Positions 1-64,000 of a DNA stretch of 64,000 bases are shown one piece after another (the stretch's first letter is position 1; every line of letters starts with the position of its first letter). The DNA is taken from assembly GCA_028823235.1 (NCBI GenBank), contig JAPKBW010000015.1, positions 1 to 64,000 of the forward strand. Reading direction: 5' to 3'. The notes under the pieces are model-generated. The model saw nothing but the letters and a program-made list of their open reading frames with translations. It ran no database searches and was not told where the DNA came from. The position numbers and the translations under genes were made by a program. This DNA comes from Longimicrobiales bacterium (GTDB lineage Bacteria > Gemmatimonadota > Gemmatimonadetes > Longimicrobiales > Gaopeijiaceae).

Positions 1-1
1 G

Positions 2-475
2 GAGTCGCTTGAGATTCAGAATAGACAGGCGGGTGTGATCCTTTCCCGTGAAGGAGCCGATCTCGAAGAGAGGATGGAGCTCTACGAGCGTCACGTTGCG
101 CGCTTAGAAGAACTGATTCCCGCGCGGGAAGAGGTCGCGATGTTTTTCGATGACATCCAGAGCAGAGCTCGTCGACAGAACGTGGACGTTCTGGGTCTCA
201 ATCCTGAGCCCATAGAGAGGGCCGGCCCTTACGACAAGACTGGATACCACATGACGGTCGTAGGCGAATATCACGACGTCGCTCGGTTCCTGGTCGACAT
301 CGCAAGCCTCTCTCGCATCCTCACTCCTGTCCAGGTAGACCTTTCCCTGTTCGCAACCCCGCTCACGCGTCCGAATATGGAGAACCCGGTACAAGCCACT
401 TTCCGTATCGAAACATACTTGCTCCCGGATCAAGCTGCGCTCGCCCCAGCCGAATTGCCCGGAGGCTCAGGATGA
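2..475 (+). CDS. pilO: PilO, type IV pilus inner-membrane alignment protein (5' end outside window)
   Basis: The reading frame is open from the window edge, so the N-terminal cytoplasmic tail and transmembrane helix lie upstream. What remains is the periplasmic part: a short coiled-coil stretch (residues such as EERMELYERHVARLEEL), then the ferredoxin-like fold typical of PilO, including the GYHMTVVGEYHDVARFLVDI strand-helix. PilO pairs with PilN and links the PilM/inner-membrane platform to PilP and the PilQ secretin. The stop codon overlaps the start of the next gene (ATGA), and the order O-P-Q matches canonical pil operons. The family call rests on fold-like motifs and context, with good confidence. 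Confidence 0.82.
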   Translation, partial: ESLEIQNRQAGVILSREGADLEERMELYERHVARLEELIPAREEVAMFFDDIQSRARRQNVDVLGLNPEPIERAGPYDKTGYHMTVVGEYHDVARFLVDIASLSRILTPVQVDLSLFATPLTRPNMENPVQATFRIETYLLPDQAALAPAELPGGSG

Positions 476-954
476 TGCTACCCCGATATTTGACGGTGAC
501 TGCGGTTGCATTAGTTCTTGTTCTGGCCCCCGCTGAGGTGCGAGCTCAGAACCCCGACACACCGCCACCGGGACCGACAGTGGATGTGGAACTTGTGGGT
601 GAACGGGAGGTGTTCCAGTATCCCGAGTGGACTCGCCGCAATCCATTCACCGCGTTCGCTGGTGGGACGAGCGGCGGCCCCCGATTTGAGCGACTGTCCC
701 TCATCGGCTTGATTTATTCGCCAGAGGGGAACAGCGTCGCTGTGCTCAGTACCCGTGGCGTCGCAGTGGCGGAGGACGGCACAACCAGGCCCATCGAAGG
801 TGATTCGTACAGTATGAAAGTTGGTGACAGCATTGGTAATACCACAGTCGTCGAAGTCCGCCGCGACGCCGTAATCGTCGACGTCGAAGTCTTTGATTCA
901 ATCGCGCGCCATACCATGACATTCGTATCCAGGATCCAGGGAGGCACCCCTTGA
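472..954 (+). CDS. pilP: PilP-like type IV pilus assembly lipoprotein/periplasmic protein
   Basis: This 160-residue protein begins with a hydrophobic export signal (about residues 1-26, ending VRAQN). I see no lipobox cysteine, unlike classical PilP lipoproteins. The mature part has the short proline-rich linker, then YPEWTRRNPFTAF, and a beta-rich C-terminal domain (FERLSLIGLIYSPEGNSVAVL) typical of PilP, which binds the N0 domain of PilQ. The start ATG overlaps the pilO stop (ATGA) and the end overlaps the next start (TGATG), so O, P and Q are translationally coupled. A second ATG directly follows the first. Confidence 0.78.
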   Translation: MMLPRYLTVTAVALVLVLAPAEVRAQNPDTPPPGPTVDVELVGEREVFQYPEWTRRNPFTAFAGGTSGGPRFERLSLIGLIYSPEGNSVAVLSTRGVAVAEDGTTRPIEGDSYSMKVGDSIGNTTVVEVRRDAVIVDVEVFDSIARHTMTFVSRIQGGTP

Positions 955-1934
955 TGTCGATTTTTGCTCTATGGGTGAGCACGCTCCTGGCATTCGGCGT
1001 GTCCGTCACCGAGGTGACGATCATCCCGATGGCGTCGCAGACGAGCGTCCTCATTGCGATGGACGGGGAAGTTTCCTATCGAGACTTCACCTTGGAGGCA
1101 CCACACCGGCTGGTGCTCGACCTCATGGGTGCACAGCATGCGCTGTCGGCGGATGACTTCGCCGCAGTGAACCGAGGTGGGATTGTCTCGATGCGGACGA
1201 GCCAGTATTCAGACGACGTTGTTCGAATCGTCTTAGATCTAGACCGTGAGCTTGGGTACAGCGTGATCCCGGATCAGCGGGGCCTTCGAATCTCTCTTGA
1301 AAACCCGATGGGAGATTTCGAGCCGTGGTCCTCTGCCCGGATCGCGCGTCCGTTCGATCCGGCCGAGATAGTCTTTGCGCCGCAGTCCTCGCAGGTGCAG
1401 GAAGCGCGACGGATCTCCGCCACATGGATGGAAGCACCCGTCAATGACGTACTCCTCGCGTTCGCCGCATTCTCCGGGAAGTCGGTCGTACCGAGCTCCA
1501 ATGTGACTGGCTTCGTAACCGCGGACATTAACGATCAGCCCTGGGATATCGCCCTCAGGTACATCTTGCAGGGCCAAGGCCTCAAAGCTGAAGAGTCGTC
1601 CGAAGGAATCATCCGGGTCGACAAGATCTCTGATTTGAAGGATCGGGAGGGGATCGAGAAGATCCTGACTCATCGCCACCGAATCTCACACGGCACCGCC
1701 GATGAGACGAATGCGGCTGTGACCGCATTCCTGCGGGAGCGCGGTAGTTCGACGGGCAGCACCGCTACGAACACGCTCGTAGTTTCTGATATCGCACGCG
1801 TTCAGGATGCCATCGCGGGGTTGTTAGGGCAGTTCGACATCGAGACACGCCAGGTCTCTGTTGTGGTCATCGAAGTGACAGGTGCCTCAAATCAGGCCGG
1901 TACCGACTCGGTGAAGGTGACGATTATTCGATAG
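954..1934 (+). CDS. pilQ: PilQ N-terminal region only: AMIN and secretin N-domains, no secretin channel domain
   Basis: The ATG start at 954 overlaps the pilP stop and follows an AGGGAGG ribosome site; a TTG at 951 is less likely. The protein is about 326 residues. Residues 1-20 look like a signal peptide, about 25-115 is an AMIN peptidoglycan-binding domain, about 140-225 an STN/N0-type domain (VNDVLLAFAAFSGKSVVPSS), and about 235-300 a secretin_N/N1-type domain (NTLVVSDIARVQDAIAGLL). It then ends after IETRQVSVVVIEVTG plus about 14 residues. The C-terminal beta-barrel secretin domain that makes full PilQ proteins about 600-750 residues long is absent. Only 143 bases separate the stop from aroC, so the domain is not present downstream in another frame. 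Either a genuine short form or a deletion is possible. Confidence 0.75.
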   Translation: MSIFALWVSTLLAFGVSVTEVTIIPMASQTSVLIAMDGEVSYRDFTLEAPHRLVLDLMGAQHALSADDFAAVNRGGIVSMRTSQYSDDVVRIVLDLDRELGYSVIPDQRGLRISLENPMGDFEPWSSARIARPFDPAEIVFAPQSSQVQEARRISATWMEAPVNDVLLAFAAFSGKSVVPSSNVTGFVTADINDQPWDIALRYILQGQGLKAEESSEGIIRVDKISDLKDREGIEKILTHRHRISHGTADETNAAVTAFLRERGSSTGSTATNTLVVSDIARVQDAIAGLLGQFDIETRQVSVVVIEVTGASNQAGTDSVKVTIIR

Positions 1935-1944
1935 AGGCACCGAC

Positions 1945-1973
1945 TTGGCCTCCATTAGGACTAATTCTATAAA
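1945..1973 (+). promoter_or_regulatory. Candidate sigma70-type promoter for the aroC-aroK-topA operon
   Basis: TTGGCC at 1945-1950 and TATAAA at 1968-1973 are separated by exactly 17 bases. The -10 matches 5/6 and the -35 4/6 of the consensus. It lies about 105 bases upstream of aroC, just after the pilQ stop, and in a locally AT-richer stretch. Pattern evidence only. Confidence 0.5.
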
Positions 1974-2077
1974 GTTAAGGACGCACTCCGGCTAGACCGT
2001 GGGATCAAGCCCGGCGTTAAGGGGTTGGTGCGCCTTGCTCGGTTCTCTCCCTAGGACGCTCATGCGCTGGTGTAAAC

Positions 2078-3283
2078 ATGGCCCGGATCACATTCCATAC
2101 GGCTGGTGAATCTCACGGACGGGCGCTTACAGCCTTGACCGAAGGGATCCCTGCGGGTCTGGATCTTGATGTTGTTAGAGACATCAATCCGGAACTGAAA
2201 CGACGTCAGGCAGGCTACGGTCGCGGTCGCCGCATGCAAATCGAGTCCGACCAGGTCGAACTCCTAAGTGGTGTGCGCCTAGGGGAGACCCTCGGCTCGC
2301 CAATTTCGATGTTGATCTGGAATCGGGACTGGGAGAACTGGACGACTGCTATGAGCCCGACCACCCCGGCTGAAGGTGAGAACCCCAAAGCTCTGAGACC
2401 CCACTATCTGCCGCGTCCAGGACATGCGGACTTGGTCGGAGCGTTCAAATATGACCGCCGGGATGTCAGGGATGTTTTGGAACGCGCCAGCGCGCGAGAG
2501 ACGGCCGCTCGGGTGGCGTGTGGCGCCGTGGCCCGGCGGATGTTGACGGAGGCAGGGATCAGCCTCGGAAGCCATGTCACGTCCATTGGCGGTGTGGAGG
2601 CTGACGTCGGTTCACCCCCCCAGGGCCTCAACGAGGAATCGGACAGCAGCCCCGTGCGATGCCTGGACTCCGCAGCTGCAGAGGCGATGATGGAGGAGAT
2701 CGACAGAGCCAAGGAGCGGGGGGACACACTGGGTGGTGTGTTCGAGGTGGTGGCTACGGGTCTTCCGGTGGGCTTGGGGAGCTACGTCTCATGGGATCGG
2801 CGCCTAGACGGTCGACTCGCCCAGGCGGTTATGTCCATTCAGGCCGTGAAAGGTGTCGATCTGGGTATTGGATTTGCCGGGGCGATGAGATCTGGGTCCG
2901 AGGTTCACGACCCCATCGTTCGAGATACCGCCAAGCTACGATCAGGAGGAATCGGGCGCGCATCGAATCGTGCGGGCGGGCTCGAGGGTGGTGTGACGAC
3001 AGGAGAACCGCTCGTGGTCAGGGGAGCTATGAAGCCGATCTCTACCCTTCGCAAGCCGCTTGCCAGCGTTGATCTAAGGGACGGTGCGGTCGGCGACGCC
3101 GCGGTAGAGCGCAGTGACGTCTGCGCCGTGCCGGCCGCCGGTGTGGTTGCCGAGTCCATGGTCGCGCTCGTTCTCGCGGATGCACTCCTCGAGAAATTCG
3201 GTGGAGACTCGATGGGTGAACTCATGCGCAACATGGACGGGTATCTGGACAACCTTCGACGGCGAGGCTTCGGCCCACGTTGA
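2078..3283 (+). CDS. aroC: Chorismate synthase
   Basis: Converts 5-enolpyruvylshikimate-3-phosphate to chorismate, the last step of the shikimate pathway, using reduced flavin. The 401-residue protein opens with ITFHTAGESHGRALTALTEG, holding the family's GESHG signature, and has GRGRRMQIESDQVELLSGV, RPGHADLVGAFKYDRRDVRDV and the C-terminal NRAGGLEGGVTTGEP region followed by MKPISTL, all diagnostic. The length fits the longer AroC subgroup seen in many Gram-positive and deep-branching phyla. It overlaps aroK by four bases and heads an aroC-aroK-topA-trmFO-xerC run. aroB lies 46 kb away at 49507-50643, so the pathway genes are dispersed. Confidence 0.97.
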   Translation: MARITFHTAGESHGRALTALTEGIPAGLDLDVVRDINPELKRRQAGYGRGRRMQIESDQVELLSGVRLGETLGSPISMLIWNRDWENWTTAMSPTTPAEGENPKALRPHYLPRPGHADLVGAFKYDRRDVRDVLERASARETAARVACGAVARRMLTEAGISLGSHVTSIGGVEADVGSPPQGLNEESDSSPVRCLDSAAAEAMMEEIDRAKERGDTLGGVFEVVATGLPVGLGSYVSWDRRLDGRLAQAVMSIQAVKGVDLGIGFAGAMRSGSEVHDPIVRDTAKLRSGGIGRASNRAGGLEGGVTTGEPLVVRGAMKPISTLRKPLASVDLRDGAVGDAAVERSDVCAVPAAGVVAESMVALVLADALLEKFGGDSMGELMRNMDGYLDNLRRRGFGPR

Positions 3284-3825
3284 TCGGTGGCGAGGTGTCG
3301 CGTGTTTTACTGATCGGCTTCATGGGTGCCGGCAAGACGGAGGTCGGCAAGGCACTCGCCGACTCCCTCGGTTGGCACTTTTCCGATTTTGATCAGGTGG
3401 TTGAGCTGGACGCAGGGGAGACCATCGCTCAGATATTCGACAAGGAAGGAGAAGTTGGCTTCAGGCGGCGTGAGGCCGATGTCGGCCGCAGACTGCTGGC
3501 TGAGCCGGAGGTTGTTCTGGCCACGGGGGGAGGTTGGGCGTCCGAGGAGGGTCGTGTGCGTGCTGTGCCGCCGGGTACGGTGACTGTTTGGCTGGACGTC
3601 ACCGCTCCGGAGGCGCTCCGTCGAACGAGAGAGGGAGGCCTGACCCGACCGTTACTTGTTGGCGGTGACATCGCGGAATACGTCGCTGAGCTGATGAAAA
3701 TTCGGACTCCATTTTACTCCGAGGCACAGTACAGAGTGGACACGGAGGGCTCGACCGTAGAAGATGTCACGGCGCGGATCCTGAAGATCCTCGCGAATCA
3801 CCATCACAAGATCAGCGCTGAATGA
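3280..3825 (+). CDS. aroK: Shikimate kinase
   Basis: Phosphorylates shikimate at the 3-hydroxyl with ATP. The P-loop GFMGAGKT (about residues 13-20), the SDFDQ motif with the shikimate- and Mg-binding aspartates, GFRRREADV, the TGGGW glycine triplet and the arginine-containing lid (RTREGGLTRPLL) are all in order. Start choice is uncertain. A TTG at 3280 gives a TTGA overlap with the aroC stop and 181 residues. A GTG at 3295 would begin directly before the first beta strand (VSRVLLIGF) and has GGTGGCGAG upstream. Its end overlaps topA (ATGA). Confidence 0.93.
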   Translation: MIGGEVSRVLLIGFMGAGKTEVGKALADSLGWHFSDFDQVVELDAGETIAQIFDKEGEVGFRRREADVGRRLLAEPEVVLATGGGWASEEGRVRAVPPGTVTVWLDVTAPEALRRTREGGLTRPLLVGGDIAEYVAELMKIRTPFYSEAQYRVDTEGSTVEDVTARILKILANHHHKISAE

Positions 3826-6413
3826 GCGATAACGGCGACAAATATCTCGTCATCGTCGAGTCCCCCGCGAAAACGAGGACCATCGGCAAATACCTCGGCC
3901 CGAACTATCAGGTCGAGGCTTCGGTGGGGCACGTACGTGATTTGCCGACGAAAGAGTTGGGTGTCGACGTCGATCACGATTTTGAGCCGACCTATGTGAC
4001 GATTCGAGGCGCCGGCCCGGTTCTGACCAAGCTTAAGAAAGCGGCCAAAGAGGTCGACTCGATCATTCTCGCGACCGATCCGGATCGTGAAGGCGAGGCG
4101 ATCGCGTATCACGTCGCAGAACAGCTTGGATATAAGAAGAACCCTGAGCGTTTCCAACGTGTGATCTTCCGCGAGATCACGAAGGCTGCGGTTCAGAAGG
4201 CCATCGAGAACCCGGAGGAATTAGATCTCAAGAAGTTCGAAGCGCAGCAGGCCCGGCGTATTCTCGACAGGCTCGTGGGGTACAAAGTCAGCCCGCTTCT
4301 CTGGAAACCGATCAGGCCCGGACTGTCGGCGGGTCGAGTGCAAACCGTGGCGCTCCGCGTCATCTGTGAGCGAGAAGACGAGATTAAGGCGTTCGACCAG
4401 GAAGAGTACTGGTCCATCACGGCTCAGCTGGAGCGAGCCGAGCAGCCATTCGACGCCAAGCTCCATCAGATCGACGGCAAATCGTTCACGATCGACAATG
4501 AGGCCACCGCCACCGCCGCCGTTGACGCGGTGCGCGCGGTGCCTTTCTCGGTCACGAGCGTAAAGCGCAGAGAACGTAGGAAGAATCCGACCGCGCCGTT
4601 CAGTACTTCGACGCTTCAACAGGCGGCGGCCAAGGGCCTGCGCTTTTCGGCGAAGCGAACCATGTCGAACGCGCAGCGCCTGTACGAGGGGCAGGAGATG
4701 GGCTCCCGCGGACAGCTGGGTCTCATCACCTATATGAGAACCGACTCCACACGAGTGGCGCCGTCAGCTGTGGAGCAGGCGAGGACCTGGGTGAAGGATG
4801 AGTTTGGTGACGACTACGTCCCCGCCGCTCCGAATCTGTACGGTGGGAAGAAGCAGCGCGCCGCCCAGGACGCCCACGAAGCGATTCGTCCGACGGACGT
4901 CACGATCCTGCCGAGTGAGGTCGAGCAGTACGTTGAGCCTGATCAGGCCAAAATGTACGAGCTCATCTGGCTGCGTTTTGTCTCGAGTCAGATGTCTCCT
5001 GCCATATACGACACCACCACGGCTGACTTCGACCTGAAGGGCGTGGACGGCAAGGCGTATCTGTACCGTTCCACCGGATCGATTGTGAAGTTCCAAGGCT
5101 TCACCCGGCTGTACCTGGAAGCCACGGAGGCAGGTGAGAAGCGTCGTCTGGATGACCTCGAGCCGCTACCCGAGCTTAACGAGGGCGATGGCGCGGACAC
5201 GAAGGGTATCGAGCCCCGTCAGCACTTCACGCAGCCGCCGCCCCGCTACTCCGAAGCGAGTCTGGTCAAGGAACTGGAGAAGCAGGGGATTGGCCGGCCG
5301 TCTACATACGCGTCGATCATTTCTCTCCTTTTGTCTCGAAAATACGTCGAGCTGGAGCAACGCCGATTCCACCCGACCGACTTGGGTGAGGTCGTCGCGA
5401 AGCTGCTCGTTCGAGTGCTGCCGAATATTTTCGATGTAGAGTTCACGAGTCGAATGGAAGACGAACTCGACCGAGTGGAAGATGGCGAGGTCGAGTGGCG
5501 AGTTCTCCTCGCGGACTTCTATCCGGGCATGATGGAGCGCATTAAGGCCGGCGAGAAGGAGTCCGACAGCATTATCAAGGAGATCTTGGCTGCCGAAGGG
5601 GAGGTCTGCGACAAGTGTGGCAAGCCGATGCTCGTCCGCTGGAATCGGTACGGCCGCTTCCTTGGCTGCTCCGGTTACCCGGATTGCCAGAGCACCCGCT
5701 CTCTCGACGGATTCAATCCCGAGGGAGAGGAACTCGGCGTGCACCCGGTAGAGGGACGTACCGTGCGACTCAAGTATGGCCCGTATGGCCCTTACGTTGA
5801 GCTCGACGCAGAAACCGAGGACGCGAAGCCGAAAAGGGTAAGTGTCCCGAAGGAAAAAGAGCCGACTGACGTCGACTTTGACTACGCCCTGAAGCTGCTG
5901 CTGCTTCCGCGTTCCGTAGGCGTCGATCCCGCGACGGGGAATGAGATCGTCGCGGGCATTGGACGCTTCGGTCCCTTTGTAAGGAGCGGAAAAGTATTCG
6001 CGAGCCTAGCAGTGACCGAGGAACTGTGGACCGTGACCGTGGAAGAGGCGGTTGAGCTCGTAAAGGCGAAGCTTCCGCTCAAGGAGTTGGGCCCACACCC
6101 GGAGACCGGCGATGATGTGGTGGTGAAGCCCGGCCGATTCGGGCCCTATGTTACCGACGGAAACGTCAACGCCACGCTCCCGAAGGGTGCGGAGCCCGAA
6201 GAGGTGGACATGGCGATGGCGGTTGAGCTGCTCGCTGAGAAGGCCAAGCGTGGCGGCGGGCGGGGACGCAGGGGTGCGAAGAAGAAGGCCGCACCTAAGC
6301 GGAAGCCCGCCAAGAAGAAGACTGCCGCGAAGAAGAAGGCCGCACCTAAGCGGAAGCCCGCCAAGAAGAAGACTGCTCCGAAAAAGAAAGCCGCGACGGA
6401 AGCCGACGGGTGA
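3822..6413 (+). CDS. topA: DNA topoisomerase I (type IA)
   Basis: Relaxes negative supercoils by single-strand passage. This 863-residue protein has the N-terminal TOPRIM domain (LVIVESPAKTRTIGKYL, with acidic DPDREGE near residue 86), the archetypal type IA core, and the active-site tyrosine Y304 in LITYMRTDSTRV. One C4 zinc ribbon follows near residue 596 (CDKCGKPM then CSGYPDC), and then three GRFGPFV/GPYGPYV-type C-terminal repeats. It ends in an unusually long lysine/alanine/proline tail made of a direct repeat, likely a DNA-binding extension. Its start overlaps aroK and its end overlaps trmFO (GTGA). The topA-trmFO-xerC-hslVU order is also known from Firmicutes. Confidence 0.97.
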   Translation: MSDNGDKYLVIVESPAKTRTIGKYLGPNYQVEASVGHVRDLPTKELGVDVDHDFEPTYVTIRGAGPVLTKLKKAAKEVDSIILATDPDREGEAIAYHVAEQLGYKKNPERFQRVIFREITKAAVQKAIENPEELDLKKFEAQQARRILDRLVGYKVSPLLWKPIRPGLSAGRVQTVALRVICEREDEIKAFDQEEYWSITAQLERAEQPFDAKLHQIDGKSFTIDNEATATAAVDAVRAVPFSVTSVKRRERRKNPTAPFSTSTLQQAAAKGLRFSAKRTMSNAQRLYEGQEMGSRGQLGLITYMRTDSTRVAPSAVEQARTWVKDEFGDDYVPAAPNLYGGKKQRAAQDAHEAIRPTDVTILPSEVEQYVEPDQAKMYELIWLRFVSSQMSPAIYDTTTADFDLKGVDGKAYLYRSTGSIVKFQGFTRLYLEATEAGEKRRLDDLEPLPELNEGDGADTKGIEPRQHFTQPPPRYSEASLVKELEKQGIGRPSTYASIISLLLSRKYVELEQRRFHPTDLGEVVAKLLVRVLPNIFDVEFTSRMEDELDRVEDGEVEWRVLLADFYPGMMERIKAGEKESDSIIKEILAAEGEVCDKCGKPMLVRWNRYGRFLGCSGYPDCQSTRSLDGFNPEGEELGVHPVEGRTVRLKYGPYGPYVELDAETEDAKPKRVSVPKEKEPTDVDFDYALKLLLLPRSVGVDPATGNEIVAGIGRFGPFVRSGKVFASLAVTEELWTVTVEEAVELVKAKLPLKELGPHPETGDDVVVKPGRFGPYVTDGNVNATLPKGAEPEEVDMAMAVELLAEKAKRGGGRGRRGAKKKAAPKRKPAKKKTAAKKKAAPKRKPAKKKTAPKKKAATEADG
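6276..6377 (+). repeat. Two 51-base direct repeats encoding a 17-residue lysine-rich unit in the TopA tail
   Basis: Copies at 6276-6326 and 6327-6377 are essentially identical at nucleotide level and each encodes AKKKAAPKRKPAKKKTA. A partial third unit (PKKKAAT) follows. Near-identity at the DNA level, including third codon positions, suggests recent duplication by slippage rather than slow convergence. Confidence 0.9.
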
Positions 6414-7798
6414 GCGACGTCACTGTGGTCGGTGGGGGACTCGCCGGCTGCGAGGCCGCGCTGCAGCTGGCGGGGACGGGGCATTCGGTGCGCTTGGTTG
6501 AGATGCGTCCTGAAAAGGGCACTGAGGCCCACCAGTCCGACCGGTTGGGTGAGCTGGTGTGCACCAACTCGTTCAAGAGCGAGGCGCCGGAGAACGCACA
6601 CGGACAGCTCAAGCGTGAGATGCGATCGCTGGGCTCTGTTCTGCTTCGCTCCGCTGATGCCACCAAGGTGGCTGCCGGCTCCGCTCTCGCAGTGGACCGC
6701 CAACTGTTCGCGGCAGCGATGACGGACGCGGTGGAGTCGGAACCAGCGATTGAGATCGTCAGGGAGGAGTGTTCTGTGATTCCCGATGGGCCGACGATCA
6801 TCGCTACCGGCCCGCTTACCTCCGGCGCGCTCTACAAGTCGATCGAATCGGCGCTCGGCGATGGCGGACTGGCTTTCTTCGATGCGATCGCGCCCATCGT
6901 GCATCGGGACAGCCTCGATGATTCGATCGTCTTTGCGGCCGGCCGGTTTGATGAAGATGCAGATTACCTGAATTGCCCGATGGATCAGCCCGAGTACGAG
7001 GCCTTCATCGTTGCGTTGAACGCGGGGGAGGCCCACGCCGGTCATGACTGGGATGCCGTTCCATACTTTGAAGCCTGTCTCCCGATCGAGGTGAGTAGTT
7101 CGCGCGGAGCCGAGACGCTCCGCTTCGGGCCCATGAAGCCGATCGGGCTGACGGACCCCCGAACCGGCGACCGGCCGTGGGCGGTTGTGCAGCTCCGCCG
7201 AGAAGACCGGGCCGGGCAGATGTGGAACATGGTCGGTTTCCAGACCCGCCTTCGCACCGGAGAGCAGCGTCGCATCTTCTCCATGATCCCGGGGTTGGCC
7301 GAGGCTGAATTTCTCCGGTGGGGTTCGATCCACCGGAACAGCTATCTGAACTTTCCGGAACGCCTCACTGAGTACGGTGCACTCCGCGACCGTCCCGACG
7401 TCGTGTTCGCCGGGCAGCTGACGGGTGTCGAGGGATACACGGAGTCCGCCGCCAGTGGGATACTGGCCGGTTTGAATATGAACCGGCTGTTGTCTGGGGA
7501 AGATCCTGTTGTTCCGCCGCCGACCACGATGATGGGTGGGCTCTACAGGTATCTGCGAGATGCCGCACCCGGCCGCTTCCAGCCGATGAATTCGAACTGG
7601 GGCCTAGTCGATCCGCTACCGCGCCGGGTCAAGAACAAGAAAGAGAAACGGGTCGTGCTCGCGAAGCGTGCTCAGGAGGACTTTTTGGCCTGGATGAGCG
7701 CCAACGGTTTCGAGGTGGCCGACGACGCACCTGCCTATCCCCCGGTGCCCGTGACCGAGCCCGCAGCCATAGACGCGGAGCCGGCGCCCGCCGGCTGA
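6410..7798 (+). CDS. trmFO: TrmFO, folate/FAD-dependent tRNA uracil-54 C5-methyltransferase
   Basis: Forms ribothymidine at position 54 of tRNA using methylenetetrahydrofolate and FAD. The 462-residue protein starts at a GTG overlapping the topA stop. It has the FAD-binding GGGLAGCEAA near the N terminus, VEMRPEKGTEAHQSDRLGELVCTNSF (family signature, including a conserved cysteine), NCPMDQPEYEAF, LRFGPMKPIGL and the C-terminal MMGGLYRYL and FQPMNSNWGLVDPLP stretches. The last ~20 residues are an Ala/Pro/Glu-rich tail. The stop lies 2 bases before xerC. Confidence 0.97.
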   Translation: MSDVTVVGGGLAGCEAALQLAGTGHSVRLVEMRPEKGTEAHQSDRLGELVCTNSFKSEAPENAHGQLKREMRSLGSVLLRSADATKVAAGSALAVDRQLFAAAMTDAVESEPAIEIVREECSVIPDGPTIIATGPLTSGALYKSIESALGDGGLAFFDAIAPIVHRDSLDDSIVFAAGRFDEDADYLNCPMDQPEYEAFIVALNAGEAHAGHDWDAVPYFEACLPIEVSSSRGAETLRFGPMKPIGLTDPRTGDRPWAVVQLRREDRAGQMWNMVGFQTRLRTGEQRRIFSMIPGLAEAEFLRWGSIHRNSYLNFPERLTEYGALRDRPDVVFAGQLTGVEGYTESAASGILAGLNMNRLLSGEDPVVPPPTTMMGGLYRYLRDAAPGRFQPMNSNWGLVDPLPRRVKNKKEKRVVLAKRAQEDFLAWMSANGFEVADDAPAYPPVPVTEPAAIDAEPAPAG

Positions 7799-7800
7799 TC

Positions 7801-8721
7801 GTGACCCCTCGTCGCCCTGAGGTCTCGGAGTTCCTCCGTCATCTCGCCGACGAGCGTCAGCTCGCCGAGAACACGACAAAGGCCTACGCCCGCGACCTGA
7901 GCGAACTCGAGGCGTTCCTCAGCGACTACCTCGGGCGAGAGGGCTGGAGCTGGGACGATCCTGAGATCGATCGACTGGCGCTTCGTGCGTTTCTGGGATG
8001 GTGTGGCCGGAAGGGATGGGCCAAGCGCACGACCGCGCGAAAACTTGCGACGGCGCGCACCTTTTTCGCCTTCCTTCATCTAGAGGAGCGGATACCGGTG
8101 AATCCGGGTCGCACGGTGCGGGCTCCCAAACTCGAGAAGAGGTTACCCGGCCACCTGACGAGCGGAGATATAGCAACCGTCTTCGACTTCGCCGAGGCGG
8201 GGGCGGCTGAAAACACACTCGCAGGGACGCGTACGCTTCTCATACTTGAGATGGCGTACGGAAGTGGGCTGAGACTTTCAGAGATCTACGACATCGACGA
8301 GGGCTCGATCGATCGAAAGTCGGGGCAAGTACGTGTCATGGGGAAGGGGTCTAAGGAGCGAATCGTCCCCGTGACGAGTTCGGCGCTTCGAGCACTGGAC
8401 CGGTACGAGAATCGCCGCGGAGAGGTCATTGCTTCCGATGAGACGGCGCTGCTCGTGAACGCGAAGGGCGGTCGACTGTCTCGCAGGTCCATTCAGACCG
8501 CGGTCCGCAGCTGCCTCGAGAAGTCTGCGGGCGCGAGTGGCCTCTCCACGCATTCGTTGAGGCACAGCTTTGCGACCCATCTCATGGAGGCCGGTGCGGA
8601 CCTTCTCGCGGTTAAGGAGCTTCTCGGGCACGTATCCCTTTCCACCACGCAGATTTACACGCACACGAGCAAGGAGCGCCTTCTTCGGGTATACAAGGAC
8701 GCCCATCCGCGCTCCGACTGA
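7801..8721 (+). CDS. xerC: Tyrosine recombinase XerC
   Basis: Site-specific recombinase that resolves chromosome dimers at dif together with XerD. The 306-residue protein has the SAM-like N-terminal core-binding domain (about residues 8-100) and the catalytic domain with R158 (GSGLRLSE), K182 (GKGSKERIVP), H251 and R254 (HSLRHSFATHLMEAGADL), H277 (LLGHVSLSTTQ) and nucleophile Y286 (IYTHTS). All catalytic residues are present. Start is GTG at 7801, two bases after trmFO. XerC rather than XerD is chosen from the topA-trmFO-xerC-hslVU context. No dif-like site was seen in the window. Confidence 0.93.
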   Translation: MTPRRPEVSEFLRHLADERQLAENTTKAYARDLSELEAFLSDYLGREGWSWDDPEIDRLALRAFLGWCGRKGWAKRTTARKLATARTFFAFLHLEERIPVNPGRTVRAPKLEKRLPGHLTSGDIATVFDFAEAGAAENTLAGTRTLLILEMAYGSGLRLSEIYDIDEGSIDRKSGQVRVMGKGSKERIVPVTSSALRALDRYENRRGEVIASDETALLVNAKGGRLSRRSIQTAVRSCLEKSAGASGLSTHSLRHSFATHLMEAGADLLAVKELLGHVSLSTTQIYTHTSKERLLRVYKDAHPRSD

Positions 8722-8744
8722 CGAATCCAGACCATCAGTCGGAG
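8712..8744 (+). terminator. Hairpin over the xerC stop codon, no U-tract
   Basis: CTCCGACTGA (8712-8721) and TCAGTCGGAG (8735-8744) form a perfect 10-bp stem with a 13-base loop; the left arm contains the xerC TGA. The following bases are ATTGTTGCG, not a T run, so it may be an RNA 3'-end stabiliser or a U-less terminator. Confidence 0.5.
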
Positions 8745-8886
8745 ATTGTTGCGACCACCTGCCAGATCGGCAGAATTCTCGTTAGATTCGTAGCCCCGCA
8801 CTTGCTGATATTCGTCGAACACGCCGTGGATGCCCCGCTGGGGCGATCTGGCCCTCTTCGACGCTGAAACGAGAGACGTTCCGCTG

Positions 8887-9450
8887 ATGAGTCTGCCCGA
8901 AGTTCGTGCCACCACCGTACTCGCCGTTCGAAAGGACGGAGCAGTTGCCATGGGAGGCGACGGCCAGGTCACGATGGGAGATACCGTTGTGAAGAATACC
9001 GCCCGAAAGGTGCGCGTCCTCATGGACGGTCGCATCATCGCGGGCTTCGCTGGCGCGGTCGCTGATGCGTTTACCCTGTTCGAGAAGCTTGAGGAGAAGC
9101 TGGAGCGTTATCCGGCAAACATGCCGAAGGCCGTGGTCGAGCTGGCCAAGGATTGGCGCATGGACCGCTATCTCCGTCGACTCGATGCGCTCCTGGCGGT
9201 TGCCGACTCCGACCACCTCTTCCTCGTGTCTGGAAACGGTGACGTCATCGAGCCCGATGACGATGTGATCGCGATCGGCTCGGGGGGTTCGTATGCCCTC
9301 GCCGCAGCGAGAGCATTGATGGAGCATTCGGAACTCGCCGCACCTCTGATCGTGCGAAACGCACTCGAGATCGCTGGAGATATCTGTATCTACACCAACC
9401 GTGACATCGTCGTCCTGGAACTGGGCGCGGATGAGGGAGACGAGGGATGA
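8887..9450 (+). CDS. hslV: HslV (ClpQ), ATP-dependent protease peptidase subunit
   Basis: Threonine protease forming a double hexamer that degrades proteins unfolded by HslU. I place the start at ATG 8887 (187 residues). An in-frame ATG at 8830 would add 19 residues with no family similarity. Mature proteins begin at a catalytic threonine; here that is T9 in MSLPEVRA followed by [10 protein letters not shown], implying an 8-residue propeptide instead of the single Met of E. coli. [36 protein letters not shown] and SGNGDVIEP match the family throughout. The stop overlaps hslU (ATGA). Confidence 0.94.
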
Positions 9451-10922
9451 CGACCGACGCCCTAGAGCGTAGCGAGGAATCCCCACCGGTGACGCCCCAA
9501 GGTGCCGAAGAAGAGGTGCCGTGGCTCGATGAGTTGACCCCCCGACAGATTGTCGGAGAGCTCGACAAGTACATCGTGGGACAGGCCGACGCGAAGAAGG
9601 CGGTTGCGATCGTGCTCCGCAATCGCTGGCGGCGTCAGCGCGTCGAGGAAGAGATGCGCGACGAGATTGCACCCAATAACCTGATCCTTATCGGACCGAC
9701 CGGCGTCGGAAAGACCGAGATCGCCCGTCGTCTGGCCCGTCTTGCGGGTGCTCCATTCCTCAAGGTGGAAGCGTCGAAGTTCACGGAAGTCGGATATGTC
9801 GGCCGAGACGTCGAGTCCATGATTCGTGACCTCGTCGACATCTCCATCAATCTTGTTCGAGCCGATCGGGAGTACGAGGTGCAGGGAACCGCTGAGGATC
9901 GCACGCACGAGAAGTTGCTCGATCTGCTTCTCCCCGCTGCGAATCCGGAACCGGTGCAACAGGAAGGGGAGGGCGTCAGTGTTTTCGTGGCGGGGCCGCA
10001 GGGAGTCGAGGCCCAGGATCCTGAGGGGGTCGAGGAGCGTCGCGCCCGGACTCGGGAGAAGCTCAGTAAGCTCCTGAAGGACGGGAAGTTGGAAGAGCGA
10101 GAGGTCGAAATTGAAGTCACGCAGTCGACATCCATCGATGGCATGATGATTCCGATGGGTGGCGGTGAAGGAATGGACCACAACTTCACCGAGATGCTTC
10201 AGGACCTGCTCCCGAAGAAAAAGAAGCGCCGGACAGTGTCGGTTGCGGAGGCCCGTCGCATCCTCATGCAGGATGAGCTGGACAAGCTCGTCGACATGGA
10301 TGAGGTGGTGAGTGACGCGCTGTACCGTGCGGAGGAAATGGGCATCATCTTCCTCGACGAGATCGACAAGGTCGCGGGGACGCGGGGCGGCCAGGGGCCG
10401 GACGTAAGTCGTGAGGGGGTGCAGCGCGATCTGCTTCCGATCGTCGAAGGTTCGACGGTCACCACGAAATACGGACTGGTTCGGACCGACCACATCCTCT
10501 TCATCGCGGCTGGGGCGTTCCACGTCTCCAAGCCGTCAGACCTGATCCCGGAACTACAGGGTCGATTCCCGATTCGTGTCGAGTTGCAGACGCTCGGTGA
10601 GGCTGAGTTCATCAGGATTTTGACCGAGCCGAAGAATGCGTTGATCGATCAGTACAAGGCACTTATAGAGACCGAAGGCGCCTCGATCGAGTTCTTGGAG
10701 GAAGGAGTCGAGGAGATCGCGCGGGTCGCAATGGAACTGAACGATCGCATGGAGAACATCGGTGCCCGGCGGCTCCGGACCGTCCTGACCACCGTACTTG
10801 AAGACGTCATGTTCGAACTGCCGGAGACCTCAGCGGACGGAGTCCTTGTCGACCGCACTTTTGTCCAAGATCGCCTGAAGGGCGTGGCCGAAGATGAGGA
10901 TCTCAGCCGCTACATCCTTTAG
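9447..10922 (+). CDS. hslU: HslU (ClpY), AAA+ unfoldase of the HslVU protease
   Basis: Hexameric ATPase that unfolds substrates and feeds them to HslV. The 491-residue protein has [21 protein letters not shown], the Walker [10 protein letters not shown], the [18 protein letters not shown] pore region (GYVG), the inserted I-domain (about residues 115-260, with acidic and Met/Gly-rich stretches), Walker [10 protein letters not shown], and the C-terminal LSRYIL that inserts into HslV. An N-terminal extension of about 27 residues precedes the family core. It is translationally coupled to hslV by ATGA. Confidence 0.97.
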
Positions 10923-10931
10923 GCGGCTGAG
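10902..10931 (+). terminator. Hairpin over the hslU stop codon, no U-tract
   Basis: CTCAGCCGC (10902-10910) pairs perfectly with GCGGCTGAG (10923-10931) around a 12-base loop that includes the hslU TAG. No T run follows. It resembles the hairpin at the end of xerC in position and design. Confidence 0.45.
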
Positions 10932-10998
10932 CGGACTGGTTCGATATCACCATCTTTTCATCCAATAACACTACCCTAGACCGACGGGAGCGCGCCGC

Positions 10999-12108
10999 AT
11001 GAGCGACGTCCTCAAGAACACCCCGCTGAATGACCAGCACGTTGCCCTCGGCGGCAAGATGGTCCCCTTCGCTGGCTACTCGATGCCGGTTCAGTACCCC
11101 TCCGGTATCACGGCCGAGCACCACGCCGTTCGTACTGCATGCGGCTTGTTCGACGTGTCCCATATGGGCGAGTTCATGGTCCGCGGCCCTGGTGCACTTG
11201 ATCTGGTCCAGAGGATCTCAGTGAACGATGCGGCGACCATCGAGATCGGGCAGGCGCAGTACAGCGCCATGTGCCTGGAGTCGGGGTGCGTCATCGATGA
11301 CCTCATCATTTACCGATTCGAAGATCGGTACATGCTGGTGGTCAACGCGTCGAACATGGAGAAGGATTGGGCCTGGGTGCAGCGACACGCGACCGATTTC
11401 GAAGTCGATGTCGAGGATGTTTCTGATCAGACCGCATTGTTGGCCTTGCAGGGACCCAACGCCCGGGAAATCCTTCGCCCCCTGGCGGATCTCGATGTCG
11501 ACACCGTGAAGTACTATCGCTTCCGCGAAGGCACCGTGGCTGATGTACCCGCGGTGATCTCGGGGACCGGGTACACCGGCGAAGATGGCTTTGAGCTCTA
11601 TGTGCCGGCGGATCGAGCCGCTGAACTATGGGCTACGCTTCTCGCCGCCGGCTCTGAGCAAGGGCTGATCCCGGCCGGACTGGGGTCACGTGACTCGCTT
11701 CGCCTCGAAGTCGGGTACGCGCTATACGGCAATGACCTCGACGAGGAACACACGACACTCGAGTCGGGACTGGGCTGGGTCACGAAGCTCGACAAAGGCG
11801 ACTTTGTGGGACGAGAGGCTCTCGCTGCGCAGAAGGCATCGGGTGTGACAAGGCGACTCGTCGGGTTGCGCTTGACGGAGAAGGGATTTCCCCGCCCGGG
11901 CTACTCCGTGGTCTCTGAAGGAGCTGTCGTCGGGAACGTGACCAGCGGTACGGTCAGTCCGACACTCGGTTTCGGGGTCGCGCTTGGTTACGTACCGGTC
12001 GAGCTGTCCAAGGCCGGAACAACCGTGCAGATCGACGCGCGTGGTCGTCTTATCGACGCGGTCGTGCAACGTCCACCTTTCTACACCGAAGGCTCGATCC
12101 AGCGCTGA
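10999..12108 (+). CDS. gcvT: Aminomethyltransferase, T-protein of the glycine cleavage system
   Basis: Transfers the aminomethyl carbon from lipoylated GcvH to tetrahydrofolate, releasing ammonia. The 369-residue protein has LNDQHVALGGKMVPFAGYSMPVQY, GLFDVSHMGEFMVRGP, the folate-binding TGYTGEDGFELYVP and GLGSRDSLRLEVGYALYGNDL, all typical. Start ATG 10999 has GGGAG upstream. gcvH and gcvP are not adjacent, so the system is split. The 76-base upstream gap is too short for a glycine riboswitch. Confidence 0.96.
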   Translation: MSDVLKNTPLNDQHVALGGKMVPFAGYSMPVQYPSGITAEHHAVRTACGLFDVSHMGEFMVRGPGALDLVQRISVNDAATIEIGQAQYSAMCLESGCVIDDLIIYRFEDRYMLVVNASNMEKDWAWVQRHATDFEVDVEDVSDQTALLALQGPNAREILRPLADLDVDTVKYYRFREGTVADVPAVISGTGYTGEDGFELYVPADRAAELWATLLAAGSEQGLIPAGLGSRDSLRLEVGYALYGNDLDEEHTTLESGLGWVTKLDKGDFVGREALAAQKASGVTRRLVGLRLTEKGFPRPGYSVVSEGAVVGNVTSGTVSPTLGFGVALGYVPVELSKAGTTVQIDARGRLIDAVVQRPPFYTEGSIQR

Positions 12109-12140
12109 TCGACGTTCGACGTCGGCCCGCCCATCACACT

Positions 12141-12668
12141 ATGACTGAGACCCCTGACATTCGAGTCGGTATCCTGACTGTGAGTGACCGGTCTGCCCGA
12201 GGCGAACGGAAGGACGTCAGTGGCCCGCGCATTGCGGCCTGGTGTGAGGAGCGTGGTTACGCTGTGTCGGAGCAGAGCATTGTCGCTGACGAACAGGAGT
12301 TGATATCACCTCGTTTGACCGAGTGGGCGGCCGGCGGCTGCGCTGTCGTGATCACGACGGGTGGCACGGGCCTCACGATTCGCGATGTCACGCCGGAGGC
12401 GACACGGTCCGTACTCGATCGGGAAGCGCCGGGAATCGCTGAGGAAATCCGGCGCCGGGGGTTGGAGGCCACGCCCTACTCGATCCTGTCACGTGGAGTC
12501 GCGGGGACGATTGGACGCACGCTGGTGGTGAACCTCCCGGGCAGTCCAGGCGGGGTCGCGGATGGCCTCAGCGTTCTGGCCCCGATTCTGGAGCACGCCG
12601 TCGCACTCTTGCGAGGCGAAGATGCCCCGCACAGGGTTCTGGACTCTCCTGCCAAACTGAGGGAGTGA
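12141..12668 (+). CDS. mog: Molybdopterin adenylyltransferase (MogA/MoaB family)
   Basis: Adenylates molybdopterin before molybdate insertion by MoeA. The 175-residue protein has GILTVSDRSARGERKDVSGP, VVITTGGTGLTIRDVTPEAT and VVNLPGSPGGVADGL, the substrate-binding motifs of the MogA fold. The partner moeA lies at 58820-60130. MogA and MoaB are hard to tell apart by sequence alone; the presence of a full set of MogA motifs favours the adenylyltransferase role. The stop shares a base with the next gene's ATG. Confidence 0.9.
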   Translation: MTETPDIRVGILTVSDRSARGERKDVSGPRIAAWCEERGYAVSEQSIVADEQELISPRLTEWAAGGCAVVITTGGTGLTIRDVTPEATRSVLDREAPGIAEEIRRRGLEATPYSILSRGVAGTIGRTLVVNLPGSPGGVADGLSVLAPILEHAVALLRGEDAPHRVLDSPAKLRE

Positions 12669-14260
12669 TGGACGCCCACGTCCTAATTTCAACGCACGAT
12701 CTGCCGCGGGCGGGTGAACTGCGCCTTGGGTTCGAAGCGGCAGGCTACGCCACCGATCTCGTCACGCCGGCGGAGCGCCTGGGTGCCGATGATGGTGCCG
12801 CACTCCTTATCCTGACAGGTGGGCTTGAGAATGCGGGAGGGAAGCTGGCCCAGCAGGCAGCCGACGTCCTGCACATTCCGATATTCGCATTGGGTGCGGC
12901 TGAGACCCAGTCCTCCGGGCAGTTGGCAGGCTTCGAGGAGGTCTTTCCTTGGTCGGCCTCGGTCGATGATATTGTGTTGCTTGGATCGCGTGCGGTTGAG
13001 CGAAAGCGCCTTCGACTTGTTACGGGAATCGTCGGGTATACCGACGCGATGCGTCAGGTTCTGGAGCGTGTCGTTCAGATCGCCCCGACTTCCTCGACGG
13101 TTCTCGTGACCGGAGAGTCCGGTACGGGTAAGGAGCTTGTCGCTCGGGGGATACACGCGTTGTCCGCTCGGCGTCACCGGCCGTTCATAGCTGTCAACGT
13201 CGCAGCTCTCTCCGACACGCTTTTGGAGTCTGAGTTGTTCGGCCACGAGAAGGGCGCCTTCACTGGAGCGATCGCGGCCCGAAAGGGTCTGTTCGAGCTC
13301 GCCGATAGTGGGACAATCTTCCTGGATGAGATCGGCGAGATGCCCTTGTCGACACAGACCAAACTGCTCCGTGTTCTGGAGCAACGGGAGTTCCATCGAG
13401 TCGGAGCGGAGTCCACGATTAAGGTCGATGTGCGCATCGTCGCGGCTACCAACCAAGACCTGAAGCAGCTGATCACGATCGGTGACTTCAGGCGAGACCT
13501 CTTCTTCCGGCTGAATGTGCTTGGCATCGAACTACCCGCACTCAGGGAACGAAAAGCTGACATCCCGCTACTCGTCGAATCGTTTGTCAAAGATGTCTCC
13601 GACCGGAACGACAGGGAGTTCCCTGGAATCTCGCCCGAAGCCATGCAGCTACTCATCGAGTACACATGGCCGGGCAACATTCGGGAGTTGAGGAATCTGG
13701 TGGAGTCCATGGTGGTGCTGTCCCACGGACGAGTGATCCGGCCCGAGGACATCCCAGAGGAGGTCCGCGCAGGGCACGGCGGGGCAATGCTGTCTGCACC
13801 GGTACCGCGGGTCACTGAGGGTACCGGTGGGACGCTGAGACCCGAGCTCGAGTTCGTTTTTCGGACGTTGGTGGAGCTCCGTGTCGACATGGATGACCTG
13901 CGACGGGACTTCGACGTCTATCGAGGGGGCGTCCCCCATGACGGGAGTCGGGCGATCGTCGGTCGCGTGGGGAGCGGAGACGCAGTTCTGTCCACGCGGG
14001 GGGAGGACGAAGCACTGGGAGGTATCGAGATCGCGGCGTACTCACCGGGCGTCGTCGAGGACGTCCCTGAGCCCGCGGTGGTGCCGGAGGCTGGTGTGGT
14101 AGTGTTCCGGCCCGGCATGACGATCGATGACATGGAGAGGGCCGCGATCGCCGCGGCCCTGGATCAGGTGAACGGTAATCGGAGAAAGGCGGCAGAACTC
14201 CTGGGTATCGGTGAGCGCACGCTCTACCGGAAGATTACGAAGTACGACCTCGAAGCCTGA
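12668..14260 (+). CDS. Sigma54-dependent transcriptional activator (NtrC-like, degenerate receiver)
   Basis: The 530-residue protein has an N-terminal receiver-like domain (about 1-110) in which the expected phospho-acceptor aspartate is not visible (the strand reads ALLILTGG). An AAA+ sigma54-interaction domain follows, with Walker A GESGTGKE (149-156), the GAFTGA loop (196-201) that contacts sigma54, Walker B GTIFLDE and the arginine-rich sensor region. A linker of roughly 130 residues precedes a Fis-type helix-turn-helix (GNRRKAAELLGIGERTLYRKI) at the C terminus. The GAFTGA motif makes it a true sigma54 activator. The input signal is probably not phosphorylation. Start ATG 12668 follows GGGAG; its target genes are not evident from the window. 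Confidence 0.93.
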   Translation: MDAHVLISTHDLPRAGELRLGFEAAGYATDLVTPAERLGADDGAALLILTGGLENAGGKLAQQAADVLHIPIFALGAAETQSSGQLAGFEEVFPWSASVDDIVLLGSRAVERKRLRLVTGIVGYTDAMRQVLERVVQIAPTSSTVLVTGESGTGKELVARGIHALSARRHRPFIAVNVAALSDTLLESELFGHEKGAFTGAIAARKGLFELADSGTIFLDEIGEMPLSTQTKLLRVLEQREFHRVGAESTIKVDVRIVAATNQDLKQLITIGDFRRDLFFRLNVLGIELPALRERKADIPLLVESFVKDVSDRNDREFPGISPEAMQLLIEYTWPGNIRELRNLVESMVVLSHGRVIRPEDIPEEVRAGHGGAMLSAPVPRVTEGTGGTLRPELEFVFRTLVELRVDMDDLRRDFDVYRGGVPHDGSRAIVGRVGSGDAVLSTRGEDEALGGIEIAAYSPGVVEDVPEPAVVPEAGVVVFRPGMTIDDMERAAIAAALDQVNGNRRKAAELLGIGERTLYRKITKYDLEA

Positions 14261-14290
14261 CATGGCCTGCTTGGCATTGTTCGGGCGATC

Positions 14291-14899
14291 TCAGCGGCCG
14301 ATGCCTGACCGCGCTCGAGTTCGACCTCGCTCCGCCTGGACTCGAGGCAGGATGCCGCTCCAGGCGCTCGTCTGCTCGAGCCCGTAGGCCAGTATCAGGT
14401 CGGAACCCAGATCTAGGTCACCAGAGAACGCATAGACCGCCATCTCCGTCTGCTGCTGTTGTACCCGCCGCTGGCCCCAGCTTGGAGTGATCGGCAGGAT
14501 CGCGAGTGAGCGCATCCGAAGCCCCCGAGAAATGAACTGGACGTCTTCCGGAATAAACCGAAGATCCGCCTGGACTGAGTAGAACGACACGACAAAGAGT
14601 GAGCTGCCGGGCGGTGCGGATGAGCGGCTGGCGTCCGCGATCCCCGACAGACGAGCGTAGGTGTCGGGGGCGGTGACTCTAGTGACTGCTTCATCCAGAG
14701 GGATTGCTTTGATTTCGAGGCCTCGGCTCACGAGCGAGATCGTGACTTCATCCTGGAGCATCGTCCCAAATCCTGCCGGGGGCAGTTCCTGTGAGCCGAC
14801 GGCCGAAAATCCGTTCTCGGGTGCAGGGGCGATCGTGCATGCGGATCCGATCAGCACTAGTGCGACGCACCCGACGGAGAGTCGCCTGCTCGGGATCAC
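14291..14899 (-). CDS. Predicted lipoprotein of unknown function, coupled to engB
   Basis: A 202-residue protein with a lipobox (LVLIGSAC, cysteine near residue 21), so it should be a lipid-anchored envelope protein. The mature part has FEAT-like alternating beta strands (SLFVVSFYSVQADLRFIPEDVQF, LRMRSLAILPITPSWGQRR) and a run of glutamines (QQQQT). I recognise no family. GTG start overlaps the engB stop (GTGA), so it is translated together with engB and lon. It converges with the sigma54 regulator across a 30-base gap. Confidence 0.75.
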   Translation of the reverse strand: MIPSRRLSVGCVALVLIGSACTIAPAPENGFSAVGSQELPPAGFGTMLQDEVTISLVSRGLEIKAIPLDEAVTRVTAPDTYARLSGIADASRSSAPPGSSLFVVSFYSVQADLRFIPEDVQFISRGLRMRSLAILPITPSWGQRRVQQQQTEMAVYAFSGDLDLGSDLILAYGLEQTSAWSGILPRVQAERGRTRARSGIGR

Positions 14900-15501
14900 G
14901 TGTCGCCCGCCGATGCCTCGAGTATGTCGTCGAGGGCCCCAAGGAGTGCATCCCGGCCCTCGCCCGTCTTGGACGAAAACGGGATCAACTGCGAGTCGTC
15001 CAAGGCCAGCGCCTCCATAGCTCCAGAGATGGCCTGGGCTCTCTCGCTACGCTTCAGCTTGTCAATCTTGGTCAGTACAATCATCGCTGGGAGACCCACA
15101 TCGGACAGGTACCCGACCATGCGGTGGTCGTGCTTCGTCGGTTTGTGCCTGGCATCGACAAGGTGCACGACCGCGCGAACACCCCCGGACTCCCCGAGAT
15201 ACCACTCAATGAGTCCACTCCAGGCATCCTTCATCTCTCCGGGCACCTTCGCGTAACCGTACCCTGGAAGGTCGACCAGAAAAAAATCGTCATTGACCCG
15301 GTAGAAGTTGAGGGCCTGGGTTTTCCCTGGCTTGGCAGAAACGCGCGCGATCTTCGCACGGGTCCGCCGGAGCAGGGTATTGATCAGTGAAGACTTGCCG
15401 ACGTTCGATCGCCCGGAAAAGGCGACCTGAGGCAGTGTCCCGGGCGACGGGCCGCCCACATTGGCGATCGTGCCCGCGTATTCGACGGTCTTGATCTTCA
15501 T
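14896..15501 (-). CDS. engB: Ribosome biogenesis GTPase EngB/YsxC (YihA)
   Basis: Essential GTPase that assists 50S subunit assembly. The 201-residue protein has G1 GRSNVGKSSLIN, G2 region SAKPGKTQALNFY, G3 VDLPGYGYAKV and G4 VLTKIDKLKRSE, in the order and spacing of the EngB family. It overlaps lon by four bases (ATGA) and the lipoprotein gene by four (GTGA). The lon-engB order is a well known neighbourhood in many bacteria. Confidence 0.96.
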   Translation of the reverse strand: MKIKTVEYAGTIANVGGPSPGTLPQVAFSGRSNVGKSSLINTLLRRTRAKIARVSAKPGKTQALNFYRVNDDFFLVDLPGYGYAKVPGEMKDAWSGLIEWYLGESGGVRAVVHLVDARHKPTKHDHRMVGYLSDVGLPAMIVLTKIDKLKRSERAQAISGAMEALALDDSQLIPFSSKTGEGRDALLGALDDILEASAGDT

Positions 15502-18110
15502 CCGTGCGGCAGCGGAACCCCGATATCCGGGTTCGTCTCCTTTCGAGCCGAGTCAGGTCGCCGTGCGAGCACCGCGTCCATGACCTCGTCCATGGACTTC
15601 ACAAGTGTGAATGTCACACTGTCGAGCACTTCGCGGGGAAGCGTCTCCAGGTCGTTCTCATTAGCCTTCGGAAGCACGACCTGCGTCATACCGGTCCGCA
15701 GGGCCGCGACCGCCTTTTCCTTTACTCCACCGACGGCGATCACTCGACCCCTCAGAGTGATCTCTCCGGTCATCGCGACATCGGCTCGCGTTGGGGTGTC
15801 CGTAAGCGCGGAAATCAGAGCGGTGGCGATCGTAATACCGGCTGATGGTCCGTCCTTCGGAGTCGCGCCTTCGGGGATATGGATGTGAACGTCGATTCTC
15901 TTGTGAAAGTGGGAGTCCAGTCCCAACAGCTGGGCGCGTGACCGGGCATATGTGACAGCAGCCTGGGCCGACTCCTTCATGACGTCGCCCAGGGTACCTG
16001 TGAGCCGCAGATTGCCCGAACCCTCGACGATCGCGACTTCAACGTCCATAACCTGACCGCCCGCGATCGTCCATGCGAGTCCGTTTGCGATCCCCACCCG
16101 ATCACCGTCCTCGTCGCGCTCGGGCGGCTGGTAGCTGGGTGGCCCCAAGAGTTTTTTCAGACCGGATGCCTCTACGATTCGTGAACCCTCCGCGCCCTCG
16201 GCAACTGCGCGAGCGATCTTTCTCGCCACCTTGGACAGGCGCTGGTTGAGCTCGCGTACACCGGCTTCTCTAGTGTAGCGATCGATGATTTCGTGGAGAG
16301 CTTCAGGAGCCAGCGTCACCGCGTTCTCTGGAAGGCCATGCTGCTCGGCCTGCTTTGGCCACAAAAAGCGCTCGGCAATTGCGCACTTTTCCGTGTCCAG
16401 ATACCCCGGCAATCGGATGACCTCCATTCGATCACGTAGCGGCTCCGGAACCTCCTGGAGCGTGTTCGCCGTCGCTACGAAAAGGACATCGGACAGGTCG
16501 TAGTCGAGTTCTAGATAGTGGTCAGTGAACGACCGATTCTGTTCCGGATCGAGCACCTCGAGAAGTGCAGCCCCTGGGTCTCCGTGGAAGTCCCTGGCGA
16601 GCTTGTCGATCTCGTCCAGCAGGAAGACCGGATTTTTCGTGCCGCTGCGACGCATGCCCTGAATTATCCGCCCTGGAAGAGCTCCGACGTAGGTCCGCCT
16701 GTGGCCGCGGATCTCGGCCTCGTCTCGCACCCCCCCAAGGCTCACCCGCACGAACTCGCGCCCGAGCGCGTGTGCAATGCTTCGGCCCAGTGACGTCTTT
16801 CCGACCCCGGGTGGGCCGACCAGGCAGAGGATCGGCCCTCGCATTTCTTTGACGAGCGAAAGCACCGCGACGTGGTCGAGCACTCGCTCCTTCACTTCGC
16901 TCAGTCCGTGATGTTCGGCCTCCAGGATTTCGGAAGCGTGTGCCACGTCGAGGTTGTCTTCGGACTTCGCCGCCCATGGCAGGGACACGAGCCAGTCGAG
17001 GTGGGTACGGATCACCGCCGCTTCGGGCGCAACCGGGTTCAGCTTCTTCAGCCGCGAGAGCTCCTTCTTTGCCCTCTTTCGCGCGTGAGGAGGGAGGTCT
17101 CGCTCCTCGATCTGGGTTGCGATCTCTTCCCACTCCTCGGGCTCGTCGTTGACCGCATCTCGGCCGGAGGATCTCGCCCCAAGGTCGAAGGGCGAGTTTT
17201 TCCCTCCGAGCTGTAACTGAATCTGCCGATCGAGCTTTCGCTCGATCCGAAGGATCTCAAGCTCTCGTAACAGCATTTCACCAAGGATCTCGAGCTGTGA
17301 CTCCAGCGCCGTCGCCTCGAGCACTTCCTGCTTCTCGAGGGAGGGGACGATGAGGTGCCCGGCCACGAGGTGAGCGAAGCGCACCCGGTCCCCGTCGGTT
17401 GAGAGCATCGCGGAGAACTCCTCGGGAATGCGCTCATGCAGGCGGGCGTACTCCGCATACAGGCGGCGGACTTTCTCCCATGCGGCGTCGAGGCCTTGGC
17501 CGCTGGCGACTAAGCGCGCGATGTCCGCAGCTGAATCCGCGGAGGGCTCGGGCTTGTCGTTGGATTCCGCCCGAGATGCCTCCCGCGGGATCGGCACTGA
17601 CTCTCCAGGCTCAAGACCCGCATCAAACGCGTCTTCGGCTTCCTGAATCGCGTCAGAAAGTCTGGACGGGGTATAGGGCAGGAGGAGGGAGTCCGGGGGA
17701 GGAGCGCTGCGTTCGACATCAACCTCGGCCTCGCGGGACACGAGAAGCTCGATCTTCGCGCGCAGGGCTTCCGTGGTGGTTGTCAGCCGGAGAATCCGCG
17801 CCCGACCCAAACCCTCTAGCACCACGCGTGAGGTACCATCCGGGAGCGTCGTGACTTGGACGACCCGCGCGACGGTCCCTATCCGAAACAGATCGTGGCT
17901 GGCCGGGTCGTCAACGGACGGATCTTTCTGCGCTACCAAGAGCACTAGACCGTCGTCCTCCTGAGCCGCCTCGAGTGCGGCGATCGAACGGTGGCGCCCA
18001 ATTAGGATCGGCAACACGATATACGGAAAAAATACGAGGTCGCGGAGCGCCACCACGGGGAGGCGCTCCGGGACTTCTACGTGGTCTTCGGCCCGGATCA
18101 GGGTGGCCAT
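15498..18110 (-). CDS. lon: ATP-dependent protease Lon
   Basis: Cytosolic AAA+ serine protease for misfolded and regulatory proteins. I start at ATG 18110 (870 residues: MATLIRAEDHVEVPERLPVV); an upstream in-frame ATG at 18203 adds 31 residues without family character. The LON substrate-binding domain covers about 1-300 with an acidic serine-rich insert near residues 150-200. AAA+ follows with Walker A GPPGVGKTS, Walker B VFLLDEIDK and RGHRRTYVGALPG. The S16 peptidase domain holds catalytic Ser in PKDGPSAGIT and Lys in VGGVKEKAVAA. It is followed by overlapping engB. Confidence 0.97.
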   Translation of the reverse strand: MATLIRAEDHVEVPERLPVVALRDLVFFPYIVLPILIGRHRSIAALEAAQEDDGLVLLVAQKDPSVDDPASHDLFRIGTVARVVQVTTLPDGTSRVVLEGLGRARILRLTTTTEALRAKIELLVSREAEVDVERSAPPPDSLLLPYTPSRLSDAIQEAEDAFDAGLEPGESVPIPREASRAESNDKPEPSADSAADIARLVASGQGLDAAWEKVRRLYAEYARLHERIPEEFSAMLSTDGDRVRFAHLVAGHLIVPSLEKQEVLEATALESQLEILGEMLLRELEILRIERKLDRQIQLQLGGKNSPFDLGARSSGRDAVNDEPEEWEEIATQIEERDLPPHARKRAKKELSRLKKLNPVAPEAAVIRTHLDWLVSLPWAAKSEDNLDVAHASEILEAEHHGLSEVKERVLDHVAVLSLVKEMRGPILCLVGPPGVGKTSLGRSIAHALGREFVRVSLGGVRDEAEIRGHRRTYVGALPGRIIQGMRRSGTKNPVFLLDEIDKLARDFHGDPGAALLEVLDPEQNRSFTDHYLELDYDLSDVLFVATANTLQEVPEPLRDRMEVIRLPGYLDTEKCAIAERFLWPKQAEQHGLPENAVTLAPEALHEIIDRYTREAGVRELNQRLSKVARKIARAVAEGAEGSRIVEASGLKKLLGPPSYQPPERDEDGDRVGIANGLAWTIAGGQVMDVEVAIVEGSGNLRLTGTLGDVMKESAQAAVTYARSRAQLLGLDSHFHKRIDVHIHIPEGATPKDGPSAGITIATALISALTDTPTRADVAMTGEITLRGRVIAVGGVKEKAVAALRTGMTQVVLPKANENDLETLPREVLDSVTFTLVKSMDEVMDAVLARRPDSARKETNPDIGVPLPHG

Positions 18111-18200
18111 GTTCGAGGCGGTCTGCGAGCTCCCGAGGGGTGCTCTGGAGTTCTGTGCGGTTTGCAACGACTGCGTATCGTACGCCCGTGTACCCAGGCA

Positions 18201-18238
18201 CAAAAGGGAGAGCCCCCGGTGACGTGGTCACTGGGGCT
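18201..18238 (-). terminator. Rho-independent-like terminator after clpX
   Basis: Read on the minus strand, AGCCCCAGTGAC and GTCACCGGGGGCT pair around a 3-base loop with one bulge (plus 18211-18238), followed by CTCCCTTTTG. The short T run makes this the most classical terminator in the window. It would end clpP-clpX transcription before lon. Confidence 0.6.
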
Positions 18239-18268
18239 TATGTCGCCTAGACAACATCTTTCTGCCGG

Positions 18269-19513
18269 TTACGCCTCCAGAGCTTGCTCCTGAGCGTGAA
18301 GCAGAAGGAGCGGCGAGACATCGTCCTCGATGGACTCTTTTGTGATCACGACTTTCCGTACGTCGCTGCGCGAAGGAATCTCGAACATGACGTCGCGCAT
18401 CGTTGTTTCGATGATTGAGCGAAGACCACGTGCACCGGTGCTCCGGTCGAGTGTCTTCTTCGCGATGGCTTGAATCGCTTCTGCGTCGAAGGTGAGGCCA
18501 ACGCCCTCCAGCTCGAACATCTTCTGGTATTGCTTCACGAGCGCGTTCTTCGGTTCCTGGAGAATCTTGGTGAGTGCCTCTTCGTCGAGCTCGTCGAGGT
18601 GTACGCTGACTGGCAGTCGTCCGACGATCTCAGGAATCAGCCCGTAGCGCTGCAGGTCTTCGGGCTCGACATATTGCATGAGCCCACCCTCGACGTCCCA
18701 GTCCTTCCGTTCTCCGGCTTCGGAATCAGCGAAGCCGATCGATTTCTTGCCGATGCGTGCCTCGATGATCTGTTCCATACCGTCGAAGGCACCACCGCAG
18801 ATGAACAGAATGTTGCGTGTGTTGATCTGGATGTATTCCTGCTGGGGGTGCTTTCGGCCACCCTGAGGAGGGACACTCGCGATCGTGCCCTCCAAGATCT
18901 TCAGAAGAGCCTGCTGAACACCTTCACCCGAAACGTCTCGCGTGATCGAGGGGTTCTCGGACTTCCGCGCAATCTTGTCGATTTCATCGATGTAGACGAT
19001 CCCGCGCTCGCACTCGGCGACGTTGAAGTCGGCCGCCTGCAGAAGTCGGACGAGAATGTTCTCGACGTCTTCACCTACGTACCCCGCCTCGGTGAGCGTG
19101 GTGGCGTCTGCGATGGTGAATGGGACGTGCAGTGTCCGCGCGAGCGTCTGAGCGAGAAGGGTCTTGCCGACACCTGTCGGTCCGACCAGCAGGATGTTGG
19201 CTTTGTCGATTTCTACGTCGTCGAGCACCCCCTGATGACTGACCCGGCGATAGTGATTGTACACCGCCACCGAGAGGGCCTTCTTCGCGGTCTCCTGTCC
19301 GATCACGTACTGGTCGAGCGTGGACTTGATCTCGGCCGGAGTGGGTGACGGGATAGTCTGTTCCTGAGCTTCCCGCTCCTCTTCCTCTGCGAGGATCTCG
19401 TTACAGAGCGAGATGCACTCGTTGCAAATGTAGACGTTCGGTCCGGAAATGAACTTCTTGACGCTTTCCTTGGACTTCCCACAGAAGCTGCAACGAAGAT
19501 GCTTGTCGGTCAT
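18269..19513 (-). CDS. clpX: ClpX, AAA+ unfoldase of the ClpXP protease
   Basis: Recognises degradation tags, unfolds substrates and passes them to ClpP. The 414-residue protein has the N-terminal C4 zinc domain ([11 protein letters not shown], then CNECISLC), Walker [13 protein letters not shown], the GYVGEDVEN pore loop, Walker [15 protein letters not shown], and the [16 protein letters not shown] sensor region. It lies 21 bases after clpP in a tig-clpP-clpX order that is conserved widely in bacteria. A terminator-like hairpin follows. Confidence 0.98.
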
Positions 19514-19534
19514 ATCGACTCCCTAGTCTCCTGA

Positions 19535-20164
19535 CTACTCGGCATGATCCGAGTCAGCTGGTTTTCCTGCGGCCGGCTGAACAGGACCTTCGATCACCCG
19601 GTCGATCAGGCCGTACTCAACGGCCTGGTCCGGGCTCATGAACCGGTCGCGATCTACATCGCCCGCGACCCGCTCGATCGTTTGCCCCGTATGCTTGGCA
19701 ACAATACCATTCAATTTTTCGCGGATATGCAAGATTTCTTGTGCTTGGATCTCGATGTCTGAAGCCGTTCCGTGTGATCCGCCGGACGGCTGGTGGATCA
19801 TAATTCGGGAATTTGGCAGCGCATTTCGCTTGCCAGGTTCGCCCGCGGTGAGAAGAACCGCGGCCATGGAGGCAGCCATGCCGACGCAGAAGGTGGACAC
19901 CGGCGCCCGCAGGTGCTGCATGGTGTCGTAGATCGCGAGCCCGGCGTAGACGCTTCCGCCCGGCGAGTTGATGTACATAAAAATGTCTCGATCTGGATCT
20001 TCCGCATCGAGGAAGAGCAACTGGGCGAGGATGATGTTCGCCACGTTGTCGTCGATCCCGGTGCCGAGAAAGACGATCCGGTCCATGAGGAGCCGGCTGA
20101 AGATGTCGTAGCTGCGTTCGCCCCGGCTGGTGCGCTCTATAACATACGGTGGGTAGATCGCCAT
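19535..20164 (-). CDS. clpP: ClpP, serine peptidase subunit
   Basis: Tetradecameric peptidase that works with ClpX. The 209-residue sequence has the catalytic triad S99 ([11 protein letters not shown]), H124 ([10 protein letters not shown]) and D173 (DVDRDRFMS), plus [18 protein letters not shown]. The first ten residues may be removed as a short propeptide, as in other ClpP proteins. It sits 17 bases downstream of tig and 21 upstream of clpX, so it is probably one transcript with them. Confidence 0.98.
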
Positions 20165-20181
20165 GTGGTTTGCTTGTCCTG

Positions 20182-21459
20182 TCAGGCTTCTGGTGCGTCG
20201 GTGATTTCGGACTGTCCCATCAGGAACCCGAACACAGCGTTCTCGGTCAGTTCCCGTTCCATCGTCTCGAGGCGGCCGGCTTTCTGCAATTCGGCATACA
20301 CCTTCGCCGGCTCGGTGTTGTTGGCCTCCGCGATCTCTTCGATACGTGCGTCAATATCGTCGTCACTCGCCTGCAGGCTCTGGATCTCCGCGAGTCGTTC
20401 GATCACGAGAATCCTCTTTACTGCACTTTCTGCTTCCGGACGGATCTGCTCCCGGAACTCTGCGATCTTCTCGGCATCGACGTTCTCCGGGTTCCCGATG
20501 ATCTGATCGGAGTAGCGAGTCACCATCGATCCCGGCACCTCAAACGGGTTCGCGTCGATCACGAAGTCGAGAAGTCGGCCACGCACTGCCGCGTCGGCCT
20601 GCTGGCCGGCTTCCTTCTCCATGTCCTCGCGGATTTTGGCCTTGAGTTCATCGATCGTCTCGAAATCACCGACCTGTTTCGCCAGTTCGTCGTCCAGGGC
20701 AGGAAGGTCCATCGCTCGGCGGGACTTCATAACAACACGGATTTTCTCCGAGTCCCCTCGCCGCTCCTCGTCCGGGAAATCCTCTGGGAACGAGATGTCG
20801 AAGTCGCCGGTTTTGCCCGGCTCAAGTGTCCGGATTGCGCCTTCGATATCAGGAATCGCATCTCCAGACCCGACCACGAGGTCGTAGTCCCGCCCCTCGT
20901 CAGCAGCTTCGCCGTCGTCGCCGAGGCGGGTGATGCTGACGGAGACCATGTCTTTTTCCTCCGGCACCCCTTCCTCCATCGGCTGCCAGACACCGTTCTG
21001 CTCCTGAATGCGCTCGAGAACTCCTTCGATCTGCTCGTCGGTGACCGGCTGTGACGGGCGTTCAACGACGAAACCACTCGTGTTGGACACGTCGAAGACT
21101 GGCTCGATGTCGAACGTGATCGCGAACGTCAGGTCTTCTTCAGGCTTGTATTGGAGGTCCTCGATCTCCCCTTCACTGATCGGCCGGAGTTCCTTGGCCG
21201 CCAGTGCTTCCTTGTAGGCCGCCCCGATCAGCTTGTCGAGGGCCTCCTGACGAAGGGATCCTCCGAAGCGGGACTCAATGACTTTCGTGGGCACGCGGCC
21301 CTTCCTGAAACCCTTCAGTCGGGCTTGGGAAGCGAGCCTGCTCGCGGCTTTGCGTTCTTCGGCCTGCACGATGACGGCGGGCACGGTCACGCTCATGCGG
21401 CGTCGCCATCCGTCATGTTCCTCAACGGATATCTGCAGGTTGGATGCGTCCAGATTCAT
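20182..21459 (-). CDS. tig: Trigger factor, ribosome-associated chaperone and prolyl isomerase
   Basis: Binds nascent chains at the ribosome exit. I place the start at ATG 21459 (425 residues). The longer in-frame start at 21543 would run into the tRNA gene. The ribosome-binding domain contains the signature [21 protein letters not shown]; a PPIase FKBP-like domain (about 155-245) and a helical C-terminal chaperone domain follow. It leads the tig-clpP-clpX cluster and its start lies 44 bases after the tRNA-Leu 3' end, so co-transcription with the tRNA is possible. Confidence 0.95.
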
Positions 21460-21503
21460 ACGGTCACGCGGTCGTTGTGTACTTGAAAGGAGATGGTGCA
21501 AAG

Positions 21504-21586
21504 TGCGAAAGGGGGGACTCGAACCCCCACGGCACGAGGCCACGGGATCCTAAATCCCGCGCGTCTACCAATTCCGCCACTTTCGC
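21504..21586 (-). tRNA. tRNA-Leu (anticodon UAG)
   Basis: On the minus strand the cloverleaf is complete: acceptor GCGAAAG paired with CTTTCGC, D-arm with AATTGGTAGA, anticodon stem CGGGA/TCCCG around loop TTTAGGA (anticodon TAG), a long class II variable arm (TGGCCTCGTGCCG) and T-arm GGGGG-TTCGAGT-CCCCC. Discriminator A is at 21504. CCA is not encoded. The long variable arm and the discriminator A are leucine hallmarks. TATATC about 12-20 bases upstream could be its -10 box. Confidence 0.96.
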
Positions 21587-21709
21587 GCTTGAGAAAGATA
21601 TACCCGTGCGGTAGGGGGATGAAGCATGGAGCGCCGAACCCGTTGGTCCAGCGCCCCATATCGTCCTTACTCAGGCCCCGCGAACCGGCCTGGATCTAAC
21701 GCATGGCCG

Positions 21710-23275
21710 CTAGGGCATACGGACGTTCACGACTCTCTCTTCGCCGACTCTGTCTAGGAAGTGGAGCGAGATAATCTGACCAGTCTCGATGCCATCGAGT
21801 GCCGCCCGAACGTCGGAAGGCAACTGAATATGTTGATCGTTGATCTGGATCAGTTTCGTGCCCCGGTAGGCGGCGACCCCCCGTCGCTCCGCCGCGCTCC
21901 CGCGCGCCACGTCGGTGAGGATGACACCGTTTGGGTCATCCCACGCTTCCGCGGCGCCGCTTCCATCCAGAGCCTCGACCTGGATTCCAAGACGCTCCTC
22001 GGCATTCCCGGGTGTGGCCACGACTACCGTCGGGATATTGTTGATCGGAGCTTCACCCAGCAGGACGTCGACTTCGGTGCGCTGCATATTCCGGTAGATC
22101 GTCAGCACCACCCGATCACCCGGCCGGCGCTCGGCGATCTCGGCCTGTAGCTCAGACACATATCCAACGGGCTGTCCGTCGAGCCCGACGATAACATCTT
22201 CCGGCTCGAGGACTCCGATCGACGGTCCCTCGGGAACTCCCTGCACGAGGATGCCCGAGACCGAGGGGAGTCCATAGATTTCAGCGTCCTCTGACTCGAC
22301 GTCCTCAATCTGGACGCCGATGCGGGGCCGTCGCACATGTCCATACTCAACCAGATCTTCCATAACCCGGCGCGCCAGGTTGATCGGGATGGCGAATCCG
22401 TACCCTTGATAGACTCCGGTCGTCGATGCGATCGCAGAATTTATGCCCACGACCTGACCGCGCAGGTTCACCATCGGACCACCGGAGTTCCCGGGGTTGA
22501 TGACCGCGTCGGTCTGGATGAAGTCCTCGATCGCGTACCCGGAGAGGGATCGATCGAATCGCGGATCGTTGAAGATGTCCTGCTGGAGGAGCCGCAGTCC
22601 GCGACCGCGTGCGCTGATGATTCCAGCGGTCACGGTGAAGTCGAGCTGGGTGGATGCACCGAAGCCCGGGTTCCCGATCGCTAGGATCCACTCGCCGACC
22701 TTGATCTGATCTGAATTCCCGAAGGCCATTGTCGGCAAATTCTCATCGACGTCGACCTTGATGACTGCGACATCGGTGAATGGGTCCGCGCCGACGATCC
22801 GGGCAGGGAAGTAGCGACGGTCGGGGAAATACACCCGCACGTCGGTCGATCCCTCGACCACATGGTTGTTCGTAAGAATATACCCGTCGTTCGAGACGAT
22901 GAACCCGCTACCGCCAGAAATCGCCGACCGCGGAGGTTCAGCCTCACCTTGGTTCTGCTCATCGAAGAACTGGCGGAACTGCTCAGGTACTTCTTCGCGA
23001 CTCCTCGGCTGGACGGTCCGCCTGCTTTCGATTCGGACCACCGCTGGCGTGACCGCGTCGGCCAAGTTCGTGAAGGCGTCACTGAGATCGAGCGCCGGCT
23101 GAACGGCAGACGCAGGCACCTGGACTTCCGCGGCGATTGAGGGCATCGCATGCGATGCGCTCGTCCACCCCAGCCCGCTCGCAACGCCGACCGCGAGGAG
23201 ACCCACCGTCGCCGCGACGATGACAACTCGGGACTTGGCCTTCAGAGGGTCATACATCGACTTCTTCTCCGTCAT
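21710..23275 (-). CDS. Deg/HtrA-family periplasmic serine protease with two PDZ domains
   Basis: Envelope quality-control protease. The 521-residue protein has an N-terminal signal anchor (about residues 15-36), a trypsin-like domain with catalytic His (LTNNHVVEG), Asp (DPFTDVAVIKVD) and Ser (NPGNSGGPMVN), then two PDZ domains (about residues 315-405 with GLDGQPVGYVSELQ, and about 425-515 with RGVAAYRGTKLIQIND). Architecture equals DegP/DegQ, but the exact orthologue cannot be fixed. A second ATG six codons in (MYDPLK) is an alternative start. It lies downstream of dnaK with its own hairpin-bordered gap. Confidence 0.94.
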   Translation of the reverse strand: MTEKKSMYDPLKAKSRVVIVAATVGLLAVGVASGLGWTSASHAMPSIAAEVQVPASAVQPALDLSDAFTNLADAVTPAVVRIESRRTVQPRSREEVPEQFRQFFDEQNQGEAEPPRSAISGGSGFIVSNDGYILTNNHVVEGSTDVRVYFPDRRYFPARIVGADPFTDVAVIKVDVDENLPTMAFGNSDQIKVGEWILAIGNPGFGASTQLDFTVTAGIISARGRGLRLLQQDIFNDPRFDRSLSGYAIEDFIQTDAVINPGNSGGPMVNLRGQVVGINSAIASTTGVYQGYGFAIPINLARRVMEDLVEYGHVRRPRIGVQIEDVESEDAEIYGLPSVSGILVQGVPEGPSIGVLEPEDVIVGLDGQPVGYVSELQAEIAERRPGDRVVLTIYRNMQRTEVDVLLGEAPINNIPTVVVATPGNAEERLGIQVEALDGSGAAEAWDDPNGVILTDVARGSAAERRGVAAYRGTKLIQINDQHIQLPSDVRAALDGIETGQIISLHFLDRVGEERVVNVRMP

Positions 23276-23391
23276 CTATGCGCTCGGAACCGCATCTGGC
23301 GGCCGCCGACCATGGTCCAGGATACACGAGAAGGTCCGACTCCGGTCCGGCCTTCTCTTCTACCATACTACACCTGTCTTGGACAGCGATA

Positions 23392-23421
23392 CGGAGTCGG
23401 TGAGTTGCCCCACCGACTCCG
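23392..23421 (-). terminator. Strong hairpin after dnaK, no U-tract
   Basis: CGGAGTCGGTG (23392-23402) and CACCGACTCCG (23411-23421) form a perfect 11-bp stem with an 8-base loop, 13 bases past the dnaK stop. On the minus strand it is followed by TATCGCTG, so there is no U-tract. Very stable and well placed for transcript 3'-end formation or protection. Confidence 0.6.
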
Positions 23422-23434
23422 CCGCCCATCCGTT

Positions 23435-25381
23435 CTACTTCTCTTCGTCGACGATCTCGTAGTCCGCTTCGACCACGTCTTCATCATCGGAAGGAGCTGC
23501 ATCGTCCGCGACCTCGGCCTCCTGGTCGTCGAACTCCGCTCCAGCTTCGTCAGCGCCCTCTTCCGCAGACTCCGCGGCCTGGGACTGATACATCTCCTGT
23601 CCCGCCGCGCTGAACGCCTGCATCAGTTCATCACGCGCTGTGTTGATTACTTCTAGGTCGTCGCCCTTCAATGCTTCCTTGGCGGCGGTCGTCGCCTCAT
23701 CGAGGCGGGACTTCGCCTCTTCCCCGACCATCTCGCCCCACTCGGCGCTGTCCTTCTCTACCTGGTACACGAGTGAGTCGAGCTGATTGCGAGACTCGAC
23801 CTTGGAGCGACGCTCCTCGTCCTCCGCCGCGTTTGCCTCGGCTTCCTTCACCATGTCGTCGATCTCGGTGTCGGACAGGCCACTCGATGCCTCGATGCGG
23901 ATCTTCTGTTCCTTGCCCGTCGTCTTGTCGAGCGCGGACACCTGCAGGATTCCGTTCGCGTCGATATCGAAGGTCACCTCTACCTGAGGCAGGCCGCGGT
24001 GTGCCGGTGGAATGCCGGTGAGCTGGAACTTGCCGATGGTCTTGTTGTCCATCGCCATCTTCCGCTCACCCTGGAGCACGTGGATCTCGACCGTGGTCTG
24101 GTTGTCCTCAGCCGTCGAGAACACTTCAGCTTTCTTGGTCGGAATCGTGGTGTTTCGCTCGATCAGCGGTGTCATGACCCCGCCCAGCGTTTCAATGCCG
24201 AGGGATAGAGGTGTGACGTCGAGAAGTAGGACGTCCGTTACCTCACCGGCAAGCACCCCACCTTGGATCGCCGCACCGACGGCCACGACCTCGTCCGGGT
24301 TCACGCCCCGGTGAGGATCCTTGCCGAAGAACTCCTTCACGATTTCCTGAACCTTGGGGATCCGGGTCGAGCCACCGACGAGAATGACCTCGTCGATGTC
24401 GTCGGTCGTCAGCCCAGCGTCCTTCAACGCAGCTGCCATCGGAGGAATCGTCCGCTGGTTCAAGCTCTCCACTAGCTGCTCGAATTTGGCCCTTGTGAGG
24501 CTGTAGTTCAGGTGCTTCGGACCGTCCTGAGTGGCAGTGATGAACGGCAGATTGATGTCGGACGACATCGTCGTCGACAGCTCCATCTTGGCCTTTTCTC
24601 CGGCCTCCTTGAGGCGCTGGAGTGCCATGGAATCCGTGGAAAGGTCGATGCCCTGATCTTTCTTGAATTCTTCGACAAGCCAGTTGATGATGCGCTGGTC
24701 GTAGTCATCTCCACCAAGGTGGGTGTCACCATTCGTCGACTTGACCTCGAAGACACCGTCTCCGAGCTCGAGAATCGAGATGTCGTAGGTACCACCACCG
24801 AGATCGAATACCGCGATCTTTTCTTCCTTCTTTCGCTCTAGGCCGTATGCCAGCGCTGCAGCCGTCGGTTCGTTGATGATCCGAAGCACTTCGAGGCCCG
24901 CAATCTTGCCGGCGTCCGTGGTCGCCTGACGCTGAGCATCGTTGAAGTAAGCGGGGACGGTGATGACAGCCTGGTTCACCTCGGTGCCCAGGTAGTCTTC
25001 AGCGGTCTGCCGCATCTTTTGGAGAATCATCGCACTGATCTCCGGCGGCGTGTACGACTCGTCCGCGTTGGGGATCTTCACCGTGACACGATCTTTCGCG
25101 CCCCGCGTCACGTCGTAAGGGACGAGCTTCTCTTCCTCACCTACTTCGTCGTGACGACGGCCCATGAACCGCTTGATGGAGAACACGGTGTTCTCCGGGT
25201 TCGTGATCGCCTGACGGCGGGCCACCTGGCCCACGAGCCGTTCCCCATCTTTGGTGAACGCGACCACTGAGGGGGTCGTGCGTCCGCCTTCTGCATTGGG
25301 GATCACGACGGGCTCACCACCCTCCATGACCGCGACCACTGAGTTCGAGGTTCCGAGGTCGATGCCGATGACTTTACCCAT
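23435..25381 (-). CDS. dnaK: DnaK (Hsp70) chaperone
   Basis: Central ATP-dependent chaperone. I start at ATG 25381 (648 residues) because the protein then begins [21 protein letters not shown] and a GAGGAGA ribosome site lies just upstream; an 80-residue in-frame upstream extension has no family similarity. The nucleotide-binding domain shows [33 protein letters not shown] and [14 protein letters not shown]; the substrate domain follows and the tail is acidic (ending DYEIVDEEK). dnaJ and grpE are not adjacent. No CIRCE element is seen upstream. Confidence 0.98.
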
Positions 25382-25404
25382 GCTCTCCTCTTCATGTTGA
25401 TGTG

Positions 25405-25433
25405 TTTGTATGTACTGGGCACGAGAAGTGCAA
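25405..25433 (-). promoter_or_regulatory. Candidate dnaK promoter
   Basis: On the minus strand TTGCAC (25428-25433) and TACAAA (25405-25410) are 17 bases apart, about 25 bases upstream of the dnaK start. The match is moderate (3/6 and 4/6). I see neither CIRCE nor a clear sigma32-type box. Confidence 0.35.
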
Positions 25434-25600
25434 AGGTTATGCCCGTAATAGAGGGGGAGAAGCCGCCGGATTGGCGCGTTTCGTGGTCCGCGCCTGTCAC
25501 AATGGCAGTCATTCTGTCGTGACACATGATCGGGCGATACTTTTCCGCGCTCTTCCGACCCTCGTCCCCACTTTTTCCGCTTCCTCGCGCGTACCGGCCG

Positions 25601-25879
25601 ATGTTTCCGCTCCGAGATCACAATCCGACTGAGATCTTCCCGATCTTCACGATCGTGATCGGCCTCCTGACGGTGGCCGCGTGGATTCTGGTCCAGTGTT
25701 TAGCAACCACAAGCTGGTGGCGGCGAAGAGGGACGGCGTGGTATTGGCCCGGGAGGATCTTGATCACAACGGCTGGTGGTGACCTGGTCCGCGTTTGCCT
25801 CCGAGCCTGGTTCGAGGCAATGTCCGGCGCGAGACGCTGGCCTGCGTCTCATCGGACCTCGGGTCCAGTGCCTGACTAG
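25601..25879 (+). pseudogene. N-terminal remnant of a rhomboid-family intramembrane protease
   Basis: From ATG 25601 the frame reads [20 protein letters not shown], then [12 protein letters not shown]. This is the typical rhomboid N terminus (M-x-P-L-R-D-x-N-P-T) running into the first transmembrane helix. After about residue 32 similarity stops; the remaining 60 residues (Trp/Arg-rich) look non-coding and the catalytic GxSG and His regions are absent. An alternative frame over 25686-25778 reads [15 protein letters not shown] and then AREDLDHNGWW, which looks protein-like but is unidentified. The whole 25382-25904 gap otherwise contains only the dnaK promoter region. I read it as a decayed or internally deleted gene. 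Confidence 0.55.
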
Positions 25880-25904
25880 TTGAGAGCTCAACCGAGTACC
25901 TGAC

Positions 25905-27272
25905 ATGATTGCCGTCGACATGCTGGCGTCCTTGCCCCAGATCGCGGTCCCGGATGCGGCTCTTGGAACACCGATTGTGGATCGCCTCCGGTCCGTGCTT
26001 GGACTCTTCGTGCTGGGAGGAATCGCGTGGGCGCTGAGCACGAACCGGTCCGCGATCCAGTGGCGATTAATCGGGTGGGGCGTTGCACTTCAGATCCTGT
26101 TCGCGCTTTTCATTCTCAAGACCGCGCTCGGCGAGTCGATCTTCGACGTAGCGGGCGGGCTGGTCGTGGGACTCCTGGGCTTTACGCTGAACGGAGCTGA
26201 ATTCGTCTTCGGCAACCTTGTCTATGACACCGTACCGGTCGGCATTATTGGTCAAGGCGGATTCGCTGCGATACCGAATCAGGTGGTGCGCACCGGAGCA
26301 ACGTTCGCATTTTTCGTGCTGCCGACGATCATCTTTTTTTCTGCACTGATGACTGTACTCTATCACCTCGGAATCATGCAGGTCATCGTCCGTGGCTTCG
26401 CCTTCGTGATGCAACGGACCATGGGCACATCTGGCGCCGAGACCTTATCCGCGGCCGGGAATGTCTTTGTGGGTCAGACGGAGGCACCACTTCTCATCAA
26501 GCCCTTCATCGCGAAGATGACTCAGTCGGAGTTGATGGCGTTGATGACCGGCGGTTTTGCGACCGTCGCCGGTGGGGTGCTCGCCGCCTACGTGGGGATG
26601 TTGGTCACCTACTTCCCCGATATTGCAGGACACATGATTGCCGCGTCGGTGATGTCGGCACCGGCTGCCCTGGTCGTTGCAAAATTGATGGTGCCAGAGA
26701 CTGAAGAATCCGAGACGTCAGGATCTCTCGATATCGTCGTCGAGACGCCTGACGTGAACGTGATCGATGCCGCGGCGCGCGGTGCCTCGGAAGGGTTGCA
26801 TCTGGCTCTGAATGTCGGTGCGATGTTGCTGGCCTTTGTAGCCCTGATCTACATGTGCAACGGCATGCTCGGCTGGGCCGGATCGCTGGTTGGCCTGACG
26901 GATTTGACTCTCGAGAAGATCCTCGGACTGGTCCTCGCGCCCCTCGCCTGGCTGATGGGTGTGCCATGGGCTGATGCCTCGACTGTAGCGTCACTCATGG
27001 GCGTGAAGACGGTGCTGAATGAGTTCATCGCCTATCTGCAACTGGCGGGCACCTTGAGTGGAGATCATTCACTACAGCCACGATCGATCATCATCGCGAC
27101 GTATGCCCTTTCCGGCTTTGCCAATTTCGGCTCGATCGCCGTGCAGATTGGGGGGATTGGTGGCATTGCCCCTGAGCGCAGGCATGACCTCAGCAGGCTC
27201 GGTCTCCGAGCCATGGTCGGTGGCTCTCTCGCAGCCTTCATGACTGCGACGGTGGCCGGGATGATCCTCTGA
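25905..27272 (+). CDS. nupC: Concentrative nucleoside transporter (CNT/NupC family)
   Basis: Ion-coupled nucleoside uptake across the inner membrane. The 455-residue protein is strongly hydrophobic with about ten predicted membrane segments. It carries the CNT motif GQTEAPLLIKPFIAKMTQSE and the C-terminal GFANFGSIAVQIGGIGG, both close to the substrate and cation sites of the family. punA begins one base after its stop, so uptake and phosphorolysis of purine nucleosides are coupled in one unit, a sensible salvage module. Confidence 0.93.
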   Translation: MIAVDMLASLPQIAVPDAALGTPIVDRLRSVLGLFVLGGIAWALSTNRSAIQWRLIGWGVALQILFALFILKTALGESIFDVAGGLVVGLLGFTLNGAEFVFGNLVYDTVPVGIIGQGGFAAIPNQVVRTGATFAFFVLPTIIFFSALMTVLYHLGIMQVIVRGFAFVMQRTMGTSGAETLSAAGNVFVGQTEAPLLIKPFIAKMTQSELMALMTGGFATVAGGVLAAYVGMLVTYFPDIAGHMIAASVMSAPAALVVAKLMVPETEESETSGSLDIVVETPDVNVIDAAARGASEGLHLALNVGAMLLAFVALIYMCNGMLGWAGSLVGLTDLTLEKILGLVLAPLAWLMGVPWADASTVASLMGVKTVLNEFIAYLQLAGTLSGDHSLQPRSIIIATYALSGFANFGSIAVQIGGIGGIAPERRHDLSRLGLRAMVGGSLAAFMTATVAGMIL

Positions 27273-27273
27273 C

Positions 27274-28089
27274 GTGACTGGGGTGTTTGACGCCAACCGG
27301 GCTGCGGATTTCATGCGGTCCCGACAAGTGGGCAGTCCTTCTGCAGCGGTTGTTCTGGGATCTGGACTCGCTGAACTGGAGCAGATGCTCGAAGCGTCTG
27401 CCGTCGTGCGCATGGATGAGTTGCCAGGTCTGCCTTCGACCACGGTCCAGGGCCACGGCGGGCGGTTCGTCTTCGGTCGCGTTGGATCGAGAGAGGTGCT
27501 GCTCCAGGGGGGGCGGTACCACGCGTATGAAGGGCACCCGAACCGAATCTTAACCGCCCCCATGCGCGTCCTCGCCGCCCTCGGGGTCGAGGTCGTGATC
27601 ATGACAAACGCCGCCGGAGGCCTCAGGTCAGACCTTCGGCGTGGCGATTTGGTTCTCTTGGAGGACCAAGTCAATTTCTCGTTTCGGGCACCTCTCGCAG
27701 GACCGGTGGAGGGTTTCGAAGATCGATTCCCCGATATGAGCGCCCCCTACGATCTAGAACTTCAGGGCATTGCTACCGGAGCGGCCATGTCCCTTGGGAT
27801 TCCACTGTCTCGCGGGACTTACGCCGGCGTGCTTGGCCCTGCCTACGAGACTCGGGCGGAGGTGGGTATGCTTCGAGAGTTGGGTGGCGACGTCGTCGGG
27901 ATGTCTACCGCTCCGGAGGTCATTGCCGCCCGGGCAGCCGGGCTGCGGGTGCTGGGTCTTTCTCTGGTCACGAACCGTGCGACGGGCCTGGGGGAAGCGC
28001 GCATCGCCCATTCCGACGTTCTGGAACAGGGAGCTCAGGCCGGGGCTCGATTGTCGCGGTTGGTCCTCGAGATTCTTCGGACGATCTGA
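27274..28089 (+). CDS. punA: Purine nucleoside phosphorylase
   Basis: Cleaves purine nucleosides with phosphate to base and ribose-1-phosphate. The 271-residue protein starts at GTG and has VVLGSGLAEL (phosphate loop), GRYHAYEGHP, MTNAAGGLRSDLRRGDLVLL, GVLGPAYETRAEVGMLRELGGDVVGMSTAPEVI (substrate-binding Glu and Met) and LSLVTNRATG, in which the family's usual base-specifying Asn is kept. These are trimeric PNP signatures, not the hexameric DeoD type. It converges with thiD across 11 bases. Confidence 0.95.
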   Translation: MTGVFDANRAADFMRSRQVGSPSAAVVLGSGLAELEQMLEASAVVRMDELPGLPSTTVQGHGGRFVFGRVGSREVLLQGGRYHAYEGHPNRILTAPMRVLAALGVEVVIMTNAAGGLRSDLRRGDLVLLEDQVNFSFRAPLAGPVEGFEDRFPDMSAPYDLELQGIATGAAMSLGIPLSRGTYAGVLGPAYETRAEVGMLRELGGDVVGMSTAPEVIAARAAGLRVLGLSLVTNRATGLGEARIAHSDVLEQGAQAGARLSRLVLEILRTI

Positions 28090-28100
28090 GTGTCGTCGAC

Positions 28101-28904
28101 TCAATCCGTCGGGGCGAAGTGATTCACCGGCCCGTGGCCGCTGCCGAGGCCCGGAGCGCTCCCGATCGCTCGATGGATGAAGCAAACTGCTGCGTCGACC
28201 GCATCGGCGACTCCGTCACCGCAGGCGAGCCTTGCGGTGATCACGGCAGAAAGGGTGCACCCGGTGCCGTGAGTGTGGCGCGTCTCAATTCGTGGACGTG
28301 GCCACCGGTGCTCGACAGTCCCGTCCCAAAAGATGTCGATGACCTCCGTGTCGAGGTGCCCGCCGGTGACGAGAGCTGCGCCCGCACCCTGATCAACGAG
28401 AGCCCGGGCAGCGTCCCCCATCTCGGCCGGGGTCCCGACGGGACGCCCCGTGAGCAGAGAAGCTTCGTCCATGTTGGGCGTGACGATGGTCGCAAGGGGA
28501 AGGAGGTGGGTCCGCATCGCGTTCTCCGCGTCCGGTGCCAGAAGGCGATCCCCACTGGTCGCCACCATCACTGGATCCATGACGTAGCCCCGGAGTTGAT
28601 GCTGTCGAACGGCATTGGCGACCCCCACCGTGATGGCATTAGTCGCGAGCATACCGGTTTTGAAGGCTGCAGGGCGAATGTCCGATACGACTGCGTCGAT
28701 CTGCGCGAGTACGACTTCGAGCGGAATCTCGTGTATCGTGTGCACGCCGGTGGTATTCTGTGCCGTGACTGCGGTTACCGCGCTGGTTCCGAATACTCCG
28801 AACTGATGAAAAGTCTTCAGGTCGGCCTGGATACCGGCACCGCCGCCGGAGTCACTGCCGGCAACAGTCAGTGCTATCGGGGTTTTCGTCGAATTCACCA
28901 TCAT
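28101..28904 (-). CDS. thiD: Hydroxymethylpyrimidine/phosphomethylpyrimidine kinase
   Basis: Phosphorylates HMP and HMP-P for thiamine synthesis. The 267-residue protein has the ribokinase-like start TVAGSDSGGGAGIQADLKTF, MDPVMVATSGDRLL, TPNMDEASLLTG and the anion-hole motif HGTGCTLSAVITA. The start may be either of two adjacent ATGs (28904 or 28901). thiE lies separately at 42859-43497. The 20 bases to the divergent neighbour leave no room for a TPP riboswitch. Confidence 0.95.
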   Translation of the reverse strand: MMVNSTKTPIALTVAGSDSGGGAGIQADLKTFHQFGVFGTSAVTAVTAQNTTGVHTIHEIPLEVVLAQIDAVVSDIRPAAFKTGMLATNAITVGVANAVRQHQLRGYVMDPVMVATSGDRLLAPDAENAMRTHLLPLATIVTPNMDEASLLTGRPVGTPAEMGDAARALVDQGAGAALVTGGHLDTEVIDIFWDGTVEHRWPRPRIETRHTHGTGCTLSAVITARLACGDGVADAVDAAVCFIHRAIGSAPGLGSGHGPVNHFAPTD

Positions 28905-28924
28905 GATGGAAGGTCGCTACGGCC

Positions 28925-29710
28925 GTGGAACTGAGCCAGCATCGAGCGCGTCTGATCCAGCATCTCCGGAAGCGCAAATCCCGCGAACGTGAAGGACTGG
29001 TTCTGGTCGAAGGCGTCCGGGCAGTCACCGAGGCGCTCGATGCGGGGGCACGGGTGTCTTTCGCCGTCGCGGCACCAATCGCCGGAGCGTCTTATATGGG
29101 ACGGGACGTGGTCGATCGCCTCGCCGATGTCGACGTAGTCGACGTGGACGATAAGACGCTCGTTTCCCTCTCGGACACGGAGCGCCCCCAGGGCCTCATG
29201 TTGGTTTGCGAGCAACCCGAGTCCGATGCCAGCCAGGTCGTTGGCACGAGCACGCTGATTCTGGACGCGGTTCAGGATCCAGGGAATGTCGGAGCACTGA
29301 TTCGTTCGGCGGTCGCATTCGGCTTTGGTGGTGTGGTTGTGCTGGACGGTACCGGGGACCCATGGGGGGCCAAAGCGGTTCGAGCGGCCGCAGGGATGAC
29401 GTTTCGCATTCCCGTGCACTCCTGTGGTGCCGACTCCGCGATTACGGCGATCAGTGAGAGTGGCTCGACCCTGTACTGTGCCTCTGCCGAAGGCGAGCCG
29501 CTCCGAGGCCTGCGACAAGGGCGCGGAACGTCGGCCAGAGGCGTGGGGTTCGCGCTCGTGCTCGGGAACGAGGGGGCCGGGGTTCGGGAAGCGCTTCGAG
29601 AGGCAGCAGACTTTATCGTCTCAGTGGAGATGAACGGCGCTGCCGAGTCATTGAACGTGGGGATCGCGGGGTCGATTCTGATGCACGAACTGACACGGAC
29701 AGACGAGTGA
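28925..29710 (+). CDS. SpoU/TrmH-family RNA 2'-O-methyltransferase
   Basis: A SPOUT-class methyltransferase of 261 residues. An N-terminal substrate-binding domain of the L30e/SpoU_sub_bind type (about 1-95: LVLVEGVRAVTEALDAG) precedes the trefoil-knot catalytic domain with motif 1 LDAVQDPGNVGALIRSA, motif 2 LVLGNEGAGV and motif 3 ESLNVGIAGSILMHEL. RlmB-like 23S rRNA methylation is the best guess, but the substrate cannot be read from the sequence. GTG start at 28925 with GGAAGG upstream. It is divergent from thiD. Confidence 0.88.
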   Translation: MELSQHRARLIQHLRKRKSREREGLVLVEGVRAVTEALDAGARVSFAVAAPIAGASYMGRDVVDRLADVDVVDVDDKTLVSLSDTERPQGLMLVCEQPESDASQVVGTSTLILDAVQDPGNVGALIRSAVAFGFGGVVVLDGTGDPWGAKAVRAAAGMTFRIPVHSCGADSAITAISESGSTLYCASAEGEPLRGLRQGRGTSARGVGFALVLGNEGAGVREALREAADFIVSVEMNGAAESLNVGIAGSILMHELTRTDE

Positions 29711-29753
29711 ACCAGCGGGAGGCGGAGGGATTGAGCCAGTTGGAGTTGAAATC

Positions 29754-30590
29754 TTGATTGAGTGGGCCATGCCATTACTGGCCGGGGGGTATGGGTTGTT
29801 GATTGGGTCCTTCCTCAACGTCTGCTCGCTCCGCTGGCCGGTTGACGAGTCGGTGGTTCGTCCCCGGTCCAAGTGCCCGAAGTGCAACACGATGATCGCC
29901 TGTTACGACAATATTCCGGTAGCCAGCTGGATCGTGCTTCGTGGAAGGTGTCGGTCGTGCGGTGTGCCTGTGTCGATGCAGTACCCGCTAGTGGAGCTCA
30001 CGACCGGGCTGATGTGGGCAGGAGCCTTCGCGCTGCATGGCCCGTCGTGGGAAGCACTGAGAGGGAGCGTCTTCCTGACGATGCTGTTAGGCATATCTAT
30101 CTCTGATGCCCGGTTCTACATCATTCCCGACCAGTTTTCGATCGGTGGTGCCGTGATCGGTTTCGGGATGTCTTTTCTTGCCGGTGGCATCGGCTGGACT
30201 CAGTCGCTCATGGGAGCCGCCGCGGGATACGGAGTGCTCTGGTTTGTTGGCGCGACCGGCACCTGGATGATCAAGCGGCTGCAGCCGGGCCGGCTGGAGG
30301 AAGCAGGCGTCGATCAGGCGATGGGTGGTGGAGATATCAAGATGATGGCGATGGTAGGCTCGTTCCTCGGACTCTGGGGGGTGGCCCTGACCATTTTCCT
30401 TGGCTCGGTCGTCGCACTCGTGACGATTCTGTTGCGGGCGATCTTCGCGATGGCAAAGAGCGGTACAGAGAGCGACGAGCTTGAGCGCTTGATCCCCTTC
30501 GGCGTATTCCTCGCGGCGGGGGGTGGGGTCGCCTGGGTTTGGGGAGCTGCCCTCGTGAACTGGTACCTGTCGAGCGTGATCGGATTGTAG
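29754..30590 (+). CDS. pilD: Prepilin leader peptidase and N-methyltransferase
   Basis: Integral membrane aspartic protease that cleaves and N-methylates type IV prepilins. The TTG start at 29754 has GGAG eight bases upstream; an ATG at 29769 is the alternative. The 278-residue protein has the cytoplasmic tetra-cysteine zinc site C41-x2-C44 and C66-x2-C69, catalytic D118 (ISDARFYIIPD) and D194 in GGGDIK, the GxGD-type motif. About eight hydrophobic segments are visible. It supports the view that this organism makes type IV pili or a related secretion pilus, relevant to the odd PilQ at 954-1934. Confidence 0.94.
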   Translation: MIEWAMPLLAGGYGLLIGSFLNVCSLRWPVDESVVRPRSKCPKCNTMIACYDNIPVASWIVLRGRCRSCGVPVSMQYPLVELTTGLMWAGAFALHGPSWEALRGSVFLTMLLGISISDARFYIIPDQFSIGGAVIGFGMSFLAGGIGWTQSLMGAAAGYGVLWFVGATGTWMIKRLQPGRLEEAGVDQAMGGGDIKMMAMVGSFLGLWGVALTIFLGSVVALVTILLRAIFAMAKSGTESDELERLIPFGVFLAAGGGVAWVWGAALVNWYLSSVIGL

Positions 30591-30757
30591 GCCAGGCCAG
30601 GTAGCTCCTCCCCATTATTCGCCCTCCCACGAAACAATAACCAGCCCTCCGAACTACTCCAGTACCGCCGACTGAGCCGATGCGGAAAAGCTCCGGAGCC
30701 GGGTCGCAAGGGCGAAGGCGGAAGCGCTGACGAACTCCGGTAGCGCTGGATTCTTAC

Positions 30758-30964
30758 TCATGGGTCGGAGCAGTCTCTCTTATAGCCGCACTGCTCACAG
30801 GTGAGCTTGCAGTGGAGGTTCAGCATTTCGTTTCCGCACAGGTCACAGAGGAAAACCTGTTCTTCGGGGGGGAGGTCGCCGGGCGGGCGGGATTTTTCGC
30901 GGCGAGGAGGAGTGCTCCCAGCCACGGACGCACTCGGACCGGGTGGTCCCGGTGCGTCACTCAC
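30758..30964 (-). CDS. Small six-cysteine zinc-ribbon protein, unknown function
   Basis: A GTG start at 30964 overlapping the stop of the preceding gene gives 68 residues. The first 35 are Pro/Ser/Arg-rich and probably disordered. Residues 36-68 form a compact knuckle: C40-x2-C43, C52, C56-x2-C59 and C65 (CDLCGNEM, LHCKLTCEQCGYKRDC). Two CxxC pairs imply one zinc site, with two extra cysteines. I recognise no named family. It is translated together with the carbonic-anhydrase-like gene and the CBS protein. The C-terminal half looks well conserved in composition, the start less certain. Confidence 0.72.
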   Translation of the reverse strand: MSDAPGPPGPSASVAGSTPPRREKSRPPGDLPPEEQVFLCDLCGNEMLNLHCKLTCEQCGYKRDCSDP

Positions 30965-31517
30965 TGGTAACTCGGCCGATACCTGCAGCGAGGTACTGCC
31001 GGGATAGCGCCACGTAGTGTGCGCCGCCACCCTTGATCCACTCGGCGGCAGACCCCTCGATGGTTTTTTTAACCACACCGGGGACCCCCGCTACCACGCT
31101 TCTGGCTGGTATCTCAGCACGCTCGAGCACGACGGTATTGGCCGCGAGAACACACTCGCTCCCTACCACCGCCCGTTGCAGAATTACCGCATTCATCCCG
31201 ACGACGGTCCGATCTCCGATGGCGCAGCTTTCGAACTTCGCTCCGTGTCCGACCGTGACGTCCTCGCCAATCACGGTGGGAGCCCAGTCACCTACATGGA
31301 CAACGCAGTTGTCCTGTACGCTCGTCCGTGCGCCGACGACGATCCCGTGATTCGGGTTGTCGCCTCGAAGCACCGCTCCCCACCAGATGCTGCATTCCGC
31401 ACCGATCGTCACATCGCCGATGATCACGGCGGTCGGGGCAACGAAAGCGCTGGGGTCAATTCGAGGGACCTTCCCATTAAAAGGTATGATCGTTGGAGTC
31501 GGGGTCAGTTCAGCCAC
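30957..31517 (-). CDS. Gamma-carbonic anhydrase-like hexapeptide-repeat protein, one zinc ligand replaced
   Basis: Left-handed beta-helix protein of 186 residues from a GTG at 31517 that overlaps the preceding stop by eight bases; a TTG at 31532 is possible. Hexapeptide turns (VIIGDVTIGAECSIWWGAVLRGD) run through most of it. R51, D53, Q68 and two histidines H74 and H91 of the Cam/YrdA family are present. The third expected metal ligand, five residues after H91, is glutamate (GHGAKFES, E96). Carbonic anhydrase activity is therefore doubtful; a binding or scaffold role, or another metal, is possible. Confidence 0.85.
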   Translation of the reverse strand: MAELTPTPTIIPFNGKVPRIDPSAFVAPTAVIIGDVTIGAECSIWWGAVLRGDNPNHGIVVGARTSVQDNCVVHVGDWAPTVIGEDVTVGHGAKFESCAIGDRTVVGMNAVILQRAVVGSECVLAANTVVLERAEIPARSVVAGVPGVVKKTIEGSAAEWIKGGGAHYVALSRQYLAAGIGRVTSE

Positions 31518-32757
31518 CGTCCACGTCCGCAATGTCCAGCTTGGTCACTCTCGCCCGGAGTACCTGGGTATCGGATGCATCGAGCACCTCGATGCGCACG
31601 GCTTCTGTCTCGAAGTGTTCGCCAAGCCGTGGTACGTGGCCGAGTTCGTCCAGAATGAAGCCGTTTAGCGATCGGTGCTCGCCCTGCGGCAAGTTCACAT
31701 CTAGAGCCTCGTCCAGATCGCGCAGGTCTACGCCGGCCTCGCATTCAACCACTCTGTCCGAGATCACCGTGATCTCCTCTTCTTCGACGTCCGTCTCGTC
31801 CCGGATCTCCCCGACGAGTTCCTCCAGTACATCCTCAAGCGTCACGAGTCCGTCAATTCCGCCGAACTCATCTGCTACGATGCCCATGTGAATGCGTCGA
31901 GCCTGGAAGTCCTGTAGTAACTGGGCGCACGAAGAGGAGCCTGGCACGAAGAATGGCGGGTGCGCCAACTGCGCGAGGGGTACGTCGCGCTCACCCTTTG
32001 CGTACCGAGCATAGGCTTCGCGGACGTAGACGATGCCAGTGATGTCGTCTACCGACTCTCGATACACCGGGACCCGACTGTGGGGCACCTCTTCGAGTTC
32101 GTCGATCACCTCAGCCAGAGTCAGAGCTTCACTCCAGGCGAAGATGTCCACACGCGGAACCATCACATCCCATGCGGTCAGTTCGTCGAGGCGGAAGGCT
32201 CTTTCCACCAGACGATTTTCGCCTGCTTCCAGAAGTCCTTCTTCCTCGCCGATCTCTTGGATCTCTCGCAACTCGCGATGCTCATCCGTGATCGCGTCGT
32301 CGTTGGCCCCGAGTCGGTCCTCGAGCTTGTTGACGGGCATCGTGAGCGGTCTCGCGACACGTTCGACGACGAGTAGCATCGGAGAGGCGGACAGAGCGAG
32401 TCGCACAGGGCGCCGGGCTGCGATCATGTGAGGAATCAAATCCGCGACCAGCACGACGATCACCATTCCGATCAAGATACTGGGGACGGGGCCCAGCATC
32501 CCCCACGTTGACACGTCCGTTAGTGCGATAACCGCCAACGCACTCAGGTTGAGGGCCTGAGTGACCAACCGAACGCTGGCCTGAACGTTCTGCTTATTTC
32601 CTCGCAATCGATTGAGTGTCTCCGCTCCATCGAATCCTTCTTCGATAAGCGTACGCACACGGGATCGCCCGATTTGGAACACGGCGTCGTGCACGGCCGT
32701 GAGCACGGCCGAGGTAAGTAGTAGGGCAACAACAACGGCCGCAGCGATCGCGATCAT
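31510..32757 (-). CDS. DUF21/CBS-pair/CorC_HlyC transporter-associated membrane protein
   Basis: A 415-residue protein of the CNNM/CorC (hemolysin C-like) family. Residues 1-130 hold the DUF21 transmembrane domain with four hydrophobic segments. Two CBS domains follow (about 190-315: AWDVMVPRVDIFAWSEALTL and FGGIDGLVTLEDVLEELVGEI), then the CorC_HlyC domain to the C terminus. Relatives are linked to Mg/Co or Na-coupled ion transport; direction and ion are not readable here. ATG start with GGGAGGTG upstream. It overlaps the gamma-CA-like gene. Confidence 0.92.
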   Translation of the reverse strand: MIAIAAAVVVALLLTSAVLTAVHDAVFQIGRSRVRTLIEEGFDGAETLNRLRGNKQNVQASVRLVTQALNLSALAVIALTDVSTWGMLGPVPSILIGMVIVVLVADLIPHMIAARRPVRLALSASPMLLVVERVARPLTMPVNKLEDRLGANDDAITDEHRELREIQEIGEEEGLLEAGENRLVERAFRLDELTAWDVMVPRVDIFAWSEALTLAEVIDELEEVPHSRVPVYRESVDDITGIVYVREAYARYAKGERDVPLAQLAHPPFFVPGSSSCAQLLQDFQARRIHMGIVADEFGGIDGLVTLEDVLEELVGEIRDETDVEEEEITVISDRVVECEAGVDLRDLDEALDVNLPQGEHRSLNGFILDELGHVPRLGEHFETEAVRIEVLDASDTQVLRARVTKLDIADVDGG

Positions 32758-32818
32758 CGCCGCACCTCCCGCCGCCGGCTTCTACTCGGAGGTTGGTCTT
32801 CTTTCTGTGTCCCTCGAC

Positions 32819-33835
32819 CTACGTCCAACCCTCGCTCTCCTCCAGGAGTTCGCGAATCACGTCCCGCGTGCTTCGACCATCGGCTTCTGCCTCGAAATTG
32901 AGAACGAGTCGGTGGGCAAGAACTGCGGGCGCTACTGACCGTACGTCATCATACGACGGGATAGCGACTCCCCGCGACGCCGCCAGAGCTTTCGCGCCCA
33001 GCACGAGGTACTGCGATGCGCGCGGTCCGGCGCCCCAAGAGACATATTTTCCGGTGACGCCTGCGGCCTCACTTCCAGGGCGAGTGGCTCGTGCCAGGCG
33101 GACAGCAAACGACACCAGGGAGGGTGGCGCCGGAATGCGACGGACCATCTTCTGGAGGTCGATAAGTTCTTTGGCGGAAAGGACCGGTTCGACGGTCTGC
33201 TCTTCACCACCCGTCGTGCGCATCGCGATCTCCTCTTCCTCCGACTTCGAGGGGTAGTAGATCGGTAGCTCCAGCATGAAGCGGTCGAGCTGAGCCTCGG
33301 GCAAAGGGTAGGTCCCCTCTTGCTCGATCGGGTTCTGCGTCGCGAGCACGAAGAACGGAGGTGGGAGGATGTATGTGTCGCCCGCTGCGGTAACCGACCG
33401 CTCCTGCATCGCTTCGAGCAGCGCCGCCTGTGTCTTGGGCGGTGTCCGGTTGATCTCGTCGGCCAGAATGATGTTTGCGAAGATCGGGCCTTTTACGAAT
33501 CGGAACACCCGGCGGCCCGTCGTTCGGTCCTCCTCGATTACCTCGGTGCCCGTGATATCTGTGGGCATGAGGTCAGGCGTGAACTGGATCCGACTGAACT
33601 GAAGATCCAGCGCCTCTGCTACCGTCTGGACCAGCAGCGTCTTGGCTAGGCCCGGGACGCCAACAAGGAGGGCGTGACCGTTCGCCAGTAGAGCAGTCAG
33701 CATCTCATCGACCACCTCCTTCTGACCGACAATGCGCTTCTTTACTTGTATGCGCATCTCGTCTGCGACCTCGGCGGCCCGTTCGAGCAGCTCGACGTCG
33801 CGGTCAACGAGGGGGGCTTCGGCAGTCGTCGTCAT
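32819..33835 (-). CDS. MoxR-family AAA+ ATPase
   Basis: A 338-residue AAA+ chaperone-like ATPase. KRIVGQKEVVDEMLTALLANGHALL precedes Walker A GVPGLAKT; Walker B IILADEINR, sensor 1 VLATQNPIEQEGTYPLPEAQ and the C-terminal lid follow. MoxR proteins usually act with a VWA-domain partner (DUF58, VWA) in maturation of envelope or enzyme complexes. No such partner lies next to it here; 61 bases downstream is the CBS protein gene. It is divergent from the ATP synthase operon. Confidence 0.93.
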   Translation of the reverse strand: MTTTAEAPLVDRDVELLERAAEVADEMRIQVKKRIVGQKEVVDEMLTALLANGHALLVGVPGLAKTLLVQTVAEALDLQFSRIQFTPDLMPTDITGTEVIEEDRTTGRRVFRFVKGPIFANIILADEINRTPPKTQAALLEAMQERSVTAAGDTYILPPPFFVLATQNPIEQEGTYPLPEAQLDRFMLELPIYYPSKSEEEEIAMRTTGGEEQTVEPVLSAKELIDLQKMVRRIPAPPSLVSFAVRLARATRPGSEAAGVTGKYVSWGAGPRASQYLVLGAKALAASRGVAIPSYDDVRSVAPAVLAHRLVLNFEAEADGRSTRDVIRELLEESEGWT

Positions 33836-33876
33836 TCAGTAGTTCGCTCCGGCTCCGGAGGTTGTCCGGAGTCTGG

Positions 33877-33894
33877 CTTTCACCGGTGTGAAAG
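33877..33894. promoter_or_regulatory. Perfect dyad between moxR and the ATP synthase operon
   Basis: CTTTCAC (33877-33883) and GTGAAAG (33888-33894) flank a 4-base spacer CGGT. The site sits about 42 bases upstream of the moxR start and 220 upstream of atpZ. The arrangement resembles a binding site for a dimeric regulator; a hairpin in the moxR leader is the alternative. Confidence 0.4.
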
Positions 33895-34016
33895 GCACCC
33901 GGGGTCCGGGCGTGGATGGCCGCGAAGATTGAGCCCAACCGCGCGATCCGTCAAGCAGAACGGGACTGGCCGGCCGGCATCGGCAGCATCCAGGAATTCC
34001 GAGGTGCTATCGAGCC

Positions 34017-34046
34017 TTGATTCGAACAAGTGATCGGGGGTATCAA
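34017..34046 (+). promoter_or_regulatory. Candidate promoter of the ATP synthase operon
   Basis: TTGATT (34017-34022) and TATCAA (34041-34046) with an 18-base spacer, about 68 bases before atpZ. Both boxes match 4/6. A short CCCC/GGGG hairpin and a run of seven T follow at about 34068-34098. Confidence 0.4.
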
Positions 34047-34113
34047 AAACGTGATTCATCCCCGTAAACAGGGGCCTTCAGTCGCTTGCGCTTTTTTTCA
34101 CAAGGACTACCTT

Positions 34114-34434
34114 ATGATGGCTGGACGGGGTGTCGATTTCATGCGATTTCGGACCCCGGAGGCCCGAAGGAGCGAGGCCTTGATCGACGACCAGAAGGTG
34201 TCGGAGCAGCGACGCGAAATGATGCGCGCCTCCGGTCAGTTCATGGGTCACGGTCTTACTTGGGCTCTCGCCGTTTTGCTCTTCATGGGAATTGGTGCAT
34301 GGGTGGACTCAAAGGTGGGTTCGGCTCCGATCCTCATGGTCATCGGTGCGTTCGTCGGCGGCGGCGCAGGTTTCTACAGCTTGTATTCACATATCGTGAT
34401 CAAACCGCGTGAGATGGGCCAAGACCCTGAATGA
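34114..34434 (+). CDS. AtpZ/AtpI-type F0F1-ATPase accessory protein
   Basis: From ATG 34114 the protein has 106 residues; AAGGA lies seven bases upstream, which decides this start over in-frame starts at 34030 and 34141. A charged N-terminal part (EALIDDQKVSEQRREMM) precedes two transmembrane helices (GHGLTWALAVLLFMGIGAWV and APILMVIGAFVGGGAGFYSLY), the AtpZ pattern. Such proteins assist c-ring or Mg/Ca handling near the ATP synthase. First gene of the atp operon; it overlaps the next gene by ATGA. Confidence 0.83.
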   Translation: MMAGRGVDFMRFRTPEARRSEALIDDQKVSEQRREMMRASGQFMGHGLTWALAVLLFMGIGAWVDSKVGSAPILMVIGAFVGGGAGFYSLYSHIVIKPREMGQDPE

Positions 34435-34805
34435 GTGCTTCTCGGAAGTACGCGGCAGCCGGTGTGTGTGCCATTGCCCTGATCGTAGCGGGCCTCTGGC
34501 CGTTTCTCGATGTCGCAGCACGGAACGGGGTGCTGGTAGCAGCAGTGACAGCGCTCCCGATTCAGGTAGCGGCCTTCGCGGTCCTTATCCGGTATCGGGG
34601 TGAGCTCAATGGCTTTCTCGCGGCCTGGGTGGGCGGGATGATGATCAGAATGCTGGTGGTTGCCGTGGTGGCGGTCGCCGCGGTTAGAACTGATGCGGAG
34701 GGTGCGGTACCTATGCTGCTTGCTCTGGTCGGTTTTTTCTTCGGATTACTTCTTCTCGAGCCGGTGTATCTCCGGGGCCGGTCGAACCAGACGGTTGAAG
34801 CATAG
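34431..34805 (+). CDS. AtpI-like small membrane protein of the ATP synthase operon
   Basis: A 124-residue protein with about four hydrophobic helices (AGVCAIALIVAGLWPFL, VLVAAVTALPIQVAAFAVLI, FLAAWVGGMMIRMLVVAVVAVAAV and PMLLALVGFFFGLLLLEPVYL). No strong family motif is visible, but its place between atpZ and atpB is the standard place for subunit I (AtpI), which helps assemble the c-ring. Overlap with atpZ by four bases; atpB starts directly after its stop. Confidence 0.72.
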   Translation: MSASRKYAAAGVCAIALIVAGLWPFLDVAARNGVLVAAVTALPIQVAAFAVLIRYRGELNGFLAAWVGGMMIRMLVVAVVAVAAVRTDAEGAVPMLLALVGFFFGLLLLEPVYLRGRSNQTVEA

Positions 34806-35726
34806 ATGAGGCTTCTGGCGATGCTACAGGGCGGTGCACGGGCCGTTCAGGAACACGGAGCTGCTGAGAGCGGTCCTGATCTGCAGGGCATGCTCATGCA
34901 CCATCTCCTCGATGGGTCAGAGATCGAGTTCCAGATCCTAGGGAAGGGACCGGTGATTCATCTGCCGCAGTGGGCCCCGGTCCATATCGGCCCGCTCACG
35001 CTGGACCTGTCACCCACGAAGCACGTGGTCTTCATGTTTCTTGCTGCGATCATCTGCTTGGCAGTATTTCTGCCGATTGGACGGGCGATGCGAGACAAGT
35101 ACACCACCAAGGCGCCGACGGGTTTGGCCAATGCCATGGAAGGACTGGTCGTCTACTTCCGCGACGAAGTGGTGCGTAGAAACATCGGCCATGGAGCCGA
35201 CGCGTTCACGGGGTACATCCTCACGCTGTTCTTCTTCATCCTTGCCATGAACTTCCTTGGGTTGGTGCCGTTCGGTGCTACCCCGACGGGCAACTTCATG
35301 GTGACCGGCGCGTTGGCGCTGGTGACGTTCGTTGTAGTCGAGGTTACGGGGATGCGGACCCTTGGCTTCAAGGGCTACATGGGCACGATCTTCTATGCAC
35401 CCAAGGGCCTGAATCCGGTCGGAACTGTGATCATGCTGATCATCCTGACCCCGGTTGAGTTCCTCGGGAAGCTGACAAAACCATTCGCTCTCATGATTCG
35501 ACTGTTCGCGAACATGATGGCAGGACATACGCTCGTGCTCTCGCTGCTCGGACTGATTTTCATGTTCGCGAGCGGGGGGCTTGTGGTAGCCGGAGGCGTC
35601 ACGGTTGCATCGATCGCCATGGTCTCGGGCATCATGATTCTGGAGGTCTTCGTGGCGTTCCTCCAGGCATACATCTTCGCGATGCTGACCTCGGTCTTCA
35701 TCGGGCTGATTCGCCACGCGCATTAG
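34806..35726 (+). CDS. atpB: ATP synthase F0 subunit a
   Basis: Membrane subunit carrying the proton half-channels. The 306-residue protein has a long N-terminal part (about 70 residues) before the first helix, as in Bacteroidetes/Chlorobi-type subunit a. The core has NFLGLVPFGATPTGN, the essential arginine in ALMIRLFANMMAGH and the C-terminal VAFLQAYIFAMLTSVFIG. Start ATG is immediately after the preceding stop (no gap). Second in a complete B-E-F-H-A-G-D-C set. Confidence 0.97.
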   Translation: MRLLAMLQGGARAVQEHGAAESGPDLQGMLMHHLLDGSEIEFQILGKGPVIHLPQWAPVHIGPLTLDLSPTKHVVFMFLAAIICLAVFLPIGRAMRDKYTTKAPTGLANAMEGLVVYFRDEVVRRNIGHGADAFTGYILTLFFFILAMNFLGLVPFGATPTGNFMVTGALALVTFVVVEVTGMRTLGFKGYMGTIFYAPKGLNPVGTVIMLIILTPVEFLGKLTKPFALMIRLFANMMAGHTLVLSLLGLIFMFASGGLVVAGGVTVASIAMVSGIMILEVFVAFLQAYIFAMLTSVFIGLIRHAH

Positions 35727-35755
35727 GTAGCACGCAGTACCAAGTACGAATTTGA

Positions 35756-36064
<309 letters not shown>

Positions 36065-36066
36065 GC

Positions 36067-36100
36067 CGTTTCAGCCACTGCCTTCGGGCGGTAAGAAACG
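36067..36100 (+). other. Stable UUCG-tetraloop stem-loop right after atpE
   Basis: CGTTTC (36067-36072) pairs with GAAACG (36095-36100); inside, CTGCC (36078-36082) and GGCGG (36087-36091) close a TTCG tetraloop. It starts two bases after the atpE stop. Its position suggests mRNA processing or stabilisation that lets subunit c be made in excess; this is inference. Confidence 0.6.
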
Positions 36101-36156
36101 AGGGGTCCGCAGCAGTCTGCCGCGGGGCCTGTGACTAGAAGAACGACGGAGTCATC

Positions 36157-36753
36157 ATGAGAGTGAGTCGAGCTACAACGGCCATGCTCGCGCTGTCGGC
36201 TTCCGTGCCCCAGGTACTTTGGGCGCAGGGTGGCGGAGAGGGTGGAGGAGGTCTGTACGATATCAATACGGGTCTGAGCGCCTGGACGCTGGTCGTATTC
36301 GGCATCCTCGTGTTCATCCTCGGTAAGTACGCTTGGAAGCCGATCTTGGCGGCGGTCGAGGCCAGGGAGAAGGGCATTCAGGCTGCTCTGGATGGGGCTG
36401 CGGCCCGCAACAAAGAAGCGGCTGGATTGTTGGCCGAGCACAAGGAGCAGTTGGCGGACGCGCGTCGTCAGGCCAACGAGTTGATCGCGGAAGGCAAGGC
36501 TGTCGGCGAAACAGTGCGAAAGGACATCGAGGAAAAGGCACGTGCCGAAGCACAGAGCATCGTGGATCGGGCGCTTGCGGAGATCGAGCGCGAGCGGGAT
36601 GCGGCACTCGATATTCTCCGAAAGGAATCCGTCGAACTCGCGCTTGCGGCGGCCTCACGCCTGATCCAGGAGAATTTTGATCAGGCGAAGGATCGCCAGC
36701 TCGTCGAGCGGTATCTGAGTGAGCTCGGGGCCGGTGGGCGAGTAGACACGTGA
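36157..36753 (+). CDS. atpF: ATP synthase F0 subunit b, with an N-terminal export-signal-like segment
   Basis: Peripheral stalk subunit of 198 residues. The first 24 residues (ATTAMLALSASVPQVLWAQG) look like a cleavable signal peptide, then a Gly-rich linker, and then the usual anchor LSAWTLVVFGILVFILGKYAWKPIL and a long charged coiled coil (about 60-190). A signal-like extension on subunit b is unusual compared with E. coli. Start ATG 36157 is chosen because no later ATG precedes the anchor. It overlaps atpH by GTGA. Confidence 0.94.
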   Translation: MRVSRATTAMLALSASVPQVLWAQGGGEGGGGLYDINTGLSAWTLVVFGILVFILGKYAWKPILAAVEAREKGIQAALDGAAARNKEAAGLLAEHKEQLADARRQANELIAEGKAVGETVRKDIEEKARAEAQSIVDRALAEIERERDAALDILRKESVELALAAASRLIQENFDQAKDRQLVERYLSELGAGGRVDT

Positions 36754-37322
36754 GAGATGAGACCGTAGCGAAGAATTACGCCGAGGCGCTCTTCGAGCTC
36801 GCGGGTCGTAATGATGCGCTGCAGGGGTATGGCGATGCGATTGAGACGATGGCCTCGTTTGTTGACAGGGATCCGAAGTTTCGGGTTTTCCTAGAGACAC
36901 CCCGGATCGACGATGCCGACAAGAAAGAAGTCGTACGCAAAGCCTTTGGCGAAGCCTTGCCGAAGCATGTCGTGAACTTCGTTCTCGTAACGATCGACAA
37001 GCGCCGCCAGCGGTTGCTTCGCTCGATCGCGGCGCAGTACCACGCGCTTCTCGATGCCCACATGGGTCGAGCGCACGTTCAGGTGACAGTGGCTCGTCCG
37101 ACCGATGATGCTACGAAGACGATGATCGCTGAGAAGATGTCGGCGATTCTCGGGATGGAAGCGATTCCCCATGTCCGGATTGATCCCGGCATTATCGGGG
37201 GACTCGTTGTTCGCACAGGAGACACGATTTACGACGGATCGATTCGCCGCCGCCTCGACGGAATGCGTCGACGGTTGCTTCAGGCTCCGCTGCCCGCCGC
37301 CGGCGGTGCAGCCGAAGCTTGA
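36750..37322 (+). CDS. atpH: ATP synthase F1 subunit delta
   Basis: Joins the F1 head to the peripheral stalk. The 190-residue protein has the typical N-terminal helical bundle (VAKNYAEALFELAGRNDAL), FVLVTIDKRRQRLLRSIAAQYHALLD and the C-terminal VRIDPGIIGGLVVRTGDTIYDGSIRRRLDGMRRRL. GTG start overlaps the atpF stop. 30 bases separate it from atpA. Confidence 0.95.
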   Translation: MRDETVAKNYAEALFELAGRNDALQGYGDAIETMASFVDRDPKFRVFLETPRIDDADKKEVVRKAFGEALPKHVVNFVLVTIDKRRQRLLRSIAAQYHALLDAHMGRAHVQVTVARPTDDATKTMIAEKMSAILGMEAIPHVRIDPGIIGGLVVRTGDTIYDGSIRRRLDGMRRRLLQAPLPAAGGAAEA

Positions 37323-37352
37323 TCGATTCATAACTCTTAGGACCACATAGAG

Positions 37353-38918
37353 ATGGCCAACGACTCCCAGCTCCGCGCCAGCGAGATCAAGGACGTCCTT
37401 CTCAACGAGATTGAGCGCTACGAGGACGAGCTTCAGGCCGAGGAAATCGGCGAAGTCCTTGAGGTGAAGGATGGTATCGCTCGTATCTACGGACTCACGA
37501 AGGCGATGGCGTCGGAGATGCTCGAGATCACCTCGTCAACCTCCGGTGACACCGTTACCGCGCTCGCGTTGAACCTCGAAGAGGACAACATTGGCGCGGT
37601 CATCATGGGTGACTGGACGAGTCTCCATGAGGGCGACCAGGTCCGCCGGACGGGCCGCGTGCTCGATATCCCGGTCGGGCCGGGGTACCTAGGCCGAGTC
37701 GTCGACTCGCTGGGTGAGCCGCAGGATGGACACGGACCGATCGACGGAATCGACGGCTCGCGCCAGATCGACATCGTGGCGCCGGGCATCGTGAAGAGGC
37801 AGCCGGTCAGCCAGCCGATGCAGACGGGCATCAAGGCCATCGATTCGATGATCCCGGTTGGTCGTGGACAGCGCGAGCTGATCATCGGGGATCGCGGGAC
37901 GGGCAAGACGGCCGTCGCGGTGGATGCGATCATCAACCAGAAGAACACTGACGTCATCTGCATCTACTGCGCGATCGGTCAGCGGGCCGGTAAGGTGCGT
38001 AGCGTGGTGGAGACGCTGCGTGAGCACGGGGCGATGGACTACACGATCGTCGTGACTTCGAACGCGTCCGATCCGGCGCCCATGCAGTACATCGCACCCT
38101 ACGCAGCGACGGCGCTCGGTGAGTACTTCATGTGGCAAGGCAAGCATGTTCTCGTCGTCTACGACGATCTCTCGAAGCAGGCTCAGGCGTATCGTCAGTT
38201 GTCGCTGATTCTCCGCCGGCCTCCGGGACGTGAAGCGTATCCCGGTGACGTCTTCTATCTCCACTCCCGGCTATTGGAGCGCGCCGCCAAGCTCTCTGAT
38301 GAGATGGGTGGCGGGTCGCTTACCGCCCTTCCGATCGTTGAGACGCAGGGTGGCGACGTGTCGGCGTATATCCCGACCAACGTCATTTCGATTACGGATG
38401 GTCAAATTTTCCTTGAGCCAGACTTGTTCAACTCAGGGGTCCGCCCAGCGGTCAACGTCGGAATTTCGGTGTCACGAGTTGGTGGTGCAGCCCAAATCAA
38501 GGGCATGAAGAAGGTCGCGGGACGCCTTCGTCTCGATTTGGCTCAGTACCGCGAGCTTGAAGCCTTTGCCCAGTTCGGCTCTGACTTGGATCCCATAACC
38601 CAGCGTCAGCTGGCCCGGGGTGCGCGGACCGTGGAGATGCTGAAGCAGCCGCAATACCAGCCGATGGCGGTGGAGAATCAGGTCGCGGTGATCTACGCAG
38701 TGACTAACGGTCTGCTCGATGACATCGAAGTGTTGAAGGTTCGTGATTGGGAGCGCGGCTTCCATGAGACCATGGGCGCGAAGCATCAGGACATCCTGGA
38801 TGGCATCCGCACCGGTGGTCAGCTCACGGATGAGCTGACCAAGCAACTGGTCGCAGCGATCGAGGCGTTCAACGCTTCATTTATGGCTGAGCAGGAAGCT
38901 CTCATGACCTCGGCCTGA
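37353..38918 (+). CDS. atpA: ATP synthase F1 subunit alpha
   Basis: Non-catalytic nucleotide-binding subunit of the F1 hexamer. 521 residues with P-loop [38 protein letters not shown], the [20 protein letters not shown] arch and [17 protein letters not shown] with the arginine finger region. N-terminal [15 protein letters not shown] is the delta-binding helix. High similarity in all blocks; length is standard. Confidence 0.98.
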
Positions 38919-38956
38919 CGCAGACCACTTCGACCAGATAAAGAGGGAGAGACGAC

Positions 38957-39817
38957 GTGGCAGGCGACGCGGACGTAAAACGCCGGATCAAGTCAGTTGA
39001 GAACACTCGACAGATCACGCGCACTATGGAGCTTGTGGCGACTTCGAAGTTGAAGCGCGCGACGGACCGAGTGCATGCGGCGCGTCCTTATGCGGATGCG
39101 CTCCACGAGATCGTAGGGGGGCTGTACTCCCCGGAGCTGAGTGAAAAGTACCCGATCCTTCGCCGTCCGGACGAGGTGAAGCGGGCTGCAGTTCTGTTGC
39201 TCACTGCGAATCGCGGACTCTGCGGTGGGTTCAATTCGAACCTGATCAAGCAGGCCCGGAACGTCATGGACGACCTTCGGGGGCAGGGAATTGAGGTGGA
39301 GCTGCACATCGCTGGAAAGAAGGGCGTGGCGTACTTCCGTTTTCGTGGTGAAGAGATCACGACGGAGCGGATCGACGTCAGCGACCATCCGACGGTGGAA
39401 GATGCGGAACAGATTGTTGCCCCCGTACGAGATCGTTTCGAGAACGGTGACGTGGACGCGGTCTACCTCGTCAGTTCGAAATTTTACTCGGCGATGTCCA
39501 CTCCGCCGTACACGCGTGATCTCCTGCCGATCACCGGTGAAGAAGGCGCGTCGTCAGCGGATGTCTATATCCTGTCGCCGAGTGGGGACATGATTCTGGA
39601 AAGGATTCTCCCAGCGTACATCCGCAACGCCGTCTACACGGCGCTGGTGGAGAACGCCGCCGGGGAGCAGGGCGCCCGGCGCGCGGCGATGAAAAGTGCA
39701 ACCGATAACGCCGGTGATGTGCTTGAGCACCTCACTCGGTCCTACAACCGGGCCCGTCAGGCCCAGATCACGCAGGAGATCGCCGAGATTGTCGGCGGCT
39801 CCGCCGCCCTCGAGTAG
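38957..39817 (+). CDS. atpG: ATP synthase F1 subunit gamma
   Basis: Central rotor shaft. The 286-residue protein starts at GTG 38957 (GAGGGAGAG upstream) and has the paired N-terminal helix (KRRIKSVENTRQITRTMELVA), LLTANRGLCGGFNSNLIKQA and the C-terminal ARRAAMKSATDNAGDVLEHL and YNRARQAQITQEIAEIVGGSAAL. Fifteen bases separate it from atpD. Confidence 0.97.
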   Translation: MAGDADVKRRIKSVENTRQITRTMELVATSKLKRATDRVHAARPYADALHEIVGGLYSPELSEKYPILRRPDEVKRAAVLLLTANRGLCGGFNSNLIKQARNVMDDLRGQGIEVELHIAGKKGVAYFRFRGEEITTERIDVSDHPTVEDAEQIVAPVRDRFENGDVDAVYLVSSKFYSAMSTPPYTRDLLPITGEEGASSADVYILSPSGDMILERILPAYIRNAVYTALVENAAGEQGARRAAMKSATDNAGDVLEHLTRSYNRARQAQITQEIAEIVGGSAALE

Positions 39818-41266
<1,449 letters not shown>

Positions 41267-41269
41267 AAC

Positions 41270-41581
41270 ATGGCCTCGCTGAACGTGCGCGTCGTGTCGC
41301 CTGACCAGATCGTCTTCGAGGGCGAGGCGTCCGCGCTCGTTGCTCCTGCCTGGGACGGGCAGGTTGGCGTTCTTCCGGGGCATGCTCCGATGCTGACACT
41401 TATCGGATCCGGTGAACTAAGTGTCGATCGTCCCGGTGGCGGGACCGACACCTTCCATGTGGCCGGCGGGGTGCTCAAGGTCGAGCGGAATACCGTCACG
41501 CTCCTCACCGAATACGCTGGTGATGAGCCGGCTCCGGCGGAGCTGGCCGTTTCTGTGGCTGTGACCGAGGACACTGAGTAG
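41270..41581 (+). CDS. atpC: ATP synthase F1 subunit epsilon, beta-sandwich only
   Basis: Contacts gamma and the c-ring. Only 103 residues: VRVVSPDQIVFEGEASALVAP, WDGQVGVLPGHAPMLT and the remaining strands make the N-terminal beta sandwich. The C-terminal two-helix domain of typical 130-140-residue subunits, responsible for inhibiting ATP hydrolysis, is missing; the last 20 residues are acidic and proline-rich. The stop is genuine within an intact operon, so this is a short form, not a frameshift. Confidence 0.93.
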   Translation: MASLNVRVVSPDQIVFEGEASALVAPAWDGQVGVLPGHAPMLTLIGSGELSVDRPGGGTDTFHVAGGVLKVERNTVTLLTEYAGDEPAPAELAVSVAVTEDTE

Positions 41582-41594
41582 AGGGGACGTCAGT

Positions 41595-42002
41595 GTGACA
41601 ACCGACATTGCGATCACCGAGCGAGGGACCGTCGTCAGTTGCGGGGATTCACGGAATTTTGAGCGGACCCACGAAGCAATCGCTGCTCTCGCAGCTAGTA
41701 AGGGATTCTCAGAGGATCTTCCGACCGTATGGGATTTGTCTGCCGTTACCCCGGGAATCCTCTCAGCCGATCACATGCGAGCATTCTCTGCTCCCGTGTC
41801 CAGGGTTAGGGAGGGAACCGCTCGTCCACGCGTCGATGTGGTGGCGCTTCATGATGCGGTGTTCGGTGAAGTAAAAATGTTCACCGTCGTGAATGCTGAC
41901 CGGATTCAGGCTGCACTTCCAGTCTGTCGCGACATCGAAGAGGCGAAGGTCGGGGCTTTCTCGCTGGATGACGGCGCCGGCGCGGACGCTAGCCACCAAT
42001 GA
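41595..42002 (+). CDS. Hypothetical protein, STAS/SEC14-like fold suspected
   Basis: A 135-residue protein from a GTG start 13 bases after atpC, with GAGGGG upstream. The pattern is an N-terminal beta strand pair (ITERGTVVSCGDS), a helix, VWDLSAVTPGILSADHMRAF, VDVVALHDAVFGEVKMFTVV and a final helix, reminiscent of small STAS/SpoIIAA-like proteins with an LWDLR-type strand. No phosphorylatable serine motif is visible. The identification is weak. Its stop overlaps the PHP gene (ATGA), so the two probably share regulation. Confidence 0.65.
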   Translation: MTTDIAITERGTVVSCGDSRNFERTHEAIAALAASKGFSEDLPTVWDLSAVTPGILSADHMRAFSAPVSRVREGTARPRVDVVALHDAVFGEVKMFTVVNADRIQAALPVCRDIEEAKVGAFSLDDGAGADASHQ

Positions 42003-42817
42003 AGCTCGACCTCCACATCCACACCACTGCCTCAGATGGATCGTGGTCTCCGGCTGCCATCGTCCACGCGGCGGTCGAGGGCGGCTTGGATGTCATCTCT
42101 ATCACCGATCACGATACGACGGCTGCGGTCGCGTCTGCGCAGGAAGCGGCAGGCTCGGCCCGTCTGCAGGTGATCCCCGGCATCGAGGTGTCTTCGACGC
42201 ATGTCGGGCGCGACATCCATGTCCTTGGGTATTTCGTGGATCCGGGATCTGACGCCATGCAGGGACATGCGGTTCGAGCTGGGCGCCGTCGAGAGAGTCG
42301 AATGAAGGAGATGATCGAGCGACTGGACGCCCAGGGCGTCCATGTGACCTTCGCCGATGTAGAGCGGGCAGCTGGCCCCGACCGCGTCGTCATTGGTCGC
42401 CCCCATCTGGCTAAAGCGCTGGTGGAGGCCGGGTACGCTTCATCGTCGCCGGAGACCTTTCGTACTCTGATAGGCGATAACAACGACGCCTTTGTGCCGA
42501 TGCATCTCCTCGACCCGATGGAGGCGGTCGAGTTGATTTTGGCCTCGGGCGGTGTGCCGATCTGGGCCCATCCTCCGGGAGACATGGTGGATGGGCTGCT
42601 GCCACTGATGAAGGAAGCGGGGCTCAGGGGTCTGGAAGTCTACCGTCCGAGGACCAAGCGCACAGACCTGCTCAGGCTTGAATCGATCTGCAAATCGACC
42701 GGGCTCTTGATGAGTGGTGGATCGGACTGGCACAATCCGGACTATGGAACGGCCTTGGGCGACTTCCACGTGGACGCGAATGAGATCGAGGCGTTGCTGA
42801 GGGTGGGCGGGCTCTAG
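41999..42817 (+). CDS. PHP-domain phosphoesterase (TrpH/YciV, RNase AM-like)
   Basis: Metal-dependent phosphoesterase of 272 residues. Metal-binding motifs are MKLDLHIHTTASDGS (H6, H8), ITDHDTT, GIEVSST (Glu), IWAHPP and the C-terminal GGSDWHNP, an arrangement like the E. coli YciV enzymes that act on 3',5'-nucleotide bisphosphates and RNA 5' ends. Activity is inferred from the family only. Coupled to the small protein upstream by a 4-base overlap; converges with thiE. Confidence 0.9.
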   Translation: MKLDLHIHTTASDGSWSPAAIVHAAVEGGLDVISITDHDTTAAVASAQEAAGSARLQVIPGIEVSSTHVGRDIHVLGYFVDPGSDAMQGHAVRAGRRRESRMKEMIERLDAQGVHVTFADVERAAGPDRVVIGRPHLAKALVEAGYASSSPETFRTLIGDNNDAFVPMHLLDPMEAVELILASGGVPIWAHPPGDMVDGLLPLMKEAGLRGLEVYRPRTKRTDLLRLESICKSTGLLMSGGSDWHNPDYGTALGDFHVDANEIEALLRVGGL

Positions 42818-42858
42818 AAGCAGGGAAGTCCAGCCCCTTCCGTTAGTAGGTCCGCGCG

Positions 42859-43497
42859 TCAGCTGAAGGGTCGGAGTAATGCACGCACTGCCTCGCTCGG
42901 ATCCGGGGCACCCATGACCGCCCTGATCACCGCGACCCCTGCGGCACCCGTCTCGTCAGCGATCTCTCTCGACCTGACCACTGTGACGCCGCCGATTCCG
43001 ACGACGGGTACATCTACTGCCAGTATGACTTGTTCCAGTCGGTCGATTCCGATCGCCTCGCCCGCATCGGATTTGGTGGCGGTCCGATAAACGGTTCCAC
43101 ATCCGAGATAGTCGGCGCCCTCGGAGACGAGGCGGTGAGCCTCTTCGGGATCGTCCGTGGAGGTGCCGATGAGAAAGCGTTTCGGCACAATGGGTCGTAT
43201 CGCCGCGACGGGAATATCGTCTGGCCCGACATGCACTCCGTCCGCACCGATGGCGAGCGCAACGTCTAGGCGGTCGTTGATGAAGAGCAGGGCCCCCGCT
43301 GCACGAGTGAGCGGGAGAAGAGCCCGACCGGTGGCAGCCAGTTCCCGAGCTGGCGCGGTTTTGTCACGTAGCTGAATCGAGGGTGCACCAGCGGAGACCG
43401 CCGCCTGCACGACGTCGAGGACGGTTCGTGGCTTCGCGATGTCAGCGTCGGTGATGACGATCAGCCGGAGACGGTCACGGAGATTAGCGGTCGTCAT
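42859..43497 (-). CDS. thiE: Thiamine-phosphate synthase
   Basis: Joins HMP-PP and thiazole phosphate. The 212-residue TIM-barrel protein has PSIQLRDKTAPARELAATG, LLFINDRLDVALAIGADGVHVGPDD, LIGTSTDDPEEAHRLVSEGADYLGCGTVYRTATK (phosphate- and Mg-binding) and PVVGIGGVTV. Last gene of a V4R-ruvX-mltG-thiE unit, 21 bases after mltG. No TPP riboswitch fits in that gap. Confidence 0.94.
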   Translation of the reverse strand: MTTANLRDRLRLIVITDADIAKPRTVLDVVQAAVSAGAPSIQLRDKTAPARELAATGRALLPLTRAAGALLFINDRLDVALAIGADGVHVGPDDIPVAAIRPIVPKRFLIGTSTDDPEEAHRLVSEGADYLGCGTVYRTATKSDAGEAIGIDRLEQVILAVDVPVVGIGGVTVVRSREIADETGAAGVAVIRAVMGAPDPSEAVRALLRPFS

Positions 43498-43518
43498 GCA
43501 CCTGACGATGACCCGGTA

Positions 43519-44505
43519 TCAGGCACCTTCTCTCGCCTTACGGGAGCTGGCTTTGGCGGCGTTGTGCTCAGCCAATGTAGCTGTGAAGACGTGCGATCCG
43601 TCCGGCCATGCGACAAAATACCAGAGATCATGCTCCTCAGGTGTGAGCGCAGCGTCGATGGCAAGTTCGCCTGGCTGGGCGATGGGTCCGGGAGGCAGCC
43701 CAGGCTGGGTGTAGGTGTTGTACGGGTTGTCCGCGACCGAGTCGATGGCCGCGTAGAGCAGCCGAGCCCGATATCCGCCGAGCGCGTAAATTACAGTGGG
43801 GTCAGCCTGGAGCAGCCAATGTTCGCGGATCCGGTTTGCATACACGCCCGCAATTCTGGGCATCTCCGAGACCTGCCTCGCCTCAGTCTGGACGATAGAC
43901 GCCAAAGTGATCACGTCTCTTTCGTTGCGGTCTCCCAGAGCTTCGCGTCGTGCCGGGGTCCAAACCGCCTTATACCGATCAACCATCGCCCCGACCACGG
44001 CGTCCAGCGGGACGCCGCGCGCGAAACGATACGTATCAGGGAAGAGGTAGCCTTCGACCGTGGGTCCAGGCACGCCAAACCGCTGGGCGAGGGCCGGGTC
44101 ACGGAGCGCCGCGACAATCTCTGTTTCGGAGTCGCCCGTGAGCTCCGCGAGCGTGGGGACCATCTGCCAGATGGCGAGCCCTTCGGCGAAGGTGACCGCA
44201 ATCGTCTCTACCCCACCCCGTGTGAGCTGCCGCAGTGCTGATCGGACAGAACTTCCGGTCTCCATTATGTATGTGCCGGCCTTCAGGTCACGATCTGCGC
44301 CCAGGACGCGGGCGTAGAGGTGAAAGCGTTTCGCACTCCCGATCACATGGTGATCTTCAAGGATCCGGGCCACGCGCGGTGAACCGGCTCCTAGTGGGAT
44401 CTCGACGGTGACAGGGGTGCTCGGCCGTTGTTCGACAAAAAAGACTGTGGCCATCGCAACGATCGCGACCGCGGTCGCCAGCCGAACCCTGCTGCCGATT
44501 CTCAC
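43519..44505 (-). CDS. mltG: MltG/YceG endolytic murein transglycosylase
   Basis: Membrane-anchored enzyme that cuts nascent glycan strands. I choose the GTG at 44505, which gives the typical GTGA overlap with ruvX and places the membrane anchor (RLATAVAIVAMATVFFV) at the N terminus; a TTG at 44532 would add 9 residues. LysM-like part (SPRVARILEDHHVIGSAKRF) and the catalytic domain follow, with the glutamate in LASIVQTEAR, LLQADPTVIYAL and NPYNTYTQPGLPPGPIAQPG. The ruvX-mltG neighbourhood is common. Confidence 0.95.
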   Translation of the reverse strand: MRIGSRVRLATAVAIVAMATVFFVEQRPSTPVTVEIPLGAGSPRVARILEDHHVIGSAKRFHLYARVLGADRDLKAGTYIMETGSSVRSALRQLTRGGVETIAVTFAEGLAIWQMVPTLAELTGDSETEIVAALRDPALAQRFGVPGPTVEGYLFPDTYRFARGVPLDAVVGAMVDRYKAVWTPARREALGDRNERDVITLASIVQTEARQVSEMPRIAGVYANRIREHWLLQADPTVIYALGGYRARLLYAAIDSVADNPYNTYTQPGLPPGPIAQPGELAIDAALTPEEHDLWYFVAWPDGSHVFTATLAEHNAAKASSRKAREGA

Positions 44506-44939
44506 CGGGCGATGCCTGGGTTGTCGAGCCAAGCCTGGAGGATCAGCTGTGCAGCGACCGCGTCGACACGCCCCTTCTGCTCCCGGACGTTCTTGGGAAG
44601 ATCCATACTACGGATGGCTCGCTCTGCCCGGACCGAGGTCATACGCTCGTCCACATATGCCACGGGGACACCGAGCCGCTCACCCAGAGTATCCCCCACT
44701 CGCCGGACTTCTGCGCACCAATCGTTCTCCGCGCCGCTCAGTCCGAGGGGCAGCCCGACGATGACATGCCCGACGTTGTGTGCTCGTCCGATTTCCGCCA
44801 TCCGAGAGATCGGGGCGCGCTTCCCAGTTCGGCGTACCAGCGTCTCGAGTGGCGTGGCTAACGTATTCGTTGGATCACTCACCGCGACGCCTACTCTCTT
44901 CTCACCGAAGTCCACACTCATCGCCCGGGAACCGCTCAA
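44502..44939 (-). CDS. ruvX: RuvX/YqgF-family Holliday junction resolvase-like nuclease
   Basis: RNase H-fold protein involved in 16S rRNA 5' processing and proposed in recombination. 145 residues from TTG 44939; an ATG at 44921 would cut into the first strand, RAMSVDFGEKRVGVAVSDP, so TTG is preferred. Further motifs: VIVGLPLGLSGAEN, VDERMTSVRAE and the final acidic motif VDAVAAQLILQAWL. It begins four bases after the V4R gene stop and overlaps mltG. Confidence 0.93.
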   Translation of the reverse strand: MSGSRAMSVDFGEKRVGVAVSDPTNTLATPLETLVRRTGKRAPISRMAEIGRAHNVGHVIVGLPLGLSGAENDWCAEVRRVGDTLGERLGVPVAYVDERMTSVRAERAIRSMDLPKNVREQKGRVDAVAAQLILQAWLDNPGIAR

Positions 44940-44943
44940 GGGA

Positions 44944-45486
44944 TCAGAGAGCCTCGAGGGCGGCGTTCAAGTCCTCGCCCTCGAGAAGGTGTCCGTGGAG
45001 GTTGTGGATCGCCGTCTCAGAGCCGAACGCGAAACCACAGGAGCCATCACCTCGGGTTCGACATTTGACCTCGAGCACCGCAATCGGGCCTCCTGTGAGC
45101 TGTGAGAGAAGGCCGGAGAGAAATCCTGTACTGAAACTACAGGACCCATCAGACGTGACATTATCGGGAGAAGCTTCGGCCCAGTCGGAGGAGCCCAGAA
45201 GCCCGATCCCTGGGTGCGGGTCGCTGCGTGTCAGCGTGCCCCAGCCGCGCTTGGAGAAGTAGTCGGTGAGGTTGGACCAAAAGCCGCTCACACTGAGGTT
45301 GAAAGCGTGGCCTCCCGCCTCCTGATTTACGTTCCCTGCCGCCGCGAGGCCTGCCTGGTACCCTGCGTGGTGGAGGGCACGGACAGTTTCGAGCGCGCCG
45401 GCCGCCTTCGCCAATTCGGTGCGTAGCGAGTCGAAGACAGAGACCGGTATCGCGATCTCGCGGGGTCCTCCACCGTTTCTGCTCAT
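44944..45486 (-). CDS. V4R-domain protein
   Basis: A 180-residue protein whose C-terminal half has the 4-vinyl reductase (V4R) motif: SFSTGFLSGLLSQLTGGPI, VLEVKCRTRGDGSCGFAF. V4R domains bind small hydrophobic ligands or act as sensors in signalling and chlorophyll-related proteins. The N-terminal helix region (LRTELAKAAGALETVRALHHAGYQAG) suggests dimerisation. It starts the V4R-ruvX-mltG-thiE unit; GAGGAGA lies upstream. The ligand is unknown, and linkage to chlorophyll is not supported by neighbours. Confidence 0.87.
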   Translation of the reverse strand: MSRNGGGPREIAIPVSVFDSLRTELAKAAGALETVRALHHAGYQAGLAAAGNVNQEAGGHAFNLSVSGFWSNLTDYFSKRGWGTLTRSDPHPGIGLLGSSDWAEASPDNVTSDGSCSFSTGFLSGLLSQLTGGPIAVLEVKCRTRGDGSCGFAFGSETAIHNLHGHLLEGEDLNAALEAL

Positions 45487-45567
45487 CGGGTCTCCTCGTG
45501 CATGTTCTCTTGGGGCGTGGCATGGCTAATATAAACAACAAAGTGCGACCATCGCTGGAGGCACAAC

Positions 45568-45759
45568 ATGAATTCCGATCAGGAAGGTCTGGTCGTCAGT
45601 TTCGCATTGGGCATCGTGCTCGGTGCGATCATCGGCACGGGAGTGGGGTTGCTTGCTTCGCCTCAGTCGGGGAAGCTTCCCCGACTGACGGTTACTCGTC
45701 GGGCCAGACGAGTCCAGGCGGCGGCATCGGGCAGTCTCGACCACCTCGCCCCGACCTGA
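45568..45759 (+). CDS. Small YtxH-like membrane protein
   Basis: 63 residues. A single transmembrane stretch GLVVSFALGIVLGAIIGTGVGLLASPQSG, followed by a basic tail (TRRARRVQ), is the YtxH pattern of a glycine-rich helix and a PQSG turn. GGAGG lies six bases before ATG 45568, strongly supporting translation. Relatives are stress-associated small envelope proteins; function here is unknown. It is divergent from the V4R gene over 81 bases containing AT-rich -10-like sequence (TAATATAAA at 45527). Confidence 0.75.
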   Translation: MNSDQEGLVVSFALGIVLGAIIGTGVGLLASPQSGKLPRLTVTRRARRVQAAASGSLDHLAPT

Positions 45760-45852
45760 AGGCGAAGATCGACGACGCCGTCTCCGGGGATCAAGAACGG
45801 GTCGGGTAAAAAGCGACTCAGCTCCTCGACCGTTCGTGCCCAAAGATGTGGC

Positions 45853-48060
45853 CTAGTTCCTGCTGCCCCGTACTCGCGGGAATCGGAAGCGTCGGTTCGA
45901 TCGATCGCACAGATCGGTGGGCTCCGTACCGGGGATGTAGTACTCCATGTACTGGTCCTCCTCCGGGCACCAGCGCGAAGCCAGCTGCCCTGTCTTTCGA
46001 TCCACGAGAAGGGCGTTGAGTCCCTCCGGCATGGGCCACTCTTCCGGGATGGCGAGAAGGGGCAGTGCCTCTTCCACACCATTCTCTTCATCGGCCTCCA
46101 CACCAGCGTAAACGCGACGCATGAATGCCCCCCAGACGGGGGCAGCCAGCGCACCACCGGTTGCCACAGTGCGGCTATCCAGGTCAAAGATTGGCCTAGG
46201 GTTATCCATGCCGAACCACAGCGTGGCCAGCAGGTTGGGAGTAAACCCGGAGAACCACACGTCCGTGCCATCGTTCGTCGTCCCGGTCTTGCCCGCAGCC
46301 GGCACGGAGTAAGGAAGGCCAGCGCGAACTCGAACCGCGGTCCATGCTGTTCCGCGGCGGACGACGTCCTGAAGCATGTCGACCACGATGCGTGTCGGAA
46401 GGCTGTCGAGGACCACGGTCCGCTCAGGCTGAGGTTCCCAGACCACTCTGCCCGCATCGTCCTCTACGCGCAGAATCGGGAACGGACGGACTTTGGTCCC
46501 CATGTTGGGAAAGGCCGAATACGCTTCTGCGAGCTGGAGCGGAATCACCTCTGCGGCTCCGATCGTCGTCGAGGGATATCGCTCGATCTGTGTACGGATT
46601 CCCATGCGCTGAGCCGTCTGAGCGACCGTCTCGATTCCGACTTCCTCCCAGCCGAGCTTGATCGCGATCATGTTCGTCGAGGTGTACAGCCCTTCGCGAA
46701 TCGTCATGGGCCCCTTGAACTCGTTTCCGAAGTTGGAGGGGCGCCAGTCCTCGCCTTGCAGCTGCGGATAGACGACCGCGTTGTCTTCAAGGACGTACGA
46801 TGCCGGAATGCCGGTGTTGATCGCGGACGTATAAACGAATGGCTTGAAGGCAGACCCCGCCTGACGTTGAGCCAGACGTGCGCGGTCGAACTTCGACTGC
46901 TGGTAGTCGCGTCCGCCGATCATCGCTTTCACATGTCCCGTCTCGGGATCGAGAGCAATGAATGCACCTTGCAGGTACGGGGTCGAGCCAGGGAACTCGG
47001 CAACGGTGTCGAAGTCGGCGAAGATCGGGTGCTTGAACCGATCGTCCGTTTCGATGTCATTCCATCCGACCTCCATCGCCGCCCTCGCCGCCGACTGCAC
47101 CTCAAAGTCGAGCGTGGTATAGACGCGGAAGCCACCGCTGTAGATCTCCGACCCGAAGCGGTCGTCCAGAATTTGTCGGACCCACTCCTCGAAGTACGGG
47201 GCGATCCGTGTGACATCGCTCTCAGGCTCCGATTCGGGGAGAGGGAAGGCCTTCCACCGCGTGGCTTCGGCGCTCGTCAGGTACCCCTCAGTCGTCATGC
47301 GATCGAGAACGAGGTTCCTGCGAGCCTTGGCCCGGTCGGGATATCTGAACGGATCGTAGCGTGCCGGGACATTGAGAATGGCGGTGAGGAGCGCGGCTTC
47401 AGCCACGTTCATGTCCATGGCGTCCTTCCCGAGGTACCCGCGCGCCGCATTCTGGAAGCCGTACCCACGGCCCATGTAGATCTCGTTGAGGTACGCTTCG
47501 AGGATCTGATCCTTCGTGTAGGACGCCTCCAGTTCAAGGGCGACTTGGACCTCCTTGAGCTTTCGCACGTACCGACGGTCGAACCCGATCTCATCGAACA
47601 TGTTTCGGGCGAGCTGCTGGGTGATCGTGCTCCCACCACCCTGCTCCCGACGGAATGTCAGAACACCGAGGATGGCCCTCGTGATGCCGATGGGATCAAA
47701 GCCCCGATGCTCGTAGAACCGTTTGTCCTCAGTGGCGACGATGGCCTGCGCCACGTAGTCGGGCAGGGCCTCAATGGACATCGGCGTCCGCCGCTCGAAT
47801 CCGATTTCAGCTATCTGTTGGCCATCGTGCGTGAGGACCTTGCTCATCTGCTCATGCTGGAAGGTCCTAATCTGTGCGATCGACGGACACTCGTTTCCGG
47901 CACAGAGGTTCTGCCAGGCCCCCCACGAGCCCCCGAGTCCAAGGGCGGCGATGAAGGTCGCCCCGAGGAGAAACTCCGTCGGATACCAATAGCGGGAGAG
48001 TTTGGCGGCGATGCCTGCTTTGCCACCGTTCTTCGATCTGGGTTTTGCGCGTGCCATCAT
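45853..48060 (-). CDS. Class A penicillin-binding protein (PBP1A type)
   Basis: Bifunctional glycosyltransferase/transpeptidase of about 735 residues from ATG 48060 (a second ATG follows at 48057). A longer in-frame ATG at 48183 adds 41 residues unlike the family and precedes the candidate promoter. A basic N-terminal stretch and the membrane anchor (about 28-48) lead into the GT51 domain with E111 in EDKRFYEH and GGGSTITQQLARNMF; the transpeptidase has S403-x2-K406 (SAFKPF), S461-T-N463 and KTG at 591-593. The C-terminal ~100 residues are acidic and unassigned. Confidence 0.95.
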   Translation of the reverse strand: MMARAKPRSKNGGKAGIAAKLSRYWYPTEFLLGATFIAALGLGGSWGAWQNLCAGNECPSIAQIRTFQHEQMSKVLTHDGQQIAEIGFERRTPMSIEALPDYVAQAIVATEDKRFYEHRGFDPIGITRAILGVLTFRREQGGGSTITQQLARNMFDEIGFDRRYVRKLKEVQVALELEASYTKDQILEAYLNEIYMGRGYGFQNAARGYLGKDAMDMNVAEAALLTAILNVPARYDPFRYPDRAKARRNLVLDRMTTEGYLTSAEATRWKAFPLPESEPESDVTRIAPYFEEWVRQILDDRFGSEIYSGGFRVYTTLDFEVQSAARAAMEVGWNDIETDDRFKHPIFADFDTVAEFPGSTPYLQGAFIALDPETGHVKAMIGGRDYQQSKFDRARLAQRQAGSAFKPFVYTSAINTGIPASYVLEDNAVVYPQLQGEDWRPSNFGNEFKGPMTIREGLYTSTNMIAIKLGWEEVGIETVAQTAQRMGIRTQIERYPSTTIGAAEVIPLQLAEAYSAFPNMGTKVRPFPILRVEDDAGRVVWEPQPERTVVLDSLPTRIVVDMLQDVVRRGTAWTAVRVRAGLPYSVPAAGKTGTTNDGTDVWFSGFTPNLLATLWFGMDNPRPIFDLDSRTVATGGALAAPVWGAFMRRVYAGVEADEENGVEEALPLLAIPEEWPMPEGLNALLVDRKTGQLASRWCPEEDQYMEYYIPGTEPTDLCDRSNRRFRFPRVRGSRN

Positions 48061-48084
48061 GGTCAGGGGATCTCTCGGGCCTCG

Positions 48085-48112
48085 ATTAGGAGCATGACTC
48101 AAATGATTGCAA
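48085..48112 (-). promoter_or_regulatory. Candidate promoter of the PBP1A gene
   Basis: On the minus strand TTGCAA (48107-48112) and CCTAAT (48085-48090) with a 16-base spacer, about 25 bases before the ATG at 48060. Both match 4/6 of the sigma70 consensus. It supports that start over the longer one at 48183. Confidence 0.4.
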
Positions 48113-48124
48113 TTCGAGTGCCAT

Positions 48125-48161
48125 GCCCCGTAACAGAAGGAAGCTAGCCTTCTAGCGGGGC
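48125..48161. other. Nested inverted repeat between PBP1A and the lipoprotein peptidase gene
   Basis: GCCCCG (48125-48130) pairs with CGGGGC (48156-48161); inside, AGAAGG (48135-48140) pairs with CCTTCT (48148-48153) around AAGCTAG. All pairs are perfect. Being 65 bases upstream of the PBP1A start in a divergent gap, it may be an operator or a leader structure for either gene. Confidence 0.5.
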
Positions 48162-48283
48162 GAGCCTCAAGCATATTCGCCACGGCTCCAAGACAGACGT
48201 GTACCTCTACCTATCTGCCTTGACCAGCGTCACCGCTCCGACCAAGCTCTGCTGTCACTCCGCGCTCACGCCTCGCCTTGCTG

Positions 48284-49501
48284 ATGAAGCCGATTCGTCA
48301 ATTGTCGACTGCACTGATCTGCCTCGCCGCACTCGCTGCGGGGTGCGGCGCTCAGGCAGGATCAGAGCTCGTCGTATCGTCTGACCGGGAGCTTCGCAGG
48401 CTCGCGGCCGAAGTCCTTCCAGATATTGCCGAACGCTCGGGTATGGAGCTCAAGGTACCGGTCCGGCTCGAAGTTCGGACGCGCGACGAACTCGAGCGAT
48501 ACCTCGAGTTCAAACTTGATGAGGAATTGCCGCCCGAGGAGGCTCAGGCGAGGGTCGACGTTTATGCAATGCTGGGGCTGCTTGACCCCGATACAGATCT
48601 GCGGGCGCTCCTGCTCGGGCTGTACGGCGAACAGGTCGCCGGTTTCTACGAGCCTGATTCGACCGCCTTTTTCGTCATCGAGGGTCAGTCGGTAGCGACT
48701 CTGCGGCCGCTACTCGTGCATGAGCTCGTGCATGCGGTTCAGGATCAGTCCGTCGATCTGAGAGCACTCAGCGACTCTGACCTGGGGAACGACCGGGCGA
48801 CGGCTGCAATGGCGGCCATCGAGGGACATGCGACGCTGGTGATGTTCGAGTATCTCGCGGAGCAGATGGCGGGTACACCACTCGACCTAGCCACGGTATC
48901 AGATTTTGCCGCTCAGATACGACCGGCGCTTGAGGCCACGGCACAATTCCCGGCGCTGGCGAGTGCGCCGAGGATCATTCGGGAGTCGTTGCTTTTTCCC
49001 TATGTCGAGGGTGCGATTTTCGCTCATGGTCTGTGGAGCGAGACGGACCGAGTGGTTCCTTTCGGTGACGCGATGCCGCTGTCCACTGAACAGGTGTTCG
49101 ATCCGGCCGCGGCATCTCCGGTTGAGCTCGCTGTTGAGGTGTCCGGGGCCACGCAAGTGCTGACGGATGTCCTCGGGAGCCTCGAGTTGGGGATTCTCAT
49201 CGAGGACGTGCTTGGCGTCGCGAAGGGAGCCGGAGGTCGTGCGGGGGGCATGGCTGATGGGTGGGACGGCGATCGGTTTGTTCTGGTGGACGTCGCCGGC
49301 GAGGGGCGCGCGCTCTCGTTTGTCACGCTCTGGGACAGTGAGAAAGCTCGAGACGCGTTCTCTAATCGTGTCGAGGTGCGAGGCGAGCACTTCGGAGCAG
49401 TGCCTCGAGTGGAACGGACGAGCATCGAGGGACACCCCGCATCGATCCTGAGCGTGGGGCCTGACTTCTCGGCTCACTTCACCCTCGCGGCATCGCGATA
49501 G
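48284..49501 (+). CDS. Predicted lipoprotein zinc metallopeptidase (HExxH)
   Basis: 405 residues from ATG 48284; a TTG at 48278 is possible. A lipobox (LAALAAGC, cysteine near residue 21) anchors it in the envelope. The zinc-binding motif is HELVH (H146, E147, H150) followed by AVQDQ, and EGHATLVMFEY near residue 180 supplies conserved residues, perhaps the third ligand. The C-terminal half (about 250-405) has a beta-rich unknown domain. No characterised homologue is recognised. It lies five bases before aroB and divergent from PBP1A. Confidence 0.82.
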   Translation: MKPIRQLSTALICLAALAAGCGAQAGSELVVSSDRELRRLAAEVLPDIAERSGMELKVPVRLEVRTRDELERYLEFKLDEELPPEEAQARVDVYAMLGLLDPDTDLRALLLGLYGEQVAGFYEPDSTAFFVIEGQSVATLRPLLVHELVHAVQDQSVDLRALSDSDLGNDRATAAMAAIEGHATLVMFEYLAEQMAGTPLDLATVSDFAAQIRPALEATAQFPALASAPRIIRESLLFPYVEGAIFAHGLWSETDRVVPFGDAMPLSTEQVFDPAAASPVELAVEVSGATQVLTDVLGSLELGILIEDVLGVAKGAGGRAGGMADGWDGDRFVLVDVAGEGRALSFVTLWDSEKARDAFSNRVEVRGEHFGAVPRVERTSIEGHPASILSVGPDFSAHFTLAASR

Positions 49502-49506
49502 ATCTG

Positions 49507-50643
49507 ATGTCAAAGGCCCTGCCGAATGAACTTGGTCGAGTTATGGTCACCAGTGGGGCTGGTGACTATCCGGTGATTGTCGGCCCGGGTACGACCTCAG
49601 GACTTCCAAGCCTACTTCTCTCGCTCGCCGCCCCCCACCGTGTCGCGATGATCACGGACAGTCACGTTGGGCCTCTTTATGCTGATGCACTGGCCGCGAC
49701 ATGTCGGGCGGAGAGCTTGGACGTTGAGGTGTTCCAGTTCGAAGCGGGCGAGGCTTCAAAGACAAGGAAGACCTGGGCAACCTTGACTGATCAGATGCTC
49801 GAAGCGGGCATGGGTCGAGATACTGTGGTGGTTTCGGTCGGTGGTGGGGTGTCGACGGATCTCGCGGGCTTTGTGGCCGCAACATTTCTCCGCGGGGTGC
49901 CGGTAGTGCAGGTGCCAACGAGCTATCTGGCGATGATCGACGCCTCGGTCGGAGGCAAGACTGGAGTGGATGTGCGGGCCGGTAAGAATCTGGTCGGTGC
50001 GTTCCACCCCCCCTTGGCAGTCGTGATCGATACCACCTTGCTCGAGACCCTTCCCGTCGCGGAGCGTGCACAGGGGCTGGTTGAGGCACTGAAGCACGGG
50101 GCGATCAGAGACGAGTCCTACTTCGACGCTCTGATTGGCGACCTCGGTGCGCTGCTTGCGGCGGAGCCGATCCGGGCAGCAGAGGTCGTGCTGTCTTCCG
50201 TGCGGATCAAAGCGGAGATCGTTGGGCAGGACGAACGGGAGAGCGGAGTCCGCCAGATCTTGAATTTTGGACATACGATTGGACATGCGATGGAGGCGGC
50301 CTCCAGCTATGTCCTCGGCCACGGTGCTGCCGTTGCCATGGGCATGAAGGGGGAGGCGGCTGTCGGAGAGGCTCTGGGGGTCACCCAGGCCGGGACACGC
50401 CGTCGCCTGGACGACGCCCTCGCCCCGCTTCTCAATGTTGCAGGAGAAGATCCGCGGTGGATCGCGTCGACGCTGGACGTCGATTCTGTGATGAGTTTTC
50501 TCTGCAAAGACAAGAAGGCTCGCGCAGGGAGGCCTCGGTTTGTGCTACTGGAGCAGATTGGTACCGTCGCGGCGGGCAAGAGATGGACGCATGCAATTCC
50601 GAGTGATCTCGTGCAGGACTCGGTTCTCGGAGCAACACAGTGA
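49507..50643 (+). CDS. aroB: 3-dehydroquinate synthase
   Basis: Second step of the shikimate pathway, NAD- and metal-dependent. 378 residues with GGGVSTDLAGFVAATFLRGVPVVQVPTSYLAMIDASVGGKTG, NLVGAFHPP, the metal-binding FGHTIGHAMEA and GHGAAVAMGM. Start ATG 49507, with the aroB stop at 50641-50643. It is far from aroC-aroK and appears to share transcription with the upstream lipoprotein gene. Confidence 0.97.
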   Translation: MSKALPNELGRVMVTSGAGDYPVIVGPGTTSGLPSLLLSLAAPHRVAMITDSHVGPLYADALAATCRAESLDVEVFQFEAGEASKTRKTWATLTDQMLEAGMGRDTVVVSVGGGVSTDLAGFVAATFLRGVPVVQVPTSYLAMIDASVGGKTGVDVRAGKNLVGAFHPPLAVVIDTTLLETLPVAERAQGLVEALKHGAIRDESYFDALIGDLGALLAAEPIRAAEVVLSSVRIKAEIVGQDERESGVRQILNFGHTIGHAMEAASSYVLGHGAAVAMGMKGEAAVGEALGVTQAGTRRRLDDALAPLLNVAGEDPRWIASTLDVDSVMSFLCKDKKARAGRPRFVLLEQIGTVAAGKRWTHAIPSDLVQDSVLGATQ

Positions 50644-50670
50644 CCGGTCTTTCATTGTAGTGCGATCATC

Positions 50671-50676
50671 TATAAT
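50671..50676 (+). promoter_or_regulatory. Perfect TATAAT -10 box before the acyl-CoA synthetase gene
   Basis: TATAAT at 50671-50676, about 33 bases upstream of the ATG at 50709. No good -35 box is seen at 16-18 bases. Pattern evidence only. Confidence 0.45.
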
Positions 50677-50708
50677 AGTCTCGCAGACCTCACCCCTTCG
50701 GAGGTGCA

Positions 50709-52310
50709 ATGGCGCTCACCGAACAGGTTGACGGTTCCACCATAGCGTCGGTTCTCGCGACACGTGCGACGACCGATTCGGGTCGTCCCTATCTGCTATT
50801 CGACGAGGACCTTTACAGCTACGGGGCCGTAGACACGCACGCCGAAGCGCTCGCGGCTGGTCTGGCGGGTCTCGGAGTGGAACCGGGGGACCGTATCGCT
50901 CTCGTACTGCCGTCCTGCCCGGAGTTCGTGATCTCGATGTTCGCGGCGGCGAAGCTCGGGGCGGTCGTCGTACCCTTGAACCCTCGGCTTGCGACGCCGG
51001 ACTTGCAGTACATGCTTCGCCATTCGGAGGCCGTGTGCGCGGTCATCATCGAACAGGATCGAGGGACCGATTTCCTCCATCTGTTCGAAGAGATCATGCC
51101 GCAACTCCCGGACCTGCGTTACCTCGTGACGGTTGGCGCAGAAGAGCTCTGGTACGACGAGACCATCTATCAGTTCGAGGACCTCCTCTCTGCAGGTGCC
51201 GGTCGGGATTTTCCCGCTCCGGAGACAGAGCCAGGGGACTGCTTCGCGCTTCTGTATACTTCGGGTACGAGCGGAAAACCCAAGGGTGTGGAGTTGAGTC
51301 ACGCAAACCTTCTCGCCGTGGCTGCGGGAACGGCGGAAGCTATCGGTCTCGAAGAGACGGACCGAGTCATTGGTATCTCCGGACTCTTCCACGTGTTTGG
51401 GCTTTCGCAGGGGGTGCTGGGGAGTGCGTTGGTCGGTGCCTCGGTCGTGCTTCTCGACGACGCGGGAGCTGGCGAAGTTCTCGATGCGGCGGAGAAATAC
51501 AAGGCCACCGTTCAATACGGGATTCCGACGTTGTTCTTATCGCAACTGTCGTTGCTTGCTGAGACTGCGCGGGCTACCGATTCGCTCCGTCTGGCGGTCG
51601 TCGCGGGTGCACCCGTAAGTGATGAGTTGATGGCCGATCTGTCCGACCGTTTCGGTGCTACGGTGCTGGCCGGCTACTCGGTTACAGAGACGGCATCAAC
51701 GGTAAGTGTCTCGGTCCCCAGTGATTCACCCCAACAGCGCCGCTTTACCGTCGGACGACCGATCTCTGGCACCATGGTCCGGATCGTAGAAGCGGCCACG
51801 GAAGGCGACGTAGAGCTTCCGGTGGAGAGTGTGGGTGAGATCCGAGTGAGGGGGCCGGGCGTTATGTTGGGCTACTATCGACAGCCAAATCAGACCGCCG
51901 AATCCTTTGACGCCAATGGCTTTTTCTGTACGGGGGACCTCGGCCTGGTGGATGAGGATGGGTTCCTCCATTTGGTAGGCCGTACGCGGGACGTTATCAT
52001 TCGCTCTGGTTTCAACGTGTACCCCCGGGAAGTCGAGTCTCGAATTGAGTCTCACCCGGCGGTTCAGGAAGTAGCAGCGATCGGCGTGGCCGATGAGTTG
52101 CTTGGTGAAGCCATCTGTGCCTGCATCGTCCCTGTCGAAGGTGCGATCGTCACGGATCACGAGATCGTAGACTGGTGCCGCGAAACACTCGCGGACGACA
52201 AGGTCCCCGATATCGTCCGATTCGTCGACGAACTACCTCGGACTGACACGGGTCAGGTACGGCGGGTCGAACTCGCCCGAGCCGTTCATTCGGAAGGGCA
52301 ATCGACCTGA
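50709..52310 (+). CDS. AMP-forming acyl-CoA synthetase-like enzyme
   Basis: ANL-superfamily ligase of 533 residues. A signature P-loop LLYTSGTSGKPKGVELSH, AGYSVTETASTVSVS (A5-type), TGDLGLVDEDGFLHLVGRTRDVI (A8-type) and GFNVYPREVESRIESHPAVQE are in order, and the C-terminal lid ends near LPRTDTGQVRRVELAR, where the catalytic lysine of canonical enzymes (G-K) reads G-Q in this case. GGAGGTG lies upstream of ATG 50709. The substrate is unknown: a fatty, aromatic or other organic acid. The Q at the usual lysine position should be checked because it could impair adenylation. Confidence 0.9.
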   Translation: MALTEQVDGSTIASVLATRATTDSGRPYLLFDEDLYSYGAVDTHAEALAAGLAGLGVEPGDRIALVLPSCPEFVISMFAAAKLGAVVVPLNPRLATPDLQYMLRHSEAVCAVIIEQDRGTDFLHLFEEIMPQLPDLRYLVTVGAEELWYDETIYQFEDLLSAGAGRDFPAPETEPGDCFALLYTSGTSGKPKGVELSHANLLAVAAGTAEAIGLEETDRVIGISGLFHVFGLSQGVLGSALVGASVVLLDDAGAGEVLDAAEKYKATVQYGIPTLFLSQLSLLAETARATDSLRLAVVAGAPVSDELMADLSDRFGATVLAGYSVTETASTVSVSVPSDSPQQRRFTVGRPISGTMVRIVEAATEGDVELPVESVGEIRVRGPGVMLGYYRQPNQTAESFDANGFFCTGDLGLVDEDGFLHLVGRTRDVIIRSGFNVYPREVESRIESHPAVQEVAAIGVADELLGEAICACIVPVEGAIVTDHEIVDWCRETLADDKVPDIVRFVDELPRTDTGQVRRVELARAVHSEGQST

Positions 52311-52342
52311 CGGGAAAGCAGCGCCCGCTGTGGGCGTTCCCG
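52311..52342 (+). terminator. Bulged hairpin directly after the acyl-CoA synthetase stop
   Basis: CGGGAA (52311-52316) pairs with TTCCCG (52337-52342), and CGCCC (52322-52326) with GGGCG (52332-52336), with a five-base bulge on the left arm. It begins at the base after the stop and has no U-tract. Confidence 0.45.
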
Positions 52343-52428
52343 AAGGCTTCCCCGACCTCTGTCGCGATCCAACGACGTGGTTGAGGTGGGGAGGCCTCGC
52401 ATCAGAACAATTCAGTAAGCGAGACAAA

Positions 52429-54513
52429 ATGAACGTGCCGTACACACGCGCCCCTCACCAGGGAATCGGCGGACACTCAGGTCACGACGCGACGCACGCA
52501 GCCCTCCTCATCGACTTCGATAACGTAACGCTGGGCATGCGTAGTGAGCTTTCAAAAGAGCTTAAGAGTCTCCTCGATTCCGACGTCATCAAAGGCAAGG
52601 TGAGCGTACAGCGCGCCTATGCCGACTGGCGTCGCTATCCCCAGTACATCGTGCCCCTCTCCGAGGCGTCGGTCGATTTAATTTTCGCGCCGGCCTATGG
52701 GAGCAACAAGAAGAATGCGACCGATATCCGCATGGCGATCGACGCGCTTGAACTCGTATTCATACGTCCGGAGATCGGCACATACATCTTGCTTACAGGA
52801 GACGCGGACTTTTCGAGCCTCGTCCTGAAGCTCAAGGAATACGGGAAGTACGTAATCGGAGTGGGCATTCAGGAATCAAGTTCCGACATCCTCGTCCAGA
52901 ACTGCGACGAGTACTACTCTTACACCAGCCTCACCGGCCTCACGAAGACGACTGAGCTGAACAATCGCGAAGGGCGGGATCCCTGGCTTCTGGCCAAGGA
53001 CGCGGTCGCGAAAATGGTCCAGCGTGGTGACGTGATGCGATCCGACCGGCTCAAGCAGGTCATGCAGGAGCTCGATCCGACGTTCGACGAAGGAGCCATC
53101 GGCTTCTCAAAGTTCAGCAAATTTCTCGCGGAAGGGTCGTCGCGTGGCGTGGTGAACCTTCGAAAGCTCGAGAACGGGCAGTATGAGGTTGAGCCAGGAA
53201 AGAGTTCGAGTAGTGACCGCCCGGAAGAGGGGCGGAGCCGCGCGAGTCGCAGTCGAGGCGGCCGTAGCCGTGGTGGACGGGGGCGTGGAAGCCGTAGCGA
53301 TCGCGGGCAGGAGCGCACCGACTCAGTTGGCGCGACGGAGACGTCGTCGAGTCCGGAGGACGTCGATCCATTGCGCGCTGCGTACGACGTTCTTAGTCAG
53401 GCTCTCTCGACTCTCCGTGAAGCTGGCCGGGATCCGGTTCGGGACTCTGATGTGAAAAGGAAAATCCTCGAACGTGACCGCTCCTTCGATGAGACGGAGC
53501 TCGGCTTTGCGAAGTTCAGTAAATTTCTTGAGCAGGCGTTGCAAGATGGAGTGGTAACCCTGACAAAGACGGAAGCGGGAAATCACGACGTGTCGTTGGC
53601 GGAGGGAGTCACCGCTGACTCTCCGACGTCAGGGGTAGCTGCACCTGCTGTCGAGACACAGGCTCCGGTCACGACGACCGCAGTAGAGAGCCCGGCCGAG
53701 GTTGCCGCACCGGCAGCTCCGCCCAAGTCGGAAGAAAAAGAGACCAAACGAGGCCTGTTCGGCTTCCTGGGAGCTCGGCGGGGATCCACAAGCCGCCGTG
53801 GCGGTAAAGATGGGTCATCGCTCTTTGGGCTCGGGAACATCGTTTCTTCGTCTTCTGGCGAGCCGACGCCAAAGCGTTTTGCGGACGACCGTCCGTCCAA
53901 TCCGCGATCGGGTGGTACCGGAGTGGCCGCTACTGAGATGAACGAGCCTGACGAGTCCGGCGAGACCGACTATGACGAGCCGGATCTGCGGATTGATTCG
54001 GCAGTCGTCGACTACGGAGACAACGACGAAGAACCGGACGAGGTAGTGGCAGCGCCGCCGACCCGGTCTTCAGGGCCTCGGAAATCAGGCTCTGCTACCT
54101 CCAGTCAGTCGCCAGCCGTGTCCGCTGCGCCCACGTCGGAGTCGCCAGCGGTGTCGTCCACTCAGGAAGCGCCCTCCGGTTCTGCTCCGTCTGAGAGCGT
54201 AGAGGGGCTGGGCTTGCCGTCCGACCCCGGAGCGATAGTTCGCTACCTCACGCATCGGTACAAGGGCGTTGGCGAGAAGACTGCCGAGACGCTGGTGGAG
54301 ACTCTGGGCGCTGACATTTTCCGAACCATGCAGGAAGATCCGGACCGCATCGGAACCATCGTGCCTCCGGGACGTGCGGAGCAGGTCCTCGAGGCCTGGA
54401 AGTCTGACTTCGAGCGCAGGTCTGGAGCCAAGACCAGTGGGTCGAGTGGGTCTGAGTCCGGCACTGGTGGACGTTCCGGCGGTGGGCGGGGACGCGGAAG
54501 AGGTCGCAGCTGA
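52429..54513 (+). CDS. NYN nuclease with two LOTUS domains, RG-rich linkers and a C-terminal HhH
   Basis: 694 residues from ATG 52429; an upstream in-frame ATG at 52330 gives an N terminus without family character. Residues about 22-165 form an NYN (PIN-like) domain with acidic residues D29, D31 (LLIDFDNV), D99 and D125/D127 (LLTGDADFSS). LOTUS/OST-HTH domain 1 covers about 184-256 and domain 2 about 311-392; each carries the GFSKFSKFL/GFAKFSKFL signature. An RG-rich stretch (264-294) separates them. A long low-complexity acidic/Ser/Pro region follows, then a helix-hairpin-helix segment (593-663, GVGEKTAETLVETLG) and an RGRGRGRS tail. NYN plus LOTUS resembles eukaryotic MARF1-like RNA decay proteins. 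RNA binding and cleavage are inferred. Confidence 0.85.
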   Translation: MNVPYTRAPHQGIGGHSGHDATHAALLIDFDNVTLGMRSELSKELKSLLDSDVIKGKVSVQRAYADWRRYPQYIVPLSEASVDLIFAPAYGSNKKNATDIRMAIDALELVFIRPEIGTYILLTGDADFSSLVLKLKEYGKYVIGVGIQESSSDILVQNCDEYYSYTSLTGLTKTTELNNREGRDPWLLAKDAVAKMVQRGDVMRSDRLKQVMQELDPTFDEGAIGFSKFSKFLAEGSSRGVVNLRKLENGQYEVEPGKSSSSDRPEEGRSRASRSRGGRSRGGRGRGSRSDRGQERTDSVGATETSSSPEDVDPLRAAYDVLSQALSTLREAGRDPVRDSDVKRKILERDRSFDETELGFAKFSKFLEQALQDGVVTLTKTEAGNHDVSLAEGVTADSPTSGVAAPAVETQAPVTTTAVESPAEVAAPAAPPKSEEKETKRGLFGFLGARRGSTSRRGGKDGSSLFGLGNIVSSSSGEPTPKRFADDRPSNPRSGGTGVAATEMNEPDESGETDYDEPDLRIDSAVVDYGDNDEEPDEVVAAPPTRSSGPRKSGSATSSQSPAVSAAPTSESPAVSSTQEAPSGSAPSESVEGLGLPSDPGAIVRYLTHRYKGVGEKTAETLVETLGADIFRTMQEDPDRIGTIVPPGRAEQVLEAWKSDFERRSGAKTSGSSGSESGTGGRSGGGRGRGRGRS

Positions 54514-54644
54514 CCCGACCGTAGTACCCCCCTGTCGCCGCACCAATCGACCTTCCTGACGGCCAGGGATTTTCTCAAGCACGTTTTACTGTCAGCCCGT
54601 GGCGATGGTCGCACGCGCGCTTCTTGGCTCATGTCTTGTTTGGC

Positions 54645-54848
54645 TTATAGAGGGCCGGTTGCGCACTTGGGGTCATCGTCGAGGTTGATGGCTTCGGTCA
54701 GACCGTTCTGCATCAGGGCCTTCTTCCAGTCGAGGGCATCGATATGATGACTCGACGGCGGCAGGGCGGCCTCGATAGCTGCCGATCCGGGTAGACTGGT
54801 CCAGGCGTTGGAGATTTCCGACGATTTGTATGTACATGATCGATCCAC
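54645..54848 (-). CDS. Small 67-residue gene candidate with consensus ribosome site
   Basis: A GTG at 54848 is preceded on the minus strand by AGGAGG with six-base spacing, a near-ideal ribosome site in a gap where no other gene fits. Codon third positions over the latter half are strongly G/C-rich as in the neighbouring genes, unlike the alternative frames. The protein begins MDRSCTYKSSEISNAW and ends NLDDDPKCATGPL; it has no signal or membrane helix. I recognise no family. An alternative in another frame begins MYIQIV at 54837 but becomes Arg-rich. Around it, 54514-54644 and 54849-54968 hold nothing I can support. Confidence 0.5.
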   Translation of the reverse strand: MDRSCTYKSSEISNAWTSLPGSAAIEAALPPSSHHIDALDWKKALMQNGLTEAINLDDDPKCATGPL

Positions 54849-54968
54849 CCCACCCCTCCTGTTGGTCCCCGGGTGGGCGGTCGAAGACGACCGTGTGGGC
54901 GTGTCTGCAAAGATAGAAATCAGTGTAGCGGCGGATCGGCTCCATCGGTTCTATGTTCGAGGCACCGA

Positions 54969-54988
54969 CGGGGTGTCGAGACACCCCG
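54969..54988. promoter_or_regulatory. Perfect 9-bp inverted repeat upstream of the NhaC-like antiporter
   Basis: CGGGGTGTC (54969-54977) and GACACCCCG (54980-54988) are perfect inverted copies with two bases between them, 26 bases before the ATG at 55015. In RNA it would fold as a 7-bp stem with loop TCGAGA. It may be an operator for a dimeric regulator or an attenuating leader hairpin. Confidence 0.5.
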
Positions 54989-55014
54989 CGTGAACCGCTC
55001 TGGAGTGAAGATGC

Positions 55015-56427
55015 ATGAGTGACCCGACCTGGATTTCGGTCCTGCCCCCGATTCTCGCGATCGGTCTCGCGATCTGGACTCGGCAGGTCTATCTCTCGCT
55101 CGCGGGGGGACTCTGGTTTGCGTGGACGATTCTTGAGGGATGGAATCCGCTGACCGGAGTTTCTTCGGCGCTTGAAGGTGCCGTCGCAGTGTTTGCGGAC
55201 CCGGGTGATACTCGCGTGATCATGTTCACGCTCGTTATCGGCGCCCTGATCGCGACCGTTCAGGCCTCGGGGGGCGTGCAGGGATTCGTCCACCAGCTCG
55301 AAGAGCGGAAATGGGTTGACTCTTCGAAACGGTCCCAGCTGCTTGCATGGATCGTGGGCGTCGGAATCTTCATCGAGTCGAATATTACTGTGCTGGTAGC
55401 AGGTACTGTCGCTCGCCCGCTTTGTGACCGATACAAGTGCTCGCGGGAAAAATTGGCGTACATCATCGACTCTACTTCGGCACCGATCTGCGTTCTGATT
55501 CCGCTCAACGCATGGGGGGCTTACAACCTCCAAATCCTCGAGGGACTTGGCGTCGAGAATGCGCTTGGCGTCTTCATCCAGTCTATTTTCTTCAATTTCT
55601 ACGCATTCGCTGCCGTACTGCTCGCCCTCCTGGTGGTTCTGTTCGGCATCGACATCGGGCCCATGAAGAAGGCTGAAGAGCGAACCCGTAACGGGCAGGT
55701 TCTCTGGCCGGGTGCTATGCCCATGATCGATGAGGAAGTGCTTTCCACAGCACCGGACCCGAGTATCGAGCCTCGGGCGAAGAACATGATTCTGCCCATT
55801 CTGGCCATGGTCCTGTTCATGCCGGTCGCCCTCCTCATCACGGGTTCGGGCGACATCCGAGAAGGCTCCGGATCGACGAGTGTGCTCTGGTCTGTTGGTG
55901 TTGGTCTCGTCCTGTCCTGGATCATGCTCAAGGCGCAGGGAATTTTCACTGTGGAAGAGCTGGTCAAGCTCGCGCTCAAGGGTGCCGGTGCCCTCGTGCC
56001 GTTGGCTCTCATTCTGTTGCTTGCGCTGGCCCTGGGTGATGTCATCCAGATGCTTGGCACCGGCGTCTATGTCGCGCAGGTCACGGCGGGGACCATGCCC
56101 AACTTCGTTTACCTGCCGCTGATCTTCCTGGTTTCTGGCGGGATCGCTTTTTCGACCGGGACGAGCTGGGGCACGTTCGCCATCATGCTGCCGATCGCGG
56201 TGCCGGCGGCCATGACTCTCGGGCTGCCTCTAGCGCCGTTCGTGGCGGCTTCGCTCGCGGGTGGCGTGTTCGGAGACCACTGCTCTCCGATCTCAGACAC
56301 GACGATCATCTCCTCGATGGCAGCAGCGACGGATCACATCAGCCATGTCCGCACGCAAATCCCCTACGCACTCATCTGCGGAGGGATTGCCACCGTCGCG
56401 TTCGCGATCCTCGGAGCGACCCTCTAG
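55015..56427 (+). CDS. NhaC-type Na+/H+ antiporter or organic-ion/proton exchanger
   Basis: A 470-residue membrane protein with about eleven hydrophobic segments. IESNITVLVAGTVARPLCDRYK, STSAPICVLIPLNAWGAY, FSTGTSWGTFAIMLPIAVP and GGVFGDHCSPISDTTIISSMAAATDHISHV are the NhaC family's ion-site blocks with conserved aspartates and polar residues. The substrate may be sodium/proton or an organic anion; many relatives are unassigned. Start ATG 55015 has GGAGTGAAG upstream. Free-standing, with its own dyad. Confidence 0.9.
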   Translation: MSDPTWISVLPPILAIGLAIWTRQVYLSLAGGLWFAWTILEGWNPLTGVSSALEGAVAVFADPGDTRVIMFTLVIGALIATVQASGGVQGFVHQLEERKWVDSSKRSQLLAWIVGVGIFIESNITVLVAGTVARPLCDRYKCSREKLAYIIDSTSAPICVLIPLNAWGAYNLQILEGLGVENALGVFIQSIFFNFYAFAAVLLALLVVLFGIDIGPMKKAEERTRNGQVLWPGAMPMIDEEVLSTAPDPSIEPRAKNMILPILAMVLFMPVALLITGSGDIREGSGSTSVLWSVGVGLVLSWIMLKAQGIFTVEELVKLALKGAGALVPLALILLLALALGDVIQMLGTGVYVAQVTAGTMPNFVYLPLIFLVSGGIAFSTGTSWGTFAIMLPIAVPAAMTLGLPLAPFVAASLAGGVFGDHCSPISDTTIISSMAAATDHISHVRTQIPYALICGGIATVAFAILGATL

Positions 56428-56435
56428 ACAAGCGC

Positions 56436-56464
56436 TCGAAAACAGCGTTTCGATTCACTATATT
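56436..56464 (+). promoter_or_regulatory. Candidate promoter of etfBA
   Basis: TCGAAA (56436-56441) and TATATT (56459-56464) separated by 17 bases, about 55 bases before etfB. Matches are 4/6 and 5/6. Confidence 0.45.
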
Positions 56465-56519
56465 GGGGGCGGTGCGGCCCTGGCCGCCGTGAGAAAACAC
56501 CGTACGTGGAGCGAGTCAG

Positions 56520-57269
56520 TTGAACGTCATCGTGTGTGTAAAGCGCGTCCCAGACACTGAGGCGCGCATCCGTGTCGACAGTTCCGGGATTGCCATCGAC
56601 AAGGCGGGTATCAAGTATGACTTGAGCCCGTACGATGCCTTCGCGGTAGAGGCCGCTCTTCGTGTCAAAGAGGCCGCCGGCGAAGGCGAGGTCACCTTGC
56701 TCACGCTCGGTGATTCGTCGACGCAAGAGACGCTTAGAAAAGGACTCGCAATGGGAGCAGACCGGGCGATCCTCCTTACTGGCGAGGTCAGCCTGGACGG
56801 TCTCGCGACGGCAAAGGCTTTGGCAGCAGAGCTGGACGGATCCGATGCCCCACTCTTCCTGTTCGGGATTAAGGCGGCCGACTACGATCAATCACAGGTT
56901 GGACCTATGGTCGCTACACTCGCGGGTCGTCCGTGCGTCACGGGTGTGTCCGGCTTCGATGTCGAGGCTGGGAGGGTGGTTTGCCGGAGAGAGGTCGAGG
57001 GCGGTAGTGAAACCGTCCACGTCGACCTCCCCGCGGTGCTTTGCATGACTAAGGGCCCGAACCAACCACGCCTTGCGGCGCTCAAGGGAATCATGGCAGC
57101 CAAGAAGAAGCCACTGGACGAAAAACCAGCTGTCTCCGGAGTGGCCCGAGTGCGTCTGGTCGCGCTGACGGAGCCGCCGGCGCGCGAGCCGGGCAGGATC
57201 GTCGGAGAGGGTGCCGACGCAGTTGCTGAACTCGTTCGCCTGCTTCGTGAAGAAGCAAACGCGATCTGA
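56520..57269 (+). CDS. etfB: Electron transfer flavoprotein subunit beta
   Basis: With EtfA it shuttles electrons from acyl-CoA and other dehydrogenases to the quinone pool. The 249-residue protein starts at TTG with GGAG eight bases upstream; MNVIVCVKRVPDTEARIRVD, LSPYDAFAVEAALRVKE and the AMP-binding region around VLCMTKGPNQPRLAALKGIMAAKKKPL (cut here as separate parts) match EtfB. A 6-bp inverted repeat GCGATC/GATCGC (57261-57286) straddles its stop. etfA follows 57 bases downstream. Confidence 0.95.
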   Translation: MNVIVCVKRVPDTEARIRVDSSGIAIDKAGIKYDLSPYDAFAVEAALRVKEAAGEGEVTLLTLGDSSTQETLRKGLAMGADRAILLTGEVSLDGLATAKALAAELDGSDAPLFLFGIKAADYDQSQVGPMVATLAGRPCVTGVSGFDVEAGRVVCRREVEGGSETVHVDLPAVLCMTKGPNQPRLAALKGIMAAKKKPLDEKPAVSGVARVRLVALTEPPAREPGRIVGEGADAVAELVRLLREEANAI

Positions 57270-57326
57270 ACCCGCTGTTCGATCGCTAGCCCCATCCCAT
57301 CTGGAATTCTTACGGAGTAGTCAGAC

Positions 57327-58316
57327 ATGGCGAATGTACTCGCCTTTGCAGAGCAGCGAGACGGTCAAGTTGGTTCAGCAGCTCGCGAGGCCGTCGGCGT
57401 CGCGGCCCAGCTCGCCGAATCACTAGGCGGCAAAGCTCACGCTTTGGTACTTGGGGGCTCGGGGTTATCCGCCTCGGCTGCAGCGCTTGGTGAGGTAGGT
57501 GCCGCTGCGGTCGCCGTGGGCGAACATGACGACCTGAGCGATTACAACCCCGAGGGTTATGTCAATCTGGTCGTCGATCACGTAAGGGCGGGCGACTACG
57601 GTGCGGTCATTTTTGGGGCGACCACTCTGGGCAAGGATCTGGCACCTCGGGTCGCGGCTCGACTCGACGTGCCAATGGCGTCCGACGTGACCGGAGTTGA
57701 GGCGTCAGGCGGCACGCTTTCTGTGACGCGCCCAGTCTTCTCTGGGAAGGCGTTCGCGACACTGGAAATCGATGCCACGCCTGCGGTCGTCACGGTGCGT
57801 CCGAATGTGTTTCAAGCGGCGGTGCGACCCGCGGCTGGTGAAGTGTCGACTTTCACGCCCGAGGTCGACGCGTCGACGTGGAGAGTCCGGGTTGTAGAAC
57901 GTGACAGCGCCAGCGGCGGGCAGGTCGACGTTTTGGAAGCCTCGGTGATTGTGTCCGGTGGCCGAGGCATGAAAGACCCCGAGAACTGGGGTCTACTCGA
58001 AGAACTTCGCGATGCGATAGGGTCAGATGTAGCGCTCGGTGCCTCTCGTGCTGTGGTCGACGCCGGATGGCGTCCGCACCGCGAACAGGTCGGACAGACC
58101 GGGAAGACGGTCGCGCCGAAACTCTATTTCGCAGTGGGTATTTCCGGAGCGATTCAGCATCTTGCGGGCATGAGGACGGCCAAGACAATCGTCGCGATCA
58201 ATCGTGATGCTGATGCGCCGATCTTCAGCGTTGCAGACTATGGAATCGTTGGAGACCTCTTTGACATCGTTCCCAAGTTGGCCGAGGAAATCGCCGCGCT
58301 GCGGGCTTCAGACTAA
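57327..58316 (+). CDS. etfA: Electron transfer flavoprotein subunit alpha
   Basis: FAD-binding partner of EtfB. 329 residues; the N-terminal domain has the AVGVAAQLAESLGGKAHALV helix and the C-terminal FAD domain VIVSGGRGMKDPENWGLLEE, GASRAVVDAGWRPHREQVGQTGK, LYFAVGISGAIQHLAGM and IVAINRDADAPIFSVADYGIVGD, all diagnostic. ACGGAGTAG lies upstream of ATG 57327. A three-tier hairpin follows its stop, at the convergence with the M23 gene. Confidence 0.97.
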   Translation: MANVLAFAEQRDGQVGSAAREAVGVAAQLAESLGGKAHALVLGGSGLSASAAALGEVGAAAVAVGEHDDLSDYNPEGYVNLVVDHVRAGDYGAVIFGATTLGKDLAPRVAARLDVPMASDVTGVEASGGTLSVTRPVFSGKAFATLEIDATPAVVTVRPNVFQAAVRPAAGEVSTFTPEVDASTWRVRVVERDSASGGQVDVLEASVIVSGGRGMKDPENWGLLEELRDAIGSDVALGASRAVVDAGWRPHREQVGQTGKTVAPKLYFAVGISGAIQHLAGMRTAKTIVAINRDADAPIFSVADYGIVGDLFDIVPKLAEEIAALRASD

Positions 58317-58363
58317 GAGATCTTCGCCGCGATGACTTGATGTCACCACGGCTACCAGATCTC
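58317..58363. terminator. Three-tier nested hairpin between convergent etfA and M23 lipoprotein genes
   Basis: GAGATCT (58317-58323) pairs with AGATCTC (58357-58363), GCCG (58326-58329) with CGGC (58349-58352), and TGAC (58333-58336) with GTCA (58342-58345), all perfectly nested. The whole 45-base gap is one potential structure, readable from both strands, so it may serve as a bidirectional terminator. No T run on either side. Confidence 0.5.
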
Positions 58364-58817
58364 ACCCGTCCTGCGCCCCGGGTTTTCCACCGAGGACGGG
58401 TATCGGGTCGACAGGGCGCCCCCAGCGCCATACCTCGAAGTGGAGATGGGGGGCTGTAACGTCACCCGTGGCGCCGCTGAGTCCGATAGGATCACCCGCG
58501 CTCAGGCGCTGCCCGTCGGCGACTTGAATGACGGAGAGGTGCGCATACACCGATTCAATGCCTCCGGCATGGTCGATCCACACGACGTTGCCGAAGCCTC
58601 GCATGGCACCCGCGAAACGCACCGTGCCGTCGGCCATCGCCTCGACGAGTGTGCCCGTCGCGACGTTCAGGTCCACTCCTCGATGAATGTCTGGCCGGGC
58701 ACCCATGAATCGTAGGCCGAATCCTGAGGTGAGAGACGCGTCGACCGGCCAGCGCGGGAGGTGACACCCTGTCGCCCCGACGACCAACGCGCACGCGAGC
58801 AGGGTGCGCGTCCGCAT
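58362..58817 (-). CDS. M23/LytM-family peptidase lipoprotein
   Basis: 151 residues with a lipobox (LVVGATGC, cysteine at about 18). The LytM domain follows directly: SGFGLRFM, zinc-binding H-x3-D in DIHRGVDL, YAHLS and the HxH in APHLHFEVW. All metal ligands are present, so an active endopeptidase is possible, although the protein is minimal. It starts three bases after moeA ends and is its downstream partner; the link between the two is probably only transcriptional. Confidence 0.9.
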   Translation of the reverse strand: MRTRTLLACALVVGATGCHLPRWPVDASLTSGFGLRFMGARPDIHRGVDLNVATGTLVEAMADGTVRFAGAMRGFGNVVWIDHAGGIESVYAHLSVIQVADGQRLSAGDPIGLSGATGDVTAPHLHFEVWRWGRPVDPIPVLGGKPGAQDG

Positions 58818-58819
58818 CC

Positions 58820-60130
58820 CTAGCCGATCATGAACGGAACTGCTGCCGGCCCTGAATCGAGCAGCATCACCTCGACGATCTCGCCCGGCTCGATGCTTCC
58901 ACGATCTGGTGGTACGATCGCCAGACCGTCGGCCGCAGCGAGACCTCGGACCAACCCGGAGACCTGCGGGCCGGTCAGCGAGGCCGTCAGCTCTCCACCC
59001 TCGACCCCGAGGGATACTCGCTGGAAGTAGGTCAGGGATGCGGGAGTATCGAGGCGTTCGGTCGTGCGGCAGGGCACTCGCCTGCGTTCCACTCTAGCAT
59101 GGCCCGCCAGACGCAGCAGGTAGGGTCGAACGAAGACCTCGAACGTCACGAAGGCTGACGAAGGATTACCCGGAAGGCTGAACACCGCCTGCCGGTGATC
59201 GCGGTGGTCGAGCCAGCCGAAGCTGATCGGGCTGCCTGGGCGCATCTTCACCCGCCAGAAGTCCTGGATGAAGCCGCGGGTGTCGAGCACCCGTTTCACG
59301 AGATCAGCTTCGCCCATGGAAGCGCCACCGATCGTGATCAGAACGTCAGAGTCACGGCCCCGTTCGATCGCATTCTCAATGGAAGCCGGTTCGTCCACGG
59401 CGATGCCGAGGTCTAAGGGGATCGCCCCGAGCGCCTCAACTAGCGCCTGGACCATTGGGCCGTTCGACTCGGGAACGCCCTGGCCTTTGCGCACGTCGTC
59501 GTATTGATCTGCACGCCGCAACTCGTCTCCCGTGGAAAGTACGGCTACGGTGGGTACACCGTGGAGTTGAGCGCGTACCCGGCCGGCGGCCGCCAGAACC
59601 CCCATCGTCCCGGGTGTGATCGTGTGCCCCGGTGAGAAGAGGAGGTCGCCCGAACGCATATCCTGTCCGGCGCCGCGTACGTGACGTCCGCTGTCTCTCG
59701 AGCTGTTGATCGATACTACGCCCGGGGCTGCCTCCGCATCGGTGTCTTCTACTCGGACCACCGTGTCTGCGCCGTCCGGCACGGGTGCACCCGTCATGAT
59801 CCGCATGGCGCTAGCGGGTTGTAAGGTGCGAGGCGCTCCGTCGCCTGCCCGAATGACATCGGTAACAGGCAACTGAGTAGGGTTTTCGGGCGTCGCCTCG
59901 GCTATGTCTGCGGAGCGGACGGCGTAGCCGTCCATGGCGCTGTTGTCCCATGGCGGCAGCGTCGCTTCGGCCACGATGTCCTCAGCGAGGGCACGCCCCA
60001 ACGCTTGCCGAAGTTCGACTGGCTCTGCCGGATGAGGACGTGCGGCAGCCATGATCCGACGCCGAGCGGCGTCAACGTCGAGCCAGTCCGCGACACGGGC
60101 TTCGAAGTCTGAGCCGCCGGGAGAGCTCAC
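58820..60130 (-). CDS. moeA: Molybdopterin molybdenumtransferase
   Basis: Inserts molybdate into adenylated molybdopterin. I start at GTG 60130 (436 residues), 13 bases after the preceding gene; an in-frame ATG at 60208 would overlap that gene by 65 bases. Domain III (about 180-330) has VGVLAAAGRVRAQLHGVPTVAVLSTGDEL; DNSAMDGYAVRSAD, RIMTGAPVPDGADTVVRVEDT and FSLPGNPSSAF are diagnostic. Works with MogA (12141-12668). Confidence 0.95.
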   Translation of the reverse strand: MSSPGGSDFEARVADWLDVDAARRRIMAAARPHPAEPVELRQALGRALAEDIVAEATLPPWDNSAMDGYAVRSADIAEATPENPTQLPVTDVIRAGDGAPRTLQPASAMRIMTGAPVPDGADTVVRVEDTDAEAAPGVVSINSSRDSGRHVRGAGQDMRSGDLLFSPGHTITPGTMGVLAAAGRVRAQLHGVPTVAVLSTGDELRRADQYDDVRKGQGVPESNGPMVQALVEALGAIPLDLGIAVDEPASIENAIERGRDSDVLITIGGASMGEADLVKRVLDTRGFIQDFWRVKMRPGSPISFGWLDHRDHRQAVFSLPGNPSSAFVTFEVFVRPYLLRLAGHARVERRRVPCRTTERLDTPASLTYFQRVSLGVEGGELTASLTGPQVSGLVRGLAAADGLAIVPPDRGSIEPGEIVEVMLLDSGPAAVPFMIG

Positions 60131-60143
60131 AGTTGTCTCGGCC

Positions 60144-60839
60144 TCACCACCGGTAGAGCAATCCGATCGAAAGCTGATTCCCTTGGAGCCACTCCCCGTC
60201 TGCCACACCTAGGAAGTCCCGGTCCGGGTCAGCATAGCCGGGTGGCGTATCGGCCTTCCAGAGCGAGAAATTCCACTCTGGTCGAATCACGATCCTATCC
60301 GTGAGAAACCACCGAGTCCCAAGACCGAGTGTCCCGAAGAAACTCGTCCCGAAATCGAATTGATCTTCGGGCAGCAGTATCTGATCCAGAGCATTCTCGC
60401 TGGACGCATCCAGAGCGATTCCGCCTCCGGCCGTGAAGTATGGCGCCAGCCGGTGCCACGTGCGACGTCCGGTGAAGGTGAAGCGGATGCGTGCATCGAT
60501 TGTGACGATCGATGCATCTGCCTGGCCGATCAAGCGGTCACCTTCGGTCCGACCGGGGTCAATGACGTCGCGCTCACTCTTGATGAGCCCGACGGCCCCA
60601 CCGAACGAGAGCGGTCCGGAAAGCTCGAGCGCGTACTGCGCGCCCGTGACGGGTCCTCCGCTGGGTGCATACCCGAAGCGCCCAGCACCGGAATTCATCA
60701 CTCCGCCGTAGACCCCGACCTCGGACCCACGTTCGATGTAGGCGAAGGGGGAGGGTATGGATTGTGCATCAGCCAGAGCTGGAGACAGGAGTCCCAGGGC
60801 CGTGAGCGCGATGCCGAAGTTGATCGTGGAAAGCCGCAT
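60144..60839 (-). CDS. Outer-membrane beta-barrel-like protein
   Basis: 231 residues from ATG 60839, where a signal peptide (residues 1-25, ending ALADAQS) begins; an in-frame ATG at 60986 lacks such a signal. The mature part alternates aromatic and polar residues in strands (GVYGGVMNSGAGRF, YFTAGGGIALDASS, SFFGTLGLGTRWFL) and ends in W after LSIGLLYRW, like OmpA-type barrels with a terminal aromatic. No specific family. It precedes moeA and is divergent from the SH3 protein. Confidence 0.78.
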   Translation of the reverse strand: MRLSTINFGIALTALGLLSPALADAQSIPSPFAYIERGSEVGVYGGVMNSGAGRFGYAPSGGPVTGAQYALELSGPLSFGGAVGLIKSERDVIDPGRTEGDRLIGQADASIVTIDARIRFTFTGRRTWHRLAPYFTAGGGIALDASSENALDQILLPEDQFDFGTSFFGTLGLGTRWFLTDRIVIRPEWNFSLWKADTPPGYADPDRDFLGVADGEWLQGNQLSIGLLYRW

Positions 60840-60868
60840 GGAGGGAATGAGTACCTCGCCGACGTATT

Positions 60869-60883
60869 TTTCAATGATTGAAA
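60869..60883. promoter_or_regulatory. AT-rich dyad in the gap between the outer-membrane protein and SH3 genes
   Basis: TTTCAAT (60869-60875), one base, then ATTGAAA (60877-60883): a perfect 15-base dyad in a locally AT-rich segment, 30 bases from the minus-strand start and 97 from the plus-strand one. It may be an operator serving both divergent genes. The rest of the 140-base gap shows no clear promoter. Confidence 0.45.
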
Positions 60884-60979
60884 TTATGGAACGCCACAGG
60901 CAAATTCCTGTTGGACCATCGCTTGCGGCACTCTGACCGCACGATGTAACACCTTTCGTTCGCGATCGTTTCAGCCAAT

Positions 60980-61993
60980 ATGTCACTTCGATACAGGCTT
61001 TTACTCGGCGCGTTGCTCCTCAACGGGACTCTCGGCGTCGTAGGCCCCTCCGATGCCGAGGGGCAGTTCTCCACTTCTGTGCGAGTGGAGGAGAATTTTC
61101 GACGTGAACCGAACGGCTTGGTGCTGGCACGAATGGACCCAGGTGCCCCCGTCCGCGTGCTCGCCACGGAGGGAAATTGGACCGAGGTAGAAATCGAGGG
61201 CTGGGTTTGGCAGCGTTCCCTTCAGGCGAGTGAGGATCCCTCCATGGATCTGGTAGTGTCGGAATCGGAAGGGGAGAATCTCCGATCTGGGCCGTCCGGA
61301 ACGATCTTGGGAAGACTCGAAGAAGGCACACTCCTCGAAGAACTGAGTCGAGACCCGGCATGGGTTCGAGTGTCTCGTGTCGGCTGGATCTGGACCGGCT
61401 CACTTCGGGAGTCCACTTCGACCTCGGACGACACGGTCCACCCGACGATGACCACCCGGCCCGCGACTCGCGCGCCGGCAGGTGTGCAGAATCTTGGCGA
61501 AGCGGGTGGGCCGATCTTGGCCGCACCTGACGGAGACACGCTCGCCGTGGCCGCCCCCGCCAGTGACCTCGAGGTGCTCCAGCGAGAAGGAAATTGGGCC
61601 CGGGTGAGACTGGAAGGCTGGATGTGGATGCCGGCGCAATTCGGATTGGGAGACGCAGACGAGACGGCCGAGTCACTCGAGCCGGAGGACTTTGTTAGTG
61701 ACCCGGATGCATACGCAGGCCGTGTCGTCGAGTGGACGATCCAGTTCATTTCTCTGGAACGCGCCGAGGCTGTCCGGACGGACTTTTTCGAGGGGGAGCC
61801 CTTCCTTTTCGCTCGATTCGGGGGCAACGACGGCCCGTTCGTTTATGTGGCGCTGCCTGCCGATCGGCTCTCCGAAGTGGAGGGGTTGGTGCCTCTCGAG
61901 GAACTTTCCGTTACCGGTCGAGTCCGGACGGGATCCTCTGATTTGACTGGAGCCCCCATCATCGACCTCATTTCCCTACAACGAATCCGATAG
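60980..61993 (+). CDS. Exported protein with three SH3-like repeats
   Basis: 337 residues with a signal peptide (about 1-27). Three bacterial SH3-type repeats follow, at about 33-80 (FRREPNGLVLARM, WTEVEIEGWVWQRSL), 91-142 (NLRSGPSGTILGRL, WVRVSRVGWIWTGSL) and 172-222 (NWARVRLEGWMWMPAQF). The C-terminal ~110 residues are a separate beta-rich domain (AGRVVEWTIQFISLERAEAVR) of OB-like appearance, unidentified. SH3 repeats usually bind peptidoglycan or peptides. The stop lies four bases before the next start, so the two are probably co-transcribed. Confidence 0.8.
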   Translation: MSLRYRLLLGALLLNGTLGVVGPSDAEGQFSTSVRVEENFRREPNGLVLARMDPGAPVRVLATEGNWTEVEIEGWVWQRSLQASEDPSMDLVVSESEGENLRSGPSGTILGRLEEGTLLEELSRDPAWVRVSRVGWIWTGSLRESTSTSDDTVHPTMTTRPATRAPAGVQNLGEAGGPILAAPDGDTLAVAAPASDLEVLQREGNWARVRLEGWMWMPAQFGLGDADETAESLEPEDFVSDPDAYAGRVVEWTIQFISLERAEAVRTDFFEGEPFLFARFGGNDGPFVYVALPADRLSEVEGLVPLEELSVTGRVRTGSSDLTGAPIIDLISLQRIR

Positions 61994-61997
61994 CAAG

Positions 61998-64000
61998 ATG
62001 TGGACGAACCAGGCTGTGGCTTCTCGGGCACTCGTTGCGGTGCCGCTCCTCGTAGCTTTCGCTTGTAGTTCAGGCCCGACTGAAGTCATTCTGCAACCGG
62101 TGGAGACGATCGTCGCCGCCGGTGACCACCAGTACGGAACCGCGGGGCAGATCCTGCCCACGTCGCTCCACGTTGTCGTGCGGGGGATCACGACCGAGCT
62201 TCCGCGGGCGGATCGAAACGTCCTCTGGACTGTGGAGTCGGGTGACGCTGAGATCGTTGGGATCGCCAGCGTCTTGACCGATGAAGCCGGCTCGGCTCGC
62301 GTGAAGGTCCGTCTCGGGACAGCGACAGGAGAGGTCTCCATTCTTGCCCGGGTGCAGGACCAGGAGAGCTCGAGCGCGGTGTTTACCCTGTATCTGGTGG
62401 ATCGTCCTGTGCTTGCGACTGTGTCCCCGGCTACGGCCTCCCCAGGTTCATCCGTTACACTGACCGGCCAAAATTTCAGCCCGGACGCGGATCACAATGT
62501 AGTTCTCTTTTCTGGGCTGCGCGGGAGAGTCACTGCCGCCTCGACAACTCAACTGACGGTCACTGTGCCACCGTGCCTCACATCGCGGTCCGTGGTGATC
62601 ACCGCCCAGTTGGGCATAGTCGCGAGTTCCTCGACTTCCCTTCAGATTTTATCTGCGGGGAGTGTGGAGTCGCTTGCTGTAGGTGAATCGGTATCTGCGA
62701 CCGACCCCGAAGGTTTTTCATGCGTGACGGTGCCGGGCGACGGAGCCACCAGTTATCTGGTGATGGTGCAATCCACTAGCGAAGTTGGGGCGGCGATGCA
62801 TCCAGTGTCGTTTTTCGGCCTCAGCGCCGACGGCAACCCCTACGCCTCGGTCGTCGACACGCGCGCCCGGGCTGCGATTGCGGCCCCCTCTACGGTTCTT
62901 CTCGACGGCCCCGGTCGCATGCAGGCCAACTGGGATGCACGTCTGCGGGAGTATGAGGCCGAAATCACTCGGGGCAGGGGCCAGGTCCAGACAGACGTGC
63001 CCGAGGGAGATCGTGCTCAACGCGTCGACCGCCCGGCCGCGGTCCCGATCCTCGGTGAACAGCGGACCTTCGAAGTGTTTCGGGATGTGGGTGATTTCAC
63101 TGAAGTGACTGCAACCGCCCGCCACATTGGTCAGAGGGCTGCATTCTTCGTCGATCTGAATTCGCCGGAGGGCGGATACACGCCGGCCGATCTGCAATAT
63201 TTTTCCGATACTTTCGACCAGATCATCCATCCGATGGTCACTTCATCGTTCGGGGCAGAGTCAGATCTCGACCAGAATTCTCGCATCGTCGTCCTGCTTA
63301 CACCGGCCGTGAACGCCCTGACGCCGCGGAGCGCGAGCGGTTTCGTGGGAGGATTTTTCTTTGGAGCCGATCTCCTCCCGAAACTGCAAGGCAGTAACGC
63401 CGCCGAGATTTTCTATTCACTCGTACCGGATCCCGGTGGCGTTTTCTCTGATCCTCGGCCCCGGGACAAGCTACTGGAGGTGACGCCAGCGATTCTCGCT
63501 CACGAGTACCAACACATGGTTCACTTCAACGAGCGCGTTCTCGTCCGGGGGGCCGAAGCAAACGAGGCGACATGGCTCTCGGAAGGGTTGGCCCAGTTCT
63601 CAGAGGAGCTCACGGCGAGAGAGTTTGATAATGCCGGAGATGCCGACGCCGCTGAGCTATTCCGGGATGGCGCGGTCGACCGATCCAGGCGGTACCTCGC
63701 AGGCCCGGATAGCGTCTCTCTGCTGATTTCGAGTGGACAGGGGACGCTGGCCGAGCGGGGCTCGGGATTCCTGTACGTCATGTATCTGGTGGACCGATTC
63801 GGGTCCGACCTCGTTGGACGACTGACGCGTACTACGAACACCGGGGCACGAAACGTGGAAGCTGAAACTAGAACCGATTGGGCTACCGGATTGTCGGACT
63901 GGTGGTCGGCGGTTTGGATGGACGGAGAGAACGGGTTGCCAGATACACCAGGGTTTCCCGGCGTCGATCTGAAGGCGTTTCTTGGGGATCCGTTTCCGCT
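61998..64000 (+). CDS. Secreted lipoprotein-like zinc metallopeptidase with Ig-like and IPT domains (3' end outside window)
   Basis: The frame runs open from ATG 61998 to the window end (667 codons). Residues 1-23 form a signal with a lipobox-like LLVAFAC. Residues about 30-130 have an Ig-like/Big-1 type domain, and about 133-215 an IPT/TIG domain (ATVSPATASPGSSVTLTGQN). The catalytic region has HEYQH (H502, E503, H506) and WLSEGLAQF with E529 as probable third zinc ligand 23 residues on, a gluzincin-like arrangement near the M30 family. The C terminus is missing. Partner of the SH3 protein upstream. Confidence 0.85.
   Translation, partial: MWTNQAVASRALVAVPLLVAFACSSGPTEVILQPVETIVAAGDHQYGTAGQILPTSLHVVVRGITTELPRADRNVLWTVESGDAEIVGIASVLTDEAGSARVKVRLGTATGEVSILARVQDQESSSAVFTLYLVDRPVLATVSPATASPGSSVTLTGQNFSPDADHNVVLFSGLRGRVTAASTTQLTVTVPPCLTSRSVVITAQLGIVASSSTSLQILSAGSVESLAVGESVSATDPEGFSCVTVPGDGATSYLVMVQSTSEVGAAMHPVSFFGLSADGNPYASVVDTRARAAIAAPSTVLLDGPGRMQANWDARLREYEAEITRGRGQVQTDVPEGDRAQRVDRPAAVPILGEQRTFEVFRDVGDFTEVTATARHIGQRAAFFVDLNSPEGGYTPADLQYFSDTFDQIIHPMVTSSFGAESDLDQNSRIVVLLTPAVNALTPRSASGFVGGFFFGADLLPKLQGSNAAEIFYSLVPDPGGVFSDPRPRDKLLEVTPAILAHEYQHMVHFNERVLVRGAEANEATWLSEGLAQFSEELTAREFDNAGDADAAELFRDGAVDRSRRYLAGPDSVSLLISSGQGTLAERGSGFLYVMYLVDRFGSDLVGRLTRTTNTGARNVEAETRTDWATGLSDWWSAVWMDGENGLPDTPGFPGVDLKAFLGDPFP

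Follow-up and report, generated by a model that had tools for sequence, protein, structure and literature searches.

The role of LOTUS domains in bacteria has been stated as an open question (PMC6168497), and one gene at 52429..54513 (+) of the window, the 64,000-nucleotide stretch of Longimicrobiales DNA analysed here, raises it in a specific form: what does a protein do in which an NYN nuclease domain is followed by two LOTUS domains, Arg/Gly-rich segments and a helix-hairpin-helix (HhH) domain? The core of this architecture is known. NYN with one or two LOTUS domains was described as a bacterial arrangement by Anantharaman, Zhang and Aravind in 2010, who predicted a nuclease with a possible standalone role in RNA degradation and reported no neighborhood linkage to known RNA systems (PMC2848206). 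The fusions described in that study, to S1/cold-shock, Zn-knuckle and DUF2384 domains, do not include HhH (PMC2848206), and the experimental LOTUS and MARF1 work that we found in the literature concerns animals. What is new here is the distribution of the protein, the conservation of its NYN domain, the exchange of its C-terminal module, a linear motif and a conserved gene block.

Domain organization

The reading frame encodes 694 residues without an internal stop, and alignment shows its start methionine to be common to its homologues. The NYN (PIN-like) nuclease domain (52498..52920 (+), residues 24-164) was recognized by Pfam with an E value of 2.6e-23; its score against the TIGR00288 NYN family, 39.1 of 178.45 bits, lies under the curated cut-off. 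Ahead of this domain, positions 52429-52470 encode a short conserved N-terminal motif, MxxPYxRAPHxG, which reads HRGPQA in many proteins of lineage f5. OST-HTH was detected by Pfam in two stretches (E 1.2e-9, best at residues 325-386). LOTUS/OST-HTH domain 1 (52978..53199 (+), residues 184-257; model pLDDT 87-97) was also placed, at about residues 202-252, by a genome scan, which found one LOTUS protein in all in the window's genome. Domain 2 (53365..53601 (+), residues 313-391; pLDDT 90-98) has the TDRD7 LOTUS structure 3rco among the closest folds of its model. The Arg/Gly/Ser-rich linker between them (53200..53364 (+), residues 258-312) contains 12 Arg, 9 Gly and 14 Ser in 55 residues, and 74% of homologues carry at least two RG dipeptides there. 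A disordered region (53602..54198 (+), residues 392-590), the HhH domain (54199..54423 (+), residues 591-665) and a Gly/Arg-rich tail with 12 Gly and 5 Arg in 29 residues (54424..54510 (+), residues 666-694) complete the protein. An AlphaFold2 model based on 56 homologues placed the LOTUS domains at residues ~181-260 and ~311-392 and the HhH domain at ~590-673, with pLDDT about 87-98, and assigned low confidence to the RG linker and to most of residues 398-585. A preliminary description of this DNA was thus right about the frame, strand and coordinates, and the two LOTUS domains, RG linker and RG tail that it proposed are all present.

It had also called the long region after the second LOTUS domain disordered. 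Low pLDDT and a median identity of ~20% agree with this, but a conserved linear motif, RLGPRRGSTRRR followed by PPPLFEGQ, lies inside it; the window's own copy (53767..53844 (+), residues 447-472) is degenerate. The pattern LGxRxGS was found in 35 of 81 homologues, where same-composition shuffles gave 0.5, and [LF]xGQ in 47 of 81, where they gave 4; the homologues are not independent, so that these counts express a contrast with the surrounding unconserved sequence and not a probability. The presence of such a motif within an otherwise unconserved region is new. Several f5 proteins, relatives which lack HhH, have a comparable PPxLLxVGVV motif.

Catalytic residues and fold of the NYN domain

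A query profile made from ten NYN proteins drawn from several groups matched VPA0982 of Vibrio parahaemolyticus (2qip) at 1.4e-13 and the NYN domain of human MARF1 (6fdl) at 0.0055. In the profile alignment to 6fdl, D29 (52513..52515), D99 (52723..52725) and D125 (52801..52803; all on the + strand) correspond to MARF1 Asp358, Asp426 and Asp452, which are part of the acidic active site of that endoribonuclease (PMC6294520). The same triad has been reported in VPA0982 and in the CRISPR-associated NYN protein of B. fragilis, in which D13A abolishes cleavage (PMC11346440). None of the 81 homologues departs from these three residues or from D31, D105 and D127. D29, D125 and D127 had been listed beforehand as the residues to mutate; the first two belong to the triad, but D99 had been missed, and the position of D127 is occupied by Asn in MARF1.

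Modelled alone, the NYN domain folded with pLDDT 83.9 and pTM 0.83, and Foldseek searches with this model retrieved 2qip (5.4e-9), mouse Marf1 (5yaa, 7.1e-7) and human MARF1 (6fdl, 5.5e-6), each with a TM score of about 0.7. The acidic cluster is therefore present in a domain that folds, and the claim of a nuclease domain with intact acidic residues stands on both its invariance and the match to the MARF1 and VPA0982 crystal structures. In the first full-length model NYN was unfolded (pLDDT about 43). We regard this as an artefact of too little diversity in the alignment, since the domain folds once relatives from viral contigs are included.

These features define the protein's relationship to known systems. 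With the bacterial LK-nuclease (DUF88/NYN) and OST-HTH family it shares an N-terminal NYN domain with the acidic triad and one or two LOTUS domains, and ribonuclease activity is predicted for both; its identity as an NYN-LOTUS protein is close to certain. Unlike the family as described in 2010, it has an HhH domain, a linear motif, a conserved gene block and exceptional conservation in one class. VPA0982, the nearest solved NYN by sequence and by fold, is NYN alone in the solved chain. The B. fragilis NYN protein shares the triad and has been shown experimentally to be an Mn-dependent RNase, but it acts in a CRISPR context, and the paper describing it does not mention LOTUS (PMC11346440). With MARF1 (Limkain b1), an enzyme of the animal germline, the protein has in common the NYN fold, the Asp triad and several LOTUS domains, and the label "MARF1-like" given in the preliminary description is apt to that extent. 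MARF1, however, has RRM domains and, in humans, eight LOTUS domains, whereas Pfam found two LOTUS domains and no RRM in the bacterial protein, and the arrangement was already known (PMC2848206). With this locus, the MARF1 nuclease has a counterpart in bacteria.

Distribution and rate of change

A species-level genome collection yielded 266 relatives, and the best 80 of the 266 come almost entirely from genomes titled as Gemmatimonadota-type MAGs. An even sample of 101 genomes of the phylum, 95 from the window's class and 6 (f9) from another class, gave the domain survey that the preliminary description had called for. The NYN-LOTUS protein is present in 93 of the 101 genomes, and thus in 93 of 95 from the class, with one full N-terminal match in each. 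It was not found in classmates G051 and G112 or in any of the six f9 genomes, and OST-HTH was likewise undetected in these eight. This near-universality in one class and absence from the other class sampled is new. Anti-phage defence was considered as a role and rejected on the lack of a PADLOC match (E <= 0.01) and the near-universal, vertical-looking distribution.

To place the conservation of NYN on a scale, we compared the domain (152 residues) with ribosomal protein S7 (156 residues) in 88 comparable genomes, using the sequences of the window's genome as references. NYN identity exceeded S7 identity in all 88, with medians of 81.5% and 70% and a smallest gap of 2 points. A domain that changes more slowly than S7 points to a core role. 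Across homologous loci, median identity was 89.5% for NYN, 64.9% for LOTUS1, 51.9% for LOTUS2, 53.3% for HhH and 20.4% for the disordered region; the NYN value is far higher than those of the neighboring gene products AroB (51%), the ligase (56%) and EtfA (61%), and NhaC stands at 69%. Outside the class, similarity drops to about 36% or lower. A whole bacterial class with a near-universal NYN-LOTUS protein that is slower-changing than a ribosomal protein is a place to test what bacterial LOTUS domains do.

An exchangeable C-terminal module

A RecD2-like HhH domain near the C-terminus had been proposed, with the reservation that it might be low-complexity sequence. A confident model and its conservation exclude the latter: residues 596-661 match the HhH stretch of the RecD2 family TIGR01448 (E 3.3e-6), 46 of 56 homologues match HHH_5 with E values of 0.1 or lower, and in profile searches the HhH nearest in sequence among solved structures is that of archaeal XPF (2bhn, 1.1e-5), with Topoisomerase V and RuvA also matched. 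The first hairpin hardly varies from GVGxKTAE, and its residues G613, G615, T618 and A619 do not vary at all in 56 sequences; the second hairpin is without the G-x-G pattern. The likeness to RecD2 and XPF is confined to this segment. The match to TIGR01448 (25.5 of 500 bits) covers the HhH stretch alone, without the RecD2 helicase motor, and the protein has neither a helicase nor an XPF nuclease domain. In genome G000 (97% complete) the HhH of this protein is the sole RecD2-family match, and RecD2 itself therefore seems absent.

Among the best 80 of 266 relatives, all complete proteins carry HhH as the window's does, and the five without a full HhH end at contig edges. The even sample shows that HhH is nonetheless not a universal part. 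Within the NYN protein it is limited to lineages f1, f2, f3 and f7 (34 genomes; that of G015 in f2 is cut by its contig) and is missing from all 58 carriers in f4, f5 and f6, out of 93 carriers in total. The remaining HhH matches, in G050 and f9, are separate reading frames of about 750 residues; the one that we read, in G021, is a RecD2-type helicase containing the segment GLIRGVGPVTAERIVNAFGEKTLDVIDHEPERL. HhH is therefore specific to certain lineages and open to exchange, and the core function cannot depend on it. The f4-f6 proteins that we read contain RG-rich stretches, and most of them also have a second, diverged LOTUS-like region and an end rich in Lys, Ala and Pro, e.g. KAPAKAPAKKAAK. 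Such ends take the form of repeats in the HhH-less proteins L133, L136, L141, L142, L143, L147 and L151, and L146 (G014) is a 1055-residue open frame with very long RG and Pro/Ala/Glu-rich regions.

The C-terminal module is thus swapped within the class, a RecD2/XPF-type HhH in the window's lineages and Lys/Ala/Pro-rich tails elsewhere, which is new and serves as a natural experiment in the exchange of C-terminal parts. We take the Lys/Ala/Pro-rich tails to resemble DNA-binding, histone-H1-like proteins. What the proteins share is a C-terminus that is basic or putatively binds nucleic acids, and the occurrence of basic tails where HhH is missing makes a nucleic-acid tether, perhaps to DNA, look like the function that has been kept. 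Plasmid relatives from Caballeronia, Eleftheria, Aquabacterium and Vibrio have NYN and one LOTUS or LOTUS-like region, and HhH was not found in these four; the tail of the Eleftheria protein includes RG and Lys/Ala/Pro-rich parts, which shows that basic tails are found elsewhere in the family too. A relative on a contig from a phage collection has NYN and two LOTUS-like regions. The preliminary description had regarded the HhH fusion as unfamiliar in bacteria; HhH is indeed unmentioned in the 2010 study (PMC2848206) and was not seen in the four plasmid relatives, but only part of the class has it.

A predicted endoribonuclease and its alternatives

From the computed domains, triad, fold, conservation and distribution we infer, with a probability of roughly 0.55, a single-copy, housekeeping-type, metal-dependent endoribonuclease that binds RNA through its LOTUS and RG segments and is tethered by its C-terminus. 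The data suggest an unstudied housekeeping RNA enzyme in one class of Gemmatimonadota. NYN would cut single-stranded RNA at a metal site formed by D29, D99 and D125, and RNA cleavage by this domain is very probable. Binding and selecting the RNA would fall to the LOTUS pair and the RG segments, and the long flexible region could offer its short motif as a docking site. The C-terminal HhH would anchor the protein to a structured nucleic acid, for which DNA is the likeliest choice given the matches of the domain to the DNA-acting RecD2, XPF, Topoisomerase V and RuvA, and the tethered enzyme might then act on RNA near the nucleoid, either nascent transcripts or RNA-DNA structures. The chances are about even that HhH is a nucleic-acid tether, and a core role in RNA decay or processing seems to us equally balanced. 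Against the whole stand the differences among the flexible tails, which vary so greatly between lineages that a shared role in tethering cannot be taken as established, the metabolic neighbors, which are silent about RNA, and the ability of HhH domains to bind proteins or RNA as well.

The same endoribonuclease could instead use HhH for dimerization or protein docking, with DNA not involved. XPF-family HhH2 domains also form heterodimers, and both the closeness of archaeal XPF and the degenerate second hairpin fit this somewhat unlikely possibility. However, the nearly invariant first hairpin, with its four invariant residues, is of a type that serves phosphate-backbone contact, and replacement by basic tails in relatives fits nucleic-acid binding better. 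FEN-type 5' nucleases also combine a PIN-like fold with HhH. By analogy with them, the substrate might be DNA or an RNA-DNA hybrid, in R-loops or repair; NYN/PIN and FLAP nucleases belong to one superfamily (PMC6294520), and 11 of 56 HhH members give a weak match to the 5_3_exonuc HhH model. That substrate is quite improbable, as NYN is nearest to RNA-cutting MARF1 and not to FEN, LOTUS domains are reported to bind RNA, and most of the class lacks HhH. The protein could also be an RNA-binding scaffold or a regulator that makes little use of its nuclease site, as LOTUS domains, RG segments and a long stretch of flexible chain suit a ribonucleoprotein scaffold, but invariance of the triad in 81 of 81 homologues, in the most conserved part of the protein, makes such a role highly improbable. 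More ambitiously, the tethered endoribonuclease might be the central RNA-decay hub of the class, an RNase E analogue built from unrelated parts: a MARF1-type, essential, condensate-forming RNase. Behind the endonuclease, which is conserved to an extreme degree at the N-terminus, the disordered part would serve as a scaffold in which Arg-rich patches bind RNA and a short motif docks a partner, and the exchangeable module at the other end would hold the protein to DNA. We consider this extension unlikely.

Gene neighborhood

No partner had been seen next to the gene, but its same-strand neighbors prove to be conserved. At homologous loci with room, aroB (49507..50643 (+)) lies upstream in 72 of 74 and an AMP-forming acyl-CoA synthetase/ligase (50709..52310 (+)), in the window the immediate upstream neighbor, in 63 of 76; downstream are an NhaC-type Na+/H+ antiporter (55015..56427 (+); 54 of 67) and etfB and etfA (56520..58316 (+); 54 of 63 and 53 of 59), all assigned by Pfam. 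A further gene upstream of aroB (48278-49501 (+)) is conserved in 35 of 68 homologous loci with room; it has no Pfam match above cut-off, with a weak similarity to the putative metallopeptidase DUF6782 (E 0.012). An Rfam scan of 48000-60000 revealed no structured RNA at E <= 1. We considered a functional partnership and claim none, as aroB, the acyl-CoA ligase, the antiporter, ETF and MoeA share no theme; we read the block as old and slowly rearranging. In some loci (L063, L064, L067 and L068) the ligase ends within about ten bases of the NYN-LOTUS gene, which suggests one transcript; in the window 118 bases separate the two. The ligase adjoins the gene also in several HhH-less relatives. The order aroB, AMP-ligase, NYN-LOTUS, NhaC, etfB, etfA (49507-58316) is kept across many lineages.
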